Source: Bacteroidales bacterium (lineage in GTDB: Bacteria > Bacteroidota > Bacteroidia > Bacteroidales > UBA1556). Taken from it: DNA of 64,000 nt. Under the pieces are notes generated by a model. That model was not told the origin of the DNA and did no database searches. It worked only from the letters and a program-made list of their open reading frames with translations. This document shows, in pieces, positions 1 through 64,000 of the stretch. The DNA lies in the NCBI GenBank assembly GCA_023146135.1, contig JAGLCR010000007.1, positions 1 through 64,000 of the forward strand, read 5' to 3'. The position numbers and the translations under genes were made by a program. The stretch's first letter is position 1; every line of letters begins with the position of its first letter.

Positions 1-72
1 AGTTTAGATGCGTTTGCCCTACTATACAGCCAATCTTCCTTGGGGACAAATATATTCAGTAGGTTGAAATAA
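1..72 (+). CDS. possible 3' end of an upstream gene
   Basis: Frame 1 is open from the window edge to a TAA at 70-72 (23 residues ending FSRLK). I do not recognise the product. Another forward frame is also open over most of this stretch, so coding status is uncertain. In many Bacteroidota the gene before a short DnaE is a Y-family polymerase or ImuA-like protein, but these few residues cannot show that. Confidence 0.2.
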   Translation, partial: SLDAFALLYSQSSLGTNIFSRLK

Positions 73-81
73 TAATTATCT

Positions 82-176
82 ATAACGATTATATTACAAT
101 CAATAATTATATTTTATTATCCCAATAGCAAACTTATACTATATTTAGCAAACTAATAACGATTATATTCTAATCA
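82..176 (+). promoter_or_regulatory. duplicated dyad upstream of the DnaE-like polymerase
   Basis: A 21-bp sequence ATAACGATTATATTACAATCA (82-102) recurs at 156-176 with two changes. Each copy contains an inverted repeat, GATT-N7-AATC; the second copy is GATTA-N5-TAATC. The second copy ends one base before the ATG at 178. Two spaced dyads over a promoter/start region look like repressor operators. Since the gene is a DNA-damage-type polymerase, a LexA/S24-type repressor is a reasonable guess, not demonstrated. Confidence 0.45.
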
Positions 177-177
177 T

Positions 178-3126
178 ATGTTGCTAAATAATCACAGCTA
201 TTATAGTTTGCGTTACGGAACTTTTTCGGTAAATGATTTGGTTGCGCTTGCCCATGAAAAAGGCTGGCAGCGCATGGCCTTAACTGAGATAAATAATACT
301 ACCTCCATGGCCCAGTTTGTAAAGGCCTGTAATAAGCTAAGTATTACCCCTGCAGCAGGAATTGAGTTTCGCGAAAATCACAAACTATTATACATCGGCT
401 TGGCCCGTAACCGTGAGGGCTTTCACCAGTTAAATCAGTTTTTGAGCACGCACAATATTGCTAAAGATAAGTTTCCAAATCGTGCACCACAATTGTCTGA
501 TGTGTTTTTTATCTACCCTTTCTCAAAGCTCGAGTCTATACTTCCACTGCGTAATGACGAGTATGTGGGAATACGATACTTTGAACTTACGCAGCTTTTG
601 CATACCCCTAAAAACCTGCAGCCGAAACTCGTAGCCTTGCAGCCTGTAAGCCATAAAGGCGATACCGATTATGATTTACATAAGCACCTACGAGCCATTG
701 ACCACAATTGCCTATTGTCGCAATTGCAAAGCTCCGATTTGGCCCACGCAAGCGAGAAACTACCCACCGAATCACAATTACGAAAAGCCTTTGGTGGCAC
801 CGAATTTCTTGTGGACAATGCCCAAAACCTTTTGAATAAATGCAGCATTCAATTTGATTTTAAGTCGGTGAAGAATAAAAAGCATTTTACACAAAGCGTG
901 GAAGAAGACCAGCAAATGCTACGCCGCCTGGCCTATGAAGGAATGGCTATACGTTATGGCCGCTATAGCGCAGAGGCCAAGAGCCGTGTGAATAAGGAAT
1001 TGGCCATTATTAAGCAGCTAAACTTTTCGGCCTATTTTCTTATTACCTGGGATATTGTGCAATATGCCAAGTCAAAAGATTATTACCATGTGGGGCGAGG
1101 TAGCGGCGCCAACAGTGTGGTAGCCTACTGCCTTGGCATTGTTGATGTGGACCCCATTGAATTGGACTTATACTTCGAACGTTTTATCAATCCCAAGCGC
1201 AGTTCGCCTCCCGATTTCGACCTCGACTTTTCGTGGAAGGAGCGCAATGATGTACAGTCCTATATTTTTAACCGCTATGGCAAAAATCATGTGGCTCTAC
1301 TGGGTACCATTTCTACTTTTAAAGGAAAGTCTATTTACCGAGAACTCGCAAAAGTGTACGGATTACCAAAAGAAGAAACTGACGATTTAATTCGCTATCC
1401 AACAGCCCCTCGCAATCAAAATAATATTACACAAAAGATTCACAAATTTGCGGCCTTGATGACCGATTTTCCTAATATGCGCAGTATTCATGCTGGAGGC
1501 GTATTGGTAAGCGAAGAACCTCTAAGCTATCATACTGCTTTGGATATGCCACCAAAGGGTTTTCCTACCACACAATGGGATATGTATATTGCAGAGGATT
1601 TGGGTTTTGAAAAACTAGATATTCTGAGCCAACGGGGCATTGGGCATATCAAAGATACTGTGGCTTTGGTAAAAAAGAATCAAGGAAAGCAAATTGATTT
1701 TCACCAAGTGGAAGTATTTAAAAAGGACCCAAAAGTACGAGCATTGCTGCGCAGTGGCGAAACCATGGGCTGCTTTTATATTGAGAGTCCTGCCATGCGA
1801 GGCCTAATTAAGAAACTGCGATGCGACAATTATCTAAGCCTAGTAGCTGCCAGCTCCATCATTCGTCCAGGAGTAGCCAAGTCGGGTATGATGAAGGAAT
1901 ATATCCTACGATATAACAATCCAAAACAGGTAAAATATCTACATCCCATAATGGAGCAACAGCTCAAAGAAACCTATGGCGTAATGGTATACCAAGAGGA
2001 TGTATTAAAAATTTGTCATCATTTTGCAGGCTTAGATTTAGCTGATGCCGACGTGCTACGACGCGCCATGAGTGGTAAAACCCGGTCAAAGGATGAGCTT
2101 AATCTAATCGTGAAAAAATTCTTTACCAATTGCCGTTCCTATGGCTATTCGGAGGATGTGACCAAAGAAGTTTGGCGGCAGATTGAAAGCTTTGCAGGCT
2201 ACTCTTTTTCCAAGGCCCATTCGGCAAGCTATGCGGTGGAAAGCTATCAAAGTTTATACCTCAAAGCCTATTTTCCATTAGAATTTATGGTGGCGGTGAT
2301 AAATAACTTTGGAGGTTTTTACCATACTTGGGTATATTTTAATGAGGCAAAACGATTGGGTGCGAAACTGCATTTACCCTCCATTAATAAGAGTGAGCAA
2401 CTTACCACCATTTACGAAAAGGATGTTTATATGGGTTTTATTCATATCCAAAGTTTAGAAAATAATATGGCAAAGCTAATTGTCGGGGAACGCATAGAGG
2501 GAGGTGATTTTCAGAATCTAGCCGACTTCGTACATCGAGTAAACCCCGGTATTGAAAGTTTACTGTTATTAATACGAGTTAACGCATTCCGCTTTACGGG
2601 AAAAGAAAAAAATGCTTTGCTGTGGGAGGCGCATACACTTTTGAAAAAAATACCCAAAAGTAATGGCGTGAAAATACGGAGCCTTTTTCCGTTGATAAGT
2701 AAAGAATTTTCACTACCAAAGCTCGAATCAGACCAAATAATTGATGCCTATGATGAGATTGAGCTTTTAGGATTTCCGATAACATCATCCTATTTTGATT
2801 TATTGACCACCTCTTTTCGAGGAGAGATCAAGGCCAAAGACCTAAATAATTATGTGGGCAAATATGTAAGAATGTTGAGCCACTTGGTTACTATAAAATA
2901 TGTGAAAACTGTGCGTAAGGAATATATGCATTTTGCCACTTTCATGGATAACGAAGGAAACCTCTACGACAGCGTGCACTTTCCTAACTCTCTGAAACAT
3001 TACCCTTTTCAAGGAAATGGGCTCTACTTAATGTATGGGAAAGTGGTGGAAGAATTTGGTTATGCCATGCTTGAAGTTTATAAACTGGCCCGACTAAGTA
3101 TTAAACCCAATCCATTGGATAAATAA
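178..3126 (+). CDS. DNA polymerase III alpha-type subunit, short error-prone (DnaE2/ImuC-like)
   Basis: C-family DNA polymerase catalytic subunit of 982 aa, clearly shorter than the usual replicative DnaE (about 1,150-1,250 aa). An N-terminal PHP domain (about residues 1-70) is followed by the palm with the acidic motif PPDFDLDF (about residue 343), fingers, a helix-hairpin-helix region and a C-terminal OB-like segment (about 890-970). The usual TDHG motif of PHP domains is replaced by TEIN, so the PHP metal site is probably degenerate. Short DnaE forms in this phylum typically work in translesion synthesis with a Y-family polymerase; no partner is visible here because the gene lies at the window edge. 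The ATG start gives the family-typical N-terminus (YYSLRYGTFS). The polymerase call is firm; the mutasome role is inferred. Confidence 0.85.
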   Translation: MLLNNHSYYSLRYGTFSVNDLVALAHEKGWQRMALTEINNTTSMAQFVKACNKLSITPAAGIEFRENHKLLYIGLARNREGFHQLNQFLSTHNIAKDKFPNRAPQLSDVFFIYPFSKLESILPLRNDEYVGIRYFELTQLLHTPKNLQPKLVALQPVSHKGDTDYDLHKHLRAIDHNCLLSQLQSSDLAHASEKLPTESQLRKAFGGTEFLVDNAQNLLNKCSIQFDFKSVKNKKHFTQSVEEDQQMLRRLAYEGMAIRYGRYSAEAKSRVNKELAIIKQLNFSAYFLITWDIVQYAKSKDYYHVGRGSGANSVVAYCLGIVDVDPIELDLYFERFINPKRSSPPDFDLDFSWKERNDVQSYIFNRYGKNHVALLGTISTFKGKSIYRELAKVYGLPKEETDDLIRYPTAPRNQNNITQKIHKFAALMTDFPNMRSIHAGGVLVSEEPLSYHTALDMPPKGFPTTQWDMYIAEDLGFEKLDILSQRGIGHIKDTVALVKKNQGKQIDFHQVEVFKKDPKVRALLRSGETMGCFYIESPAMRGLIKKLRCDNYLSLVAASSIIRPGVAKSGMMKEYILRYNNPKQVKYLHPIMEQQLKETYGVMVYQEDVLKICHHFAGLDLADADVLRRAMSGKTRSKDELNLIVKKFFTNCRSYGYSEDVTKEVWRQIESFAGYSFSKAHSASYAVESYQSLYLKAYFPLEFMVAVINNFGGFYHTWVYFNEAKRLGAKLHLPSINKSEQLTTIYEKDVYMGFIHIQSLENNMAKLIVGERIEGGDFQNLADFVHRVNPGIESLLLLIRVNAFRFTGKEKNALLWEAHTLLKKIPKSNGVKIRSLFPLISKEFSLPKLESDQIIDAYDEIELLGFPITSSYFDLLTTSFRGEIKAKDLNNYVGKYVRMLSHLVTIKYVKTVRKEYMHFATFMDNEGNLYDSVHFPNSLKHYPFQGNGLYLMYGKVVEEFGYAMLEVYKLARLSIKPNPLDK

Positions 3127-3243
3127 TAGCAATCAAGCAATGAAATACCAAGTCATTTGAAACCTTTTTTAAATCTTATCGTAACTAAATAGCTGTGGAA
3201 GTAATTAACAATATACTGTTGATAAAGTTAACATCCACAAACA

Positions 3244-3272
3244 TTGAAACTTATGTAATCTATTTACATTTG
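3244..3272 (+). promoter_or_regulatory. Bacteroidota-type promoter for the outer membrane protein
   Basis: TTG at 3244-3246, an 18-nt spacer and TACATTTG at 3265-3272 match the phylum consensus TTG/TAnnTTTG. The box lies about 43 nt before the ATG at 3316. Confidence 0.6.
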
Positions 3273-3315
3273 GTAAAACAAAAAACTATTTATTTTTAAT
3301 TTAAAAGAGAAAACT

Positions 3316-4116
3316 ATGAAAAAGAATTTACTATTGATCATTGCACTATTTGTTGCAACAACAATGAGTGCTCAATTTTATGCTGGACTAGGTTTAGGAT
3401 ATGGTATGGGTGCTAGCAAAAGAGTAAACGGTACTGAAAGTGCCGGTACAGTAGAAACTAATATTTACGGTAGTTACGGACAAGGATTCAATACTACTTT
3501 AAAGCTTGGTTATATGTTCAACGACAATATGGGACTTGAATTAGGTGTAAGCTATTTATTTGGTGCAGCACAAACTAAGGATGACAGTGAGCATTATTTT
3601 GAGTCAGCAAAGTCTAATGGTTTACGTTTAATGCCTCAATTGGTTTATAAGTTAGACAATGGCTTTTATGGTCGTTTTGGCGTAATTATTCCTGTAATGG
3701 GAAGTACAGTAATTACTTCTAAAGATGACAAAATGATGGTTGGACCTGGAACATTTGTAGTTGCAGAAAGTGAAATGACAACACATGGTTCTTTCTCAAT
3801 TGGTTTTGCAGGAGCAATAGGTTACAATTTTGCTTTGAATGATAATATGAACCTATTTGGAGAGCTTGAGTATATCGGTTTATCTATTAAGAGTGGCTCA
3901 GCTGAATATACTAAGTATGAAGTTGGTGGAGTAGATCAGTTACCAACGATGAAAACAGGACAGAAGGAATTTACTTTCCTTGATGAGGTAGATCATAGTA
4001 GCGATAATACTTTCTCTAATCCTAAATGGGATCCAAACCAAGCATCAGTAATGTTGCGTCAAAAGGCTCCTTTTTCTTCATTTGGTTTGAATATAGGAAT
4101 TGTAATGGTTTTCTAA
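3316..4116 (+). CDS. outer membrane beta-barrel protein
   Basis: A 266-aa protein with a clear signal peptide ending near MSAQF, then alternating hydrophobic/polar strands, many glycines and aromatics, and a terminal strand ending in phenylalanine (GLNIGIVMVF). These are hallmarks of an 8-10-stranded outer-membrane barrel of the OmpW/OmpX or 'porin family/PorT-like' kind. Repeated phrases of the type 'LGYMFNDNMGLELGVSY' are typical of beta-hairpins. It has its own promoter and a strong terminator, so it is monocistronic and probably abundant. Substrate or structural role cannot be read from the sequence. Codon use looks like that of a well-expressed gene (few rare codons). Confidence 0.8.
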   Translation: MKKNLLLIIALFVATTMSAQFYAGLGLGYGMGASKRVNGTESAGTVETNIYGSYGQGFNTTLKLGYMFNDNMGLELGVSYLFGAAQTKDDSEHYFESAKSNGLRLMPQLVYKLDNGFYGRFGVIIPVMGSTVITSKDDKMMVGPGTFVVAESEMTTHGSFSIGFAGAIGYNFALNDNMNLFGELEYIGLSIKSGSAEYTKYEVGGVDQLPTMKTGQKEFTFLDEVDHSSDNTFSNPKWDPNQASVMLRQKAPFSSFGLNIGIVMVF

Positions 4117-4138
4117 ATAGAGGCCTAAAATATTTTGA

Positions 4139-4172
4139 AAAGCCGCTTACCTTTGGTAAGTGGCTTTTTTTT
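4139..4172 (+). terminator. rho-independent terminator after the outer membrane protein
   Basis: Stem AAAGCCGCTTACC / GGTAAGTGGCTTT with a TTT loop and one G-T pair, followed by a run of eight T (4165-4172). It sits 22 nt after the stop codon. Confidence 0.85.
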
Positions 4173-4184
4173 GCGACTTATTAT

Positions 4185-4192
4185 TATCTTTG
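4185..4192 (+). promoter_or_regulatory. candidate -7 box for the NifX-like gene
   Basis: TATCTTTG matches TAnnTTTG and lies 25 nt before the ATG at 4218, just after the preceding terminator. I see no well-spaced TTG -33 element. Confidence 0.4.
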
Positions 4193-4217
4193 ACCTTCAA
4201 AATAAAGAAACAAAAAT

Positions 4218-4565
4218 ATGACACAAATAATAAAAATTGCAGTCCCGACAAACGACCGCAAAATACTTGCTGAACAAAGTGGTCGTGCTAAGGAGTTTGC
4301 AGTGGTCGATATTGAAAATACGAAAATTACTAATATTGCTTTTCGTAAAAATCATCACGAAGATAAGCATGACCATAGCCAAGGAGATCATGCTCATGGA
4401 CATCAAGATATTGTAGAAGCTTTACATGATTGCACGGCAGTAGTTGGGCGTAAGTTCGGACCTCACTTTGCTGGCGATTTTCATAAAGCAGGTATGAAAT
4501 TGATATTGAGTAAGCAACTAAATATCGAAAGTGCTGTGATGGAGGCTTTTGAAAAGATGAAGTAA
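4218..4565 (+). CDS. NifX/NafY-type dinitrogenase iron-molybdenum cofactor-binding family protein
   Basis: A small (115 aa) single-domain protein of the NifB-C-terminal/NifX-like family (Pfam Nitro_FeMo-Co). The fold signature is visible: KIAVPTNDRKIL at the N-terminus, the SGRAKEFAVVDIE strand, a central region on metal-dependent 'disappearance' and GRKFGPHFAGDFHKAGMKL near residues 78-96. A histidine- and aspartate-rich insertion (about residues 43-63) could bind a metal. No nitrogenase genes are present, so nitrogen fixation is not implied; many anaerobes carry stand-alone members of unknown role. It has its own candidate promoter and ends at a REP-like repeat cluster. Confidence 0.8.
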   Translation: MTQIIKIAVPTNDRKILAEQSGRAKEFAVVDIENTKITNIAFRKNHHEDKHDHSQGDHAHGHQDIVEALHDCTAVVGRKFGPHFAGDFHKAGMKLILSKQLNIESAVMEAFEKMK

Positions 4566-4566
4566 G

Positions 4567-4745
4567 CCTTCGACAGGCTCAGGGACCTCACCTTCGATAA
4601 GCTCAGGGACACAGCAGTTGGTGGCTAAGATTGTCGTAAACCGGTGGCTGAGCTTGCCGAAGCCACGTTCTTAAAATAAGGCGTTTAATAAAATCGGCCC
4701 TTCGACAGGCTCAGGGACCGCCCTTTGACGACAGGCTCAAGGGCC
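4567..4745. repeat. REP-like palindromic repeat cluster
   Basis: Four related units resemble CCTTCGACAGGCTCAGGGACC: 4567-4587, 4591-4610, 4698-4719 and a degenerate one at 4722-4745. Between them lies GTGGCT-N11-AGCCAC (4644-4666), a hairpin-forming relative. The same core recurs at 24491-24541 and, inverted, at 53488-53503. GC content is clearly higher than in the surroundings. The whole 218-bp gap before the dehydrogenase is made of this material. Confidence 0.8.
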
Positions 4746-4783
4746 TTGGATGCTTAGATAAAGCAAATAATAAAAACTATACT

Positions 4784-5917
4784 ATGGAAAATTTCACAAT
4801 AGACAATCCCGTAAAAATCCATTTTGGTAAAGATATAATTAAGGCATTGCCTGAAAGCATAAGAAAATATGGAAAAAGAGTGCTCTTTCTTTATGGTAAA
4901 GAATCCATTAAGAGAAGTGGGCTATATGATCAAGTTGTGAATCTATTAATTGATTTTGAAGTTTACGAGTATAGCGGAATCAAGTCCAACCCCATAATTG
5001 AAGATGTGGATGCTGCGGCAAAACTAGGCCGCGAAAAATCTGTTGATGTAATTCTAGCTGTTGGTGGTGGGAGTGTAATTGATTCTGCCAAGCTTATTGC
5101 TGCCGCTATTCCAGTGGAGCATAAAGCTTGGGAATTTATGAATGGAAATCAAGTCCCAAAAAAAGCTATTCCAATAATTGATATTTTAACCTTAGCAGCC
5201 ACAGGTTCCGAAACCAATATGTTTGCAGTGATTCAAAACCAGGAAACAAAAGAAAAGATCGGCTGGGGAAGCCCTTTGGTTTTTCCCAAAGAGTCATTCT
5301 TAGACCCACAACTTACCTATACCGTTTCGCCTGAATATACCGCATTTGGAATTATTGATTTGGTAGCCCATGCTTTGGAGGCCTATTTTGGAAAGGGTGA
5401 ATCGCCACTTGCCGACCGTGTAATCTATGGCATTATTGACGAGGCAATGGATATAGGTATGGCAACGGTGAATAATCCTGAAAATTATGATTTACGAGCT
5501 AGGGTAATGTATGCAGCACTATTAGCCCTAAACGGAACAACATCTCATGGACGTGCCTATGCCGATTGGGGAGTTCATGCCATAGGTCATGAGCTTTCGT
5601 TGTTATATGATTTACCCCACGGCCTTACTTTGGCAATTGCTTATCCGGCATGGCTTCGCTTGCAAGCCGATCGTATTCCAAAACGTATTATTGAGCTAGG
5701 AACAGCCCTTTTCGGAGATAAAAACGTGAAAGATACTATTATGGGCTTTGAAAATTTCTTTGCAGAGCTAGGAAGTCCTTTACGATTATCACAATTGGGG
5801 TTTGGCGAAAAAGAAAAAGCCGAAATCGTTTCTCAAATGAAAAACAATAAGCTTAGTGGCTATCATCATAAGCTAAATGATGATGACTATGAAAAGCTTG
5901 TGGACTTAATGATGTAA
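4784..5917 (+). CDS. iron-containing alcohol dehydrogenase (butanol dehydrogenase/YqhD type)
   Basis: A 377-aa group III alcohol dehydrogenase. The N-terminal Rossmann-like domain carries GGGSVIDSAKL (about residues 96-106) for NAD(P) binding. The C-terminal helical domain supplies the metal ligands: a histidine in LVAHALEAYF (about 203) and two in GVHAIGHELS...LPHGLTLA (about 267-283). Phrases such as LAATGSETN and TTSHGRAYADWG are diagnostic of the BDH/YqhD branch, which reduces aldehydes including butanal and methylglyoxal with NAD(P)H. It probably acts in fermentative redox balance or aldehyde detoxification. It is monocistronic and converges with the next gene, the stops being only 3 nt apart. 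Confidence 0.9.
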   Translation: MENFTIDNPVKIHFGKDIIKALPESIRKYGKRVLFLYGKESIKRSGLYDQVVNLLIDFEVYEYSGIKSNPIIEDVDAAAKLGREKSVDVILAVGGGSVIDSAKLIAAAIPVEHKAWEFMNGNQVPKKAIPIIDILTLAATGSETNMFAVIQNQETKEKIGWGSPLVFPKESFLDPQLTYTVSPEYTAFGIIDLVAHALEAYFGKGESPLADRVIYGIIDEAMDIGMATVNNPENYDLRARVMYAALLALNGTTSHGRAYADWGVHAIGHELSLLYDLPHGLTLAIAYPAWLRLQADRIPKRIIELGTALFGDKNVKDTIMGFENFFAELGSPLRLSQLGFGEKEKAEIVSQMKNNKLSGYHHKLNDDDYEKLVDLMM

Positions 5918-5920
5918 TTG

Positions 5921-8443
5921 CTATTGCTTGATAAAGCTCTTACTATAACTCTTAGCATTTTCTTTTATCTCGAGATAATACCTTCCGGTTAATAATTTGG
6001 TGGTATTAATTCGAGTGGAGTTGGTGTTTTGATATTCCTTATGAAACACTAAACGTCCATTTACATCATATATATTAAGCTCAAATGAATTTTCAATATA
6101 AGGAAAACGCAGCTGAATGTAATCTTGAGCTGGATTTGGAAACAAATCAAAAGAGATATCCATATTTTCGTCTATCGCTGTACAATCAACAAATTCAACA
6201 ATCAAGCTATCGGTGTTCGAGCAAAGGTTATCATTGGTAATCTTTAATTCAATATTTTGAATAGCTCCTCCATTTGCATTAACAATAATACTTTGGCTTG
6301 TATCTCCCGTATTCCATTGATAGCTTGCATAGCCACTATCAGCAACAATTTGCAAACTAAGATAATTGCATAATATGGTATCACTACCCAAATCAAACTG
6401 CGGTGATTGATTTTCAAAGGCTACTACCGACGGAGATGTAATATCGGGGCAAACAGTTGAATAAGCAACATAAGAATAAACACCAGCTTGTGACACAGCC
6501 CACTGTTTACTAGTAATACTTGCATTGCCAATTCCATTTTCAAGCCACAAAAAGCTATCTACATAATTTGGGATAATCAGGCTTATACTATCATTGGCAC
6601 AAAAGAATGCAGTATCTGAACTATAGGGCGCACTTGGCTGACCACAAGTATAATAGTTAGCCTCCCAACCTTGGTCAGTTACACCGCCATCACTATGAAA
6701 ATGAACTAACATAGCTCCGCCTGATGAGCTTAATGATTGGGGTAACTGATTACCCGAAAAGCTTCCCAGTAAATTAGACGAAGTAGTGCTTCCATCATAC
6801 ACATCCACAAAATCATATGCAAGCTCTGTTTCGAAAAAAGTAAATTCCAAATTGATAGAATTATTTGCAGTATCAGTCATTAACCAATAACAACTCGTAT
6901 TGTCATTATAATTTTCCGTACCACTGCCATCACTAAAGGTTCCAGAAGGGTCTGTATATGCCTGTTGTCCATTACAATACTCTGAACGGTAATAGGCCGA
7001 CCAACCTGCAGCAGCAGTTTGATTGTTTGTTACAAATTGCAAATACATTTGCCCTCCTGATGAAGCAAGGCTCGCAGGAATTGTATTACCAGAATAGGCA
7101 GCAATTAATGGAGCAGAATTGTCCGAACCATCATAAATATAAAGTGAATCGGATGCTTGTACTTCAAATGTATAAAACTCCAAGGAAACCGAGACTGCAC
7201 CAATGGGATTAATTAACCAAGTGCAATTGGCGTTATTCTGATAATCCTGTCCATAACTACCATCTGATATATTTCCTGATTTTGATGTACTAGTATCCGT
7301 AATTCCTGAGCAAATCTGCGGAACACCAGGCTTCATTCCAAAAACAGCACCGCAATAATTACTAAAATTCATACCTCCAGGATTTAAAGCCGTAAGAAGG
7401 AAATATCCATTATAACTACCCGACCAGCCCCAGTTGAAGTGAAAATAATGATCGCTTTGATAACCATCACATACAAAGGCATGACCACCACTGCCACTGC
7501 CATCGTAATATAGTGGGCGCAAGGAGTCAAGTTCAGTACGAACCATCTGCTCCCAAATAGAATCGGTGAAGCTAGCTCGGTGAAGTAATTGAAGATTAAT
7601 ATCGTAATTGAAATAATGGTTAAAGGCATTGGCTGCATCTTGCGAATACGCTCCAGAGCCACCAGCAGAATACTGCATATCAACAGCTATTCCACAATGA
7701 CTAATTAAAGTTGACACAGCACTAACATTTTGACTTGTACTCTGCGACGTAAGTGTATCAGACATGAAACTCCAATTATAAGTAGTTGATCCAAAATTGG
7801 CAGTTAAATTACCATAAGTGGAAGCATACGAATGCGAGCCAGAACCAGTATTCGGAAACTGATGATAATTCAATACTTGAGCCATAGCAGTGGCTACACA
7901 GCCCGTAACCACATGATTGCAAGGCCCTGACATATCCGCTGGCGTTTCTTCATTATAATAACAACCTTGCGCCCAAATACTACTTAAAAGAGGCCCAACT
8001 ATTGGCGGTGCAGCCTTTGACTGAGCGGGCTTACTGTACTTACTCCACTGAGCAACAATGTGCTGCGTGGCTTGAATTTGGTTTTGTTGAATATATTCCA
8101 ATTGATGATTATACTGATCAATTGTAAGAGCAAAGTTTTCGGGTTGGTTTGTTATATTATATGAACCATGAAAACTATACGCTAATACTGGAATTGATGC
8201 ATCGTTTGCTGCTACTAACACAAAACCTTTTTGATTTTTGACATTAAAAGCATAGTAACTGTTTATTCCATTGAAACTAATCAATTGATAGGATTGAATT
8301 CCTGGGAAACTCCCTTCATTCATATGCAGTGAATAAAAATTCTCTGCTACTATTTGGGCTCGATTTTTATCTACTGGATTTGCCGAAAGGCTTAGTATAA
8401 TTCCAAAAGTTAAAATCGTAATAAGTATCGTATTCTTTATCAT
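5921..8443 (-). CDS. secreted C10 (streptopain-type) cysteine protease with two CUB domains and T9SS tail
   Basis: Multidomain exported protease, 840 aa from the ATG at 8443; the ORF track starts at an upstream TTG, which I reject because the ATG begins a good signal peptide (MIKNTILITILTFGI). A Spi-like prodomain (about 25-140) precedes the papain-fold domain, with the catalytic Cys in VVTGCVATAMAQ (about 182), the catalytic His in GGHAFVCDGY (about 321) and a FNWGWSG motif. Two CUB-like domains follow (about 378-485 and 490-600), each with paired cysteines and LYIYDG/VDVYDG motifs, then an Ig-like part. The last ~75 residues form a T9SS sorting domain (LFPNPAQDYIQL). It should cross the outer membrane by the type IX system and degrade extracellular protein. 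Confidence 0.9.
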   Translation of the reverse strand: MIKNTILITILTFGIILSLSANPVDKNRAQIVAENFYSLHMNEGSFPGIQSYQLISFNGINSYYAFNVKNQKGFVLVAANDASIPVLAYSFHGSYNITNQPENFALTIDQYNHQLEYIQQNQIQATQHIVAQWSKYSKPAQSKAAPPIVGPLLSSIWAQGCYYNEETPADMSGPCNHVVTGCVATAMAQVLNYHQFPNTGSGSHSYASTYGNLTANFGSTTYNWSFMSDTLTSQSTSQNVSAVSTLISHCGIAVDMQYSAGGSGAYSQDAANAFNHYFNYDINLQLLHRASFTDSIWEQMVRTELDSLRPLYYDGSGSGGHAFVCDGYQSDHYFHFNWGWSGSYNGYFLLTALNPGGMNFSNYCGAVFGMKPGVPQICSGITDTSTSKSGNISDGSYGQDYQNNANCTWLINPIGAVSVSLEFYTFEVQASDSLYIYDGSDNSAPLIAAYSGNTIPASLASSGGQMYLQFVTNNQTAAAGWSAYYRSEYCNGQQAYTDPSGTFSDGSGTENYNDNTSCYWLMTDTANNSINLEFTFFETELAYDFVDVYDGSTTSSNLLGSFSGNQLPQSLSSSGGAMLVHFHSDGGVTDQGWEANYYTCGQPSAPYSSDTAFFCANDSISLIIPNYVDSFLWLENGIGNASITSKQWAVSQAGVYSYVAYSTVCPDITSPSVVAFENQSPQFDLGSDTILCNYLSLQIVADSGYASYQWNTGDTSQSIIVNANGGAIQNIELKITNDNLCSNTDSLIVEFVDCTAIDENMDISFDLFPNPAQDYIQLRFPYIENSFELNIYDVNGRLVFHKEYQNTNSTRINTTKLLTGRYYLEIKENAKSYSKSFIKQ

Positions 8444-8549
8444 AGCATACAATTTAAGTTTCTATACTGCAAATTAGTATTTTCAATATATGTATTTATT
8501 GGTCGTATAAGGGTGATTTTTTGAATATCTAACATTCAAAATACAAACC

Positions 8550-9485
8550 TTACTTACTCTCAAAAGGAACTGTATTTCGCTCCCAAAAAACCCCATCTAC
8601 ATAACCTTGAATACGGGGATTGTCATCAGCGATCTGCAAGCGCTTTTCAGCAATGCAAGCAAAATCCTCATCCAATTCAATACCCACAAACTTACGGTTA
8701 AGTTTTTTAGCAGCTACAGAAGTAGTCCCCGAACCCAAAAACGGATCAAATACCACATCACCTTCACGCGAGCTCGCTAGTATAATCTTAGCAACTAGTT
8801 TCTCCGGCTTTTGAGTGGGATGGTCAGTATTTTCTGGCATCGACCAAAAAGGAATACTAATATCTGTCCATAGATTAGAAGGAAAAGTCAAGCGAAATTT
8901 ACCCTTTTCATTCTTATCCCAGTCCTTGGCTTTACCTTTTGAATCAGTATAGGGAGCCAAAACCTTACGTTTCATTTTCACAGCCTCCACATCAAAATAA
9001 TAATCCTTTGAATTGGTGCAAAACCATATATCCTCTGAAGCATTTTTCCAGTTTGTTTTTGCTCCTCGTCCTTTTTCTCGCTCAAAAGTAATACGATTCT
9101 GAATGTGAAAATACCTTCGAGCTACATTATATATAGCTGCTGATGATTTCCAATCGCCGCAAATATAAATTGACGCATTGGGTTTCAATAAACGTGGGAT
9201 TTTACTCAACCATTCGTCCAACCATAGTTCATAAGCCTCTGATTCCATCTCACGAAATGTAGTTTTATTAAATTTCTTACTCAAATTATAAGGTGGGTCC
9301 ACAAAAAGCAAATCCACAAATGCATCGGGCAAATAATCCAATGCTTGCAACATGTCCTGCTGAATGGTGCGATCGATAATATCAGAAAGCGCCACATTTC
9401 CATCCAGATGGAATAATCTTTTCTTCAACTTCTTTTTCTCAGAAATCGACAAAATGATGGTTTTATTTCTGGGTGCTTTTGACAT
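8550..9485 (-). CDS. site-specific DNA methyltransferase (beta-class, N6-adenine or N4-cytosine)
   Basis: A 311-aa DNA amino-methyltransferase. Catalytic motif IV (VDPPYNL, about residue 65) precedes the AdoMet-binding motif I (FDPFLGSGTT, about 247), the order that defines the beta class. HPTQKPEKLV just before motif I is family typical. The TRD should lie between about 110 and 220. DPPY fits either N6-adenine (D/N-PPY) or some N4-cytosine enzymes, so the modified base is not settled. No restriction endonuclease is adjacent; the neighbours are a protease and a peptidase, so it looks like an orphan regulatory methyltransferase or a solitary remnant. The target sequence cannot be predicted. 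Confidence 0.9.
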   Translation of the reverse strand: MSKAPRNKTIILSISEKKKLKKRLFHLDGNVALSDIIDRTIQQDMLQALDYLPDAFVDLLFVDPPYNLSKKFNKTTFREMESEAYELWLDEWLSKIPRLLKPNASIYICGDWKSSAAIYNVARRYFHIQNRITFEREKGRGAKTNWKNASEDIWFCTNSKDYYFDVEAVKMKRKVLAPYTDSKGKAKDWDKNEKGKFRLTFPSNLWTDISIPFWSMPENTDHPTQKPEKLVAKIILASSREGDVVFDPFLGSGTTSVAAKKLNRKFVGIELDEDFACIAEKRLQIADDNPRIQGYVDGVFWERNTVPFESK

Positions 9486-9609
9486 GGGCTTTTTTATAGG
9501 TAGTTTGTAATACTATTTTATCAAGTATTAGGTGTTTATTATGGATGTAAGACTCGATGCGTAAAGAAAATTTTGCAACAACGAAGACGATTGCATTCAG
9601 AGTAAGCAG

Positions 9610-11742
9610 CTATAAGAAATCATCAAAATAGCGAGCAATCTTAGTCTCCAAATGTAAACGGTCCATACCACGTACATTATGCCCATGACCTGGATAAACA
9701 AAATAATCTACTTGCTTTTGTTGTTTTACACATTCCTGAATAAATTTCAAACTATGTTGCCAAACAACTGTTGGATCCATGGTTCCATGAATCAACATTA
9801 ATCGCCCTTCTAGTTTATCCACATTATTTAACAGGTTGGAGTTTTTATAACCCTCAGCATTTTGCTCTGGAGTATCCATATAGCGCTCGCCATACATTAT
9901 TTCATAGTATTTCCAATCTATTACTGGACCACCAGCAACACCCACCTTAAATGTTTCGGCATGATGCGTCATTAATGAGGTAGCCATAAAACCTCCAAAG
10001 CTCCATCCGTCAACACCAAAACGTGCGGTATCCACATAGGATAGGCTCTTCAAGTATTCCACTCCAACCATTTGATCCTTCATCTCGGTAACACCCAGCT
10101 GTGCATGAATAATACTTTCAAACTTAAATCCACGATTTCCAGAGCCGCGGTTGTCTAATGTGAAAACCACATAGCCTTTTGAAGCCATATACTGCAAGAA
10201 GAATCCACTTCCGCCCATCCAACTATCACTTATCATTTGAACATGGGGGCCACCATAAACATATACTAAAACAGGGTATTTTTTAGTGGAATCAAAATTA
10301 GCAGGCTTAATTAAGCGATAGTATAAATCAGTTCCATCATCGGCTTTCAAAGTAGAGATAATGGTTTCTCCCACATTAAATTCTTTCAATGGGCTACGGT
10401 TTTCTTTTAATACTTTTAGCATCTTACCCTTGCTGCTATACAATCGGTATTCACGGGCAATATCAGTATTATTACTAAGTATATCTGTGAAATACTGCTT
10501 CGAGTCATTTAATGTAACGCTATGTGTTCCATGAGTATCTGTAAGTTTCGAAATACCTCCATCTTTCACTTTAACACTATATAAATGTCGTTCGATAGGA
10601 CTATCTTTTGTTGCCATAAAGTACAATTTGGTGTTCTTGGCATCAAAACCTAAATAGTCTGTAATAATCCAATCTCCTTTTGTAAGTTGCTTAATTAATT
10701 TACCTTCTATATCATAAAGGTAGGCATGCATATAACCATCCTGCTGACTTAAATATACAAACTGAGTATTGCTACCATTAAGGAAATGCAATTGGTTTTG
10801 TGGCTCAACCCAACGGTCATTTGTTTCTTCCAAAAGTGTTTTAACAAGTTTACCACTACTTGCATCATATTTATTTAGCCACATATGGTTGCTTGCTCGG
10901 TTAAGCACTTGGATAAAGACATACTTCTCGTCAGGGCTCCAACTAATATTAGTCAAGTACATTTTATCATCAGTATCCAGCACTACGGTTTTTTGGGTAG
11001 TAGGATTATAAACATGAAGCTTTACCACTTCTGTTTTCATACCTGCCATAGGGTATTTGGTGTTCTTAACTTCTGCCACACGGGCATCAATATCCACCAA
11101 TGGATAGTCTGTTACATTGCTCTCATCTTTTTGATAAAAAGCCAATAAATTGCCCTTTGGCGACCAAAAAATACCATGAGTAATTCCGTACTCACTTCTC
11201 GAAACCGTTTGACCACTTACGATATTTGGATCCTTTTCTGAAGTAACAGCAGTTTCTTTTCCATTGGCAAAAATATAGAGGTTATTGTCGCGAGTAAATG
11301 CTGTTTGTTTATGATTTTTTTCATATTTAATCACATCTGAGGCGGTAGGATAATAACAAATATTTTTAATGGAATGCTCGCTTATGCTATACTCGTATAA
11401 AGTGTCTGCCTTTACAAATGACAAAGTTGAACTGCTTACCCATTGAAGTCTTGGAAATCGTTTTGTAGCTTTAAATCCAGCCTTTTCAAAATCGGCACTT
11501 AGTGTAGCTATTTCTAGAAGAATAGACTCTTTCCCTTTAACACTTGTCTTTTTTAGTTTCCCATCTTCAACAAAACTATAATCGCTGCTAGATGGAATCC
11601 ATTGCAACTGCGATATTCGAACGGGATAAACCTCAGGGTTTGTATATGCATCAGATAATTTCAATTCTTTCTTTTGGGCTAGCGCGTTAAGCCCCATTAA
11701 TCCTATAATTGTAAATAGGATAAAACTTCGTAAAATATTCAT
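9610..11742 (-). CDS. S9 family prolyl oligopeptidase, dipeptidyl peptidase IV type
   Basis: A 710-aa exported serine peptidase with signal peptide (ending near LNALAQ). The DPPIV N-terminal beta-propeller spans about residues 60-440 and the alpha/beta hydrolase domain about 450-710. The triad is visible: Ser in GWSFGGFMA (about 579), Asp in HGTMDPTV (about 656) and His in YPGHGHNVRG (about 690). These periplasmic enzymes cleave X-Pro or similar dipeptides from peptide N-termini, which fits a peptide-using anaerobe that also secretes a C10 protease. It follows GGGPS by only 20 nt and may be co-transcribed with it. Residues equivalent to the double-Glu of true DPPIV (DESNVTDYP) are suggested near 205, supporting aminodipeptidase activity. 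Confidence 0.92.
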   Translation of the reverse strand: MNILRSFILFTIIGLMGLNALAQKKELKLSDAYTNPEVYPVRISQLQWIPSSSDYSFVEDGKLKKTSVKGKESILLEIATLSADFEKAGFKATKRFPRLQWVSSSTLSFVKADTLYEYSISEHSIKNICYYPTASDVIKYEKNHKQTAFTRDNNLYIFANGKETAVTSEKDPNIVSGQTVSRSEYGITHGIFWSPKGNLLAFYQKDESNVTDYPLVDIDARVAEVKNTKYPMAGMKTEVVKLHVYNPTTQKTVVLDTDDKMYLTNISWSPDEKYVFIQVLNRASNHMWLNKYDASSGKLVKTLLEETNDRWVEPQNQLHFLNGSNTQFVYLSQQDGYMHAYLYDIEGKLIKQLTKGDWIITDYLGFDAKNTKLYFMATKDSPIERHLYSVKVKDGGISKLTDTHGTHSVTLNDSKQYFTDILSNNTDIAREYRLYSSKGKMLKVLKENRSPLKEFNVGETIISTLKADDGTDLYYRLIKPANFDSTKKYPVLVYVYGGPHVQMISDSWMGGSGFFLQYMASKGYVVFTLDNRGSGNRGFKFESIIHAQLGVTEMKDQMVGVEYLKSLSYVDTARFGVDGWSFGGFMATSLMTHHAETFKVGVAGGPVIDWKYYEIMYGERYMDTPEQNAEGYKNSNLLNNVDKLEGRLMLIHGTMDPTVVWQHSLKFIQECVKQQKQVDYFVYPGHGHNVRGMDRLHLETKIARYFDDFL

Positions 11743-11762
11743 TTTAATATGTTTATTGATTT

Positions 11763-12494
11763 TTAAATATGATGAATTGCTTCTGCAAATTCCTTAATAA
11801 GATCTGGTTTTTCTTCAATAGCATTGCCCACAACAATAATATCGCCCCCTGCACGAGCAGCTTTTTCAGCAGCATCTATATCTCTTATTCCACCACCAAT
11901 AATCAAGGGTACGGAAATATTTGCTTTAACCTGCTTTATCATTTTTTCAGAAATAGGTGTTTGAGCCCCACTACCAGCATCCATATAAATGGCTTTTAAA
12001 CCCAGCATTTCGCCAGCAATGGCAGTGGCCATAGCTACATCAGGTTTATCGTGTGGAATAGGCAAACTGCCACTCATATATTGTGCAGTGGTTAGCCTAC
12101 CGCTTTCTACCAAAATATAACCTGTGGCTATCGTTTCCAGTTTCATTTTGCGTATTAATGGAGCAGCATGCACGTGATTGCCAATAAGCAAATCGGCATT
12201 TCGGCCACTAATCAACGAAAGAAAAAATACCGCATCGGCATTGGGGTGTATGTGGCTTCCGTTACCTGGGAAAAGAATAAGTGGGATAGTAGTATTCGAC
12301 CTAATTATTGAAAGACATTTCTCCAAATTCTTCTCCGTCATTAAGCTTCCGCCTACAAATATAAAATCTACACCCGCCTGATTTGCACCTTCAATTCGGG
12401 CCGTAATATCGTCATCACCACATTTATCAGGATCGATAAGCAGTGCAAATTTCTTTTGTTTTATGCTTTCTAAAAGCTTAGGGTAAACATCCAT
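11763..12494 (-). CDS. geranylgeranylglyceryl/heptaprenylglyceryl phosphate synthase family protein (PcrB/GGGPS)
   Basis: A 243-aa TIM-barrel prenyltransferase that joins sn-glycerol-1-phosphate to a polyprenyl diphosphate through an ether bond. Family marks include the N-terminal ALLIDPDK, FVGGSLMT (about 45), AIYMDAGSGA (about 168-177) and the phosphate-binding ending LIIGGGIRDIDAAEKAARAGGDIIVVGN. It belongs to the bacterial group II of GGGPS known from Bacteroidota, the homologue of archaeal lipid synthases; the physiological product in this phylum is not well established. It is 3 nt downstream of the phosphopantetheinyl transferase gene, so the two are translationally close and likely one operon. 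Confidence 0.9.
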   Translation of the reverse strand: MDVYPKLLESIKQKKFALLIDPDKCGDDDITARIEGANQAGVDFIFVGGSLMTEKNLEKCLSIIRSNTTIPLILFPGNGSHIHPNADAVFFLSLISGRNADLLIGNHVHAAPLIRKMKLETIATGYILVESGRLTTAQYMSGSLPIPHDKPDVAMATAIAGEMLGLKAIYMDAGSGAQTPISEKMIKQVKANISVPLIIGGGIRDIDAAEKAARAGGDIIVVGNAIEEKPDLIKEFAEAIHHI

Positions 12495-12497
12495 ATG

Positions 12498-13169
12498 CTA
12501 CTTGGCTTTTTCTTTTATTATAATCGTATCATCAACTGAAAAAGCAAGAATATATTCTCCATCGTCCGAGAAATGATATTGTACCTGATAGTCTTTTTTG
12601 AAGGATCCAATCTCCAATTTACCGTCAATAAGACCCTCGTTACCAATTGCAAAAGGCTTGATGCTAATATTATCTAATTGAACTTCACTTTTTCCATATA
12701 GCTTATAAAGGGCTTCCTTAGCACTCCACACGATGGTTAAAAATTTATCTTGTTCTAACTCTGGAAGTAGCTCCATTTCTTCAGCATTAAGAAACTTGCT
12801 TGCCAAACGATTGATACGGTCATTTAGCTTTTCAATATCGATTCCCACATAATGCTTTTTGCTAATAATAACTCCTGAATAAACACCTGAATGGGTTACT
12901 GATAAAGAATAATCAAGATTTGCAAAATGTAATTTTCCATGCTCATCATAAAAGAATTCGCAGGGACATTCCTCATCCAAAAGCTCACGAATGGCCAAAC
13001 GGTAGCTCAGCCAATGCGCTTGTCGCGACTTCAGCTTAAACTTCTCAAAGGTTTCTCTCTCTCCCTCAGAAAATTGTATCATCGACAGCAATTCATCTAC
13101 ACTCTCAGAGATTTTCCAAACTCCAAGTACAGCGTGACCTTCGATTTCTTGTTTATAAATGATTGGCAT
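12498..13169 (-). CDS. 4'-phosphopantetheinyl transferase superfamily protein
   Basis: A 223-aa Sfp/AcpT-type enzyme that transfers phosphopantetheine from CoA to a serine on a carrier protein. The two conserved blocks are VGIDIEKLNDR (about residues 107-117) and WSAKEALYKLYGK (about 146-158), which hold the Mg2+ ligands Asp, Glu and Glu and the catalytic lysine. Length fits the Sfp type rather than the short AcpS type. Directly downstream is GGGPS; upstream is an acyl-adenylating ligase, making a small lipid/acyl-carrier group. The -7 box TATATTTG ends 7 nt before the ATG, suggesting a very short leader. Confidence 0.88.
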   Translation of the reverse strand: MPIIYKQEIEGHAVLGVWKISESVDELLSMIQFSEGERETFEKFKLKSRQAHWLSYRLAIRELLDEECPCEFFYDEHGKLHFANLDYSLSVTHSGVYSGVIISKKHYVGIDIEKLNDRINRLASKFLNAEEMELLPELEQDKFLTIVWSAKEALYKLYGKSEVQLDNISIKPFAIGNEGLIDGKLEIGSFKKDYQVQYHFSDDGEYILAFSVDDTIIIKEKAK

Positions 13170-13176
13170 AGGGGAG

Positions 13177-13184
13177 CAAATATA
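13177..13184 (-). promoter_or_regulatory. -7 box for the phosphopantetheinyl transferase gene
   Basis: On the minus strand TATATTTG is followed 7 nt later by the ATG, so transcription would start within a few bases of the start codon. No clear -33 TTG is present. Confidence 0.4.
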
Positions 13185-13258
13185 CGATTTTTAGGCATTT
13201 AATGAGGAAAGAATTCGAGAAGTTTCAAGTAAAAATACCTCAGCTCTTACGAAATTAT

Positions 13259-14935
13259 TTAAGCCTTATATAAAATTTGCTTTTTCTTGCTCCTTTGCGC
13301 CCAATTTCTTAACCAAGCTCTATTTATTTTTGAGTTATGTCGAACATCTACAGGCAAATCTCTATAATAATACAAACGATGAATATCAATTGTGATGGAT
13401 TCTTTTTGCCCTAATAAAAACAGCTCTTGAGCCAGAAGCTCCAGTGCTTGCTTATTTAACTTTCGGAAATCGTTCTCCAGCTCAACAATAATCGCTGGTT
13501 TTATTTCTCCATCATCATGAATACCAACCAGAGCAGTGCGAAACACCTTTGGATGATTATTGAAAATAGCTTCACAGTTAATGGTAAATAGGGTTTCTTG
13601 TTTACCCGATTTTTTATATTCCACACGATGATCTTTTCTACCACAAAACCAGAGCTTCCCTACAGCATCTAAATACCCAACATCGCCTATACGATGCCAC
13701 AGTTTTTCACCTTCCAAAATTTTTACTCCCCGCGTTTTTTCGTCATCTTGAAAGTACCTCTTGGTAATCATGGAACTGGAAACCACAATCTCTCCAATGT
13801 CGCCCTGTGGCAAAATATTTGTGTCTGAAAAGCTTGCAATAGGCTCGTCTGATATGGTAATTATACGAATCTCAACACCAGCAACAGCATGCCCTACACA
13901 AGTCCCTTTCCCTTTGTCAGTTTCCATTTGGGTTTCTTCCAATATGCTCCTTCCATTAATGGAAGTAACAGGTAATGACTCTGTTGCCCCATAAGGAGTG
14001 TACATATCTCCATCATCAGGCAAAATATTGTCAATCATTAAACGAAGAATATCTCCACGAACCGGCGCCCCAGCTGTTATTGCTTTTTTTAAGGATGGCA
14101 GTTGAATGCTATTTTTATCACAATACTTAGAAATTTTATGCCAAACAGCAGGAGAAGCGAAACAATTCGTAATGCCCATCTCTTGAATTGGCCCAATGAT
14201 ATTCATTGGATTCACTTTGGCAGGCTTACTAGGATCCATGTCTGGCAAAATCAATGTGATGCCTATGCCCAAAGAAAACAATCCTAATAAAGGAAAGCAA
14301 GGAATGTCCGTATCCTCAGGTTTTAGCTGATATATTTCTTGAATAGATTTTAACTGATTTTCAAAAATACCATGCTCGTATTCCACACCCTTGGGCACAC
14401 CAGTACTACCACTAGTAAATAAAATAGCTGCTAAATCGGTAGCAACAACATTTTCTGTAGGAAAGGGCTTTTGATTATTTTTGGAACTTAGCAGCTCGTT
14501 AATTGTTTTGCCCTTCCAAAAGCCTTTACGCCCAACCGTAACTTGAATTTTACATGATGAAAACGCCTTAAAAAAAACAGCCTTAATAATATGCCCAATA
14601 GGAATCGCGATTAATGCCTTTGCATCTGCTTGTTTGATACACTTTAGCAAATCCTTTTTTTTCATGCCGGGGTCAATAATGACAGGCACTACACCCATTT
14701 TGAAAAGAGTAAAAGTTACTAAATAAAACTCGAGAGTATGTTTAATCAGCATAATAACTCTATCTCCCTTAACAAGACCTTCGGCTTGCAATCCATTGGC
14801 AAGAGTGTTTGTTTTTCTGTTGAATGAAGCAAAGCTACAATCTTTATAAACGCCACTGATTTTATGTCGAATTGCTACTTTATCAGGAAACTCTTTTGCT
14901 AATTTAGGAATATACAATGCAATATTTCCAAGCAT
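13259..14935 (-). CDS. acyl-adenylating ligase, OleC-like (fatty acid CoA ligase family)
   Basis: ANL-superfamily adenylating enzyme, 558 aa from the ATG at 14935; the longer ORF begins at a TTG and adds residues unlike the family. Core motifs: A3 loop TSGSTGVPKGVEYEH (about 178), YTPYGATES (about 315), WHRIGDVGYLD (about 420) and FCGRKDHRVEYK (about 438). The ending lacks a clear A10-type lysine block and instead carries DLPVDVRHNSKINRAWL, which contains PVDxRHNSKI, the signature of the OleC branch. OleC enzymes form beta-lactones from 2-alkyl-3-hydroxy acids in olefin pathways, but oleA, oleB and oleD are not next to it, so the substrate is open. Divergent from the C69 peptidase. Confidence 0.82.
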   Translation of the reverse strand: MLGNIALYIPKLAKEFPDKVAIRHKISGVYKDCSFASFNRKTNTLANGLQAEGLVKGDRVIMLIKHTLEFYLVTFTLFKMGVVPVIIDPGMKKKDLLKCIKQADAKALIAIPIGHIIKAVFFKAFSSCKIQVTVGRKGFWKGKTINELLSSKNNQKPFPTENVVATDLAAILFTSGSTGVPKGVEYEHGIFENQLKSIQEIYQLKPEDTDIPCFPLLGLFSLGIGITLILPDMDPSKPAKVNPMNIIGPIQEMGITNCFASPAVWHKISKYCDKNSIQLPSLKKAITAGAPVRGDILRLMIDNILPDDGDMYTPYGATESLPVTSINGRSILEETQMETDKGKGTCVGHAVAGVEIRIITISDEPIASFSDTNILPQGDIGEIVVSSSMITKRYFQDDEKTRGVKILEGEKLWHRIGDVGYLDAVGKLWFCGRKDHRVEYKKSGKQETLFTINCEAIFNNHPKVFRTALVGIHDDGEIKPAIIVELENDFRKLNKQALELLAQELFLLGQKESITIDIHRLYYYRDLPVDVRHNSKINRAWLRNWAQRSKKKQILYKA

Positions 14936-15015
14936 GATTAATAGTTTACAGCCCAGTTCAATTTTAAACAAGACAATTTATTATTATATTTTCATAAAGA
15001 ATACCTCTGCATTAC

Positions 15016-15042
15016 CCCTGCCTTCCAGCAGGCAGACTTTCA
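15016..15042. repeat. short hairpin (REP-like) in the ligase/dipeptidase spacer
   Basis: CTGCCTTCCAGCAGGCAG forms a stem of CTGCC/GGCAG in an otherwise AT-rich divergent spacer. It resembles dispersed REP units of this phylum but only one copy is seen in the window. Confidence 0.35.
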
Positions 15043-15204
15043 CAGTCATCTTCAATATCCTTAATCACAAAGATACACCTATCAAACATAAATAGCAAAC
15101 TACAATTCGTAATTTTAGTTTTTGTTTAGTATAAAATACCACTACAGAATGAAGCCATAAAAATCGTAAATTCGTGGCCAAATCAAAAACTAAAAACAAA
15201 GGAT

Positions 15205-16830
15205 ATGCGCATAATTAAACTTACTTTTCTATTATTGGCTTTAAGCCTAAGCACGATTGCACAAGACAAAACCGACTGGATGGGTGGAGTACCCGAGGGT
15301 TGCACTTCAATTACAGTTGGAAAAGACGCTACATATGACGGCTCGGTTATGACATCTCATACCGACGATAGTCACCGCACACGCTCATGGATGCAGATGG
15401 TTGCAGCCAAAGATTGGCCTGCAGGTAGCATGACTCCCATGTTTTTGCGTGAGCAAGATAATACCAAGGCAATGCCCATTTATAAACATACCAAAATTGG
15501 AGAAATTCCACAAGTAGCACATACTTATGCTTTCTTAAACACTGCATATCCTTCAATGAATGAGCATCAACTGGCCATTGGCGAATCTACCTTTGGTGGC
15601 CTGGATACATTACAGTCGGATAAGGGGATTATTGATTGTCAACGATTATGTCAATTGATGCTAGAACGCACAACAACAGCACGCGAGGCCATTCTTTTGG
15701 CCGATGATTTATTACAAAAACATGGCTGGAATGATTATGGCGAAGTACTTACCATCGCTGACACCAAAGAGGTTTGGCACTTAGAAATTGTGGGTCCTGG
15801 AAAAGGAAAAGTAGGTGCCGTTTGGGTGGCTCAACGCGTGCCCGATAACCATGTGGCTGTAAATGCAAATGCAAGTACAATTGGTGAAATTGACCTGAAG
15901 AATAAGGATCATTTTATGGCTTCGAAAAATATTTATTCTGTTGCAGAAGAATTAGACCTTTGGACAAAAAAAAGCGGAAAACCCTTTAGTTTCAAATATG
16001 TATATGCCCCGAGTAGTCGTTTGTCAGTGGCTTCGCGTCGTCGCGAATGGCGTGTACTGAGCCTTGTTGCACCATCACTCAACTTAAGCCCTACTTCACA
16101 AGATTACCCTTTCTCTGTTAAGCCTGATGGCAAAATAACTATGAATATTATGATTAGCCTTTTCAAGGATTATTATGAAGGAACACCTTACGATATGTGT
16201 CGTACTCTGACTGTGGCCGATAAAGATGGAAAGCAAGTTATTTCACCCTTGGCCAATCCTTTTATGCCTTACGGACAGCTAGAGTTAAGCAAAGCCAATG
16301 GTGGCTGGTTTCATGTTGACAAAAAAACCAATCATATCAGGTTTTTAGGCGAACGCACCATTGCTCGTTGGTACACCATGTATGGCACCATCACGCAATC
16401 GCGCTCTTGGTTGCCCAATGCCATTGGTGGAAAACTGTGGCTGGCACAAGATAATATTGCCACCTCCATTTATATCCCCGTTTACTGTTCGGCTACGCAT
16501 TTACCAAAATCCTATGCTACGCCCGGTCGGGTAAATGGCTATACTCATGAGTCGGCCTGGTGGGCCTTCAATCGTTTGGGAACACTTACTGCTCAGCGAT
16601 GGGGTGATATGCGCCACGATGTGGATGCGGTCTGGAATCCTATGCAAAAGCAAATGTTTGACGAGGTGAAAGCCTTTGAGGCAAAAGCATTAGAACTTGA
16701 TAAGTCAGGTGAAAAAGCAAAGCTGACTACTCTATTAACTGATTATACTAACCTTTGGGGAACTAAGGTGGTGGATCGCGCTTGGAAATTGGGTGATGAG
16801 TTGTGGACTAAGTATGACGAAAAATTCTAA
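15205..16830 (+). CDS. C69 family dipeptidase (PepD-like Ntn hydrolase)
   Basis: A 541-aa exported peptidase of family C69. After a signal peptide (ending STIAQ) the N-terminal nucleophile cysteine lies in EGCTSITVGKDAT (about residue 32), followed by the family sequence DGSVMTSHTDD. In this family the mature enzyme exposes the Cys after processing, giving an Ntn-hydrolase fold. Further family marks are GVWVAQRVPDNHVAVNAN (about 218) and VYCSATHLPKSYATPGR (about 427). It probably trims dipeptides in the periplasm, complementing the S9 and C10 enzymes nearby. Its stop codon lies inside the left arm of a long palindromic repeat, which may act as its 3' end. Confidence 0.9.
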   Translation: MRIIKLTFLLLALSLSTIAQDKTDWMGGVPEGCTSITVGKDATYDGSVMTSHTDDSHRTRSWMQMVAAKDWPAGSMTPMFLREQDNTKAMPIYKHTKIGEIPQVAHTYAFLNTAYPSMNEHQLAIGESTFGGLDTLQSDKGIIDCQRLCQLMLERTTTAREAILLADDLLQKHGWNDYGEVLTIADTKEVWHLEIVGPGKGKVGAVWVAQRVPDNHVAVNANASTIGEIDLKNKDHFMASKNIYSVAEELDLWTKKSGKPFSFKYVYAPSSRLSVASRRREWRVLSLVAPSLNLSPTSQDYPFSVKPDGKITMNIMISLFKDYYEGTPYDMCRTLTVADKDGKQVISPLANPFMPYGQLELSKANGGWFHVDKKTNHIRFLGERTIARWYTMYGTITQSRSWLPNAIGGKLWLAQDNIATSIYIPVYCSATHLPKSYATPGRVNGYTHESAWWAFNRLGTLTAQRWGDMRHDVDAVWNPMQKQMFDEVKAFEAKALELDKSGEKAKLTTLLTDYTNLWGTKVVDRAWKLGDELWTKYDEKF

Positions 16831-16980
16831 TTTTCGATTTTGGGGAGCAATCTCTCGCTTCCTTGGAGAAAAAATCAGGTCATTTACCATAGTAAACTCC
16901 CTAGTTTTTTCTCCTTCGGAATCTTCAACCTTGCATTCCCCAAAATCGAAAATTGTTATCCCAAAACTATTTGAATAGGG
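16829..16980. repeat. palindromic repeat element, copy 1
   Basis: The arm AATTTTCGATTTTGGGGA (16829-16846) is repeated inverted at about 16937-16954. Inner segments GGAGAAAAAA/TTTTTTCTCC and the central TTTACCATAGTAAA pair as well, so 16829-16954 is a ~126-bp imperfect palindrome. Its right part (16881-16980) is shared with copies at 17016 and 18058. The left arm overlaps the dipeptidase stop codon. It looks like a MITE or palindromic unit. Confidence 0.75.
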
Positions 16981-17015
16981 GCAAAATCTTCATTTACTTG
17001 AATATAAAACCAGTC

Positions 17016-17115
17016 CATTTACCATAGTAAACTCCCTAGCTTTTTCTCCTTCGGAATCTTCGACCTTGCTTTCCCCAAAATCGACAATTGTTATCCTAAA
17101 AACTATTTGAAAGGG
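17016..17115. repeat. palindromic repeat element, copy 2 (right half)
   Basis: This copy matches 16881-16980 at nearly every base across about 100 bp (for example CATAGTAAACTCCCTAG). It lacks the matching left arm. The upstream segment CTTGAATATAA (about 16998-17008) is shared with copy 3. Confidence 0.8.
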
Positions 17116-17205
17116 ACAATATAAACCAATTTTGCCTTCGATTTTTACTAAGGACTAGTGCGGGCAAGCAATGTGTATGACTATGAAGCATGGGTTTAAA
17201 TTCTA

Positions 17206-17943
17206 TTAATACCGTATTTCTACAATTGTAGTATCATAAGGTGGTACTGAATAATAAATAATAGTATCTCTTGTTACTCCATTGCGAGTAAGCTTGCCAT
17301 GTACCTCATGAGGATTATAATTATTCTGACCTGGTGGAATACCGAACTTATTGGTGCCACCCCATGTTTTGCCAACCCAATTTAGAGTAGAATCAGTTAA
17401 ACCGTGAAAAACAGGAGGTAATCCTGCCGATCCACAATTATCACATGGTAACCCAGAAACATACTTAAACACATCCGAATTATTAACATCAGGATTAGTA
17501 TTAATAAAACGAGGGCGCACCCATGAATAAGCTAATACATAGAGCTTTATATTATTGTTTTGGCCTGCGGTAATTGGGAAGAGAGTTGTGTTGTATGAAT
17601 TGATATTATCCCAATACAAATCTGGATTACAATCCGTATATACTAAAAAATACTCTTCACCTGAGAGCAATTCCTTATCGAAGCTATATTTGGCACTATT
17701 ATTTACAATTGTTTTATCGATTTCATCCCATTGTGGGCCGCCACCCCCTAAGACACCTCCTCCATGCCTATGATATAGTATTACTTGAGGCTTTTTTAGT
17801 TCCGTAGATATTTTAATGGGGTCGTTAGTTCCATTTACTATTAAGGTTCCGTTAATAGTTGTGGCTACCTTTTTTTCTTCTTTCTTACACGAATAGCTCA
17901 GTACTATCCCTATAACTAATATTACTATTGCTATCTTTTTCAT
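17206..17943 (-). CDS. lipoprotein of unknown function
   Basis: A 245-aa protein with a lipoprotein signal peptide (lipobox ending SYSC, then KKEEKK), so it is probably anchored in a membrane. After the lysine-rich linker the start NGTLIVNGTNDPIKI resembles a transthyretin-like/carboxypeptidase regulatory beta-sandwich. A small CDNC motif lies near residue 170. I do not recognise a family for the rest, which is rich in Asn, Gly and Tyr. It is alone between two stretches of palindromic repeats, with no operon partner. It may be accessory; function unknown. Confidence 0.6.
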   Translation of the reverse strand: MKKIAIVILVIGIVLSYSCKKEEKKVATTINGTLIVNGTNDPIKISTELKKPQVILYHRHGGGVLGGGGPQWDEIDKTIVNNSAKYSFDKELLSGEEYFLVYTDCNPDLYWDNINSYNTTLFPITAGQNNNIKLYVLAYSWVRPRFINTNPDVNNSDVFKYVSGLPCDNCGSAGLPPVFHGLTDSTLNWVGKTWGGTNKFGIPPGQNNYNPHEVHGKLTRNGVTRDTIIYYSVPPYDTTIVEIRY

Positions 17944-18057
17944 AATTTATTAAACTTTATGGTTTTACAAAAATACAATAAAACAGAGGCGAAACCAAAT
18001 TTGCCTGATTGGATGGTAGGCCTCCGTATTGGAGGCGACTTGAATATAATAGCTAGC

Positions 18058-18131
18058 CATTTACCATAGTAAACTCCCTAGCTTTTTCTCCTTCGCAATC
18101 TTCAACCTTGCATACTACATAATCGAAAATT
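18058..18131. repeat. palindromic repeat element, copy 3 (degenerate end)
   Basis: The first ~55 bp match copies 1 and 2 (CATTTACCATAGTAAACTCC onward); the last part diverges (GCATACTACATAATCG). An adjacent GC-rich stem CCTCCGTATTGGAGG lies at about 18021-18035. The repeat end runs into the promoter region of the downstream repeat-protein gene. Confidence 0.75.
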
Positions 18132-18134
18132 ATG

Positions 18135-18142
18135 TAATTTTG
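18135..18142 (+). promoter_or_regulatory. -7 box for the YESQA-repeat gene
   Basis: TAATTTTG matches TAnnTTTG and lies 30 nt before the ATG. A TTG at 18108-18110, inside repeat copy 3, is 24 nt upstream, somewhat far for a -33 element. Confidence 0.4.
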
Positions 18143-18172
18143 TTATCCAATTATTTTAAATAAAACAGCAAG

Positions 18173-18508
18173 ATGAAAACGGCATCGGTAATACTACTAC
18201 TTACGCTATTTAGCTTCGCCCTAAAGGCTCAGAAAATTTATTCCGTTCAATACGAAAGCCAAGCTGATATTAAGGTGTTTGTGGTGAAGTATGAGAGTCA
18301 AGCCGATTTGAAGGTTTATAAAGTAGATTACGAGAGCAGATCTAAGGGCAATGAAGGCCTCTGGTTTTTTGTGAAGTACGAAAGCCAAGCTCACAAGAAA
18401 ATCTATTTTGTGGAATATGAAAGTCAAGCCGACTTAAAAATCTATTTTGTAAAATACGAAAGTCGGGCTGGCTGGATTAACAAATCATTGATGCACTTGC
18501 TATACTGA
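18173..18508 (+). CDS. small exported YESQA-repeat protein (DUF6150-like)
   Basis: A 111-aa protein with a signal peptide ending LKAQ. The mature part consists of about six imperfect units of 10-13 residues, of the form KIYFVKYESQAD, with ESQ(A) nearly invariant. Alternating hydrophobic positions and the repeat length suggest stacked beta-strands or a beta-solenoid. I associate it with the small Bacteroidota family DUF6150, whose function is unknown; that link is from memory. One repeat carries an insertion (SRSKGNEGLW). It converges with recO, stops 3 nt apart, and its promoter abuts a repeat copy. Confidence 0.75.
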   Translation: MKTASVILLLTLFSFALKAQKIYSVQYESQADIKVFVVKYESQADLKVYKVDYESRSKGNEGLWFFVKYESQAHKKIYFVEYESQADLKIYFVKYESRAGWINKSLMHLLY

Positions 18509-18511
18509 TTA

Positions 18512-19234
18512 TTACTTAAAAACACTTTCAAGAACTTCCTGCGAACTAATACGCCCCATCCCTGGCAAATGAAGCTGATAATAACGTATTAGCTCATTTA
18601 ATAGATTTCGCCTTTGCGAACTGGAGATATTAAAAAGCTCTCGATCGAGGTACGACAACTTCATTAAACTCTTAAGATTATCACTTTGTTCCACATTTAA
18701 AAACTGATCGGAGTATGGATTGGATTCAAAAATACCCGATTCCATATTAAAATATTGCTGGTTTGCACCAATGGTTTCGCTTGGATAAAAACCAAGATAC
18801 TTACTCAATTGGAGCATAAATATCAAATGAAAATTTGCTAATGAAGACTCCATAGAGTCGAGAAAAGAAATGGTGGTTTGTAAAAAATCAAAAAGACTTT
18901 TATCTTGCATCTCCTCTTCCAATGATTTATGTAAAATCTCAGCAAGAAAAAGTGCTATCGTGCTTTTACGAATATCTGAATGAAGGGAGTCGGTTCGTTG
19001 AGCAAGACCAAGCTCCTTTATGTTTTGCAAATTGGATTTAGGTTTATAACTAATATCCATATTAAGCAAGGTAAACGCTTGAAAAAATGATGCAGAGATG
19101 CGCGCTTTTCGTTTACGTACACCACGCACCATAAACGATAGCATTCCAAATTCTTCAGTATATATTTTAGTGATAATACTACTTTCGGAGTATTTAATAC
19201 TGCTTAATACAATGCCACGAGATTTTACTAACAT
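18512..19234 (-). CDS. recO: DNA repair protein RecO
   Basis: A 240-aa RecO: N-terminal OB fold beginning LVKSRGIVLSSIKYSESSIITKIYTEEFG, which is the family opening, followed by a helical domain. RecO acts with RecR to load RecA on SSB-coated gaps (RecFOR pathway). The four zinc cysteines of some RecO proteins are absent, which is common in this phylum. The ATG lies only 4 nt after a TATCTTTG -7 box, suggesting a leaderless message. It follows porZ's promoter side by 40 nt but is read separately. Confidence 0.88.
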   Translation of the reverse strand: MLVKSRGIVLSSIKYSESSIITKIYTEEFGMLSFMVRGVRKRKARISASFFQAFTLLNMDISYKPKSNLQNIKELGLAQRTDSLHSDIRKSTIALFLAEILHKSLEEEMQDKSLFDFLQTTISFLDSMESSLANFHLIFMLQLSKYLGFYPSETIGANQQYFNMESGIFESNPYSDQFLNVEQSDNLKSLMKLSYLDRELFNISSSQRRNLLNELIRYYQLHLPGMGRISSQEVLESVFK

Positions 19235-19238
19235 AGAT

Positions 19239-19246
19239 CAAAGATA
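19239..19246 (-). promoter_or_regulatory. -7 box immediately before recO (leaderless candidate)
   Basis: On the minus strand the sequence reads TATCTTTG-ATCT-ATG. With the usual distance from box to start point, transcription would begin at or next to the A of the ATG. Confidence 0.45.
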
Positions 19247-19274
19247 GTAAGATTTTAAGGTTTCTATAAGCAAA

Positions 19275-21605
19275 TTAATGAATAAAAAGAATTTTAGCCA
19301 CCTTTGTTTGCTCGCCATCCTCATTGGAGGAAAACACAAAATACACTCCCGACATTACACGATTCCCATTATAGTCTTTGCCATTCCATACGGCTTGACC
19401 TCCGAAGGCTTTTCCCTCAAAAACCACATTACCATAAGCATCAGCAATACGTATTTCTGCATTTTGGTAAAGGCCATTAATTGCAATAGGCCCATTATAC
19501 TCTGGTCGCACAGGATTTGGGAATACTTGCACAGTATCTTGCTGATAATCTAGTCCTTCAGTAGCATCGCTACGAAAGGAAACAATTCCATTTTCAGTGC
19601 CAAAAAACACCTCTCCACTTTTTCCATCAATAGCAATACTAAAGATAGTATTGGAAAGTAATGAGCTATTTTCTTGTGTAAAATGATGAATCTGTTTCGT
19701 TCCATCGTCCGACATTAAAAAAACACCGGCTTTGCTAGTACCAAACCATTTCCTATTTGCACCATCAATTGCTATGGCAGTAACCGTTTCTGACTCTAAT
19801 AGATATTGCGAAATTCCTTCTTGCTCAATATATATCTGTTGACTATCAAAATTGTCGCCCGTAAACACCGAGCTTGGCGAGTAAAATACGGCAACTCCTT
19901 TACTTGTTCCCACCCATACTTCACCATCATGGTCCACTGCTAGGCTATGCACATCTGCTGAAGGAAGCTTTCCATTACCGTCAGCTTGGCTCAGTCGTTT
20001 TTTGCGGTCATCAAATATATTGTCGATGGTATGATTGTCGTTATACACAATAATACCATGTCCACGTGGCATAATAATCCACTTTTGGCCTTCATTATCT
20101 ATTACTAAATCACCAATAATATCACTACTTACCAATGGTGCTAAATTAAGCGTAAACCATTTTCCCTGAGGGCTACGCATATGCAATCCTTTAGGATTGG
20201 CAGTATTTGTTACCCAAAGATTATCATCCTTATCATAGGCAAGACCTGCAATACCAATAAAACCAGCATAGTTTACTGCATCTAATAAAGGGCTGTTTGT
20301 TTTTCCGTAAACCGTAACTACCTTGCCATCTTTCATCCTGATAAGTCCTTTGCCCCATGATGCAATAAACACTTCATTGGTATTTAGTGGGTTGACAGCT
20401 ATTTTCATAACATCTTGAATACTGTCTAAAGCAGCAGTATTATGCTTGTCATAGGCTGTCCAGCCCTCATCATAAAACTCGTAATAACCACGCTTGAGAT
20501 ATCGATTGCCCCAGTTGGACTTAATGCCACCCGATGCTACCCACACATGACCTTGAGCTGCTGTCATGGAGAATGCATACTCAGATGGTGGACCTAATAT
20601 TTTTATAAACTCATGTTCCCATTCTTTCCATGAATACACTAAGCCATTACTAGCATCGGCAATCCAGGCCTCTTGCCTTTTATCAAAAATAACATCATTT
20701 GGCGTGGGTGTAATATCTACGCCATCAATACTATAATTGTATGTGCGAAAGGATTCGTTCATATTATCCCAATAATATATATAAGAGTATGCACTCACAA
20801 TTAGCAGGGTATCATCATAGGATTTGATACGATGGTTTGGCCCTGTAGGCGAATCGAAAAATACTTTCCATTGGTTTTGATATCTCTCAAATATGGTATC
20901 AGTACCAAATACAGGATTTGACATATTAACATACAAATGCCCTTTACGAGTAGCAAGGGTATTGTATTTAGCATCAGGGTATTTTATTTGTAAATCTTTG
21001 GTCCAAACGGAATAATCAGATAAAAATTGATTATCAATTTTAGCAGAATATAGACCCTTATCTGTAGCTGCATAAAACAGACTATCATCAAATGTAAAAT
21101 CATTTATTACCAAGGCACTACCATCTGGCCCAATATAGTATGTATCCTTTATTTCTTTACGAATAGGGTCGAGCACCACAATACCAAAGTCACAACTTAA
21201 ATAGCACAGCTTATTACGAAAAACAATACGGTTGATCTGTTTACTTCCCACCATATTCTTTCGTTTAATATCCGAAATATTATATACCTGATCATTTTTA
21301 TAAAGGTCGATATTACCGTTGGTATATGCAATTATCAGATAACCGCTTGCTTTATCATAGTTAAGGGTATTTACATTCACATCGGAGAGCCCCGTTACAC
21401 GGTTAAGCCGTACAACACTATTATCATTAATGTCATAATAAAAGGCGCCAAAAGGCGTAGCACAATAGATACGATTATTATCACCCTCAGTAACAGCGAT
21501 AGTTTTAGAATAAGGTAAATGGTCGCGCCACTGCCCAATCCCAACTTGCGCAAAACTTGGAATGCTAATCACTAGCAAGCAAAAAAGTAAGAATCTATTT
21601 ATCAT
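19275..21605 (-). CDS. porZ: type IX secretion component PorZ (two beta-propellers plus sorting domain)
   Basis: A 776-aa exported protein, the same length as I recall for Porphyromonas gingivalis PorZ. Signal peptide ends PSFAQ; the mature start GIGQWRDHLPYSKTIAV is characteristic. Repeated WxxT/G blades such as DGEVWVGTSKGVAVF, GANRKWFGTSKAGVF and KSGEVFFGTENGIVSF form two-component-regulator-type propellers through about residue 680. The final ~90 residues are a T9SS C-terminal domain (QVFPNPVRPEYNGPIAING). PorZ works on the cell surface with the PorU sortase complex that attaches cargo. Its presence means the organism runs a T9SS, consistent with the C10 protease and gldH. Confidence 0.85.
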   Translation of the reverse strand: MINRFLLFCLLVISIPSFAQVGIGQWRDHLPYSKTIAVTEGDNNRIYCATPFGAFYYDINDNSVVRLNRVTGLSDVNVNTLNYDKASGYLIIAYTNGNIDLYKNDQVYNISDIKRKNMVGSKQINRIVFRNKLCYLSCDFGIVVLDPIRKEIKDTYYIGPDGSALVINDFTFDDSLFYAATDKGLYSAKIDNQFLSDYSVWTKDLQIKYPDAKYNTLATRKGHLYVNMSNPVFGTDTIFERYQNQWKVFFDSPTGPNHRIKSYDDTLLIVSAYSYIYYWDNMNESFRTYNYSIDGVDITPTPNDVIFDKRQEAWIADASNGLVYSWKEWEHEFIKILGPPSEYAFSMTAAQGHVWVASGGIKSNWGNRYLKRGYYEFYDEGWTAYDKHNTAALDSIQDVMKIAVNPLNTNEVFIASWGKGLIRMKDGKVVTVYGKTNSPLLDAVNYAGFIGIAGLAYDKDDNLWVTNTANPKGLHMRSPQGKWFTLNLAPLVSSDIIGDLVIDNEGQKWIIMPRGHGIIVYNDNHTIDNIFDDRKKRLSQADGNGKLPSADVHSLAVDHDGEVWVGTSKGVAVFYSPSSVFTGDNFDSQQIYIEQEGISQYLLESETVTAIAIDGANRKWFGTSKAGVFLMSDDGTKQIHHFTQENSSLLSNTIFSIAIDGKSGEVFFGTENGIVSFRSDATEGLDYQQDTVQVFPNPVRPEYNGPIAINGLYQNAEIRIADAYGNVVFEGKAFGGQAVWNGKDYNGNRVMSGVYFVFSSNEDGEQTKVAKILFIH

Positions 21606-21681
21606 TAATGCAATATTAAGAAAACACCTAATAGTAACAGCAAAAACATGAAATTATTATAAGGTATTTCTAAAAACTAAA

Positions 21682-21712
21682 AAAGACCGTTCATCTATGA
21701 TGAACGGTCTTT
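21682..21712 (-). terminator. terminator of the rplU-rpmA operon
   Basis: A perfect 14-bp stem (AAAGACCGTTCATC / GATGAACGGTCTTT) with a TAT loop, with A/T tracts on both sides. It lies 21 nt past the rpmA stop and may work in either direction. Confidence 0.85.
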
Positions 21713-21733
21713 AAAACTATTTTTTTCGTGCGA

Positions 21734-22006
21734 TTAGTTTGCTGGAGTTTCCTCTAAAGCAGTAACTGAAACATAAGAACGATTATCTCTTTTCTTTCTG
21801 AATTCAACAACGCCATCAACTAATGAGTAAAGAGTATGATCTTTTCCCATTCCTACGTTAGTAGCTGGATGATGAGTGGTACCACGCTGACGTACTATAA
21901 TACTACCTGCGCGAACTGCTTGGCCTCCGTAAATCTTAACACCTAAGCGTTTACTTTCCGATTCACGACCGTTTTTTGAACTACCTGCACCTTTTTTATG
22001 AGCCAT
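21734..22006 (-). CDS. rpmA: 50S ribosomal protein L27
   Basis: A 90-aa L27: [24 protein letters not shown] is the universal N-terminus that reaches the peptidyl-transferase centre, followed by [12 protein letters not shown] and [10 protein letters not shown]. It lies 34 nt downstream of rplU, the usual order. There is no N-terminal extension of the kind cleaved in Firmicutes. The short acidic/Asn ending (ALEETPAN) is typical of the phylum. Certain identification. Confidence 0.98.
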
Positions 22007-22040
22007 AATAATTTTTTTTAATGGTTTTTAATTCGGTTAA

Positions 22041-22352
22041 TTAAGCTGTAATGCCTTCAATACTGATCTTTGTCAAATACTGACGGTGACCATTTTTTAC
22101 TTTGTAACCCTTACGTCGTTTCTTCTTGAAAACGATTACTTTATCACCTTTTAGGTGAGATAGGATTTTTGCGGAAACTTTTGCACCCTCAACAAGGGGT
22201 GTTCCAATCTTAATTTTTTTTCCGTCCTCAATTAAGAGCACTTTGTCAAAATCAAGACTTGCACCTTCTTCGCCTTCTAAACGGTGAACAAAGATCTTTT
22301 GATCTTTCTCTACCTTAAACTGTTGACCAGCGATTTCTACGATTGCGTACAT
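22041..22352 (-). CDS. rplU: 50S ribosomal protein L21
   Basis: A 103-aa L21 starting MYAIVEIAGQQFKVEKDQ, with the family block KKRRKGYKVKNGHRQYLT (about residues 77-94) that contacts 23S rRNA. It is the first gene of a two-gene operon with rpmA, has a good phylum-type promoter 45 nt upstream and the pair ends in a strong terminator. No leader peptide or ribosomal-protein attenuator is obvious in the short 5' region. Confidence 0.98.
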   Translation of the reverse strand: MYAIVEIAGQQFKVEKDQKIFVHRLEGEEGASLDFDKVLLIEDGKKIKIGTPLVEGAKVSAKILSHLKGDKVIVFKKKRRKGYKVKNGHRQYLTKISIEGITA

Positions 22353-22396
22353 CTCTAATTATTTATGTTCTATTTATAAAAAATTCTTTCGGGCTG

Positions 22397-22426
22397 CAAA
22401 AGTAGTCTTTTATTTCTACTTACCAA
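22397..22426 (-). promoter_or_regulatory. rplU-rpmA promoter
   Basis: Minus strand TTG (complement of 22424-22426), a 19-nt spacer and TACTTTTG (complement of 22397-22404) fit the consensus TTG-N19-TAnnTTTG well. The start point is expected near 22392. Confidence 0.7.
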
Positions 22427-22509
22427 CATTTTATTAACTGCATTTCAAGGCAAATTCAGGCTAATTCCTATTTTGATGCTTTGTAATAATATTATCCTAT
22501 TTTTCTCTT

Positions 22510-22533
22510 TTACTTTTTCAACTGAAAAAGTAA
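22510..22533. promoter_or_regulatory. perfect 11-bp palindrome overlapping the aminotransferase promoter
   Basis: TTACTTTTTCA-AC-TGAAAAAGTAA has 11-bp arms. It occupies the place of the -33 region of the promoter whose -7 box is at 22545, so it may be an operator. A close relative occurs at 55443-55463, so it may instead be a dispersed repeat. Confidence 0.4.
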
Positions 22534-22544
22534 TAAAAATACCG

Positions 22545-22552
22545 TAAATTTG
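22545..22552 (+). promoter_or_regulatory. -7 box for the aminotransferase-amidase pair
   Basis: TAAATTTG lies 20 nt before the ATG at 22573. A -33 TTG is not present; the upstream position is taken by the 22510 palindrome. Confidence 0.5.
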
Positions 22553-22572
22553 TACAAATAAAATCAACGATT

Positions 22573-23730
22573 ATGCCTAAATTTTCAGCCCTATTAAACA
22601 GTAAGCTCCCTGGTGCAAAGACTACGATTTTTACACAAATGAGCTCTTTAGCTACTGAGGTAGGAGCTATTAATCTATCGCAGGGCTTTCCAAATTTCGA
22701 TGTGGCACCTGAGCTTATAGAGCTTGTTCACAAAGCTATGCTTGATGGGCATAATCAATATGCTCCCATGCAAGGGCTCATGGAATTGCGCGAAGTACTG
22801 TCAGATTCGTTTTATAATAAATATAAAACTCGCTATAATGCAGATACGGAAATCACGATTACCTCAGGTGCAACTCAAGCAATTTATACAGCCATTGCTA
22901 CGGTAATAAACGATGGCGATGAGGCCATTATTATTGAACCTGCATTTGATATTTATGCTCCCACGGTGACGATAAACGGAGGAATACCCCGATTTTACAA
23001 ATTAAAAGATCCCGATTATACCATCGATTGGGCAGAGTTTCGTCGATTGATAACAGCAAATACAAAGCTCATTATTATTAATACACCTCATAATCCCACA
23101 TCAACTATACTGAGCGAAAACGACCTAAAAAAACTGGAACAGCTTACCAATGGTACGGATATTATTATATTGAGTGACGAAGTTTACGAGCACATCATTT
23201 TTGATGGACAGGCACATGAGAGCGTAGCTAAATATCCAAATCTGGCTGAGCGTAGTTTTGTGATTGGCTCCTTCGGAAAAACATTTCATGTTACAGGTTG
23301 GAAAACGGGTTTTTGCCTAGCACCTGCCAAACTAATGGCTGAATTTCGAAAGATTCATCAGAATGTGGTATTTGCAGGTAACCGACCCATGCAAACAGCT
23401 ATTGCTGCTTATATGCAAAATGAAGAAAACTATATCAGTCTGTCGAAGCTATATGAGAAAAAACGAGATTATTTTTTGGAGCTAATGAAAAACTCTCGAT
23501 TTGAGCCCCTTCCTTCTTTTGGAACCTATTTTCAATTGTTCAAATACGACCAAATATCGGATGAAAGTGAAAATGATTTTGTGCTCAAGCTAACCAAAGA
23601 GAACGGTGTTGCAGCCATTCCTTTATCCTATTTTTATCGCTATGGTCACGACCGAAAAACACTGCGCTTTTGCTTTGCCAAAACCAATGAAACACTTGAA
23701 CAAGCCGCCGAATTATTATGCAAGATTTGA
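22573..23730 (+). CDS. class I/II PLP aminotransferase (methionine/glutamine transaminase type, YbdL-like)
   Basis: A 385-aa fold-type I aminotransferase. NLSQGFPNF (about residues 34-42), NQYAPMQGLMELRE (about 61) and the PLP-lysine region GSFGKTFHVTGWKTGF (Lys about 236) mark the methionine/kynurenine aminotransferase branch, which uses glutamine or methionine as amino donor for alpha-keto acids such as 4-methylthio-2-oxobutanoate. RFCFAKTNETLEQAAE is the usual C-terminal block. The stop overlaps the start of the omega-amidase gene by 13 nt, so the two are translationally coupled. Together they would transaminate with glutamine, then hydrolyse the resulting 2-oxoglutaramate, pulling the reaction forward. 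Confidence 0.88.
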   Translation: MPKFSALLNSKLPGAKTTIFTQMSSLATEVGAINLSQGFPNFDVAPELIELVHKAMLDGHNQYAPMQGLMELREVLSDSFYNKYKTRYNADTEITITSGATQAIYTAIATVINDGDEAIIIEPAFDIYAPTVTINGGIPRFYKLKDPDYTIDWAEFRRLITANTKLIIINTPHNPTSTILSENDLKKLEQLTNGTDIIILSDEVYEHIIFDGQAHESVAKYPNLAERSFVIGSFGKTFHVTGWKTGFCLAPAKLMAEFRKIHQNVVFAGNRPMQTAIAAYMQNEENYISLSKLYEKKRDYFLELMKNSRFEPLPSFGTYFQLFKYDQISDESENDFVLKLTKENGVAAIPLSYFYRYGHDRKTLRFCFAKTNETLEQAAELLCKI

Positions 23731-24554
23731 GAATCACACTAATACAATCGGATTTAAAATGGGAGGATAAAGGATATAATTTACACCATCTTTCCTCCTT
23801 GATGGACTCCATTACCCAGCCAACTGATATTATCGTTTTACCTGAAATGTTTACCACAGCTTTTTCCATGAAGCCTGAGTTTTTTGCAGAGGTGGTAGGT
23901 GGTGAAAGCCTTATGTGGATGCAAGAGCAATCGCGCAATAGACAAGCTGCTATTGTAGGAAGTTTTATGGTAAAGGAGCAGGGAGACTATTTCAATCGGC
24001 TATACTTTGTAAAACCCGATAGCTCGTATGAGTATTACGACAAACGCCATCTTTTCCGCATGGGAAATGAGCAGGAGCATTTTAGTCAAGGACAGAAACC
24101 GCTAATTTTAGACTATAAAAGCTGGAAAATACAAACACTTATTTGCTACGATTTGCGTTTTCCTGTTTGGGCAAAAAACCAATTTCAAGATGGTAATTAT
24201 GCCTATGATGCATGCATTTTGGTTGCCAACTGGCCAGCCGTTCGCTCTCAAGTATGGAAAACCCTATCTAGCGCACGAGCCATAGAAAATCAAGCCTATT
24301 GGATTGGTGTAAATCGTATTGGCAAGGACGGAAATGGCTTAGAACATTCTGGCGATTCCAATATATGGGATGCCAAGGGAGAAAGCATGATTGAAAATAT
24401 TAACGATAACGAATTTGTAAAAACCCTTAGAATATCGAAAAGTGAATTGGATGATTTTAGAAGTAAGTTTACTGTGGGGTTGGATTGGGACCCTTCGACT
24501 TCGCTCAGGGACCACCCTTCTTATGACTTCGCTCAGGGACCTAGGGGAGAGTGA
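23718..24554 (+). CDS. nitrilase-superfamily omega-amidase (YafV/Nit2-like)
   Basis: A 278-aa carbon-nitrogen hydrolase. The Glu-Lys-Cys triad is visible: E43 in LPEMFTTAF, K109 in YDKRHLFRMG and C143 in LICYDLRFPVW. These motifs are those of omega-amidases, which hydrolyse 2-oxoglutaramate or 2-oxosuccinamate to the keto acid and ammonia. It overlaps the aminotransferase gene by 13 nt. The last ~20 residues (from about WDPSTSLRD) are encoded by two REP-like repeats, so the native C-terminus has been replaced or extended by repeat DNA; the catalytic core is intact. Confidence 0.88.
   Translation: MQDLRITLIQSDLKWEDKGYNLHHLSSLMDSITQPTDIIVLPEMFTTAFSMKPEFFAEVVGGESLMWMQEQSRNRQAAIVGSFMVKEQGDYFNRLYFVKPDSSYEYYDKRHLFRMGNEQEHFSQGQKPLILDYKSWKIQTLICYDLRFPVWAKNQFQDGNYAYDACILVANWPAVRSQVWKTLSSARAIENQAYWIGVNRIGKDGNGLEHSGDSNIWDAKGESMIENINDNEFVKTLRISKSELDDFRSKFTVGLDWDPSTSLRDHPSYDFAQGPRGE
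24491..24541. repeat. REP-like repeat pair inside the amidase 3' end
   Basis: CCCTTCGACTTCGCTCAGGGACC (24491-24513) and a second, degenerate unit TGACTTCGCTCAGGGACC (24524-24541). They share the TTCGAC...GCTCAGGGACC core of the 4567-4745 cluster and are translated in frame. Confidence 0.8.
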
Positions 24555-24605
24555 GAGATAAGGAGACATGACAACAAGAAACTGTGGTTTTGCATTCTTA
24601 TGGTT

Positions 24606-24633
24606 GTAGCAGCAATTCATGAATTGTTGCTAC
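24606..24633 (+). promoter_or_regulatory. 28-bp near-perfect palindrome before ispG
   Basis: GTAGCAGCAATTC-AT-GAATTGTTGCTAC has 13-bp arms with one G-T pair and lies 27 nt before the ispG ATG. No T-run follows, so it is not a standard terminator; it could be an operator, a leader hairpin or a weak terminator of the amidase unit. Confidence 0.45.
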
Positions 24634-24660
24634 CAAAACAATTAAAACTAGTATTGAATA

Positions 24661-26472
24661 ATGAATAAAACAAAAATATACGCTAGTAGCCTAACCGATT
24701 ATCAACGATGGGTAACCCGCGAAGTAAGGATTGGGAATTTGAAATTGGGCGGCAATAATCCCATTCGTTTGCAATCGATGTCGAGCGTGGACCCCATGGA
24801 TACGGCAAATAATGTGGCACAGGCAATTCGAATAATTGAAGCCGGTGGTGAGCTTGTTCGTTTTACAGCCCCTGCCATGCGCGATGCCAAAAATCTGGAA
24901 AACATCAGTACTGGAATTCGTGACGCTGGTTATGATACTCCTTTAGTGGCTGATATTCATTTCAATCCCAAGGCGGCCATGGTTTCGGCGGAGTATGTGG
25001 AGAAAATTCGCATCAATCCGGGTAATTTTGCTGAGCCAAAAGGAGGAAAGATAAATTATAGTAAAGAGGAATATACTGAGGCATTAGTTCAGATAGAGGG
25101 AGTTTTTGCTCAGCTGGTTGATTTTTGTAAAACAAAAAATCGGGCAATGCGTATTGGCTCCAATCATGGTTCACTTTCGCAGCGTATCATGGATCGTTAT
25201 GGCGATACCCCCGAAGGAATGGTGGAAGCTGCCATGGAATATTTACGCATGGCGGTACGAATGGATTACCTTGATATTGTGCTTTCAATGAAGGCGAGCA
25301 ATATTCGGGTTATGGTGCAAGCCTATCGACTATTGGTATATAAAATGCGCAATGAGGGAATGAATTTTCCAATACATCTTGGTGTAACCGAAGCGGGTGA
25401 AGGCGAAGACGGAAGAATTAAATCAGCCGCAGGTATTGGGGCTTTATTGGAGGACGGGATTGGAGATACTATTCGTGTATCGCTTACCGAGGAACCTGAA
25501 TTTGAAATTCCAGTGGCAAAGATTATTGCAAATAGATATAGCAATAGAAAGCAAAATCACGGAATAAAAGCCATCGATCATAATCCATTACACCCATTTG
25601 AATACAATAAGCGAGTTAGTCGTGATGTTGTGGGTATTGGCGGCAAGAATGTCCCCATGGTGATGGAATACGATTATTATTTTGACAATACGTCCACCGA
25701 TAAACTCAAAATTATTGCTGCCAAAGACTGGAAGAATGACCAACAAGCTTATCCTTTATTCAATTTTAATGATTTTGCCAAAGCAAAAAATATATCCACA
25801 CAAGCAAACTTTATTAGCATGAGTATTGCTGATTTTGAAGGAGATTGGCAAAGCATTCTTTCCAAAAGCAAAAACAATGTTTTGGTTTTTGAAGCTCATT
25901 CTACACACAGTATGGCCGAGCACCGAAGGATGTTTATCGAGCTGATAAACAATAATATTGACCTGCCGGTAATCATCAAGAAATCCTATATAGGTTTATC
26001 AGAAGAGGAATTTCAAATATATGCTGCCGCAGACTTGGGAGCTTTATTTGTGGATGGCTTGGGCGATGGTTTATGGATTGAACACGACGAGCATATTCCT
26101 CGCCAAAGAATGATTGATACTGCTTTGGGTGTTTTGCAAGCAGCACGTAGTCGAATTACTAAAACCGATTATATTTCGTGTCCATCATGTGGCCGAACGC
26201 TTTATAATATTCAAGAAACCACAGCGCGTATTCGTGAGAAAACCGAGCATTTGGTGGGCTTGAAAATTGGTATAATGGGCTGTATTGTAAATGGCCCAGG
26301 CGAAATGGCCGATGCTGATTATGGTTATGTGGGGGCTGGTTTTAATAAGATTAACCTCTATAAAGGTAAGGAAGTAATGCACAAAGGTATTCCTGAGGAA
26401 AATGCTGTGGAGCGATTGATTGACTTAATTCGAGAACATGGCGATTGGGTAGATTCTAATAATCCGATATAG
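24661..26472 (+). CDS. ispG: 4-hydroxy-3-methylbut-2-enyl-diphosphate synthase IspG (long form)
   Basis: A 603-aa IspG (GcpE) of the non-mevalonate isoprenoid pathway, converting MEcPP to HMBPP with a [4Fe-4S] cluster. N-terminal TIM barrel begins RQVRIGN-like REVRIGNLKLGGNNPIRLQSM and carries VADIHFNP (about 93). An extra middle domain (about 290-490) makes it longer than the E. coli enzyme (372 aa); this three-domain architecture is known from plants, Chlamydiae and Bacteroidota. Cluster ligands: C507 and C510 in SCPSCGRT and C541 in GIMGCIVNGPGE, with the conserved Glu in NGPGE. It would depend on the SUF system encoded at 49-55 kb. GGGPS, which uses isoprenoids, is also in the window. Confidence 0.95.
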   Translation: MNKTKIYASSLTDYQRWVTREVRIGNLKLGGNNPIRLQSMSSVDPMDTANNVAQAIRIIEAGGELVRFTAPAMRDAKNLENISTGIRDAGYDTPLVADIHFNPKAAMVSAEYVEKIRINPGNFAEPKGGKINYSKEEYTEALVQIEGVFAQLVDFCKTKNRAMRIGSNHGSLSQRIMDRYGDTPEGMVEAAMEYLRMAVRMDYLDIVLSMKASNIRVMVQAYRLLVYKMRNEGMNFPIHLGVTEAGEGEDGRIKSAAGIGALLEDGIGDTIRVSLTEEPEFEIPVAKIIANRYSNRKQNHGIKAIDHNPLHPFEYNKRVSRDVVGIGGKNVPMVMEYDYYFDNTSTDKLKIIAAKDWKNDQQAYPLFNFNDFAKAKNISTQANFISMSIADFEGDWQSILSKSKNNVLVFEAHSTHSMAEHRRMFIELINNNIDLPVIIKKSYIGLSEEEFQIYAAADLGALFVDGLGDGLWIEHDEHIPRQRMIDTALGVLQAARSRITKTDYISCPSCGRTLYNIQETTARIREKTEHLVGLKIGIMGCIVNGPGEMADADYGYVGAGFNKINLYKGKEVMHKGIPEENAVERLIDLIREHGDWVDSNNPI

Positions 26473-26539
26473 GCCATCTACACAGCCCATATTATTTGAA
26501 GATATTATATACTCGATGACTGCTTAAATTAAAATATTC

Positions 26540-28810
26540 TTAAAAATTAATATCGTCAATACTATTTGCACCTCCGCTATTAGCTGGGTCTGCAGCACTT
26601 TCTTCATCAAGTTTCTTGCAATCGAGTTCAATATCAAACCCTGGAGGACGCTCAAAGTTTCCTTTCGAAATTTTTATTTTCTCATCAGCATATACTTTCT
26701 GCATATATAAGGCCCAAATAGGTAGTGCCATATTAGCCCCTTGACCAAGAGAGGTGCTTCTAAAGTGAACCGATCTGTCTTCTGCTCCAACCCATACACC
26801 CGTAACTAGGTCGGGTGTTAAACCCATAAACCATCCATCAGAGTTATTATCGGTAGTACCCGTTTTACCAGCCAAAGGATGATTCATATGATAACGGAAT
26901 CGTAAACGTCGACCAGTACCTAAATCCACCACGCCTTGCATTAGGCTTAACATAAGATAGGCTGTACTTTCGTCAAGCGCATCATTGGCTTCTGAAGAAA
27001 AGGTGGCAATTGTATTACCATTTTTATCTTCAATACGAGTCATAAGAATGGGCTTCTGAAACTGGCCTTTATTGGCAAAGGTAGCTAAGGCTCCTACCAT
27101 TTCATAAACAGAAAGGCTAGGTGTTCCTAAGCAAATTGCAGGAACAGCTTCAATATCACTTTTTACTCCCATTGCTCGAGCAGTAGAAATTACTTTTTCT
27201 GGCCCTACACGCTTAATCAGGTAAGCAGAAATAAAGTTAACCGAATTGGCCAAAGCCCATTTTAGAGTAACCATTTCGCCTTCTTTATCATCATCCGAGT
27301 TTTTTGGAGTGTAGTCAGCTTGTCCGTCGGGCATTTGGAAAGTAACAGGCACATTAGGAACCTTGGTACAAGGAGTATAGCCAAGCTCTTGCATTGCAGA
27401 TGCATATACAAATGGCTTAAATGTAGAGCCCACTTGGCGTTTACCTACCATCACATGATCATATTGAAAATGCGTATAATTAATTCCTCCAACATAGGCA
27501 CGAACATAACCCGTATGGGGTTCAACAGACATCATTCCCACTTGCAAAAAATATTTATAATATAAAACGCTGTCCATTGGAGTTAGTGTTGTATCAATAT
27601 CACCACTCCAGCTAAATACTCGCATCTCAACAGGAGTGTTAAAATTCTGAAGGATAGAATCGGCATCTACGCCCCTGTGGTTAAGCCAGTAATAACGACT
27701 TGAACGCTTCATTCCTGAAGTCATAATACTTTCATATTCTTTATTTGAAAGTCGATAAAATGGAGGATGCTTAAATCGTCTATTTTTCCAATGCTTAAAA
27801 AAGGCAGGTTGTAATTCTTTACCTAAATGCTCCGTTACAGCCTCTTCTGCGTGAGCTTGCATTTGGCTATTTATTGTAGTATAAATTTTCAAGCCATCAC
27901 GATACAAATTATAAGGCTCACCATCTGCTTTATAATGAGTTTTACACCAGCTCTTTAAATCACCACGTAAATGCTCTCTAAAATATGTTGCTAAACCCAG
28001 TTTATGATCTTGTCGTTGATAATTGCTCATGTCTATGGGTAGTGCATTTAGAGAATCATATGCCGATGGTGTTAAAAAATTATATTTTTTCATTTGCGAA
28101 AAAACTACCGAGCGACGACGCAATGCATTATTTGGATTACGCACAGGGTTATAATAAGTTGGAGCTTTAAGCATACCAACCAAAATAGCAGCTTCTTCCA
28201 TGCCTAATTCTGCAGGAGATTTTGAGAAATAAGTCTTTGCAGCAGTTTTAATTCCAAAAGTATTGCTACCGAAAGTTACAATGTTTAAGTACATCGCCAT
28301 TATTTCATTTTTGGTGTAATTATACTCCAATTGGGTGGCAATAACCCACTCCTGAAATTTTCGTAAAACCATCTTTGGCTTTGAAAGCCTCTCTCCTCGA
28401 GGAAACATATTTTTTGCCAATTGCTGAGTAATTGTGGAACCTCCACCTGCACGTCTTCCGGTAACAACACCTTTTACAACGCGCATTAAGGCTCTTATAT
28501 CCACTCCTGCATGCTCATAAAAACGTATGTCTTCGGTGGCCAATAAAGCATGAACCATATTTGGTGAAATTTCGTCGTAACTCACCGTTGAGCGGTCTTC
28601 AATATAGTATTTTCCAAGCAAAACCTGATCGGCAGAATATACTTCTGACGCTAAGTTTGTTTTTGGATTTTCTAGCTCCTCAAGGGTGGGCATTTCTCCT
28701 AGCCATCCCTTAGATATAGCATAAAAGAATAAGGCGAGTAGCATAATTCCAACAACAAAAGAAAGCCATAAAAATTTTATTATCCGAGAAGTGCTTATTC
28801 TTTTTTCCAT
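26540..28810 (-). CDS. mrcA: penicillin-binding protein 1A (bifunctional transglycosylase-transpeptidase)
   Basis: A 756-aa class A PBP. One N-terminal membrane segment (about 9-30), the GT51 domain with EDIRFYEHAGVDIRAL (about 93) and GGGSTITQQLAKNMFPRGE (about 122), then the transpeptidase domain with SxxK in GSTFKPFVYAS (about 460), SVN (about 527) and KTGTTDNNSDGWFMG (about 650). It polymerises and crosslinks peptidoglycan at the inner membrane. It is the third gene of ricT-gldH-mrcA, with gaps of only 20-34 nt, so it is likely expressed from the ricT promoter. The short C-terminal Asp/Asn tail is unremarkable. Confidence 0.93.
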   Translation of the reverse strand: MEKRISTSRIIKFLWLSFVVGIMLLALFFYAISKGWLGEMPTLEELENPKTNLASEVYSADQVLLGKYYIEDRSTVSYDEISPNMVHALLATEDIRFYEHAGVDIRALMRVVKGVVTGRRAGGGSTITQQLAKNMFPRGERLSKPKMVLRKFQEWVIATQLEYNYTKNEIMAMYLNIVTFGSNTFGIKTAAKTYFSKSPAELGMEEAAILVGMLKAPTYYNPVRNPNNALRRRSVVFSQMKKYNFLTPSAYDSLNALPIDMSNYQRQDHKLGLATYFREHLRGDLKSWCKTHYKADGEPYNLYRDGLKIYTTINSQMQAHAEEAVTEHLGKELQPAFFKHWKNRRFKHPPFYRLSNKEYESIMTSGMKRSSRYYWLNHRGVDADSILQNFNTPVEMRVFSWSGDIDTTLTPMDSVLYYKYFLQVGMMSVEPHTGYVRAYVGGINYTHFQYDHVMVGKRQVGSTFKPFVYASAMQELGYTPCTKVPNVPVTFQMPDGQADYTPKNSDDDKEGEMVTLKWALANSVNFISAYLIKRVGPEKVISTARAMGVKSDIEAVPAICLGTPSLSVYEMVGALATFANKGQFQKPILMTRIEDKNGNTIATFSSEANDALDESTAYLMLSLMQGVVDLGTGRRLRFRYHMNHPLAGKTGTTDNNSDGWFMGLTPDLVTGVWVGAEDRSVHFRSTSLGQGANMALPIWALYMQKVYADEKIKISKGNFERPPGFDIELDCKKLDEESAADPANSGGANSIDDINF

Positions 28811-28844
28811 GCTTATTCTGCTTTATATTATATTTACCAAAGCC

Positions 28845-29318
28845 TTATTCTGCGCGTTCAATCCTTATCCCTAGGGCATCAATACCATCGAGAATAGAGT
28901 CGCGCATAGCCATTTCAAATTCCATTCGATAATTTCCCGTCATAGGAAAACGCATATTCTTTTTGAAAGGAATCATATTCTCACGATATTTCCCAAAACC
29001 ACTTCCTAACCATTCGCCTTTGATATTAGCCACAAAACACTCCAATGTGTCAATGGAGTAACGTTGGTTTGGATAGATTGTTTTGATGAAGAAATATACA
29101 TTTGCGTAGTTATAATCCGTAGTATTACGAATATTAATATAAAAATCAATGGGCATAATACTATCTTGGATATTATACTCGAAAACCACTTTGGCATCTT
29201 TCGTCCAAGCATCACCCACATCATGGCTTAAATCAACGATGGTTTCTTTGCCACATGAAGATAGTAGAATCGCCAAAAACATCGCTACGACACTAATAAT
29301 ACTTGATTGTTTATGCAT
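28845..29318 (-). CDS. gldH: gliding motility lipoprotein GldH
   Basis: A 157-aa lipoprotein with lipobox LLSSC (Cys about 22) and the GldH-type body: DAWTKDAKVVFEYNIQD, NIRNTTDYNYANVYFFI, LGSGFGKYRENMIPF and the ending DGIDALGIRIERAE. GldH is needed for gliding in flavobacteria and is found in non-gliding Bacteroidota too; it is tied to T9SS-linked motility and surface functions. It stands between ricT and mrcA in the arrangement typical for the phylum. Confidence 0.88.
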   Translation of the reverse strand: MHKQSSIISVVAMFLAILLSSCGKETIVDLSHDVGDAWTKDAKVVFEYNIQDSIMPIDFYINIRNTTDYNYANVYFFIKTIYPNQRYSIDTLECFVANIKGEWLGSGFGKYRENMIPFKKNMRFPMTGNYRMEFEMAMRDSILDGIDALGIRIERAE

Positions 29319-29338
29319 ATAAATTATCCTAAATCTAT

Positions 29339-30685
29339 TTAAGCCTCTTTGTTTTTATCTTTATTCTTTCGCCAATTACGATTTTTTCCACTAGACTTGT
29401 CATTGCCCTGCTTCTTAGCTCCACTATCAACAGTTTGCTTAGATTTTGGGGTTTTAGTATTCGATTTTTCAGGAGCCTTTTTACTCTTTGAATTCGAAGA
29501 GTTGGCATTGTTTTGTGGCCGCTTATTCCGAGAATTACGATTATTGTTTTTATTAGTGCGTTTATTCTTTTTGTTTTTTGTTTTAGTCAACTTATCAAAA
29601 CGCGTCAGATCATCTTGTCCTATTACATCATCAAATGAAGGCCCTGTTTCTTCGATTTTTTCCGTAAAATCTTCCAATGATTCGGGCAGTTCACCCTTGG
29701 CATTCATTGCCTGTATTTCTTTTACCTTATCTATTTGAAGGCCAATAAAGCTACCAAACTGATCGGCATAGGAATACCACATCATTCCTTTTAGCACATC
29801 CATTTTAAGATAATAGGCTTCTCCTTCTGATGTTTTAAGGCGCTTGCGCGTATCAGGAAATTCCTTAAGAGCTTCTTGATATTGATCAACTTCAAAATTC
29901 AAACAACACTTTAGCTTTCCACATTGGCCAGCTAATTTTTGAGGGTTTAAGGATAACTGTTGTGTTCGTGCAGCAGAGGTTGAAACCGATTTAAAATCAG
30001 TGAGCCATGAGGAACAACATAGTTCGCGTCCACATGGGCCAATTCCACCAAGACGGCTTGATTCTTGGCGCACGCCAATCTGTTTCATCTCAATTCGAAC
30101 GGTAAATCTATCAGCCAAAACACGAATCAATAATCTGAAATCTACACGCTCTTCAGCGGTATAATAGAATATTGCCTTGGTATTATCACCTTGATACTCC
30201 ACGTCGTTAATCTTCATGTTCAGGCCTTGCTCCATCACAATACGGCGTGCCGAAATCATAGTACTTACTTCTTTTGAAGTGGCACTAATCCATTTTTCTA
30301 TATCCGTTGTTCGAGATTTACGATAAACTTTTTTGATGGCCTCAGATTTGGGGTCCACCTTTTTTTTACGCATTTGTAAACGTACAATTTCACCCGTAAG
30401 CGAAACAATACCAATATCATGTCCAGGAGAGGCTTCTACAGCTACTATATCTCCTCTTTTTACTTTTATATCCTCAGTGATACGAAAAAACTCTTTTCTA
30501 CTATTTTTAAACCTTACTTCGATACAATCAAATTGACGTTTATCGTCTACTAAATTTATATCGGCTAACCAATCGTAGGCATCCAGTTTACAGCATGAGT
30601 GCTGATTTATATTTTCGTTCTTCTGAGAGGCATCAGGGATACTACAGCATCCTCTTGATTTTAAGCCTTCTAAATCAGAATACAT
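29339..30685 (-). CDS. ricT: RicT/YaaT-family protein with PSP1 domain
   Basis: A 448-aa PSP1-domain protein. Cysteine pairs are visible at CCSIPD and HSCCKLD in the N-terminus and, within PSP1, at GGIGPCGRELCCSSWL (about 215-230) and GQCGKLKCCLNFE (about 250-262). In Bacillus YaaT such cysteines bind Fe-S clusters in the RicAFT complex, which acts in RNA processing and signalling. The last ~95 residues are a Lys/Asn/Ser-rich, probably disordered tail (many KNKKNKR and NSRNKR runs) that is not part of the domain. First gene of the ricT-gldH-mrcA operon. Fe-S binding is known for the family, not shown here. Confidence 0.85.
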   Translation of the reverse strand: MYSDLEGLKSRGCCSIPDASQKNENINQHSCCKLDAYDWLADINLVDDKRQFDCIEVRFKNSRKEFFRITEDIKVKRGDIVAVEASPGHDIGIVSLTGEIVRLQMRKKKVDPKSEAIKKVYRKSRTTDIEKWISATSKEVSTMISARRIVMEQGLNMKINDVEYQGDNTKAIFYYTAEERVDFRLLIRVLADRFTVRIEMKQIGVRQESSRLGGIGPCGRELCCSSWLTDFKSVSTSAARTQQLSLNPQKLAGQCGKLKCCLNFEVDQYQEALKEFPDTRKRLKTSEGEAYYLKMDVLKGMMWYSYADQFGSFIGLQIDKVKEIQAMNAKGELPESLEDFTEKIEETGPSFDDVIGQDDLTRFDKLTKTKNKKNKRTNKNNNRNSRNKRPQNNANSSNSKSKKAPEKSNTKTPKSKQTVDSGAKKQGNDKSSGKNRNWRKNKDKNKEA

Positions 30686-30747
30686 TTATTCAGTTTTGGT
30701 TTATATATTGATCCGCCCATATTTCAGAGCGTACTTTATGTAATTGA

Positions 30748-30755
30748 CAAAGGTA
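30748..30755 (-). promoter_or_regulatory. -7 box for the ricT-gldH-mrcA operon
   Basis: Minus strand TACCTTTG lies 62 nt before the ricT ATG in the 242-bp divergent spacer. No clear -33 element. The rest of the spacer shows no gene. Confidence 0.4.
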
Positions 30756-30927
30756 ATGAAATTTTGAAATGAAGGGAGAACGGAATTGTTTTGTTCGAAA
30801 AATGTAAATTTAGTACAATTGCATGATATTTATGCTAAGCTTGTTCGACTAAAAGAATTTTACTAAAATTTTTAGCCCTAGCGCAAGTAAAATAAATTAG
30901 CTGTGTCTATTTAAAAAATCGCAAGAG

Positions 30928-31362
30928 ATGAATTGTAAAGAAATAGATAATAATATTTGGGAATATATCGAGGGGTCGCTTGATGAAAGCACGAAAGAAA
31001 ATTTTATCAAGCACTTTGAAAATTGTACTCAATGTGCTGCTGCAGAAAAAGGAATGCGTGCAAGTATGACTATGATTGATCAAACAAAAAAAACGAAAGC
31101 TGACCCTTTCTTTTTTGCTCGCCTCGAAGCCCGAATGGAAAGAGAAAATCAACATAAAATTCCTAAGAAGTCCTTTGCTGTTCGTTATGCTATGGCTGCT
31201 TCCATTGCTTTTATCGGAATTATTGGAGGAAGTATTTTTGGAAGCTATTCCGCCGAACAGTTAAGTTCCAATTTTGATGAAAAAGCAAATATTGAACAAA
31301 GTGATGATTATGGATTTGAGCTTGCTGATAATAGTTTTGACCTAATAAAAGATTTTGAATAA
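30928..31362 (+). CDS. anti-sigma-factor-like membrane protein with zinc-finger (ZAS) motif
   Basis: A 144-aa protein with an N-terminal zinc-binding anti-sigma domain: MNCKEI and the HxxxCxxC motif HFENCTQC (about residues 30-37). One membrane segment follows (VRYAMAASIAFIGIIGGSIFGSY, about 86-108) and a short acidic outer part. ZAS anti-sigma factors hold ECF sigma factors at the membrane until a signal releases them. Unusually, there is no ECF sigma gene before it: the spacer upstream is non-coding and the next gene is divergent ricT. It overlaps the next gene (TAATG), forming an operon with two Spy/CpxP-like proteins. Confidence 0.78.
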   Translation: MNCKEIDNNIWEYIEGSLDESTKENFIKHFENCTQCAAAEKGMRASMTMIDQTKKTKADPFFFARLEARMERENQHKIPKKSFAVRYAMAASIAFIGIIGGSIFGSYSAEQLSSNFDEKANIEQSDDYGFELADNSFDLIKDFE

Positions 31363-31871
31363 TGAGTTATTTTAAAAATAAGAGTTTTTGGTTTTGGGGA
31401 TTTATGATTCTCCTTTTAATAAATATTTCGGTGGTAGGCTCGATGAGTTATGTGATGTATAATATTCATAAGCACGATAATTATACAGCTTTTCATCATA
31501 AAATGATAAAACAAGGAAAGCCTTCTTACCATAATAGAAACACAATGCCATTGGTAAAAACGTTGAACTTAAATAAGGAGCAACGACAAGAGTTTAGGCT
31601 TATTCGAAAAGAGCATATTATGCGGGTGAAAAGCTTGAAGAAACAACTATTTACAACTCAACATCAGCTGTTTGAAGAGGCAGGGAAAAACGCTGTAGAC
31701 AGTGTTTTGATGAACGAGTATAGAACAAAAATGATGACTTTGCAAGGAGATATTGCTGATGAATCGATACAGTTTTTAGGAGAAATGAAACAGCAATTAA
31801 CTCCAGAGCAACAAGAATTAATGAAACAATATTTTCAAGATAAATACAGTAAAAATAAGAATGTACAATAA
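31362..31871 (+). CDS. membrane-anchored Spy/CpxP-like protein
   Basis: A 169-aa protein: N-terminal membrane anchor (FWFWGFMILLLINISVVGSMSYV, about 9-32), then a helical, basic and His/Met-rich periplasmic part. LNLNKEQRQEFRLIRKEHI and QQLTPEQQELMKQYF resemble the LTxxQ repeats of the Spy/CpxP/ZraP family, periplasmic chaperones or metal and envelope-stress sensors. It may act as the sensing partner for the anti-sigma-like protein, which it overlaps by 1-2 nt. Divergent from textbook CpxP, so the family call is moderate. Confidence 0.7.
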   Translation: MSYFKNKSFWFWGFMILLLINISVVGSMSYVMYNIHKHDNYTAFHHKMIKQGKPSYHNRNTMPLVKTLNLNKEQRQEFRLIRKEHIMRVKSLKKQLFTTQHQLFEEAGKNAVDSVLMNEYRTKMMTLQGDIADESIQFLGEMKQQLTPEQQELMKQYFQDKYSKNKNVQ

Positions 31872-31891
31872 CAATTTTAAATAGAGAAATT

Positions 31892-32413
31892 ATGAAGAAA
31901 ACACTTTTAAGTCGCAGCTTACTAATCATCATGATGATTGCTGCAATGGGTATGACAACTGCCGTATGGGCACAAGGACAAGGAAATGGCAAAGGATATG
32001 GCCATGGTCAAAAACAGGGTCAGGGAATGAAAAAGGGTGACCCTGCCATGCATATGAAAATGATGATTCCAGATTTGACAGTTGAGCAAGCTGAAAAGAT
32101 TAAAAGCTTACGATTGGAGATGATGAAAAAAATTAATCCCTTGAAAGCTCAAATAAAAGAGAAAAGAGCTCACCTAAACACATTGTCAATTGTTGAAAAG
32201 CCAGATATGAAGGCAATTAATAAAACAATTGATGAAATAGGTGCTTTACGTATTGAGATGATGAAAATTCATGCACAAATGCGTCAAGATGTTCGAGCTG
32301 TATTAACAGAGGATCAGCGAGTGATTTTTGACAGTAAAGCTGGTCGTATGATGGGCAAAGGAATGAAAGGGCATGGATATCATGGCTCAAGAGGCCCTGG
32401 TGAATGCAGATAG
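31892..32413 (+). CDS. Spy/CpxP (LTxxQ) family periplasmic protein
   Basis: A 173-aa protein with a signal peptide (about 1-29, ending VWAQ), a Gly/His/Lys-rich linker and a helical domain with LTVEQAEKIKSLRLEM (about 60-75) and VLTEDQRVIFDSK (about 130-142), the two LTxxQ-type motifs. It ends with a Gly/His/Met-rich tail (GHGYHGSRG). The tail and linker could bind Ni, Cu or Zn as in ZraP/CnrX-like proteins. Third gene of the anti-sigma module, 20 nt after the previous stop and followed by a strong terminator that closes the unit. Confidence 0.8.
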   Translation: MKKTLLSRSLLIIMMIAAMGMTTAVWAQGQGNGKGYGHGQKQGQGMKKGDPAMHMKMMIPDLTVEQAEKIKSLRLEMMKKINPLKAQIKEKRAHLNTLSIVEKPDMKAINKTIDEIGALRIEMMKIHAQMRQDVRAVLTEDQRVIFDSKAGRMMGKGMKGHGYHGSRGPGECR

Positions 32414-32432
32414 AATAATTTGTTTTTCAAGT

Positions 32433-32470
32433 AAAAACCCTCAAACAGGTAATCTGTTTGAGGGTTTTTT
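32433..32470 (+). terminator. terminator of the anti-sigma/Spy-like operon
   Basis: Stem AAAAACCCTCAAACAG / CTGTTTGAGGGTTTTTT with a GTAAT loop, ending in a T-run. It lies 20 nt after the stop. Confidence 0.88.
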
Positions 32471-32504
32471 ATATTTTTGAAAATTCAAAATATAAAGATA
32501 CACT

Positions 32505-34121
32505 ATGCTTAAAAAAGTACCCCATACTTATGTTATTGTTTTTGCCATATTGGTATTAGCAGCTATTACTACTTGGTTTGTACCCGGTGGCGAATACGAA
32601 CGCCAAACAGTTGTTGTAGATGGCACTTCACGAACAGTTATTGTGGACCATTCATTTCATTATGTGGATAATAGCCCGCAAACATGGCAAATATTTTCCG
32701 CTTTTTTCGAAGGTTTTGTGGATAAAGCCGATATCATTGTTTTTATTTTGATGATTGGCGGAGCCTTTTGGATTATGAATAAAAGCCGAGCTATCGATAT
32801 TGGGATTTATGCTTTTTTGGGATTTACCAAAAGAATTGAACATTGGAAAGCACTTAAGTTTTTGGGAGTTGATAATGTGATTTTGGTGTTAATCATGATT
32901 TTGTTTAGTGTGTTTGGGGCTGTCTTTGGCATGAGTGAAGAAACGATTGCCTTTATTATCATTCTAGTGCCATTGGCAATATCCATGGGCTATGACTCTA
33001 TTACGGGTGTAGCCATCGTATTTGTGGCGGCTGGACTTGGTTTTGCAGGAGCTATTTTAAACCCATTTACTATTGGTATTGCCCAAGGCCTCTCGGATAT
33101 TCCTCTTTTTTCGGGTATTGAATACCGTATTTTTAGTTGGTTTGTGATTAATATTGTGGGCTTTAGTTTTATTCTGGCTTATGCCAATCGCATCAAAAAA
33201 CACCCTGAGAAATCACCCGTATATCATATTGATGATTATTGGCGAAAACGCAATAACGAAGATGTGGAAGACGTGGAATATTATACTCCTAAAAGTGCGT
33301 GGCTTGTTTATTTTGCTACCCTACTAGCTTTGCTAAGCTATTCGTTTGATTTTAGTGGAGATAGTTGGGCATTTGCCATTACCAATATGAAAATTGGTAA
33401 TACCTCCTATCATCTAGCCATACTCCCTGTCTCAGCAATACTTTTTGCCATACTGGGATTTTTCTCACTTCGTAAATCAGTACATTTCTTTATATTAAAC
33501 CTCCTTTTATTTACTATTATATTTCTCATTGTGGGTGTAATGGGTTACAGCTGGTATGTAATGGAAATAGCCACATTGTTTTTTGTAATGGGTCTATTGT
33601 CTGGAATATCCATGAATTATTCAGCCGACAATATTGTAAAATACTTCCTTGATGGAGTAAAAGATATTCTTTCCGCTGCCATGATTGTGGGTTTGGCTGG
33701 AGGAATTATCATTATTCTACAAGAAGGAAAAGTAATTGATACCATTCTTCATAGCCTTGCTCAGTCGATGGATGGAATGGGGAAAATAGGATCTGTCGAA
33801 ACCATGTATTTAATACAGAATTTTATTAATATAATTATTCCATCGGGCTCAGCAAAAGCAGCACTTACCATGCCTATAATGGCGCCCTTTTCTGATGTGA
33901 TTGGTATTTCTAGACAAGCAACGGTGATGGCTTTTCAGTTTGGTGATGGATTTACAAATATGCTTACTCCTACTTCGGGCGTGTTGATTGGTGTTTTGGG
34001 CGTAGCTCGTATTCCCTATGATATATGGGCAAAGTGGATTTTCAAATTAATAATTGGCTTAATTATTCTGGGAGGATTATTGCTAATTCCTACGGTATTA
34101 ATGGAATTGAATGGTTTTTAG
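32505..34121 (+). CDS. YfcC/DcuC-family membrane transporter (C4-dicarboxylate or arginine/ornithine type)
   Basis: A 538-aa polytopic protein with about 12-13 hydrophobic segments. Family marks of the YfcC branch include ITTWFVPGGEYERQ near the N-terminus, FGMSEETIAFIIILVPLAI (about 145-163) and the ending region FINIIIPSGSAKAALTMPIMAPFSDVIGI (about 440-468) with GDGFTNMLTPTSGVLIG. YfcC relatives have been assigned to C4-dicarboxylate or basic amino-acid antiport, so the substrate is uncertain. It has no operon partner: a terminator precedes it and a new promoter follows. Confidence 0.85.
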   Translation: MLKKVPHTYVIVFAILVLAAITTWFVPGGEYERQTVVVDGTSRTVIVDHSFHYVDNSPQTWQIFSAFFEGFVDKADIIVFILMIGGAFWIMNKSRAIDIGIYAFLGFTKRIEHWKALKFLGVDNVILVLIMILFSVFGAVFGMSEETIAFIIILVPLAISMGYDSITGVAIVFVAAGLGFAGAILNPFTIGIAQGLSDIPLFSGIEYRIFSWFVINIVGFSFILAYANRIKKHPEKSPVYHIDDYWRKRNNEDVEDVEYYTPKSAWLVYFATLLALLSYSFDFSGDSWAFAITNMKIGNTSYHLAILPVSAILFAILGFFSLRKSVHFFILNLLLFTIIFLIVGVMGYSWYVMEIATLFFVMGLLSGISMNYSADNIVKYFLDGVKDILSAAMIVGLAGGIIIILQEGKVIDTILHSLAQSMDGMGKIGSVETMYLIQNFINIIIPSGSAKAALTMPIMAPFSDVIGISRQATVMAFQFGDGFTNMLTPTSGVLIGVLGVARIPYDIWAKWIFKLIIGLIILGGLLLIPTVLMELNGF

Positions 34122-34152
34122 AATAAAACATGCGCTCCTATACAAGAATTCG

Positions 34153-34160
34153 TATTTTTG
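34153..34160 (+). promoter_or_regulatory. -7 box that decides the start of the Ig-like lipoprotein
   Basis: TATTTTTG lies 18 nt before the ATG at 34179. The longer ORF's start at 34158 falls inside this box, so it cannot be the translated start if the box is used. Confidence 0.45.
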
Positions 34161-34178
34161 CGTTTAGCAAATAAGATT

Positions 34179-35918
34179 ATGCTCCAAAGAAAAAATATCA
34201 TAGCTTTTATTGTCGCATTGATTACGGTATCGTGTGCTACAGTTGTGCCTCCTAATGGTGGCCCGATTGACACTACTCCCCCTGTTCCTCAGAACATGAA
34301 ACCCGAAAATTATTCAAAAAACTTCAGTAAAACTAAAGCAGTTATTGAGTTTGACGAGTTTGTAGTATTGGATAAACTAACTCAGCAAATGGTGGTATCG
34401 CCCGAAATGCCTGAGAAACCCAAAGTTTCGATTCGCGGTAAAAAAGTGATTATTAGTATACCCGATAGTTTAAGTGAAAACACTACCTATACTATTTTCT
34501 TTGGAAATGCCATTATCAATTATAAAGAGAATATACCGATTGCCAATTTCGAGTATGTTTTTTCTACTGGCGACCAAGTGGACTCAATGATGATTGAGGG
34601 TGTTGCGGTAAAAGCCTTTGATCACAAGCCTGCTGAGGGTAGTTTTGTTATGTTGTACAAAGAATATGATGACAGTATTCCCTATTTGAAAAAGCCTTAC
34701 TATATAACTAAGGTTAATCCAAATGGTCATTTTCGATTAAATAACCTCAGCGCAGGAAAATATAAATTATTTGCTCTGCAGGATATGAATAGCAATTACT
34801 TATTTGATCAGCCAACGGAAGAAATCGCATTTATGGATTCCTTAATTGTGCCTCATCCGAATCCTCAATCATATTATATTGCACCACGAGATAGTGGAGA
34901 TACTTCGGCTATTGAAAGTCCTCCCGTATTTGAGCCCATAGATTTATTCTTTTTTGAAGAGGCAATTAAGAAGCAAAGTATTATGGAATCAAAGTTATTA
35001 AAATCCTATAAATTTCAAATTGTTTTTTCTAAACCAGTGAAATCATTGGAGTTAAAGGCCTTAAATTTGAAAAAGGATACCATTTGGCATTTTGATAGAA
35101 TGGGCGTGAAAGGAGACACATTAGTTTCGTGGCTCACAGGGGTTCGTCAAGACACCTTAATAATGGAAGTGTCAGATAATAGTGAGATTTTAGATACCTT
35201 ACGTTTTATTTTGCACAAACGTAAAAAGACTGCTGCTCCTCTGTTTAAGCGGAAAAAGAAAAAGAAGGAAGAGCTTACTAAGCCAAAACCAAAAAAGGTG
35301 GTAAAGCTTGCGTATAAAAATAATGCTCATGGAGGATTCCCCTTTCATTCAAATATAGTATTTGATTTTCAAGTTCCCATAATAAAATGGGATCCAACTA
35401 AAATTAAGATTTTGCGGCAGCGCGATACCATAGTGGACACTTTGGATACCAAGCCCTATTTTACCGACACCGAGCATCAAATGCATTTGGTTATACCAAC
35501 AAAATTTGGCGAGTATAAGAAATATGGAATCTTTATTCCAGACAGTGTTTTCTTTGACATCTACGGGCATAGTCATGACACAATAAGCAATATGTTTATT
35601 ACTACCGAAATGCGGGAATATGGTGCCATGCAACTCGAAATAACATATCCTGAAGAATCTCCGCTAATTGTACAAGTATTGGATGAAAAGGATAAGGTTC
35701 TGTATCAGGAGATTATTACTAAATCGGGGACTATAAAATACCCATACCTCCAACCAGGCAACTATAGAATAAAAGCTATTGCTGATGTAAACAATAATGG
35801 CCAGTGGGATACGGGAAATTATTTGCAGATGCTGCAGCCTGAGAAAACCTATTTTATCAACGATTTGATAAATGTTCGAGCCAATTGGGATGTGGATCAG
35901 ATTTGGATAATTGAGTAA
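34179..35918 (+). CDS. lipoprotein with Ig-like (SbsA-type) domain
   Basis: A 579-aa lipoprotein from the ATG at 34179 (the track start at 34158 lies in a promoter box). The signal peptide ends in lipobox VSC, followed by VVPPNGGPIDTTPP, a hallmark of Bacteroidota 'Ig-like domain' proteins. The N-terminal SbsA-type Ig domain (about 35-130) has KAVIEFDEFVV and PDSLSENTTYTIFFGNAI. Two further beta-sandwich parts follow, including a carboxypeptidase-regulatory-like stretch (GHFRLNNLSAGKYKLFAL, about 185-205) and a similar C-terminal unit (YLQPGNYRIKAIADVNNNGQWD). A basic linker with KRKKKKKEE lies near 370. Role unknown, probably envelope structure. Confidence 0.75.
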   Translation: MLQRKNIIAFIVALITVSCATVVPPNGGPIDTTPPVPQNMKPENYSKNFSKTKAVIEFDEFVVLDKLTQQMVVSPEMPEKPKVSIRGKKVIISIPDSLSENTTYTIFFGNAIINYKENIPIANFEYVFSTGDQVDSMMIEGVAVKAFDHKPAEGSFVMLYKEYDDSIPYLKKPYYITKVNPNGHFRLNNLSAGKYKLFALQDMNSNYLFDQPTEEIAFMDSLIVPHPNPQSYYIAPRDSGDTSAIESPPVFEPIDLFFFEEAIKKQSIMESKLLKSYKFQIVFSKPVKSLELKALNLKKDTIWHFDRMGVKGDTLVSWLTGVRQDTLIMEVSDNSEILDTLRFILHKRKKTAAPLFKRKKKKKEELTKPKPKKVVKLAYKNNAHGGFPFHSNIVFDFQVPIIKWDPTKIKILRQRDTIVDTLDTKPYFTDTEHQMHLVIPTKFGEYKKYGIFIPDSVFFDIYGHSHDTISNMFITTEMREYGAMQLEITYPEESPLIVQVLDEKDKVLYQEIITKSGTIKYPYLQPGNYRIKAIADVNNNGQWDTGNYLQMLQPEKTYFINDLINVRANWDVDQIWIIE

Positions 35919-35986
35919 AAAAGAATATAAATATAATCGCTATCTGCTTTATTTCGAGGCAGATTCCTATTTTATGAAATTAGGAC

Positions 35987-35994
35987 TATCTTTG
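35987..35994 (+). promoter_or_regulatory. -7 box for the first TonB receptor
   Basis: TATCTTTG lies 55 nt before the TTG start codon. No convincing -33 element. Confidence 0.4.
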
Positions 35995-36049
35995 TCATCT
36001 TATTAATAATACCCCAAAAGGTAACTAATAATTAATAAATCAAGCCAAT

Positions 36050-38398
36050 TTGAAAACAGTTTTATCCATAATTTTATTGCTTTTTTTTTATACTAATCTA
36101 CAAAGTCAAGGACTAACTCAAGTAGTAAAAGGAAAAGTAATAGACCTCGATTCTGAAATGCCTATTATTGGTGCCAATATAGTATTATTGGGTTCTGATC
36201 CTATTGTGGGTGCTACTACCAATATTAATGGAATATATAAGCTGCCAACCATTCCCATTGGTCGCCAAAGCTTCAAAATATCTTTTATTGGCTACGAGGA
36301 TGTATTTCTTAGAGAGCAACTGATAGAAACAGGGAAAGAAGCAGTGTTTAATGTTTCAATGAAAGAAGTTCTATCGGAATTAAAAGCCGTTGTTATCAAA
36401 GCAAATGATAATAAAAGTGAAGCTATAAATCAAATGACTACCGTTAGTGCAAATCAAATTACTATTGAGTCAACTTCAAGAATTGCAGCAGGAATAAATG
36501 ATCCCGGCAGAACCGTGCAATCGCTAGCAGGCGTAGCAACATCTTCAGACAAAACAAACGAGCTCGTGATTAGAGGAAACTCGCCAAGAGGAGTTCTATG
36601 GCGAATGGAAGGAGTAGAAATACCAAACCCTAACCACTTTAGTAGTGAAGGTGGTTCTGGTGGTGGAGTTAGTGCGTTAAGCACACAGGTATTAGCCAAT
36701 TCTGATTTTATTACAAGTGCTTTTCCTGCAGAATATGGAAATGCCATTTCTGGAGTTTATGACTTGAAACTAAGAAATGGAAACTCCGACAAGCGAGAGT
36801 ATACCCTTCAGTTTGGAGTACTCGGTTTACAACTAGCCGCAGAAGGCCCTTTTAAAAAAGGTTCACAAGCATCATATTTGTTTAACTACAGATATTCAAC
36901 ATTTTCGCTGCTTAACAAAACCATTGGCTCTACAATGGGAGGCTATATTCCTACTTGGCAAGATTTATCTTTTAAAATTTATGTTCCTACCAAAAAAGCA
37001 GGATACTTCTCTTTATGGGGACTTGGAGGGAATAGTATCTACGAAGATTTAGCTGTAAAAGACAGCTCACAATGGGATAATAAATATGATAATAGACAAG
37101 AAACGTCTATCAATAGTCTCGGAATTATCGGTTTAACTCATAATTATTTATTTAAAGATAATAAAACATATCTAAAAACAACGGTCGCTTATTCAGCAAC
37201 AAATAATCATTTTGTTAACGACACATTGAATTATAATTACGATGCATTTGCAACCTTAGATTTGAAATACAAATATGACAATATCAATTTCAGCAGTTTT
37301 GTCAATCATAAATTTAATGCTAAACACTTGATTCGTGTCGGAGCCAATTACACAATAAACGGATACAATATAGAAACCTTTAATTACCATGCGAATACAG
37401 GTAAAATGGAAGAAATTGGTTCGACCAGTAGTTTACAATCCTACGTGCAATGGAAATACCGTATAACGAATGAAATTGATATCATTAGTGGTATACACTC
37501 TTCCTATTTACTGCTAAATGGCAAATACACTATTGAACCTAGATTAGGCCTAAAATGGCAATTAGATAAAAAGAATACGCTTAGTTTTGGTTTTGGTGTG
37601 CATAGTAAATCTGAACCGGCCTCTGTTTACTTAACCGAAATACAACATTCTAATGGCACTATTACTCAACCAAATAAAAATCTTGACTTTACTAAAGCTA
37701 TTCATTATGTATTGGGATATAACTGGAACTTTGCAGATGATTTTCGATTAAAAGCAGAGTTATACTACCAACATATCTACTCTGTTCCTATCGATAATAA
37801 TGATACAACAGGTACAAGAAGCAGTTTGAATTTTAGAACACGAATTCCTGATGTCAAACTAACAAATGATGGTACAGGACGAAATTATGGCGTAGAATTG
37901 ACTTTAGAAAAATTCTTTTCTAAAAATTGGTACGCGCTCATAACGTCATCAATTTTTGATTCAAAATATACAATGCCCGGTTTTGACGAAAGAAACACAC
38001 TGTTCAATAGCAATTATATATTCAATTTTGTGGGTGGCAAAGAGTACAAATTTGGTAAAAATGATCAAAATATTTTGGGATTAAATATCCGTACAATTTG
38101 GCGGGGTGGATATCGAACTATTCCATACAACGAATCTGAATCAATTAAAGAGGACAAGCCTATATACGACTATAACGACTCTTATGGACAACGGCTTCCA
38201 GACTATTATAGAATTGATTTAGGTATAAACTATAGTAGAAATACTGAAAATCTTGTTTGGAAAATATCAGTTGATATTCAAAATATTACAAATAATAAGA
38301 ATATTCGAAGACAGTATTATGATTATGAGAAGAAGGAAATAATAAATCTATACTCCCAAGGTCTTGTCCCAAATATTAACTTCCTTATTTCATTCTAA
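36050..38398 (+). CDS. TonB-dependent outer membrane receptor with carboxypeptidase-regulatory-like domain (paralogue 1)
   Basis: A 782-aa outer-membrane receptor. Signal peptide, then a CarboxypepD_reg-like domain (about 24-110, GKVIDLDSEMPIIGANIVLLG), a plug with VIRGNSPRGVLWRMEGVEIPNPNHF (about 173-197) and a C-terminal beta-barrel ending INFLISF. The start codon is TTG: an in-frame stop lies 18-21 nt upstream and no ATG or GTG is available between them, yet the signal peptide begins directly here. It is a paralogue of the 60-62 kb receptor. No SusD gene is next to it, so it is not a standard Sus pair; substrate unknown. It converges with rfbB, stops 1 nt apart. Confidence 0.88.
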   Translation: MKTVLSIILLLFFYTNLQSQGLTQVVKGKVIDLDSEMPIIGANIVLLGSDPIVGATTNINGIYKLPTIPIGRQSFKISFIGYEDVFLREQLIETGKEAVFNVSMKEVLSELKAVVIKANDNKSEAINQMTTVSANQITIESTSRIAAGINDPGRTVQSLAGVATSSDKTNELVIRGNSPRGVLWRMEGVEIPNPNHFSSEGGSGGGVSALSTQVLANSDFITSAFPAEYGNAISGVYDLKLRNGNSDKREYTLQFGVLGLQLAAEGPFKKGSQASYLFNYRYSTFSLLNKTIGSTMGGYIPTWQDLSFKIYVPTKKAGYFSLWGLGGNSIYEDLAVKDSSQWDNKYDNRQETSINSLGIIGLTHNYLFKDNKTYLKTTVAYSATNNHFVNDTLNYNYDAFATLDLKYKYDNINFSSFVNHKFNAKHLIRVGANYTINGYNIETFNYHANTGKMEEIGSTSSLQSYVQWKYRITNEIDIISGIHSSYLLLNGKYTIEPRLGLKWQLDKKNTLSFGFGVHSKSEPASVYLTEIQHSNGTITQPNKNLDFTKAIHYVLGYNWNFADDFRLKAELYYQHIYSVPIDNNDTTGTRSSLNFRTRIPDVKLTNDGTGRNYGVELTLEKFFSKNWYALITSSIFDSKYTMPGFDERNTLFNSNYIFNFVGGKEYKFGKNDQNILGLNIRTIWRGGYRTIPYNESESIKEDKPIYDYNDSYGQRLPDYYRIDLGINYSRNTENLVWKISVDIQNITNNKNIRRQYYDYEKKEIINLYSQGLVPNINFLISF

Positions 38399-38399
38399 T

Positions 38400-39452
38400 T
38401 TATCGCTTCTGATACTGCTCTTCATAATACTTCTGATAATCACCAGAGGTAACATTTTCCAACCAATCAGTATTTTCCAAATACCATTCAACGGTTTTTT
38501 CCAAGCCTTCGGCAAATTGTAAAGAAGGAGTCCATCCTAACTCATTTTGTAGTTTGGTGGAATCAATAGCATATCGCATATCATGTCCGGCACGGTCTTT
38601 TACATAGGTAATTAGCTTTTCACTTTCTCCCTCAGATCGACCAAGTTTCTGATCTACTATTTTACACATTAGTTTTATTAGGTCAATATTTGTCCACTCA
38701 TTATGGCCACCAATATTATACGTATCGCCATCTTTTCCACCATGAAAAATCACATCAATAGCTCTTGCATGGTCTTCTACCCATAGCCAATCTCTAATAT
38801 TCTCCCCTTTGCCATAAACAGGAAGCGGCTTATTATTCTTGATATTATGAATAAAAAGCGGAATCAATTTTTCAGGAAACTGATAGGAACCATAATTATT
38901 AGAACAATTGGAAATAATCACAGGTAATTTGTAAGTATTATGGTAAGCACGAACCAAATGGTCTGAGCTGGCTTTAGATGCAGAATATGGACTTTTTGGG
39001 TCGTATGGTGTATCCTCTAAAAAGAAACCGGTTTCGCCCAGTGAACCATAAACCTCATCGGTAGAAACATGATAAAAGCGTTTTCCATCTTGATTGTCAG
39101 CCCAAATACGATTGGCCGCATTCAACAAGTTTGCTGTACCCACAATATTGGTCATGATAAACTCATTGGGGTTGGTAATAGAACGATCCACATGCGATTC
39201 GGCAGCTAAGTGTACCACTCCATCAAACTGGTATTTATCAAATAATTCGTAGATAAATTTAGCATCCACAATATCACCTTTTACAAACTCATAATTGCTT
39301 GCATTTTCCACATCACGCAAATTGTTTAAGTTTCCTGCATAGGTCAATTTATCCAAATTTACAATCTGATAATCAGGATATTTATTTACAAATAAACGCA
39401 CTAAATGCGATCCAATAAATCCGGCTCCTCCAGTGATCAATATCTTTTTCAT
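38400..39452 (-). CDS. rfbB: dTDP-glucose 4,6-dehydratase
   Basis: A 350-aa extended short-chain dehydrogenase. GGAGFIGSHLVRLF (residues 8-21) binds NAD; the active-site set is visible as HVSTDEVYGSLG (about 130-142, with Thr, Asp and Glu of the dehydratase) and YSASKASSDHLVRAY (Tyr-xxx-Lys, about 156-170). SNCSNNYGSYQFPEKLIPL is diagnostic of RfbB. It converts dTDP-glucose to the 4-keto-6-deoxy sugar for rhamnose or other deoxysugars. It follows galE by 12 nt on the same strand; rfbA, rfbC and rfbD are not present in the window. Confidence 0.95.
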   Translation of the reverse strand: MKKILITGGAGFIGSHLVRLFVNKYPDYQIVNLDKLTYAGNLNNLRDVENASNYEFVKGDIVDAKFIYELFDKYQFDGVVHLAAESHVDRSITNPNEFIMTNIVGTANLLNAANRIWADNQDGKRFYHVSTDEVYGSLGETGFFLEDTPYDPKSPYSASKASSDHLVRAYHNTYKLPVIISNCSNNYGSYQFPEKLIPLFIHNIKNNKPLPVYGKGENIRDWLWVEDHARAIDVIFHGGKDGDTYNIGGHNEWTNIDLIKLMCKIVDQKLGRSEGESEKLITYVKDRAGHDMRYAIDSTKLQNELGWTPSLQFAEGLEKTVEWYLENTDWLENVTSGDYQKYYEEQYQKR

Positions 39453-39464
39453 AGTTTCTATTTA

Positions 39465-40475
39465 TTATTTCAAGCTCAACTGCCAGTTCCAAGCACTCAA
39501 TGTCATTTCATCAAGGCCCTTCTCCGCTTTCCATCCTAGCTCATTATTGGCAAAATTTGTATCTGCCCATACTTGTTCCACATCGCCTTCACGACGTGCA
39601 ACTATTTTATAATTTAATTTTCGCTTGCTTGTTTTCTCAAAAGATTGAATCACTTCCAATACACTATACCCATTCCCTGTACCGATATTAAAAATTTCAA
39701 AAGCAGCTTTTTGCTTTTTATTCATCATGCGTTCTACAGCAATTACATGCGCTTTTGCCAAATCTACCACATGAATATAATCACGAATGGCTGTACCATC
39801 AGGCGTATTATAATCATCACCAAAAACACTCAGCTGCTCGCGAATCCCAATGGCTGTTTGGGTAATAAAAGGCATTAAATTATTGGGAACACCCAAAGGC
39901 AGTTCGCCTATAAGAGCTGTTTTATGTGCGCCAATCGGATTGAAGTATCTTAAGGCAATACTATTAGCTGGATGAGCGTAAATAAAATCGCTAATCATAA
40001 CTTCGGCCACCTGCTTAGTATAGCCATAGGGTGATAATGCCTCTTTTATGGGTGCCCTCTCAGTAACTGGTAGTTCATCAGGCTGACCATAAACCGTACA
40101 AGAAGAAGAAAAAACCAAATTCTCAATCTTGAAACTCCTCATATTTTCCATAATATTAAGCAACGAGCCAATATTATTTTTATAATATTCCAAGGGTTTT
40201 TCTACGGATTCACCTACTGCTTTATAGGCTGCAAAATGAATAATGCCTTCTATATCAGCATTGCGCCTAAAAAAATCAGCACATAAATTGGCCTCCGACA
40301 AATCGAAATTCTCATAATTCGGTTTTACTCCCGATATTTTCTCAATATTTTCTAAAACTTCAATCCGACTATTGGAAAGATTGTCCACAATAATAACCTC
40401 ATAACCACTTTGTTGTAATTCAACCACGGTATGCGAGCCTATATATCCTAATCCGCCAGTAACTAATATTTTCAT
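39465..40475 (-). CDS. galE: UDP-glucose 4-epimerase
   Basis: A 336-aa GalE. N-terminal NAD motif GGLGYIGSHTVVEL (residues 7-20), NLSNS at 37, FAAYKAVGESVEKPLEYYKNN (about 84) and the catalytic YGYTKQVAEVM (about 150) with SSSCTVYG before it. It interconverts UDP-glucose and UDP-galactose for polysaccharide or galactose metabolism. It leads a two-gene unit with rfbB, with a TACTTTTG -7 box 26 nt before the ATG, and is divergent from the Nif3-like gene. Confidence 0.95.
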   Translation of the reverse strand: MKILVTGGLGYIGSHTVVELQQSGYEVIIVDNLSNSRIEVLENIEKISGVKPNYENFDLSEANLCADFFRRNADIEGIIHFAAYKAVGESVEKPLEYYKNNIGSLLNIMENMRSFKIENLVFSSSCTVYGQPDELPVTERAPIKEALSPYGYTKQVAEVMISDFIYAHPANSIALRYFNPIGAHKTALIGELPLGVPNNLMPFITQTAIGIREQLSVFGDDYNTPDGTAIRDYIHVVDLAKAHVIAVERMMNKKQKAAFEIFNIGTGNGYSVLEVIQSFEKTSKRKLNYKIVARREGDVEQVWADTNFANNELGWKAEKGLDEMTLSAWNWQLSLK

Positions 40476-40500
40476 TTATTTGATTTTCAAAATTGGAGTC

Positions 40501-40508
40501 CAAAAGTA
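40501..40508 (-). promoter_or_regulatory. -7 box for galE-rfbB
   Basis: Minus strand TACTTTTG; lies 26 nt before the galE ATG and 25 nt from the divergent Nif3 box, so the two promoters overlap. Confidence 0.45.
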
Positions 40509-40533
40509 CGAAAAAAAGCATGTGGTTTTTCTT

Positions 40534-40541
40534 TACCTTTG
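40534..40541 (+). promoter_or_regulatory. -7 box for the Nif3-like gene
   Basis: TACCTTTG lies 29 nt before the ATG at 40571. It excludes the upstream ORF start at 40493, which would precede the promoter. Confidence 0.5.
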
Positions 40542-40570
40542 TAAGCGAAGAACAAAAAGTAGATAATCGT

Positions 40571-41665
40571 ATGCAATTACAAAAACTAATTTCGGAACTA
40601 GAGCATTTGGCTCCTTTAAGCTATCAAGAATCCTATGATAATGCAGGACTGATTGTGGGAAGTTCAAACCAAGAGATAGCGAAAGCACTTATTTGCTTTG
40701 ATGTAACAGAAGAAGTCCTTGCTGAAGCAAAAGCCATCGGAGCTAGCTTAATTATTTCACATCATCCCATTGTTTTTGGAGGTCTAAAAAAACTCAATGG
40801 GAAAAACTATGTAGAGCGAATAGTAATTGATGCTATTAAAAGTGATATTGCACTATACGCTATGCATACAAATTTAGATAATGTAATTTTGGGAACTAAC
40901 CGCATATTGGCAGAAAAACTAGGATTGAAAAACGTCCAAGTTTTAGTTCCTTTAAAAGGGCGATTTCGCAAATTAGTTACCTTTTGCCCCAGCAAGTATG
41001 CAGAGAAAGTTCGCACAGCCATTTTCGAAGCCGGTGCTGGATATATTGGCAAATACAACCAATGTAGTTTTAATACCAAGGGTGAAGGAAGTTTTAGGGC
41101 CAATGCTGATGCTAAGCCTTTTGTAGGCGAGATAGATCAACTTCAATTTGAAGAAGAAATACGAGTTGAAACCATATTTCCCGATTATTTTGAGGGTAAA
41201 ATAATCAATGCTTTGAAGAAAGCGCATCCGTATGAGGAAGTGGCATATGATATTTACAAACTAGAAAACGAAAGTACTGAACTTGGAGCAGGAATAATTG
41301 GAGATTTAGAAGTAGCCGAAGATGAACTGGATTTCTTAAACAGACTTAAAAATATATGTCGAGCCGACGGCATACGCTACACCAAGCTTCGTAATAAAAA
41401 TGTTAAAAAAGTAGCCCTTTGTGGAGGAAGCGGAGCATTCCTAATTCATAAAGCTAAAGCGGCTCATGCTGATGTGTATATCACTGGAGATGTGAAGTAT
41501 CATGAGTTTTTTGATGCTGACAGTCAAATAGTAATTGCTGATATTGGCCACTACGAAAGTGAGCAGTTTACAAAAGAATTATTAATCAGCTACATTAAGG
41601 AAAAATTTCCTACATTTGCAGTCCAAATTTCGGAGGTAAACACTAATCCGATAAGCTATTTATAA
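40571..41665 (+). CDS. Nif3-like dinuclear metal center protein
   Basis: A 364-aa Nif3/YqfO family protein from the ATG at 40571. The track's longer start lies upstream of the promoter, and the shorter start gives the family opening MQLQKLISELEHLAPLSYQESYDNAGLIVG. Metal-site motifs include SHHPIVFGGLKKL (about 66), YAMHTNLDNV (about 98) and, in the C-terminal part, TGDVKYHEFFDA and IADIGHYESEQF (about 310-335). A YqfO-type insert domain (about 125-225) fits the longer bacterial form. Family members bind two metal ions; a GTP cyclohydrolase-like or tRNA-related role has been suggested but remains unsettled. The zinc-ribbon gene follows 25 nt later, the usual neighbour. Confidence 0.9.
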   Translation: MQLQKLISELEHLAPLSYQESYDNAGLIVGSSNQEIAKALICFDVTEEVLAEAKAIGASLIISHHPIVFGGLKKLNGKNYVERIVIDAIKSDIALYAMHTNLDNVILGTNRILAEKLGLKNVQVLVPLKGRFRKLVTFCPSKYAEKVRTAIFEAGAGYIGKYNQCSFNTKGEGSFRANADAKPFVGEIDQLQFEEEIRVETIFPDYFEGKIINALKKAHPYEEVAYDIYKLENESTELGAGIIGDLEVAEDELDFLNRLKNICRADGIRYTKLRNKNVKKVALCGGSGAFLIHKAKAAHADVYITGDVKYHEFFDADSQIVIADIGHYESEQFTKELLISYIKEKFPTFAVQISEVNTNPISYL

Positions 41666-41690
41666 TCAATAAATTAAATAATATAAGCAA

Positions 41691-42473
41691 ATGAGTAAAA
41701 CGAAAGCTACAGCAGACAAAAAGGTAAATTTAGCTGATGTATCCACAGAAGAGCGTCTAATTGCACTTGCTCGTTTACAAGTAATTGATTCAAAAATTGA
41801 TGAAATACGTAATGTTCGTGGCGAATTACCATTGGAAGTTCAAGATTTAGAAGATGAAATCACAGGACTCCAAACGCGTATTGATAATCTACTTACTGAA
41901 GTGGACGACATCAATTCACGAATTCAGGAGCGTAAAATTGCTATTGAAGATGGCAATGCTCTTATAAAGAAGTATGAAGATCAACGAATGAATGTGCGTA
42001 ACAATCGTGAGTATGATTCTTTGACAAAAGAGATTGAATATCAGGGCTTAGAAATTGAATTGGCCGAGAAGCGTATTAAGGAAGACCAGTATGCATTAGA
42101 GGTTAAGCAAGAAGCGATTAAGCAAGCGAAAGTGATTTTTGAAGATCGTAAAATTGACCTTGAAAACAAGAAAAAAGAGCTTACAGAAATAGTATCTGAA
42201 ACGGAGCGTGAAGAAAAGGAACTATTAGAAAAGTCGGAGAAAAATGAACCATTTATTGAAAATCGTTTATTGGCTGCCTATAAAAGAATTCGTTCAAATG
42301 CGCGTAATGGTTTGGCCGTGGTAGCAGTTGAGCGTGATGCTTGTGGAGGTTGTTTTAATAAGATACCACCTCAGCGTCAATTAGATATTCGCATGCACAA
42401 AAAGATTATTGTATGTGAGTATTGTGGACGTATCTTGGTTGACGAAACTATTCTTGAAGAAGCTTCAAAGTAA
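41691..42473 (+). CDS. C4-type zinc-ribbon coiled-coil protein (DUF164/CdsZ-like)
   Basis: A 260-aa protein: a long alpha-helical coiled coil from about residue 20 to 195 (heptads rich in E, K, I, L), then a C-terminal zinc ribbon with two CxxC pairs, CGGCFNKIPPQ (about 219-222) and CEYCGRIL (about 243-246). These belong to the family 'zinc ribbon domain protein DUF164', which occurs beside nif3 in many bacteria; RNA/tRNA binding has been proposed. Here it is indeed 25 nt downstream of the Nif3-like gene and closes the unit with a good terminator. Confidence 0.88.
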   Translation: MSKTKATADKKVNLADVSTEERLIALARLQVIDSKIDEIRNVRGELPLEVQDLEDEITGLQTRIDNLLTEVDDINSRIQERKIAIEDGNALIKKYEDQRMNVRNNREYDSLTKEIEYQGLEIELAEKRIKEDQYALEVKQEAIKQAKVIFEDRKIDLENKKKELTEIVSETEREEKELLEKSEKNEPFIENRLLAAYKRIRSNARNGLAVVAVERDACGGCFNKIPPQRQLDIRMHKKIIVCEYCGRILVDETILEEASK

Positions 42474-42493
42474 GCTAGTCTGATAATAATATC

Positions 42494-42525
42494 AAAAGCG
42501 TTCCGAAATGGAACGCTTTTTTTTT
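42494..42525 (+). terminator. terminator of the nif3-zinc ribbon operon
   Basis: Stem AAAAGCGTTCC / GGAACGCTTTT with a GAAAT loop and a T-run to 42525. Confidence 0.88.
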
Positions 42526-42572
42526 GCCAAATACTTAAGACTATAAGTATTAATAGAAATCACCTTAATAAC

Positions 42573-42580
42573 TATATTTG
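42573..42580 (+). promoter_or_regulatory. -7 box for the TPR gene
   Basis: TATATTTG ends 8 nt before the ATG at 42589, so the leader would be only a few bases. No -33 TTG is clear. Confidence 0.45.
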
Positions 42581-42588
42581 CTGCCGTC

Positions 42589-44079
42589 ATGAGAATAACA
42601 GCCATCATTTTAGTATTTTTTATGTTTAGCATTTCAGCTTCTGCAAATTTTGATTTTAATCAAAATTGTAGAAAAGCATATGATAAAATGATGGTTTTCG
42701 ATTTCGAAAGCGCTAGTATTATCCTTGATAAAGAGAAAAAACTCCACCCTAACAATTTAGTTCCTGACTATATCAGCACTTATATTCTTTTTTGGAAAGC
42801 TGCGCTAAATGAGGAGGAAGAGGATATGGAAGTATATGAAGATAAGGTGGATAATCTTATCGAGGATATCGAAGATGATGATGAAAAATCAGCCTATAAA
42901 AATTATATGCTTAGCGATATCTATCTTCGTGGAGCTTATATTAAGGGGATGCAAACCTCGTATATGTCTGCAGCATATCGGTTTAATAAAGCTTATAATC
43001 TAATTCAAAAAAACCGCAAGGACTTTCCTAACTTTATTCCCAATAAAAAACTTATTGGCTTATTGAATGTAGGTATAGGTACTGTTCCCAAGAAATACAC
43101 ATGGGTACTTAATCTCTTTAATTTTGAGGGAAATATAATGGAAGGGCTTAAAGAACTAAAAAGCCTTTTATATATATCAGCCAATGATAATAACTACCAT
43201 TATTTATTAAGTGAAAGTTTATTATTGTACTCCTTCACCATGGTAAATTTTGAAGTATCTAAAGAAAGTCAAAATGAGCTTTTGGGTATTTATAAATGGG
43301 ATATTATAAAAAATGAATTGCCAACTAATCCGTTTATGATTTTTGCAAAAGCATCCTTTCTTAAGCATATTAAGAAGACCGATGATGCCATTCGATGTAT
43401 TCAAAATAAGAACGGGTCGAGTACTTCCATGCATTTCTATTATTTAGATTATATGCTTGGCGAATGCATGCTAAATAAACTAGATTTTACAGCAGCCATC
43501 CATTTTCAGAAATATGTAAATGAGTATAATGGAAATAGTTTTCGCCGATCAGCTTGCCAAAAACTTGCATGGACCTACTTGCTCCAAGGAAAAAATCAAC
43601 AATATCAAACGACTATAAAAAAGTGTTTAAGCTTTGGAAATGACAATCGCGACTCGGACCGACAAGCAACAAAAGAAGCCGAAAGCGGAAAGGTTCCAAA
43701 TATTAACTTATTAAAAGCTCGACTTCTATTCGACGGAGGATATTATCAAAAGGCAAGTATTGCAATTGAAAATAAAGCCCAATATAATAATACGCGGGAT
43801 CAGTTGGAGCATACTTATCGATTAGGTCGAATATATGATGAGTGGGGAAAATTGACTAAGGCTATCTATTATTATAAAGCATGCATTGAAGCAGGTCAAG
43901 AAATGGAGTATTATTTTGCAGCCAATGCCGCTTTGCATTTGGGATATATTTACGAAAAACAAGGGCTAAAGACTAAAGCAAAATACCTGTATGAACGCTG
44001 TTTGGATATGGATTTTGATGAATATCAAGATGGGATTACTCAAAAAGCAAAAGCCGCATTGGAAAGACTAGAAAACTAA
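42589..44079 (+). CDS. exported tetratricopeptide-repeat protein
   Basis: A 496-aa protein with a signal peptide (about 1-20, ending SASA) and helical pairs through most of its length. TPR-like units are clearest in the C-terminal half: about 268-300, 385-410 (RLLFDGGYYQKASIAIENKA), 412-445 (TYRLGRIYDEWGKLTKAIYYYKACIEAG) and 450-480 (NAALHLGYIYEKQGLKTKAKYLYERCL). It is probably a periplasmic scaffold; no enzyme motif is seen. I do not recognise a specific family. Its 3' end overlaps the stop of pcm by 4 nt on the opposite strand. Confidence 0.75.
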   Translation: MRITAIILVFFMFSISASANFDFNQNCRKAYDKMMVFDFESASIILDKEKKLHPNNLVPDYISTYILFWKAALNEEEEDMEVYEDKVDNLIEDIEDDDEKSAYKNYMLSDIYLRGAYIKGMQTSYMSAAYRFNKAYNLIQKNRKDFPNFIPNKKLIGLLNVGIGTVPKKYTWVLNLFNFEGNIMEGLKELKSLLYISANDNNYHYLLSESLLLYSFTMVNFEVSKESQNELLGIYKWDIIKNELPTNPFMIFAKASFLKHIKKTDDAIRCIQNKNGSSTSMHFYYLDYMLGECMLNKLDFTAAIHFQKYVNEYNGNSFRRSACQKLAWTYLLQGKNQQYQTTIKKCLSFGNDNRDSDRQATKEAESGKVPNINLLKARLLFDGGYYQKASIAIENKAQYNNTRDQLEHTYRLGRIYDEWGKLTKAIYYYKACIEAGQEMEYYFAANAALHLGYIYEKQGLKTKAKYLYERCLDMDFDEYQDGITQKAKAALERLEN

Positions 44080-44723
44080 TCGCGAGCACGATTTTTCAAC
44101 ATGGGCACAAAGGCAAAGTCACCATGTGTTTTTTGCTCAAAATCCATTTCACTAATACGGCTTATGCTATACATTACCTGCCCCTCGTCGCCCCCAACCG
44201 GAATAACAAGTAAGCCTCCAACCTTTAGTTGCTTCAATAGTTGTTTGGGAACCTCTGGCGCTCCTGCGGTAACAATTATTTTATCAAATGGAGCATAGGA
44301 AGGTAGCCCCTTATAACCATCGCCATAAAAAAGTTTGGCCATATAACCCATATCATGCATTAGTTTGCGAGTGCGATCGTATAGTTTACGCTGACGTTCA
44401 ATACTAAATACTTTTGCTCCCATCTCAACAAGAACAATTGCCTGATACCCTGAGCCAGTACCAACTTCAAGCACTTTGTCTCCTTTCTTAATGTTTAATA
44501 ATTGCGATTGAAAACCAACAGTATAAGGTTGCGAAATAGTTTGGCCAGAACCAATTGGAAAGGGAACATCTTGATAGGCAAAATTTTCGAAGGACGAATC
44601 CATAAAAAGGTGTCGTGGAATTTTGCCAATGGCATCCAAAACACCAGCATCTGTAATACCTTTTGCTTTGACCTCCTCAACTAAACGCCTTCGCATTCCC
44701 TTATGTTTATAGTTATCAATCAT
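44076..44723 (-). CDS. pcm: protein-L-isoaspartate O-methyltransferase
   Basis: A 215-aa PCMT. IPRHLFMDSSFENFAYQDVPFPIGSGQTISQPY (about 30-62) holds the substrate site; VLEVGTGSGYQAIVLVEMG (about 85-103) is AdoMet motif I; DKIIVTAGAPEVPKQLLKQL and GGLLVIPVGG form the later motifs. It repairs isoaspartate in aged proteins. Monocistronic with a TAAATTTG -7 box about 42 nt before the ATG, divergent from the oxidoreductase. It overlaps the TPR gene's stop codon by 4 nt. Confidence 0.94.
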   Translation of the reverse strand: MIDNYKHKGMRRRLVEEVKAKGITDAGVLDAIGKIPRHLFMDSSFENFAYQDVPFPIGSGQTISQPYTVGFQSQLLNIKKGDKVLEVGTGSGYQAIVLVEMGAKVFSIERQRKLYDRTRKLMHDMGYMAKLFYGDGYKGLPSYAPFDKIIVTAGAPEVPKQLLKQLKVGGLLVIPVGGDEGQVMYSISRISEMDFEQKTHGDFAFVPMLKNRARD

Positions 44724-44764
44724 ATACGAATTATGTTTATTAACATTCTGTTTTTAATTAGATG

Positions 44765-44772
44765 CAAATTTA
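44765..44772 (-). promoter_or_regulatory. -7 box for pcm
   Basis: Minus strand TAAATTTG, about 42 nt before the pcm ATG. No strong -33 element. Confidence 0.4.
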
Positions 44773-44799
44773 CTATAATATTTCATGTGTTTATTAATG

Positions 44800-44807
44800 T
44801 ATTTTTG
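44800..44807 (+). promoter_or_regulatory. -7 box for the Gfo/Idh/MocA gene
   Basis: TATTTTTG lies 22 nt before the ATG at 44830; no strong -33 element. Confidence 0.35.
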
Positions 44808-44829
44808 ATAAAACAAAGAGATAAGAAAA

Positions 44830-45786
44830 ATGCACAGAGTAAGTATTATTGGTGGTGGCGAAACTGGAGAGTCGCATATTAGAAGTATTCAAAAGCGACC
44901 TTACTTTGAGCTTGTGGGCATCCATGATTTTAATCAAGAAGAACGATTGCGTCTGCAAAAAAAATTCCAAATACCCGTTTTTCATTCCATAAATGAACTT
45001 ATTGACCAATCTGACATTGTTGATATTGCCAGCGATGCTACTCCGCATTTTGATATTGCGGCTCAAGCCTTACGCAAATCCTGTCATGTTTTTATCGATC
45101 GACCTTTAATAAGTAGTTTGCCCGAGGCACAAAAGCTTGTAGAACTTGCATTCGAGGCCAATGTTAAAGTACAAATTGGACATATGGAACGTTTCAACCC
45201 TAGCTTTATACTTGGGCTAGAGCATATCGATCATCCAAATTATATTGAGGCAAGACGAATGCACGCATTTGAAGGCAACAATCAGCATGTAGTTTTGGAT
45301 ATGATGATTCAGGATATTGATATCATTTTAAGTATTACCAATTCGGAAATTAAGAAAATTCAGGCTAGGGCTCATAGCCTTAATTCTGAAGAGCTTTTAA
45401 TGGTGAATGCAAATATTATTTTTGACAATGGGTGCATTGCAAATTTAACAAGTAGCAAGATGGCTCAAGAGGAAAGCTGTAATATGCAGATATTTCAGGA
45501 GCATGATAGTCTTAATATCGATCTAACAAATAATACAGTACAGCAAATTACTTTTGATCCTATTTTAGGTTCAAAGAATACCTATTTGCTCCACAGTAAT
45601 AAAAAGCATAATACTCTGGACTTAGAGTTGGAAAGCTTTCATAATTCTATTGTAAATAATACAACTCCCAATGTGTCATTGATGGATGGAAGCAAGGCTT
45701 TAGAAGTTGCCTTTATGATTCTTGACCGCGTTTCCTATTGGCAGGATGTAAAACTTGATACACAAAAAGTACGATTCGGATATTAA
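44830..45786 (+). CDS. Gfo/Idh/MocA family oxidoreductase
   Basis: A 318-aa NAD(P)-dependent oxidoreductase. N-terminal Rossmann fold starts VSIIGGGETGESHIRSI (G-x-G variant), with VDIASDATPHFDIAAQALRKSCHVFIDRPL (about 60-90) as the sugar-binding lead-in; the usual EKP is DRP here. A C-terminal domain with GHMERFNPSF (about 117) and a strongly conserved-looking MMIQDIDIILS follows. The closest familiar type is a nucleotide-sugar 3-dehydrogenase or related sugar oxidoreductase; substrate is not certain. It stands before a lipoprotein and an initiating sugar transferase, which fits a role in surface-polysaccharide sugar synthesis. Confidence 0.8.
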   Translation: MHRVSIIGGGETGESHIRSIQKRPYFELVGIHDFNQEERLRLQKKFQIPVFHSINELIDQSDIVDIASDATPHFDIAAQALRKSCHVFIDRPLISSLPEAQKLVELAFEANVKVQIGHMERFNPSFILGLEHIDHPNYIEARRMHAFEGNNQHVVLDMMIQDIDIILSITNSEIKKIQARAHSLNSEELLMVNANIIFDNGCIANLTSSKMAQEESCNMQIFQEHDSLNIDLTNNTVQQITFDPILGSKNTYLLHSNKKHNTLDLELESFHNSIVNNTTPNVSLMDGSKALEVAFMILDRVSYWQDVKLDTQKVRFGY

Positions 45787-45904
45787 TTCGAGCCCTTTCA
45801 AAATAATTTCATAACACTTTCATTTTTTTCAGATTTTTGCACTTTTCTACATACTAATAAGAGCAATTATACGTTAAGAATTAAATTGCACAGATAAACT
45901 ATTT

Positions 45905-46774
45905 ATGATCTTGAAATTTACTTTTACATTATCGTTTTTCATTCTACTATTCACTTCCTGTGAAGTAATAAATCCTGATGAAAAAGTTCCTTCCTTTATT
46001 CATATTGATCATATCTCCCTTGATGTGAAAACAGGCCAAGGCACTGATTCTTCAGATATTGCCGACGCATGGATTTACATAAATAATGTGCTTATTGGAG
46101 CTTATCAGCTACCTACTACTATTCCCATATTAAAAGAGGGTGTTCAAGATATTGAAATTCGTTCCGGAGTTATAATCAACGGAATAGCAGCTACCCGATC
46201 TATCAATCCTTTTTATTCATATCAAACTAAGAGTATCGATTTAATACCCGACAGTATTGTAAGTGTCAATGTTAAAACCGACTATAACCCATTGGTGAAG
46301 TTTGTATGGAACACTATTGGTCAGGAGGGTTTTGAAGAAGGGGGAATAAGTATTGATTCGGTGAAAGGGAGTACTTCTAAAATGATTAAAACCAAAACTG
46401 AGGTATATGAAGGTGATGCATCGGGGCATATACATCTCGATAAGGATCATTCGATTTTCATAGGTCAATCAACAAATAAGTATATTCTACCAAAAGGTGG
46501 TAAAGCAGTGGTTTTAGAGATAAATTGTAAAAATGTAAGCAACCATTTTGCAATAGGAATGTTTGTAGAAGAGGCAGGGGGAAAGGTGATCATAGCTAAT
46601 CACTTAATAGTGAACCCGAGTTTAGAATGGAAAAAACTCTACGTGAATTTCACCGAGCTTGTAAGCAATTACCCTCAGGCGATTAATTATAGAGTATTTT
46701 TTACTGCGGAGCTTGAATCGAGCAATACCACTGCTGATATATATTTAGATAATATAAAATTATTACATTTTTAA
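45905..46774 (+). CDS. lipoprotein of unknown function preceding a sugar transferase
   Basis: A 289-aa lipoprotein, lipobox LFTSC at about residue 18. The mature part is beta-rich: a first domain (about 30-130, HIDHISLDVKTGQG, ADAWIYINNVLIGAYQLP) resembles PEGA/Ig-like sandwiches, and a second (about 150-289, GHIHLDKDHSIFIGQS, LYVNFTELVS, DIYLDNIKLLHF) resembles a jelly-roll carbohydrate-binding fold. No catalytic motif. Its stop overlaps the start of the sugar transferase gene (TAATG), so the two are coupled. Perhaps a polysaccharide-surface factor; function is not known. Confidence 0.65.
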   Translation: MILKFTFTLSFFILLFTSCEVINPDEKVPSFIHIDHISLDVKTGQGTDSSDIADAWIYINNVLIGAYQLPTTIPILKEGVQDIEIRSGVIINGIAATRSINPFYSYQTKSIDLIPDSIVSVNVKTDYNPLVKFVWNTIGQEGFEEGGISIDSVKGSTSKMIKTKTEVYEGDASGHIHLDKDHSIFIGQSTNKYILPKGGKAVVLEINCKNVSNHFAIGMFVEEAGGKVIIANHLIVNPSLEWKKLYVNFTELVSNYPQAINYRVFFTAELESSNTTADIYLDNIKLLHF

Positions 46775-48189
46775 TGAATACAAAACTACAAACCGTGAAA
46801 TACCTTTTAGCAGATTATATATCTGCTTCCTTGGCGTGGACTTTGTTTTTTGTATATCGTAAGTATTCTTATCAAGCCGATATTGAGAATATATTTCAAT
46901 CTGTTTTTCAAGATCAAAAATTCTTTACTGGTATTATCGTAATTCCATTGTCATGGGTTTTATTTTATCTAATACTAGGTAGCTATAAAGGAATTTATCG
47001 TAAATCAAGAATTCGTGAGTTAGGGCTTACTTTTATATCATCTGTAATTGGTGTTTCCATTATATTTTTCACCCTAATACTTGATGATTATGTACAAGAC
47101 CCCTATCAACTATTTGATTATGTAATTGTTCTATTTTTCAGTCATTTTGGGTTTACAGCAATTTTCAGAATTATTCTCACCTCAATTTCAGCCTATAAAA
47201 TACATAATCGTATTATTGGTTTCAACACATTAATAATAGGGGGAAACGGTAAGGCAACGCAGATTTTTCTGGATATTGAAAATCAGTTTCGTTCTTCTGG
47301 AAATAAAATTATCGGTTTTTTGAGTGTTAATGTGAACGGTGAATATTTGCTTGAGAATCATATTCCACATTTGGGAACCTATGAAGAAGCCACCAAAATT
47401 ATTGAAAAATATGCGGTGGAAGAAGTTATTATTGCCATCGACCCCTCGGAGCATGATAAAATACGATCCATTGTAACAATACTCGGAAACAGCAAAATTA
47501 TTATTAAAGTGATCCCTGACATGCATGATATATTATTGGGTTCTGTTAAAATGACTTCTATTTTTCAGGCTCCTTTAATTCAAATTTCTCCTGGTATAAT
47601 GCCTTACTGGCAGGTGATATTAAAACGTATAATGGATATTGGTATTTCCATTATTGCTATAATTGCCTTGCTACCAGTTTTTATTTTTACTGCCATTGCT
47701 ATTAAGCTTGGCTCAAAGGGCCCAATATTTTATTCTCAAGAGCGTATAGGCATTGAGGGCAGGCCGTTTAAAATGTTGAAATTTCGCACTATGGTTGAAA
47801 ACGCAGAAGCAAATGGCCCGCAGCTTTCTTCTGATGAAGACCCTAGAATTACCAAATTTGGTAAATTTATGCGTAAAGTTCGCTTGGACGAAATACCGCA
47901 ATTTTTAACGGTAATAAAAGGTGATATGGCCTTGGTAGGCTATCGCCCCGAGCGGCAGTTTTTTATTGATAAAATTGCTGAAAAGGCACCACATTATAAG
48001 TTTTTACTCAAAATTAAACCTGGCATCACCTCATGGGGTCAAGTAAAATTTGGCTACGCATCTACGGTAGATGAAATGATTGAACGACTAAAGTATGATA
48101 TACTTTATATTGAGAATATGTCCATAGCAGTGGACATTAAAATAATGATATACACTATTTTAATTGTATTTACTGGTAGGGGTAAATAG
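46774..48189 (+). CDS. polyprenyl-phosphate sugar-1-phosphate transferase (initiating exopolysaccharide sugar transferase)
   Basis: A 471-aa membrane enzyme of the WbaP/WcaJ type. Four N-terminal membrane segments (about 5-130), a NAD-fold-like cytoplasmic region (TLIIGGNGKATQIF, about 150) and a fifth segment before the C-terminal catalytic domain (about 275-470). Catalytic signatures: YSQERIGIEGRPFKMLKFRTMV (about 320-341), DPRITKFGKFMRKVRLDEIPQ (about 353-373) and LVGYRPERQFF. It transfers a sugar phosphate to undecaprenyl phosphate to start a surface polysaccharide. It is coupled to the upstream lipoprotein and converges with a minus-strand gene, stops 3 nt apart. Confidence 0.92.
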   Translation: MNTKLQTVKYLLADYISASLAWTLFFVYRKYSYQADIENIFQSVFQDQKFFTGIIVIPLSWVLFYLILGSYKGIYRKSRIRELGLTFISSVIGVSIIFFTLILDDYVQDPYQLFDYVIVLFFSHFGFTAIFRIILTSISAYKIHNRIIGFNTLIIGGNGKATQIFLDIENQFRSSGNKIIGFLSVNVNGEYLLENHIPHLGTYEEATKIIEKYAVEEVIIAIDPSEHDKIRSIVTILGNSKIIIKVIPDMHDILLGSVKMTSIFQAPLIQISPGIMPYWQVILKRIMDIGISIIAIIALLPVFIFTAIAIKLGSKGPIFYSQERIGIEGRPFKMLKFRTMVENAEANGPQLSSDEDPRITKFGKFMRKVRLDEIPQFLTVIKGDMALVGYRPERQFFIDKIAEKAPHYKFLLKIKPGITSWGQVKFGYASTVDEMIERLKYDILYIENMSIAVDIKIMIYTILIVFTGRGK

Positions 48190-48192
48190 CAC

Positions 48193-48987
48193 CTAATAGT
48201 CGATGGGAATTAGTACTGTCTTGATTCTACTATTTTTTGAATATTCCTTTTCTTTATATTGCCTGATAAACTCTTGGTGAGATAAATTAAGTGACAAATC
48301 CCAACAATGGTAAACAATATCGTTTGATATTCGTTTTTCCAAAAAATCAATCACAAATGAGTAACAACTTACATCGAATGAAATAGCTGAAACATTTTGG
48401 GCTGATAATTGAATAGCTAAAAGGTTTGCATAAAACTCTTGAGCAGTGGTATCCCCATCAGCAATCAATTGATTAACATCTTGATAAGGCAAATAATAAG
48501 AGGTGTGCCAACCCCTATTTCTAAATTCACTAAATTCTTTGCTCTTAAAGCTTGTTTCAATAATTGCAATATCTTTTATATGATATATGGAATCAATATA
48601 AGAAAATCTTTTCAAAATGAAATCGTAATTTGAATTATTTACTCCACGTGTATCCAGCCAAAGCTTAGTCAATGGATAGATTGCAACAGAAGTGAGATAT
48701 TCGGAGAATAAGGGTGCTGGAAGCAAGTTTTTATCATGCTGCACTTTGAAATAATCACCATTGTCTTGGTAAAAATTTAAATCCAATTCCCAAGCATTAA
48801 ATCCCAGATTATGTACCATACTCACACGCTTAGTTGAATTAATCCGATGCGGAATTACAATATTATGGAGATTATTATTTTTCAATCTTTCAACAATCCC
48901 AACTTGTTCATTTTCTCTTTTGGTACATGAAGAAATAGAAAGAAGAACAATCAAGAGAATACTAATATGGAAAAATCGAAAAATCAT
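48193..48987 (-). CDS. lipoprotein with GDPD/PLC-like fold (menorin-like)
   Basis: A 264-aa lipoprotein from the ATG at 48987 (the track adds a TTG start). Lipobox SISSC at about residue 21. The mature part has PHRINSTKRV, WELDLNFYQD, FKVQHDKNL, TKLWLDTRGVNN and a late AISFDVSCYSFVIDF: the distribution of His, Glu/Asp and HD motifs along successive strands resembles a TIM-barrel glycerophosphodiester phosphodiesterase or FAM151-type protein. I rate the fold as likely and activity as uncertain, since a clear HxxxxxExD pair is incomplete. No operon partner; it follows the SUF genes' 3' end by 15-20 nt on the same strand. Confidence 0.6.
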   Translation of the reverse strand: MIFRFFHISILLIVLLSISSCTKRENEQVGIVERLKNNNLHNIVIPHRINSTKRVSMVHNLGFNAWELDLNFYQDNGDYFKVQHDKNLLPAPLFSEYLTSVAIYPLTKLWLDTRGVNNSNYDFILKRFSYIDSIYHIKDIAIIETSFKSKEFSEFRNRGWHTSYYLPYQDVNQLIADGDTTAQEFYANLLAIQLSAQNVSAISFDVSCYSFVIDFLEKRISNDIVYHCWDLSLNLSHQEFIRQYKEKEYSKNSRIKTVLIPIDY

Positions 48988-49008
48988 GTTCAAAAGATAA
49001 AATCACTT

Positions 49009-49347
49009 TTATAAATACCCCAATTCCAACTGCGCCTCTTCACTCATCATTGATTTATCCCAAGGCGGCTCAAAGGTAAGTTCTACATCTGATTCAGTAA
49101 TTCCAGGCACCATGGCCACACGCTCACGAACCTCATTCAATAATGAATCGGCCACAGGACAATTAGGACTAGTTAAGGTCATAATGACGTGTCCCACAGC
49201 TTCGGGATCAACTTCTATTTCGTAAATCATTCCTAACTCATAAATATCAACCGGAATTTCTGGGTCGTAAACGGTTTTTAGGGCATTCATTATATCAGTT
49301 TCCAGCTCCGTCATTTCAGGAGGCGTAAGTTTTTTTTGTTCACTCAT
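49009..49347 (-). CDS. sufT: SUF-associated DUF59 protein (SufT-like, PaaD/MIP18 family)
   Basis: A 112-aa MIP18-family protein from the ATG at 49347 (the track start is a TTG 21 nt upstream). ALKTVYDPEIPVDIYELGMIYEIE and MTLTSPNCPVADSLL contain the conserved DPE and TSPxC motifs, and the ending FEPPWDKSMMSEEAQLELG is characteristic. SufT-like proteins aid maturation of [4Fe-4S] enzymes. It is the last gene of the SUF unit, 62 nt after sufE. Symbol by context and motif. Confidence 0.88.
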   Translation of the reverse strand: MSEQKKLTPPEMTELETDIMNALKTVYDPEIPVDIYELGMIYEIEVDPEAVGHVIMTLTSPNCPVADSLLNEVRERVAMVPGITESDVELTFEPPWDKSMMSEEAQLELGYL

Positions 49348-49409
49348 GGTTATTGTTTTGCAAAACAAGCAGATATACTGTAATGTATATAAGCAGTGTC
49401 TATTCTTTA

Positions 49410-49838
49410 TTATCTTTGTTTTTCCTTTGTTTGATATACTAAGGCATAGAGTTTTATTTGTTTAATCATGGAGTTTAGTCCATTGGAGCGAGTGGGAGAA
49501 AGATGTTCTTTAAGTCCAATCTTTTCAAGGAATGAAAGGTCATAATCAACAATCGCAGTAGGAGTATTTCCACTTAAAACTCTTATCAATAAATAAACAA
49601 TTCCTTTGGTTATTATTGCATCACTATCGGCTTTGAAATACACCTTGCCATCATTAAACTCTGCAGTAAGCCACACTTGCGACTGGCAACCACTAATTAG
49701 GTATTTCTGCTCTTTAAATTGACTGTCCAAACCTTCAAGCTCTTGACCAAGCTCAATAATATAATTGTACTTATCGAGCCATGTATCAAACATTTCAAAC
49801 TCTTCAACAATTTCTGCTGCGCTACTCTCTATACTCAT
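49410..49838 (-). CDS. sufE: sulfur acceptor protein SufE
   Basis: A 142-aa SufE. The sulfur-accepting Cys lies in YLISGCQSQVWL (about 46-57); further family marks are YIIELGQELEGL, FKADSDAIITKGIVYLLIRVLSG and LSPTRSNGLNSMIKQIK. It takes persulfide from SufS and delivers it to SufBCD. It lies 56 nt after sufS on the same strand. Confidence 0.93.
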   Translation of the reverse strand: MSIESSAAEIVEEFEMFDTWLDKYNYIIELGQELEGLDSQFKEQKYLISGCQSQVWLTAEFNDGKVYFKADSDAIITKGIVYLLIRVLSGNTPTAIVDYDLSFLEKIGLKEHLSPTRSNGLNSMIKQIKLYALVYQTKEKQR

Positions 49839-49894
49839 AATATATTATTTATCTGTACTAAACTGATATATATCGATAATATTAATTAAATAAG

Positions 49895-51112
49895 CTATAT
49901 AAACATCTTTCGTACTCGATTAATAGAAGATACTAATTTATCTATCTCTTCTTTTGTATTATAAAATGCAAAAGCAGCACGTATTGTACCCGATAAACCA
50001 AATCGCTTCATTAATGGCTGAGCACAATGATTGCCTGTTCGTACAGCTATTCCCAACTGGTCTAAAATTGTTCCTGCATCATAATGATGAATATCCTCAA
50101 AGATAAAAGAAATTACAGAAGCTTTATTATCGCTGGTGCCAATTATTCTTAAATTCTCAATTTTTGATAATTGCTGAGTACCATAATCTAGCAATTCTTT
50201 TTCGTGGGCTTCAATATCTTCTATGCCTATAGCTGTGATATATTCTATTGCGGCAGCCAGTCCTAAAGCTCCACCAACATTAGGCGTGCCAGCTTCAAAC
50301 TTAAACGGTAATTCGTTGAAAGTAGTACGCTCAAAGCTTACATTCTTAATCATTTCACCACCTGTTTGATAGGGTGGTAGTTTTTCAAGCCAGCTTTCTT
50401 TTCCATAGAGAACGCCAATGCCCATAGGAGCAAATAGTTTATGACCTGAGAAAACATAGAAATCGCAATCTAGCTCTTGAACATCTACCTTTGTGTGTGA
50501 TACACCTTGGGCTCCATCTATTAATACCGGAATATTCTGACCATGAGCCAGTTCAATAATTTCCTTGATTGGGTTTATAACACCCGTTACATTGGATATA
50601 TGTGTTACTGCTATTATTTTAGTTCTATCACTTAATAACATTTTATAGCTTTCCATGTCCAAAGAGCCATCTTCCAAAACAGCTACAACCTTCAAATGGG
50701 CTCCTTTTTCTTCACATACTTGTTGCCATGGAACTATATTGGCGTGGTGCTCCATTTCTGTTACAATAATTTCGTCACCTTCAGATATGAATTTCTTAGA
50801 AAAGCTTGAAGCCACTAAATTAATGGACTCGGTAGTTCCTTTGGTAAAAATAATTTCCTTGCTATCAGCTGCATTGATAAATTTTTGAATTATTACCCGA
50901 GCTTCTTCGTGCCGACTAGTTGCCTCCTGACTTAAATAATGCACTCCACGATGAATATTACTATTCTCATTTTCGTAATAATGCTGTACACGCTCTATTA
51001 CCACATCAGGCTTTTGCGTAGTAGCACCATTATCAAAATATACCAAAGGGGAATCGTGCACCATTTGGTGTAATGCGGGAAACTCTGATCGTATTTTCTT
51101 AATATCTAGCAT
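49895..51112 (-). CDS. sufS: cysteine desulfurase SufS
   Basis: A 405-aa PLP enzyme, class II cysteine desulfurase. Conserved blocks: YFDNGATTQKP (about 25), TEMEHHANIVPWQQ (about 120), the PLP-Lys in YVFSGHKLFAPMGIGVLYG (about 225) and the persulfide Cys in AVRTGNHCAQPLMKRFG (about 364). It supplies sulfur for Fe-S cluster assembly. It lies 55 nt after sufD, in the same orientation. The lack of the long IscS-type loop supports SufS. Confidence 0.95.
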   Translation of the reverse strand: MLDIKKIRSEFPALHQMVHDSPLVYFDNGATTQKPDVVIERVQHYYENENSNIHRGVHYLSQEATSRHEEARVIIQKFINAADSKEIIFTKGTTESINLVASSFSKKFISEGDEIIVTEMEHHANIVPWQQVCEEKGAHLKVVAVLEDGSLDMESYKMLLSDRTKIIAVTHISNVTGVINPIKEIIELAHGQNIPVLIDGAQGVSHTKVDVQELDCDFYVFSGHKLFAPMGIGVLYGKESWLEKLPPYQTGGEMIKNVSFERTTFNELPFKFEAGTPNVGGALGLAAAIEYITAIGIEDIEAHEKELLDYGTQQLSKIENLRIIGTSDNKASVISFIFEDIHHYDAGTILDQLGIAVRTGNHCAQPLMKRFGLSGTIRAAFAFYNTKEEIDKLVSSINRVRKMFI

Positions 51113-51167
51113 TATACTATGTTTTTCTGTAATACTGTAAATAGAATTAGTAAGGCATTCACCACTA

Positions 51168-52580
51168 TCAGACTTTACTCATATCTATTTCAAATACCAA
51201 TGGTTTATCTGGGTCAGCACACTCAATCGAGCATTGATCACATGCTGATAGCTCTCCTTTTAATCGGCGTGTTACTAAATCATGCGAATATTCTTGCACT
51301 GTTGGCAAGCTTATTTTATTTACGATTTCACCAACAAAAGCAAGCATTAATAACATTTTAGCATTGCGTTCGCAAATTCCTCTTTGCATTATATAAAACA
51401 AAGCCTCCTTGTCCAACTGCCCTACAGTAGCGCCATGACTACATTTTACATCGTCAGCATATATTTCCAAAAATGGATGTGTATCAATCTTGCTGGTATT
51501 AGTGAGCTGTATATTATGATTGTTTTGAAATGCCAGCGTTTGTTGTGCATCTTGACGAACTAAAACATGTCCATTGAAAACGGAACGTGCTTCATCATCT
51601 GCAATGCCTTTAAATGTAGTGTTGCTTGTACAATTAGATACTGCATGATCAATATATATGTGATTATCGACAAATTGCTTGCCATCAACTAAATAAAGCC
51701 CAACCACATCGGCATTTGCACCCCGTCCATTTAATAACACATTGATATCGTTTCGCACCAAGCCACCATTCAAAATCAAGGTATTACTCATTAGGCTAGA
51801 GTCAGCCTCTTGATGAAAAAACGTGTTGGTTAGAATAACCGCCTCTTCATCTTTGTTTTGCAGTTTGTAATAATCAAGCTTAGCCCCACTATCAATAAAT
51901 ACCTCTGTAACAGAGTTTATAAGGCTATTCTTAAACTCGATTGAATCGTCACAATGAACAAGTTTTAGGCGAGCATTTTTACCCAAAATCACCAGATTGC
52001 GAGCGTTTACAAATTCATGCTTTTTCGAATTGATAATATTTACCATTTGCAAAGTACGGTCTTGATCCACACCATCGGGTATATATATAAAGTAGCCATC
52101 ACTAAAAATGGCCGAGTTCAATGCAATTAAACCATTCTTCTCATTGGTTACATATTTTCCGTAATGCTTCTCAAATAGCTCGGGATACTGATGCATAGCG
52201 GCTTTAATTGAACCAACGATACACCCATTTTCATAAACCTTGGGCGACTCTTGCTTTTCAACGCACCAGCCATTTACTTGAGTATAAAGGTCTGTATCAA
52301 ACTGATTTATCTCACAGCTAAAGAAATCATGAATATTATTTTTTTCGAGCTTGCTACTTAAGTTTAGAGCGTAATCTTTGGATAAAACCTTAGTTAGATC
52401 CGTTTTCCGCCAACTCTCTAAATTGCGAGATGGAAATCCAATTTCCTTGAATATTTTTGCTGCTTTTCGACGGCGGTCTTTAACAAAATCGCTGTTAGCA
52501 CTGGCAAAAACATCGAAATGCTGCTCAAACTGATTGAGCAATTCATTTTTAAGGTTTATCGCTATTTCTTTGGTTTTCAT
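51168..52580 (-). CDS. sufD: Fe-S scaffold subunit SufD
   Basis: A 470-aa SufB/SufD-fold protein. An N-terminal helical part (about 1-100, EIGFPSRNLESWRKTDL) is followed by the beta-helix core with repeated hydrophobic turns, SNTLILNGGLVRNDINVLLNGRGANADVVGLYLV, and the diagnostic C-terminal block DDVKCSHGATVGQLDKEALFYIMQRGICERNAK (about 398-430). It partners SufB and the SufC ATPase. It follows sufC by 12 nt. A CxxCSIEC-like ending (ACDQCSIECADPD) is present near the C-terminus. Confidence 0.94.
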   Translation of the reverse strand: MKTKEIAINLKNELLNQFEQHFDVFASANSDFVKDRRRKAAKIFKEIGFPSRNLESWRKTDLTKVLSKDYALNLSSKLEKNNIHDFFSCEINQFDTDLYTQVNGWCVEKQESPKVYENGCIVGSIKAAMHQYPELFEKHYGKYVTNEKNGLIALNSAIFSDGYFIYIPDGVDQDRTLQMVNIINSKKHEFVNARNLVILGKNARLKLVHCDDSIEFKNSLINSVTEVFIDSGAKLDYYKLQNKDEEAVILTNTFFHQEADSSLMSNTLILNGGLVRNDINVLLNGRGANADVVGLYLVDGKQFVDNHIYIDHAVSNCTSNTTFKGIADDEARSVFNGHVLVRQDAQQTLAFQNNHNIQLTNTSKIDTHPFLEIYADDVKCSHGATVGQLDKEALFYIMQRGICERNAKMLLMLAFVGEIVNKISLPTVQEYSHDLVTRRLKGELSACDQCSIECADPDKPLVFEIDMSKV

Positions 52581-52592
52581 TTGGTATAAGTC

Positions 52593-53354
52593 TTAATTAA
52601 GCTCTTCGCCAAGTTCTTTCTTAATCCAGTCGTAGCCTTTTTCTTCAAGGACCAAAGCTAAATCTTTATCACCCGTTTTTACGATACGTCCATTATACAT
52701 AATATGCACAAAATCAGGCACAATATAATCTAATAATCGTTGATAATGCGTAATAACGACAGTAGCATTATCTGGAGATTTCAGTTTATTTACTCCATTG
52801 GCCACAACACGAAGGGCGTCAATATCTAAACCAGAATCGGTTTCGTCAAGGAACGATAATTTAGGTTCTAACATGGCCATTTGGAAAATCTCGTTTTTCT
52901 TTTTCTCTCCTCCAGAAAAACCTTCATTAACCGAGCGACCTGATAATTTGGACTGCAGCTCAACCAGTTTCTGCTTTTCTTTCATATATTTCAAAAACTC
53001 GCCTGCAGTCATGGGCTTTTCGCCACGATACTCACGGATTTCATCAATGGCAGTACGCATAAAATTGGTCATGCTTACACCCGGAATTTCAATGGGATAT
53101 TGGAAACCCAAAAACACTCCTGCTCTTGCACGGTCTTCAATGGGCATTTCCAAAAGATTTTTTCCTTCAAATAGTATTTCTCCTTCGGTAACTTCAAAAA
53201 TCTCACGACCGGCAATTACTGCTGCCAAAGTACTTTTACCTGTACCATTAGGCCCCATGATAGCATGAACTTCGCCTGCATTTACTTCTAAATCCAAAGC
53301 CTTAATAATTTCTTTCCCGTTTATACTAACGTGTAAATTTTTTATACTTAACAT
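52593..53354 (-). CDS. sufC: Fe-S assembly ATPase SufC
   Basis: A 253-aa ABC-type ATPase. Walker A GPNGTGKST (about 34), signature-like GFSGGEKKKNEIFQM (about 149) with the SufC-specific insertion, and Walker B LSFLDETDSGLDIDAL (about 167) are all present. It powers the SufBCD scaffold. It lies between sufB and sufD, 12 nt from sufD. A REP-like repeat sits between it and sufB. Confidence 0.96.
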   Translation of the reverse strand: MLSIKNLHVSINGKEIIKALDLEVNAGEVHAIMGPNGTGKSTLAAVIAGREIFEVTEGEILFEGKNLLEMPIEDRARAGVFLGFQYPIEIPGVSMTNFMRTAIDEIREYRGEKPMTAGEFLKYMKEKQKLVELQSKLSGRSVNEGFSGGEKKKNEIFQMAMLEPKLSFLDETDSGLDIDALRVVANGVNKLKSPDNATVVITHYQRLLDYIVPDFVHIMYNGRIVKTGDKDLALVLEEKGYDWIKKELGEELN

Positions 53355-53454
53355 TATATCCTAATTTATATTGTTTTAATGCTCATGGCATTTTTTCTTT
53401 CTATCATAATTTCAATTCCCTTATTTGCTAAGTCTGCAAAATCGCATTAATTAA

Positions 53455-53503
53455 GCAAAGTCGCGGCAAAGAGCAAAGTCGCGGTAACTGAGCGAAGTCG
53501 AAG
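53455..53503. repeat. REP-like repeats between sufB and sufC
   Basis: The unit AGCAAAGTCGCGG occurs twice in tandem (about 53455-53484), followed by CTGAGCGAAGTCGAAG (53488-53503), the reverse complement of the CTTCGACTTCGCTCAG core at 24491. The repeat abuts the sufB stop codon, and the 149-bp sufB-sufC gap holds nothing else. Confidence 0.7.
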
Positions 53504-54952
53504 TTAACCAACACTACCCTCCAAACTAATAGAAAGTAATTTCTGCGCCTCCGCGGCAAATTCCATGGGCAACTGATTTAAAACCTCTTTTGCGTATCCA
53601 TTTACAATCAAGCCAATAGCTTTTTCATTGGATATTCCTCGTTGCTGACAGTAGAACAATTGTTCTTCCGATATTTTGGAAGTGGTTGCCTCATGCTCCA
53701 CAATGGACGATGGATTATTGGTTTCGATATAGGGAAATGTGTGAGCCCCACATCGGTCGCCCATTAATAAAGAATCGCATTGCGAAAAATTTCTTGAATT
53801 TTCAGCACTAGAATTTATCTTTACTAGACCCCGGTAACTATTATGACTTTTTCCAGCAGATATACCTTTAGATATTATGGTACTCTTGGTGTTTTTGCCA
53901 AGATGAATCATTTTGGAACCGGTATCAGCTTGTTGAAAATTATTGGTTACTGCCACAGAGTAAAACTCCGCCACCGAATGATTACCTTTCAATATACAAG
54001 AGGGATATTTCCATGTAATGGCCGAGCCTGTTTCCACTTGGGTCCACGATATTTTTGAGTTGTCGCCCTCGCATAAACCACGTTTGGTAACGAAATTAAA
54101 TATTCCGCCTTTTCCTTCTTTATTTCCTGGGTACCAGTTTTGTACCGTTGAGTACTTTACCTCGGCATCCTTATGAGTAATAATTTCTACAATGGCAGCA
54201 TGCAATTGGTTTTCATCACGTTGTGGCGCAGTACAACCCTCCAAATAGCTCACATACGAACCCTCGTCGGCTACAATAAGTGTACGCTCAAACTGACCTG
54301 TATTTGCAGCATTGATGCGAAAGTAGGTAGACAACTCGACCGGACAACGAACTCCTTTTGGAATATAACAAAATGAACCATCGCTAAACACAGCAGAGTT
54401 TAATGCGGTGAAGTAGTTGTCTCCAATGGGAACAACGGAGCCTAAATACTTCTTTATTAGTTCAGGATGCTCTTGTACTGCTTCGCTAAACGACATAAAA
54501 ATAATACCTTGTTTTGCAAGGGTATCTGAAAAAGTTGTTTTCACAGAAACACTATCTATTACCGCATCCACAGCTACACCAGAGAGTGCTTTTTGCTCTT
54601 CAAGTGATATTCCAAGTTTGTTGAAAGTGTCTAATAATTCAGGGTCAACCTCGTCCAAGCTTTCTAATTCCTTTTTCTTCTTTGGGGCAGCATAAAAAAT
54701 AATCTCATTAAAATCTATTTCAGGAATATTCAAATGTCCCCAATCGGGCATTTCCATGGTCAGCCATTTTTTATAGGCCTTTAGACGGTATTCGAGCAAA
54801 AATTCTGGTTCATTCTTCTTTTGTGAAATCAGTCTTACGATATCTTCATTCAAGCCTTTGGGGATGAATTCCATCTCAATATCAGTAGTAAAGCCATATT
54901 TATAGTCGCTGGAGGTAAGGTCTCCAATTATTTTATCTTCGTCTTTTGCCAT
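53504..54952 (-). CDS. sufB: Fe-S scaffold protein SufB
   Basis: A 482-aa Suf[28 protein letters not shown] is the usual opening. [22 protein letters not shown] (about 200), [22 protein letters not shown] (about 240-260) and [42 protein letters not shown] (about 405-445) are signatures. It is the scaffold on which the cluster forms, and the first gene of the sufBCDSE(T) operon. A TACCTTTG -7 box lies 38 nt before the ATG. Its stop abuts a REP-like unit. No sufA or sufU gene is seen in the operon. Confidence 0.96.
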
Positions 54953-54989
54953 TACATCTTCTTATTTAGATTAAATTAAAATAGCACGG

Positions 54990-54997
54990 CAAAGGTA
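54990..54997 (-). promoter_or_regulatory. -7 box for the SUF operon
   Basis: Minus strand TACCTTTG, 38 nt before the sufB ATG; no clear -33 TTG, and no obvious IscR- or Fur-type palindrome was recognised. Confidence 0.45.
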
Positions 54998-55539
54998 CGA
55001 AAATGCCTTGTTAATTAGCTAGTGTTTTTATGATGATTATTGGTTTTTTATAGTAGGTAGAAGTCTAGATATGGAGGCTGTCAAACTACTGGCTGATTCA
55101 CGTCAAGGCCTCCCCACTTTTTGGCCATGGCCTACGCGCCGTAACACGGAAAAGCTAGTTCCATGAACAAGGATTTTCTAAAATGCTTCATAAATCAACA
55201 CTAATATTCACTTTGACCCAATATCATGAGAACACCACTTCAGCAGCCTAATCAACCCGTTCATGGGTTGAATATGCGCCTTAGAGAAATGACGTTAAAA
55301 AAATAAGGGGATAAATCGTTAAAAGCTCAAAACTGCATGACGAACGTTAGACGTGTCTTTTACACGGCTAAAAGGAGGAGTTTTTTGTGCTTAGATTTCT
55401 TTCCTTATTTTAAGTCATTTCTCGTCAGCGCAAGCTTTTTTGTTACTTTTTCAGCTGAAAAAGAAAAGAAGAAAAACCACTTAAATAATTATAACGAATT
55501 AAAATAATAATTAAAAAAAAGCTTTTCTTATTCAAATAT
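54998..55539. other. repeat-rich non-coding spacer
   Basis: About 540 bp without a convincing gene. It contains a GC-rich patch with GGCCATGGCC (55123-55132), a 31-codon ORF (55071-55166) that I reject as a gene, a TCAACCC/GGGTTGA hairpin (55252-55271), a long inverted repeat (55277-55431) and a palindrome related to the one at 22510 (55443-55463). Together they suggest remains of small mobile or palindromic elements. Confidence 0.6.
55277..55431. repeat. long inverted repeat, MITE-like or structured RNA candidate
   Basis: The arm GAGAAATGACGTTAAAAAAATAAGG (55284-55308) is the approximate reverse complement of 55403-55423 (CCTTATTTTAAGTCATTTCTC); GCGC lies 4 nt outside both arms. The ~94-bp loop contains further complementarity. 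No ORF is inside. Left and right of it are other short repeats. Confidence 0.65.
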
Positions 55540-56028
55540 TTAATCTTGTTCCACATCTGCTAACCCATCCAAAAATGGAATTAACTCATCTAATAAATCG
55601 TTGAAAATGGAATCAATTTCCTCAATTTTAAAATCCTTAAAATAGCCTAACTGTTGATCCTTATTATATCTTGTATATAACCATTTATTAGCACCTCTAA
55701 GTTTTACATATTTTCGATTCTCATTTTCAATCCAAGCAAAAGGGATGGGGCCTTTCCTATTATCATACCCCCAATCAATACCAATACCAACAGAAAATTT
55801 TCTATCATTAATTTCGCCCCCTATCCTAGATGTTAAATACAAGCCATTACCCCAATTCTTGAAGAATATTGAGTCAGCGCTAACAATTAATTTACCATAG
55901 TTTTCCCTATCAGAAATAGTTGAAATCAAGATTGATTTAATTTCATCTCGAAAATGCCAATAAACATCATGAGCCTCTTTGTATTTATAGATCCCTGTAT
56001 TTAAAAAATCATTTCTTTCTTTGTTCAT
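55540..56028 (-). CDS. hypothetical protein downstream of a nuclease-like gene
   Basis: A 162-aa protein I do not recognise. Mixed alpha/beta by appearance: an N-terminal helix (DVYWHFRDEIKSILISTISD), strands around LIVSADSIFFKNWGNGLYLTSRIG and FSVGIGIDWGYD, and an acidic C-terminal helix (EIDSIFNDLLDELIPFLDGLADVEQD). No signal peptide or membrane segment, so cytoplasmic. It overlaps the upstream gene by 4 nt (ATGA), which implies coupled translation. It might be a partner or immunity protein to that product; this is inference from arrangement only. Confidence 0.6.
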   Translation of the reverse strand: MNKERNDFLNTGIYKYKEAHDVYWHFRDEIKSILISTISDRENYGKLIVSADSIFFKNWGNGLYLTSRIGGEINDRKFSVGIGIDWGYDNRKGPIPFAWIENENRKYVKLRGANKWLYTRYNKDQQLGYFKDFKIEEIDSIFNDLLDELIPFLDGLADVEQD

Positions 56029-56828
56029 AATTCTAAGGACTTTTTTAGTATTTCTATCTTATCACTTATGTTTACAGGCATTCTACTCAAATTCCAATAA
56101 TTGTCAAAACCCAATAGTTTTTGTTCAATAATTCCAATGAAAGAATAAGCCCATACTTTCCAAACTATATTTTCATCTTTAAAAAGCGACTGCCGTAGAG
56201 TAATCGTGATTTGCTTCCATGTTAAATAGGAAACTTGTTGATTTGTATCATTCAATTCAATAATCCTTAACCAATCACTAACTTGATTTGGAAGAAGAAG
56301 AATATAATTGCTCCAATCATTATCACTCACATTGAAACATTTCTGAAAACTTTCACTAGCCTGGAATGTTTTCAATAAATTTGGATCACCAATTTTAATT
56401 TCAAAATGTGTTTGTTTAATTTTGTTCCATTCAATAATAATATCTGCTCGATACCCACTAGTAATATCACTTACCTCTCTTAGTACCTTAGCTGGTTTAG
56501 CATAATCATTTTGTTGAAAGCCTTCTATTTTGAATACGGATTCAGCAAAATATCCAGTTGATGATTTCTCAATTAAATATGCAAGCCAATCTGCCCAATC
56601 TTCCTCACGAGCCAATCGCAAAGGTCGAAAAGAACTCCAATCACTATTTGTTGGGTCTCCACCTAGATAAGATAACTTTTGATTCCACTGCTCCAGTAGT
56701 AATAGATATTCCTCATTCCTTTTATTAATAGCGGCCTTAAAAAGAGAATTAAGTTGACCAAAACTAGACCAGTCATTGGAGTCATTTTCAAACCATTCCC
56801 AATCACTATATATTTCCCAACTCATCAT
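56025..56828 (-). CDS. PD-(D/E)XK nuclease-like protein of unknown role
   Basis: A 267-aa cytoplasmic protein. The arrangement EEDWADWLAYLIE (about 75-87), GYRADIIIEW (about 125-134) and THFEIKIGD (about 140-148) gives E ... D-x(n)-ExK, the active-site pattern of PD-(D/E)XK nucleases, here EIK. The N-terminus is rich in Trp (WEIYSDWEWFENDSNDWSS). It lies 15 nt after the MerR gene stop and overlaps the following gene by 4 nt, so MerR, nuclease-like and unknown gene may form one unit. I do not recognise the family; nuclease activity is inferred from the motif. Confidence 0.55.
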   Translation of the reverse strand: MMSWEIYSDWEWFENDSNDWSSFGQLNSLFKAAINKRNEEYLLLLEQWNQKLSYLGGDPTNSDWSSFRPLRLAREEDWADWLAYLIEKSSTGYFAESVFKIEGFQQNDYAKPAKVLREVSDITSGYRADIIIEWNKIKQTHFEIKIGDPNLLKTFQASESFQKCFNVSDNDWSNYILLLPNQVSDWLRIIELNDTNQQVSYLTWKQITITLRQSLFKDENIVWKVWAYSFIGIIEQKLLGFDNYWNLSRMPVNISDKIEILKKSLEL

Positions 56829-56843
56829 AATTATAGTAATACT

Positions 56844-57188
56844 TTATGACTCTCTAATCTGCTCTTTCAAATCCACCAAAAAAGAACGCACGTTCTCCAG
56901 TGACTTTACGATCTCTATTTGGTTGATAGTATCTTCTGGATTATCTTTGAGTTTGTCTTTTGCCCCTTGCAATGTAAAACCACGCTCTTTTACCAAATGA
57001 TAGATAATAAAGAAGTTATCTACGTCTTTTTCAGTAAATAATCGATTTCCCTTTTTGTTTTTCTTGGGTTTGATAATATCAAATTCCTTTTCCCAAAACC
57101 GAATAAGTGAGGTATTAACTTCAAAAATATCTGCTACTTCACCAATGGTGTAATAGAGTTTTTTAATTACTGGTTTTTTGTATGGCAT
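56844..57188 (-). CDS. MerR-family transcriptional regulator
   Basis: A 114-aa one-domain regulator. YYTIGEVADIFEVNTSLIRFWEKEFDIIKPKKNKKGNRLFTEKDV is the winged helix-turn-helix of the MerR family, followed by a short dimer helix (EIVKSLENVRSFLVDLKEQI). There is no effector domain or metal-binding cysteine. Such short MerR proteins are widespread in this phylum as stand-alone regulators. It leads the apparent three-gene minus-strand unit with the nuclease-like gene, with a separate EEP-family gene upstream. Its target is unknown. Confidence 0.9.
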   Translation of the reverse strand: MPYKKPVIKKLYYTIGEVADIFEVNTSLIRFWEKEFDIIKPKKNKKGNRLFTEKDVDNFFIIYHLVKERGFTLQGAKDKLKDNPEDTINQIEIVKSLENVRSFLVDLKEQIRES

Positions 57189-57289
57189 TGCTTCCCTTTT
57201 TGTGTTCAGAATAATCGATTGTAAAAATAAGGTTTTTTATTTATTGTTTCCATAGATTTTTCTCCAGAGTAAACGAATCTTAATTTTTT

Positions 57290-58366
57290 CTATTTCAACA
57301 CTTCCACGTCCAAGTAAATTGGTAAATGGTCGCTAAACCCTCCATGATATTTTCTTCCAATATAGGTGCGAAAGGGAATATCAAGCCCTGATTCATTTTG
57401 TTCCAATAGAAAAGAGGCCTTGAAAACATAGGCTTTAGAATTCCGTAAACAGATTCTTCGTTTTGCTTGAAAAAGCTCTCGACTAACGACAAACTGGTCA
57501 ATATAATTCCATTCGGCACCGGTGGGTCCTTTATAAAAATGACTTCCTTTTCCTGCTTTCGACAAAGGCAACATTAAATTGAAAAGGGTGTTATTGGAAG
57601 AGGAGTCTGGCAATACTGCTTTAAGTCCAATTATTAAACTCTCTTCGTCAGGAGCATCATTCAAATCCCCCATTATTATAATTTTAGCATTGGAGTTAAT
57701 GCTTATTATTGAGTCTGTTAACTTGCGTATTTGCTGTGCTACATATACTCGTTTAGGAATGGTAACAAAGGCTCCCCCGTACTTCGATGGCCAGTGGGTA
57801 ACTACAAAATGAATGGTGTCGGCATCGAGCAAGACTCCTTTTACATATAAAATATCGCGTGTTCGAGAGGTGGTATCAAAAGGAAAACGAATGCTAATTG
57901 CTGAATCAAAAAGTAATATGAACTTTTCTCTTCGATATAAAAAAACTACATCAATTCCTCGACGGTCGGGTGATTCGTGGTGAACAGTCTGATAATTAGT
58001 AGATTTAAGCTGCGTATTATAACATAGGTTTATAAGGGTATGTTTATTTTCAATCTCTGCCAGTCCTACAATAGCAGGCATTTCCCATCCGCCCACTGCG
58101 GTAATCACTTGAGCAATTTTCTTTTGTTTATTCCAATATTTATTTTTATCCCATCGGTAATCCCCTTCGGGTAAAAACTGTTGATCATATTTTAAAGTAT
58201 CGTGCTTTGTATCAAACAGATTTTCCACATTATAAAACATAATCCGCGCAGCTTTTCGTCCACGAGGATTATCATCAAAGTCCGTTAATAACCGCGTATT
58301 AGCACTTTGAGCAAAGCTGATAAAACCTAAAACTAAAAATAATAAAGAAATAATTAGAGAGTTCAT
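57290..58366 (-). CDS. exported endonuclease/exonuclease/phosphatase (EEP) family protein
   Basis: A 358-aa protein with a signal peptide (about 1-19, ending ISFAQS). EEP fold motifs: MFYNVENLFDTKHD (Asn and Glu, about 43-52), GLAEIENKHTL (about 103), THWPSKYGG (about 192), IIMGDLNDAPDEESL (about 230) and the final SDHLPIYLDVEVL (Asp-His). The full set of metal ligands is present, so it should be active. The substrate (nucleic acid, inositol or sphingolipid phosphate) is not known; extracellular nucleases of this type scavenge DNA. It follows patatin by 15 nt and may be in that operon. Confidence 0.88.
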   Translation of the reverse strand: MNSLIISLLFLVLGFISFAQSANTRLLTDFDDNPRGRKAARIMFYNVENLFDTKHDTLKYDQQFLPEGDYRWDKNKYWNKQKKIAQVITAVGGWEMPAIVGLAEIENKHTLINLCYNTQLKSTNYQTVHHESPDRRGIDVVFLYRREKFILLFDSAISIRFPFDTTSRTRDILYVKGVLLDADTIHFVVTHWPSKYGGAFVTIPKRVYVAQQIRKLTDSIISINSNAKIIIMGDLNDAPDEESLIIGLKAVLPDSSSNNTLFNLMLPLSKAGKGSHFYKGPTGAEWNYIDQFVVSRELFQAKRRICLRNSKAYVFKASFLLEQNESGLDIPFRTYIGRKYHGGFSDHLPIYLDVEVLK

Positions 58367-58381
58367 AGTGGCTATGTATAG

Positions 58382-59269
58382 CTATACTTTTAAGCTTGCT
58401 TCATAATTATCGAGAGTAATGGCGGCCTGCATACGTCCATATTCTATAAGTTCATCGGCACGGTAAAAATCGAAAGTATCGGCAGCTCGAAACGAAATTG
58501 GAATATTAATATCAGGAGCATGATGCTGTAATGCTAGCTCATTCAGCTGGTTATGCATTACATTAATGGTTTGAGTTACGAGCTTAAAGTAGCTCCAGTT
58601 TTTATGAGTATCCTTTTTTGTATTGTTGTTATAGTATTTATTAAAAATACGTTTAGCCGATGCAAAAGCGGAAATCTCATTTGTTTTTTGGTCATTCTTT
58701 TTCAGATTAGGAGCGTGGTAAGGTATTTTTGCCCCCAAGTCGATAGACACCAAAATATCATTTGGCAATCTCCGTACACGATTCATTGGCAATGGGTTAA
58801 GCACACCACCGTCCACGAGCATTTCGCCATTATGCATAAAAGGGGTAATCACAGTAGGATAGGCAGTACTTGCGCGCATTGCATCAATTAGGCTTCCCGA
58901 ATCAAAAATATGCTCTTGCTCTTTCTGCATATTTGTGGCAATAATTTTCAAATCAATTTCAAAATCTTCAATATTAGGATCGTTAAATATTTTACGGATA
59001 TGATTAAAAACACGTTCTGCTTTTACAAATCCCAAGCTGAAAGTAAAATCAAGGAGTTGAAATACCGCTGATTTATCAAGGCTTTTCATCCATTCAGATA
59101 AATCATTAAGATGACCGCTAGCATATGCTCCGCCAATTACTGAGCCCATTGAACTACTAGCAATAGAATGAATTTTATACCCTCTTCTTTCCAGTTCTTC
59201 AATGGCTCCAATCTGTGCCAAGCCCCTAGCACCACCACTGGCTAGTACTAATGCTACGCTTTTACTCAT
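58382..59269 (-). CDS. patatin-like phospholipase family protein (RssA type)
   Basis: A 295-aa protein from the ATG at 59269. Oxyanion-hole motif GGARGLAQIG (residues about 12-21), nucleophile elbow SSSMGS (Ser about 42) and the catalytic Asp in VDGGVLNPLP (about 172) form the patatin Ser-Asp dyad. The elbow deviates from the usual GxSxG because the first Gly is Ser, so activity is less certain. No signal peptide: cytoplasmic. It overlaps DUF3109 by 8 nt (ATGAGTAA) and precedes the EEP gene by 15 nt, suggesting a DUF3109-patatin-EEP operon. Confidence 0.85.
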   Translation of the reverse strand: MSKSVALVLASGGARGLAQIGAIEELERRGYKIHSIASSSMGSVIGGAYASGHLNDLSEWMKSLDKSAVFQLLDFTFSLGFVKAERVFNHIRKIFNDPNIEDFEIDLKIIATNMQKEQEHIFDSGSLIDAMRASTAYPTVITPFMHNGEMLVDGGVLNPLPMNRVRRLPNDILVSIDLGAKIPYHAPNLKKNDQKTNEISAFASAKRIFNKYYNNNTKKDTHKNWSYFKLVTQTINVMHNQLNELALQHHAPDINIPISFRAADTFDFYRADELIEYGRMQAAITLDNYEASLKV

Positions 59270-59831
59270 CACTTGTTTTATTTATTTCTGTAACTAATTT
59301 ATCATACCACTTACGCCCGTATTTGCGTACCAAGGGTTCTTCCAATGATTGATATACTGCTGTTCCCTGCTGTACACCGTGGCTTAAAGCCGAACTGCAG
59401 ATGGGCCATTTGTGATAGTTTACTGCTTCAAAATCGGCATACTCCGTAATACGAATGGGATAAAGATGGCAAGAGATAGGTTTGATAAATTTGATTTTAC
59501 CTTCTCGATAAGCTTTTTCAATGGCGCAAAGCGATATATTATTTTCAAAATAGACAAAGGCACATTCACGGTCGTTCACTAGAGGTGTAACATAGTCGCC
59601 ATCAGCCCCATAGTCAAACACGCCCGTATTATCCACCACTTTTAGTCCAGTCTCAGTCATATAAGGAGCCACCTCATCAAGGGCATCTTCCAGCTCACTA
59701 ATCTCACTTTCCTCCAGGGGCGCGCCCTCGTCACCCTCAATACAGCAATCGCCATGGCAAGCTGATAAATTGCAGCTAAACATCACATTCACCACATCAT
59801 CCGACACAATTTTATCGTCTATTACTATCAT
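59262..59831 (-). CDS. DUF3109 family cysteine-rich protein
   Basis: A 189-aa protein with a Cys-rich N-terminus (FSCNLSACHGDCCIEGDEGAPL, residues about 19-40) and further cysteines at RECAFVYF, SLCAIEKA, ISCHLYPIRI and PICSSALS. The pattern is of the YkgJ/DUF3109 zinc- or Fe-S-binding family common in Bacteroidota; function unknown. ATG lies only 5 nt after a TACCTTTG -7 box, so the message is probably nearly leaderless. Head of the unit with patatin, overlapping it by 8 nt. The tRNA gene lies divergently upstream. Confidence 0.85.
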   Translation of the reverse strand: MIVIDDKIVSDDVVNVMFSCNLSACHGDCCIEGDEGAPLEESEISELEDALDEVAPYMTETGLKVVDNTGVFDYGADGDYVTPLVNDRECAFVYFENNISLCAIEKAYREGKIKFIKPISCHLYPIRITEYADFEAVNYHKWPICSSALSHGVQQGTAVYQSLEEPLVRKYGRKWYDKLVTEINKTSDE

Positions 59832-59836
59832 AGCGA

Positions 59837-59844
59837 CAAAGGTA
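59837..59844 (-). promoter_or_regulatory. -7 box for DUF3109-patatin-EEP
   Basis: Minus strand reads TACCTTTG-TCGCT-ATG, so the start point falls almost on the start codon. Confidence 0.5.
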
Positions 59845-59853
59845 AAATATATC

Positions 59854-59882
59854 TTTGAGAAATGCTTAATTTATTATATTTG
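59854..59882 (+). promoter_or_regulatory. tRNA-Ala promoter
   Basis: TTTG at 59854-59857 and TATATTTG at 59875-59882 are separated by 17 nt; transcription would start a few bases before the tRNA at 59893. It fits the phylum consensus well. Confidence 0.65.
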
Positions 59883-59892
59883 CAAGCTCAAT

Positions 59893-59969
59893 GGGGGATT
59901 AGCTCATCTGGCTAGAGCGTCTGACTGGCAGTCAGGAGGTAATCGGTTCAAGTCCGATATTCTCCACCA
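59893..59969 (+). tRNA. tRNA-Ala (anticodon GGC)
   Basis: A 77-nt cloverleaf with encoded CCA. The acceptor stem GGGGGAT pairs with ATTCTCC and contains G3:U70, the alanine identity pair. Anticodon loop CTGGCAG gives GGC, reading GCC codons (and GCU by wobble). D-arm GCTC...GAGC and T-arm (TCGGTTCAAGTCCGA) are normal. It has its own promoter and terminator. Confidence 0.96.
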
Positions 59970-59997
59970 AAGAACCAACAGAATTGTTGGTTCTTTT
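59970..59997 (+). terminator. terminator after tRNA-Ala
   Basis: Stem AAGAACCAACA / TGTTGGTTCTT with a GAAT loop and T-run, directly after the CCA end. Confidence 0.88.
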
Positions 59998-60144
59998 ATG
60001 TTTTAAACAATTGATAATCGGTTTATCCCGATTGCTATCAGAACTGACATCCTCCAATTTGCATAATCGTACTTTGGATTTACATACAACACCGAAGCGT
60101 CAAAATATTATTTTCAAGCCTCCCTTTATCCTGTTCTTTTACAC

Positions 60145-62523
60145 TTAAAAATGCACTCGGTACATAAACATCGGAAAGAATCCTTGTTGATAATCGATTT
60201 TCATTTTCTGATTTACCGGATCCCAAACTTGTTGATATACATTTTTATGATTTGTCATATTTTGTATTTCAATAACATATTCGTGGTCGGTTTTCCCTAA
60301 ACTCATACGAAAACCTATTTTCAAGTCAATTCGGAAGTAATCTTTATGACGCTCCGAATAGGATTGATCATATAAATACTCAGGACTATTATTGGCAATG
60401 GTTTTTTGCTCATCCCATGGCGTATACGGTTTTCCTCCAGCATAAACTCCTCTAAGGTCAATATTAATTCTCATGCCATTGGGCAAAGGAATTTCGTATC
60501 CTCCCAAAGCATTAAACACATAGTTATTGTCGAAAGCTGTTGAGTGCTCTTTTTCGTTATAGCCCTTATAGAGTGACTTAAAAATGGAGGCAGTTCCTAA
60601 AATATAAAAACGCTTGGAAAGAAATTTTTCCAATGTAAGTTCTATTCCATAATTATCGCCAGTTCCCTGGTTTATTAAACTATCGTTTAATCTTAAATTG
60701 AAATCTGCTCCCACATTAAGTACCGAATAATTGGGCATTGATTGACTCACTGGCACATTAGTTAAATGCTGATAGTAGGCCTCTGCTTTAATTCTAAAGT
60801 TGCGCCCTATTTGATTGTTGTAGCCAAGCACAAACTGATTGCTCTTGGTAAAGCCCATGTCTAAATTCGATTTATTACTTTGGCCATTTGGCAATTCGGT
60901 TTCCACAAAGTAAAGAATTTTGGGTTGGGTTTGTGATAATAGCCCATAGCCAAAACTTATTGATTGTTTTGGAGTAAATTTCCATTCTAAACCTGCTCTA
61001 GGTTCAATTGCCTGACTGTTATTTAGGTCAAAAAACTGATAGTGTAGGCCCACATTAAAATTTAAGTTATCTGAGAATTTATGTTTCCATTGGGCATAGG
61101 CTTGATACAAATTCAAATCGCCATGGGCATCACTATACCTAAAATAGTCGTTGCTTGCCGAGCGATATACACTATCGACATAGCTTACTTGAAAATGATC
61201 TACAATGACCCCTGCAGTCATCATATCCTTGGCACTAAACTTATGAGTTAGGTGCGTCGACGCGCTATACTTCACCTCTGAATTATTCGACCTATAGAAT
61301 TGATATTTTGTAACATTATCTGTCATTAGCGAATCTAAAGCTGTGGTAGCCCGTGTGCCAGACACCGAAAGGTTGGTCTTTAGGCGAGTATTTTTGGTTA
61401 GGTAATACACATTATAAAAACCCAGAACCCCTGTTTCAGATCCGAAATCGGTATCGGTACCAGTTACTCCATAGGAGGCTTCATCATCTTCTTTTTTACT
61501 GTCCCATAATTGAATAGAGCTCTTACCCCCAATACCATAAAGAACAAATCGGCCCGCTTTTTTTGTTGGTAAATTTATCTTAAAAGTAAGGTCTTGGTAT
61601 TGCGGAACAGAGCTCCCAGTACCAAAATCAATTCCTATGGCTTCCATTACAGCCATGGTAGAATATCGATAATTTACTAAAAACGACCCATTGCTCTTTT
61701 TTGAGAAAGGACCTTCGGCACCCAATTCAAATCCATTAAATCCCACTTGACCTACAAACTCATACTCTTGATTATTTCCATTTCGCATTTGCAAATCAAA
61801 AACCCCCGAAAGAGCATTTCCATATTCGGCAGGAAAAGCACCCGTAAAGAAATCAGAGTTAGATAATAGATTATTGTTTAACATACTTACAGGCCCTCCT
61901 GTGGTTCCTGTAGCTGCAAAATGGTTTGGATTAGGAATATCTATTCCCTCCATACGCCAAAGCAATCCCATGGGAGAATTACCGCGAATAACAATATCAT
62001 TTCTTGAATCACCAGCACCCATTACTCCGGCATAGTTTTGTGCCATACGCGAGGGGTCACCCAGGGAACCCGCATACCGTTGCGTTTCTTCCACACTAAA
62101 TGTTCGCGCACTTACGGTGGCAATTTCATTTATTGGACGTTCCTTATTTACCTGAGCCACAATATCTACAGTGGCTGTTGTAATTACGTTTTCTTCAAGA
62201 CTGATATTTAATACCAATTGCTTTCCACCATACAAATCCAGATTATTAAGGTAGCGATCAGCATATCCCATATAACTTACCTTTAGCGTAATACGGCCTA
62301 GAGGAATATCTTTTAATATAAAGTCTCCTTGCGCATCGGATATGGCTCCTTTTATGGGCTTACTTCCCACAATAATAACAGCTGCACCTGTCAATGGTGA
62401 TTTGGTAACATCATCAACTATGGTTCCGCGTATGGTTTGAAAAACAACTTGCTCTTTATTATTCTGTGCCATTAATAAGAAGGGCAGAAACAAGAAAAAT
62501 GATAAATGAATGATCTTTTTCAT
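60145..62523 (-). CDS. TonB-dependent outer membrane receptor with carboxypeptidase-regulatory-like domain (paralogue 2)
   Basis: A 792-aa receptor from the ATG at 62523; the ORF track's upstream start (62706) overlaps the glutamine synthetase gene and adds 61 non-family residues. Signal peptide (MKKIIHLSFFLFLPFLLMAQ), CarboxypepD_reg-like domain (about 25-115), plug with VIRGNSPMGLLWRMEGIDI (about 180-200), beta-barrel ending FPMFMYRVHF. It shares long motifs with the 36-38 kb receptor: RGNSPxGxLWRMEG, IPNPNHF and AFPAEYGNA. No SusD partner is next to it; substrate unknown. Confidence 0.9.
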   Translation of the reverse strand: MKKIIHLSFFLFLPFLLMAQNNKEQVVFQTIRGTIVDDVTKSPLTGAAVIIVGSKPIKGAISDAQGDFILKDIPLGRITLKVSYMGYADRYLNNLDLYGGKQLVLNISLEENVITTATVDIVAQVNKERPINEIATVSARTFSVEETQRYAGSLGDPSRMAQNYAGVMGAGDSRNDIVIRGNSPMGLLWRMEGIDIPNPNHFAATGTTGGPVSMLNNNLLSNSDFFTGAFPAEYGNALSGVFDLQMRNGNNQEYEFVGQVGFNGFELGAEGPFSKKSNGSFLVNYRYSTMAVMEAIGIDFGTGSSVPQYQDLTFKINLPTKKAGRFVLYGIGGKSSIQLWDSKKEDDEASYGVTGTDTDFGSETGVLGFYNVYYLTKNTRLKTNLSVSGTRATTALDSLMTDNVTKYQFYRSNNSEVKYSASTHLTHKFSAKDMMTAGVIVDHFQVSYVDSVYRSASNDYFRYSDAHGDLNLYQAYAQWKHKFSDNLNFNVGLHYQFFDLNNSQAIEPRAGLEWKFTPKQSISFGYGLLSQTQPKILYFVETELPNGQSNKSNLDMGFTKSNQFVLGYNNQIGRNFRIKAEAYYQHLTNVPVSQSMPNYSVLNVGADFNLRLNDSLINQGTGDNYGIELTLEKFLSKRFYILGTASIFKSLYKGYNEKEHSTAFDNNYVFNALGGYEIPLPNGMRINIDLRGVYAGGKPYTPWDEQKTIANNSPEYLYDQSYSERHKDYFRIDLKIGFRMSLGKTDHEYVIEIQNMTNHKNVYQQVWDPVNQKMKIDYQQGFFPMFMYRVHF

Positions 62524-62650
62524 AGAATAATCATTAATACTATTTATTATGATTTTGCAAAAAGCAAATCTACAATAAAAAACATAAGGAGTACTTTGAT
62601 AAAAAATACTCCTTATAACATTGAACTTGTGTATAGTGACAACTAATTTA

Positions 62651-64000
62651 TTATGAAATAAATAAGATTTCACGATATTTAGGAAAAGTCCACATTTCGT
62701 CGTCAATTATCATTTCTAGCTTGTCAATATGTCTGCGTATACTTTCAAGGAAAGGTTTTACATCCTTGGAATAGGCATGTGTTTTTTCTAGCTCGCTTTC
62801 AATCTTGTTTGCGATTTTACGCTCAGTAATCATGGCATCAACCTTTTCCCTAATATTCGAAATATGACCAGAGATTATTTTAAGGGTTTTCAATTGTAAT
62901 CCTGCTTGACGGTCAAAATCTTTGTCGTCCAATAAATCACGCATTCCACGAACGTTTTCAATCAATATATTCTGATATTTTATCGCTGTTGGAATAATAT
63001 GGTTAATTGCCATGTCGCCCAAAACCCTGGACTCAATCTGGATTTTTTTATTGTAGGTTTCCATTCGAATTTCATAACGAGCCTCCAATTCACGTTTTGA
63101 TAGTACTTTAAGGTCTTCAAATAGTTTAACTGTTTCCTTTGATATAAAGGCGGCATGAGCAGTAGGTACATCTGAAATATTGGATAGGCCTCTTTTTTCG
63201 GCTTCTTTAACCCACTCGTCAGAGTATCCATTTCCGTCATAGATAATCTTCTTAGTTTCAATAATATACTTTTTTAAAACCTGAAATATTGCCTCATCTT
63301 TCTTAAGACCTTTTTCTATTAGCTCTTGTACATCGCTATAAAATGTATTTAATTGATTGGCCATTGCCGAATTCAATGCAATCATAGGTGAAGCACAGTT
63401 TTGAGATGAACCCACTGCACGAAACTCAAAACGATTTCCAGTAAAAGCAAAGGGTGAAGTTCGATTTCGGTCTGTATTATCCAATAAAATTTCAGGAATA
63501 CGACCAATATCCATTTTTAATTCTGTTTTTTTATCCGGCGACATTTTTTTCTCAGTAACCGATTCCTCAATTATTTTCAACATCTCATTTAATCGAGAAC
63601 CAAGAAATACTGAAATTATAGCAGGAGGTGCCTCATTTGCACCTAAACGATGTTCATTTCCAGCCGACATAATACTTGCGCGTAGCAAGCTTGAATGATC
63701 GTGAACCGCCTTCATACTATTAATTACAAAAGCAAGAAATCGTAAATTAGATTTCGGGTTTTTGCCAGGCGAAAGTAGGTTTACCCCAGTATCGGTGGCT
63801 AAAGACCAGTTATTATGTTTTCCTGAACCATTTACTTTTGCAAATGGCTTTTCGTGGAATAGAATTCGAAATTTATGCTTTTGAGCTACACGCTCCATCA
63901 CAGCCATCACAAGCTGATTGTGATCAATGGCCAGGTTTACTTCTTCGAAAACAGGGGCGCACTCAAACTGATTTGGTGCAACCTCATTATGACGTGTTTT
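62651..64000 (-). CDS. glnN: glutamine synthetase type III (GSIII), 3' part; 5' end outside the window
   Basis: The minus-strand frame is open from the window edge to the stop at 62651; about 449 C-terminal residues are present of a protein usually about 720-730 aa. The ORF track's Met at 63910 is a GTG inside the gene: the 30 codons before it (KTRHNEVAPNQFECAP) are clearly GSIII. Catalytic blocks seen: HNEVAPNQFE, NGSGKHNNWSLATDTGVNLL (about 75 residues in), LGANEAPPAIISVFLG and NRTSPFAFTGNRFEFRAVGSS. The C-terminal ~200 residues are the helical extension typical of GSIII. It assimilates ammonia to glutamine, in keeping with Bacteroidota metabolism. Confidence 0.95.
   Translation of the reverse strand, partial: KTRHNEVAPNQFECAPVFEEVNLAIDHNQLVMAVMERVAQKHKFRILFHEKPFAKVNGSGKHNNWSLATDTGVNLLSPGKNPKSNLRFLAFVINSMKAVHDHSSLLRASIMSAGNEHRLGANEAPPAIISVFLGSRLNEMLKIIEESVTEKKMSPDKKTELKMDIGRIPEILLDNTDRNRTSPFAFTGNRFEFRAVGSSQNCASPMIALNSAMANQLNTFYSDVQELIEKGLKKDEAIFQVLKKYIIETKKIIYDGNGYSDEWVKEAEKRGLSNISDVPTAHAAFISKETVKLFEDLKVLSKRELEARYEIRMETYNKKIQIESRVLGDMAINHIIPTAIKYQNILIENVRGMRDLLDDKDFDRQAGLQLKTLKIISGHISNIREKVDAMITERKIANKIESELEKTHAYSKDVKPFLESIRRHIDKLEMIIDDEMWTFPKYREILFIS

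Follow-up and report, generated by a model that had tools for sequence, protein, structure and literature searches.

Two adjacent genes of the 64,000-nt stretch of Bacteroidales DNA analysed here (the window), termed A and B, belong together as a genuine module. Conserved homologues occur in identical order in bacteria and archaea, which places the pair far beyond chance open reading frames (ORFs). Gene A (minus strand, positions 56025-56828; 267 aa), identified from its ORF, its homologues, an AlphaFold model and Foldseek comparison, is predicted to encode a PD-(D/E)XK-type nuclease. Gene B (minus strand, 55540-56028; 162 aa), identified from its ORF, homologues and model, would encode the partner protein of A. 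The two overlap by 4 nt. Based on their sporadic distribution, their defence-rich flanks and their absence from virus collections, we consider with a probability of about 0.6 that they constitute a horizontally spread nuclease defence module, directed against viruses or plasmids and working without a methyltransferase. A narrower proposal is tentative, at somewhat short of an even chance: an undescribed bacterial and archaeal defence system in which the nuclease would be under the control of a small protein with a new fold, acting through repeated tryptophan motifs in the flexible N-terminal arm of the nuclease.

Predicted structures of proteins A and B

The original prediction had recognised in the middle protein of a three-gene row the E...D-x(n)-EIK pattern of PD-(D/E)XK nucleases. 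The pattern was real and took the form E...D-x13-E-I-K; its residues E118, D129, E143 and K145 were identical in 36 of 36 A sequences, as were D148, K153, W204, R212 and W223. The AlphaFold model of A (pLDDT 89.4, pTM 0.86) showed a helical N-terminal part, a helix at residues 75-88, strands at 114-121, 126-133 and 139-144, a helix at 153-164 and a strand at 172-178. We are confident that this modelled arrangement represents the alpha-beta-beta-beta-alpha-beta core of the PD-(D/E)XK superfamily, and the nuclease core sought by structure prediction was thus present. The candidate active site consists of E75/E76 in the helix, E118 in strand 1, D129 in strand 2 and E143-x-K145 in strand 3, with D129, E143 and K145 supplying the D...(D/E)-x-K signature in strands 2 and 3. 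The full conservation of the PD-(D/E)XK residues argues for cutting of nucleic acid by A.

When the model of A was compared with the PDB by Foldseek, the top three distinct matches were SfsA, EndoMS and a P. abyssi repair endonuclease (probability 0.98-0.99), followed lower down by the CRISPR nucleases Can2 and Card1 and by NgoMIV. The TM-scores of these fold matches were 0.2-0.3 and their E-values exceeded 0.01, which suggests that A belongs to the superfamily as a remote member. With EndoMS/NucS, SfsA, Can2/Card1 and NgoMIV-type enzymes it shares the predicted core, and its acidic residues and E-x-K lie in the strands where they are expected. It differs in that its sequence matched no solved structure significantly, in the low TM-scores and in an N-terminal region that nothing matched. 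Pfam PDDEXK_4 was matched weakly, by one A member only (E 0.016).

The N-terminal tail of A from the window contains two W-x-x-[FY]-x-x-[WL] motifs, and in nearly all A sequences a W-x-x-[FLI]-D-x-[WLF]-like motif occurs between one and five times at this end. There were 70 copies in total versus 7 expected from shuffles, an excess that is descriptive, as the pattern was picked after the sequences had been viewed. Residues 1-20 of the window protein, which hold the motifs, had a pLDDT of 50-61, and on this basis the N-terminus of A is likely a flexible arm. No match was found to the helical N-terminal region with its repeated W-x-x-F/L-D motifs.

The model of B (pLDDT 85.3, pTM 0.79) was composed of a 38-residue N-terminal helix, antiparallel strands, a long C-terminal helix and an acidic tail, the last already noted in the original prediction and ending in LDGLADVEQD. 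Neither the PDB nor BFVD (viral) yielded a credible fold match, and no solved structure matched B by sequence, the PDB profile matches being nanobody noise. The bacterial and archaeal B profiles aligned from end to end (hhalign probability 95.6, E 1.1e-8), which confirms at the sequence level that the two are homologous. With no detectable relative of known structure, B could reveal a new nuclease switch once its structure is solved.

Searches of Pfam, NCBIfam, PADLOC and PHROGs placed neither A nor B in a family, and PADLOC 2.0.0 returned none for either even at E 10. The middle protein had been described as belonging to no recognised family, in line with this outcome, and no housekeeping family was found for the homologues. 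Weak Pfam matches (W02B3_4_N for B, DUF1877, Imm30, DUF5962) were dismissed, as all had E > 0.005 and involved one member each. Text searches, which cannot exclude a published description of the pair, found none. While the superfamily of A is already known, the putative A/B system, the B family and the W-motif arm appeared in none of the four libraries or the papers reached.

Pairing and distribution of A and B

A single-sequence search of the GTDB contigs with A gave no matches, and a profile built from haloarchaeal plasmid matches and the window sequence was needed. The plasmid matches were obtained by tblastn with A, which detected four haloarchaeal megaplasmids with a small gene directly downstream of A each time; a bacterial A and B used as tblastn queries against plasmids gave none. 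The A profile recovered 20 GTDB loci in Bacteroidota, Planctomycetota, Spirochaetota, Myxococcota/delta, Acidobacteriota and Halobacteria. A was present in 1 of 396 sampled Bacteroidota, the window genome itself, and in 0 of 10 congeners. Haloarchaeal A sequences separated from bacterial ones with full support in the A tree, suggesting that the gene moved between the domains long ago or only seldom.

A B homologue lay directly after A at every locus with enough downstream sequence, the overlap being mostly 4-17 nt; A was interrupted in L009, where the contig end was reached, and the contig end fell inside B in L011. Among 294 haloarchaeal genomes searched separately for each gene, full-length A was found in 16 and full-length B in 15, with 15 of the 15 B genes directly behind A. 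The sixteenth A-bearing genome (G682, apparently that of locus L002) had a frameshifted B. Weak fragments of A in three haloarchaeal genomes and of B in three look like remnants. B without A was found neither in the plasmid collection (tblastn) nor in 19 A-bearing genomes, and the pair, whose co-occurrence had been proposed as a check, does not separate. The distances among A and among B correlated (Mantel 0.61, p 0.0005), as expected from shared descent, and B diverges faster than A (mean identity 0.20 versus 0.31). The translational overlap and strict pairing suggest that A and B form a complex or depend strictly on each other in function. Two genomes contained two divergent A/B pairs each (G414, loci L015 and L018; G420, loci L022 and L024), as if variants accumulate.

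The last protein had been proposed as a partner or immunity factor of the nuclease. The first half of this proposal held, B being an obligate neighbour of A, whereas a simple toxin/immunity relationship is made somewhat less likely by two loci with a frameshifted B and an intact A that retains all catalytic residues. B is frameshifted twice in L002 (7840-8408; complete genome) and once in L026 (4802-5373; metagenome-assembled genome, MAG). These loci bear directly on a toxin-antitoxin or effector-immunity reading, in which A is a toxic nuclease neutralised by B and the pair serves plasmid or island maintenance, since an intact A without B is hard to explain if A alone kills, unless the frameshifts are sequencing or assembly errors. 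Strict pairing, the acidic tail of B in the window and the compact layout of two small overlapping genes, horizontally spread and in several cases on haloarchaeal megaplasmids, resemble type II toxin-antitoxin and effector-immunity modules. In A/B, however, the nuclease gene comes first, whereas many toxin-antitoxin pairs place the antitoxin first. B also exceeds the typical antitoxin size, no antitoxin DNA-binding domain or motif was found in it, and it had no significant match to an immunity or antitoxin family (best Imm30, E 0.019, one member). We regard this reading as unlikely. The faster divergence of B and the two cases in which B was lost and A kept fit an activator or sensor better than an essential immunity protein. 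If the frameshifts are real, L002 and L026 would be useful for separating the sensor and immunity roles of B.

Genomic surroundings and a putative defence role

Several A/B loci lay near genes of known defence systems. Neighbours included DISARM DrmD (L014), HmaC of Hma (L016), a type I restriction-modification (RM) system (HsdMS, L013), McrBC-like pairs (L021 and L022), a type IIG-like methylase (L005), GmrSD (L003), a type I-B CRISPR system with a DUF499 gene (L004) and a PbeA-like gene (L024); some Pfam tallies were assigned to individual loci of this first set by reading of the sequences. Stretches of 13.6 kb around A in 13 haloarchaeal genomes were then compared with control stretches of the same size, taken from these genomes at a distance of 100-400 kb. 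The flanks (116 proteins) matched 250 PADLOC families versus 50 for the controls (134 proteins), counted per family and not per locus, with redundant models and with two pairs of flanks in which the members are closely related to each other. Flank matches included a type I methyltransferase (E 5e-105) and a PsyrT-type helicase (E 3e-189), and some were to generic or transposon families (helicases, TnpB). The defence-island association for which the original prediction had called was therefore observed, in that homologous loci were, by the per-family counts, enriched in defence genes relative to matched controls.

Known defence genes were recognised within a few kb of the pair in no more than roughly a third to half of the A/B loci, and the remaining loci had transposases, integrases or ordinary genes nearby, so that plasmid or mobile-element biology also fits. 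The pair could accordingly be a DNA-processing module of mobile elements or plasmids, namely a nuclease for repair, resolution or replication together with an accessory subunit, carried along as a passenger of mobile and defence DNA. The mismatch nuclease EndoMS/NucS is among the closest folds of A, SSB genes lie directly upstream of the pair in L010, and ParA, integrase and transposase genes were found near several haloarchaeal copies. Against such a module, no replication or partition partner was consistent. Apart from A and B, a single neighbouring gene recurred in over three bacterial loci; it encodes a small protein with the motif W-x-[FW]-AKTYA-x-TWPH-x-Y-V (WAKTY). It adjoins the pair in four bacterial loci (L007, 88-1017, plus strand; L009, 7596-7958, plus; L017, 8943-9947, plus; L019, 9268-9675, minus) and is possibly an accessory or another defence gene. 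In L007, it comes after a second PD-(D/E)XK-looking domain. Searches of 50,697 phage records and of IMG/VR viral contigs found no A. This result and the strong restriction-type neighbours across diverse phyla also speak against a DNA-processing module, which we consider improbable.

The preferred reading, a nuclease defence module, allows a mode of action to be proposed. A and B would be co-translated through overlaps of a few nt and would then form a complex. B, the faster-diverging protein, may sense an invader or a modified or damaged state of DNA and would license or direct A, which would cut DNA through the E118/D129/E143/K145 site, with the invader restricted or the cell killed as the outcome. 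The W-x-x-F/L-D motifs in the flexible N-terminus of A could plausibly form an arm to which B docks or through which A assembles with A. We infer each of these steps, from complex formation to DNA cleavage, defence, sensing by B and the role of the W motifs, from the comparisons above.

Like two-gene nuclease defence and methylation-dependent restriction systems (type IV, McrBC, GmrSD), the pair would combine a nuclease with no obligate methyltransferase, and it is sporadic and set among RM, DISARM, Hma and McrBC genes. Unlike type IV systems, McrBC and GmrSD, it has no NTPase or helicase, no known recognition domain and no PADLOC model. We file it as kin of nuclease-based defence modules and as a member of no named system. 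If the defence reading is true, an unnamed two-gene immune module common to bacteria and haloarchaea would escape a PADLOC, Pfam, NCBIfam or PHROGs scan. The pair is small enough for direct cloning and testing, and a test is made practical by a copy on plasmid pHLAC01 of the published haloarchaeon Halorubrum lacusprofundi ATCC 49239.

The MerR gene and the spacer

ORF analysis of the window returned the three minus-strand genes of the original prediction with exactly the same ends. The first of them, MerR (minus strand, 56844-57188; 114 aa; Pfam MerR_1 1.2e-19), had been counted as a member of the possible system, and A starts 15 nt past its stop. In a comparison of 11 genomes of the family, all from one genus and the window's own included, MerR was found in 10. 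It was never followed by A/B in the congeners; the next gene was ABC-permease-like in six relatives and a ComFC-like phosphoribosyltransferase in three others (named by eye). Three of those relatives retain the window's gene upstream of MerR, and the region between MerR and suf is rearranged in relatives. MerR is an ordinary core gene outside the A/B module, as the genus retains it with different genes downstream and it was not observed beside the pair elsewhere. A and B occupy a site beside this core gene where the genus is rearranged. A three-gene system in which MerR would be dedicated to regulating the nuclease pair is highly improbable and was rejected: the short MerR-A gap with no terminator-like site makes co-transcription likely in the window genome, but relatives without A/B also have MerR, the genes found by eye ahead of A in L007, L008 and L010, the nearest relatives, do not resemble MerR, and the consistent linkage to the pair expected of a MerR-regulated operon was not observed. 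Given the 15-nt spacing, read-through from the MerR promoter may drive transcription of A and B.

The locus is flanked by sufB (53504-54952) and by a gene of the endonuclease/exonuclease/phosphatase family (57290-58366) and sits among core genes, outside any defence island. Promoter and terminator scans at the locus gave nothing above chance, and no Rfam RNA was found near the module. A long inverted repeat had been reported in a repeat-rich spacer next to the three genes. It is present and weak, with 28-nt arms that are 75% complementary and 102 nt apart, and its inclusion in the system was not supported. This spacer, between B and sufB, is in part better described as a dispersed short repeat (55383-55513) of about 110-130 nt, with seven further partial copies at 77-87% identity on several contigs of the same genome. 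The repeat is a bystander, perhaps a recombination site. The GC content of A and B was 0.31-0.32 compared to 0.373 (sd 0.025) for the window, a mild sign, at the level of base composition, that the pair was imported. In one haloarchaeal genome (L117, positions 833-3236 and 5996-7668), an A/B pair lies near sufC/sufB as in the window, which is probably a coincidence.
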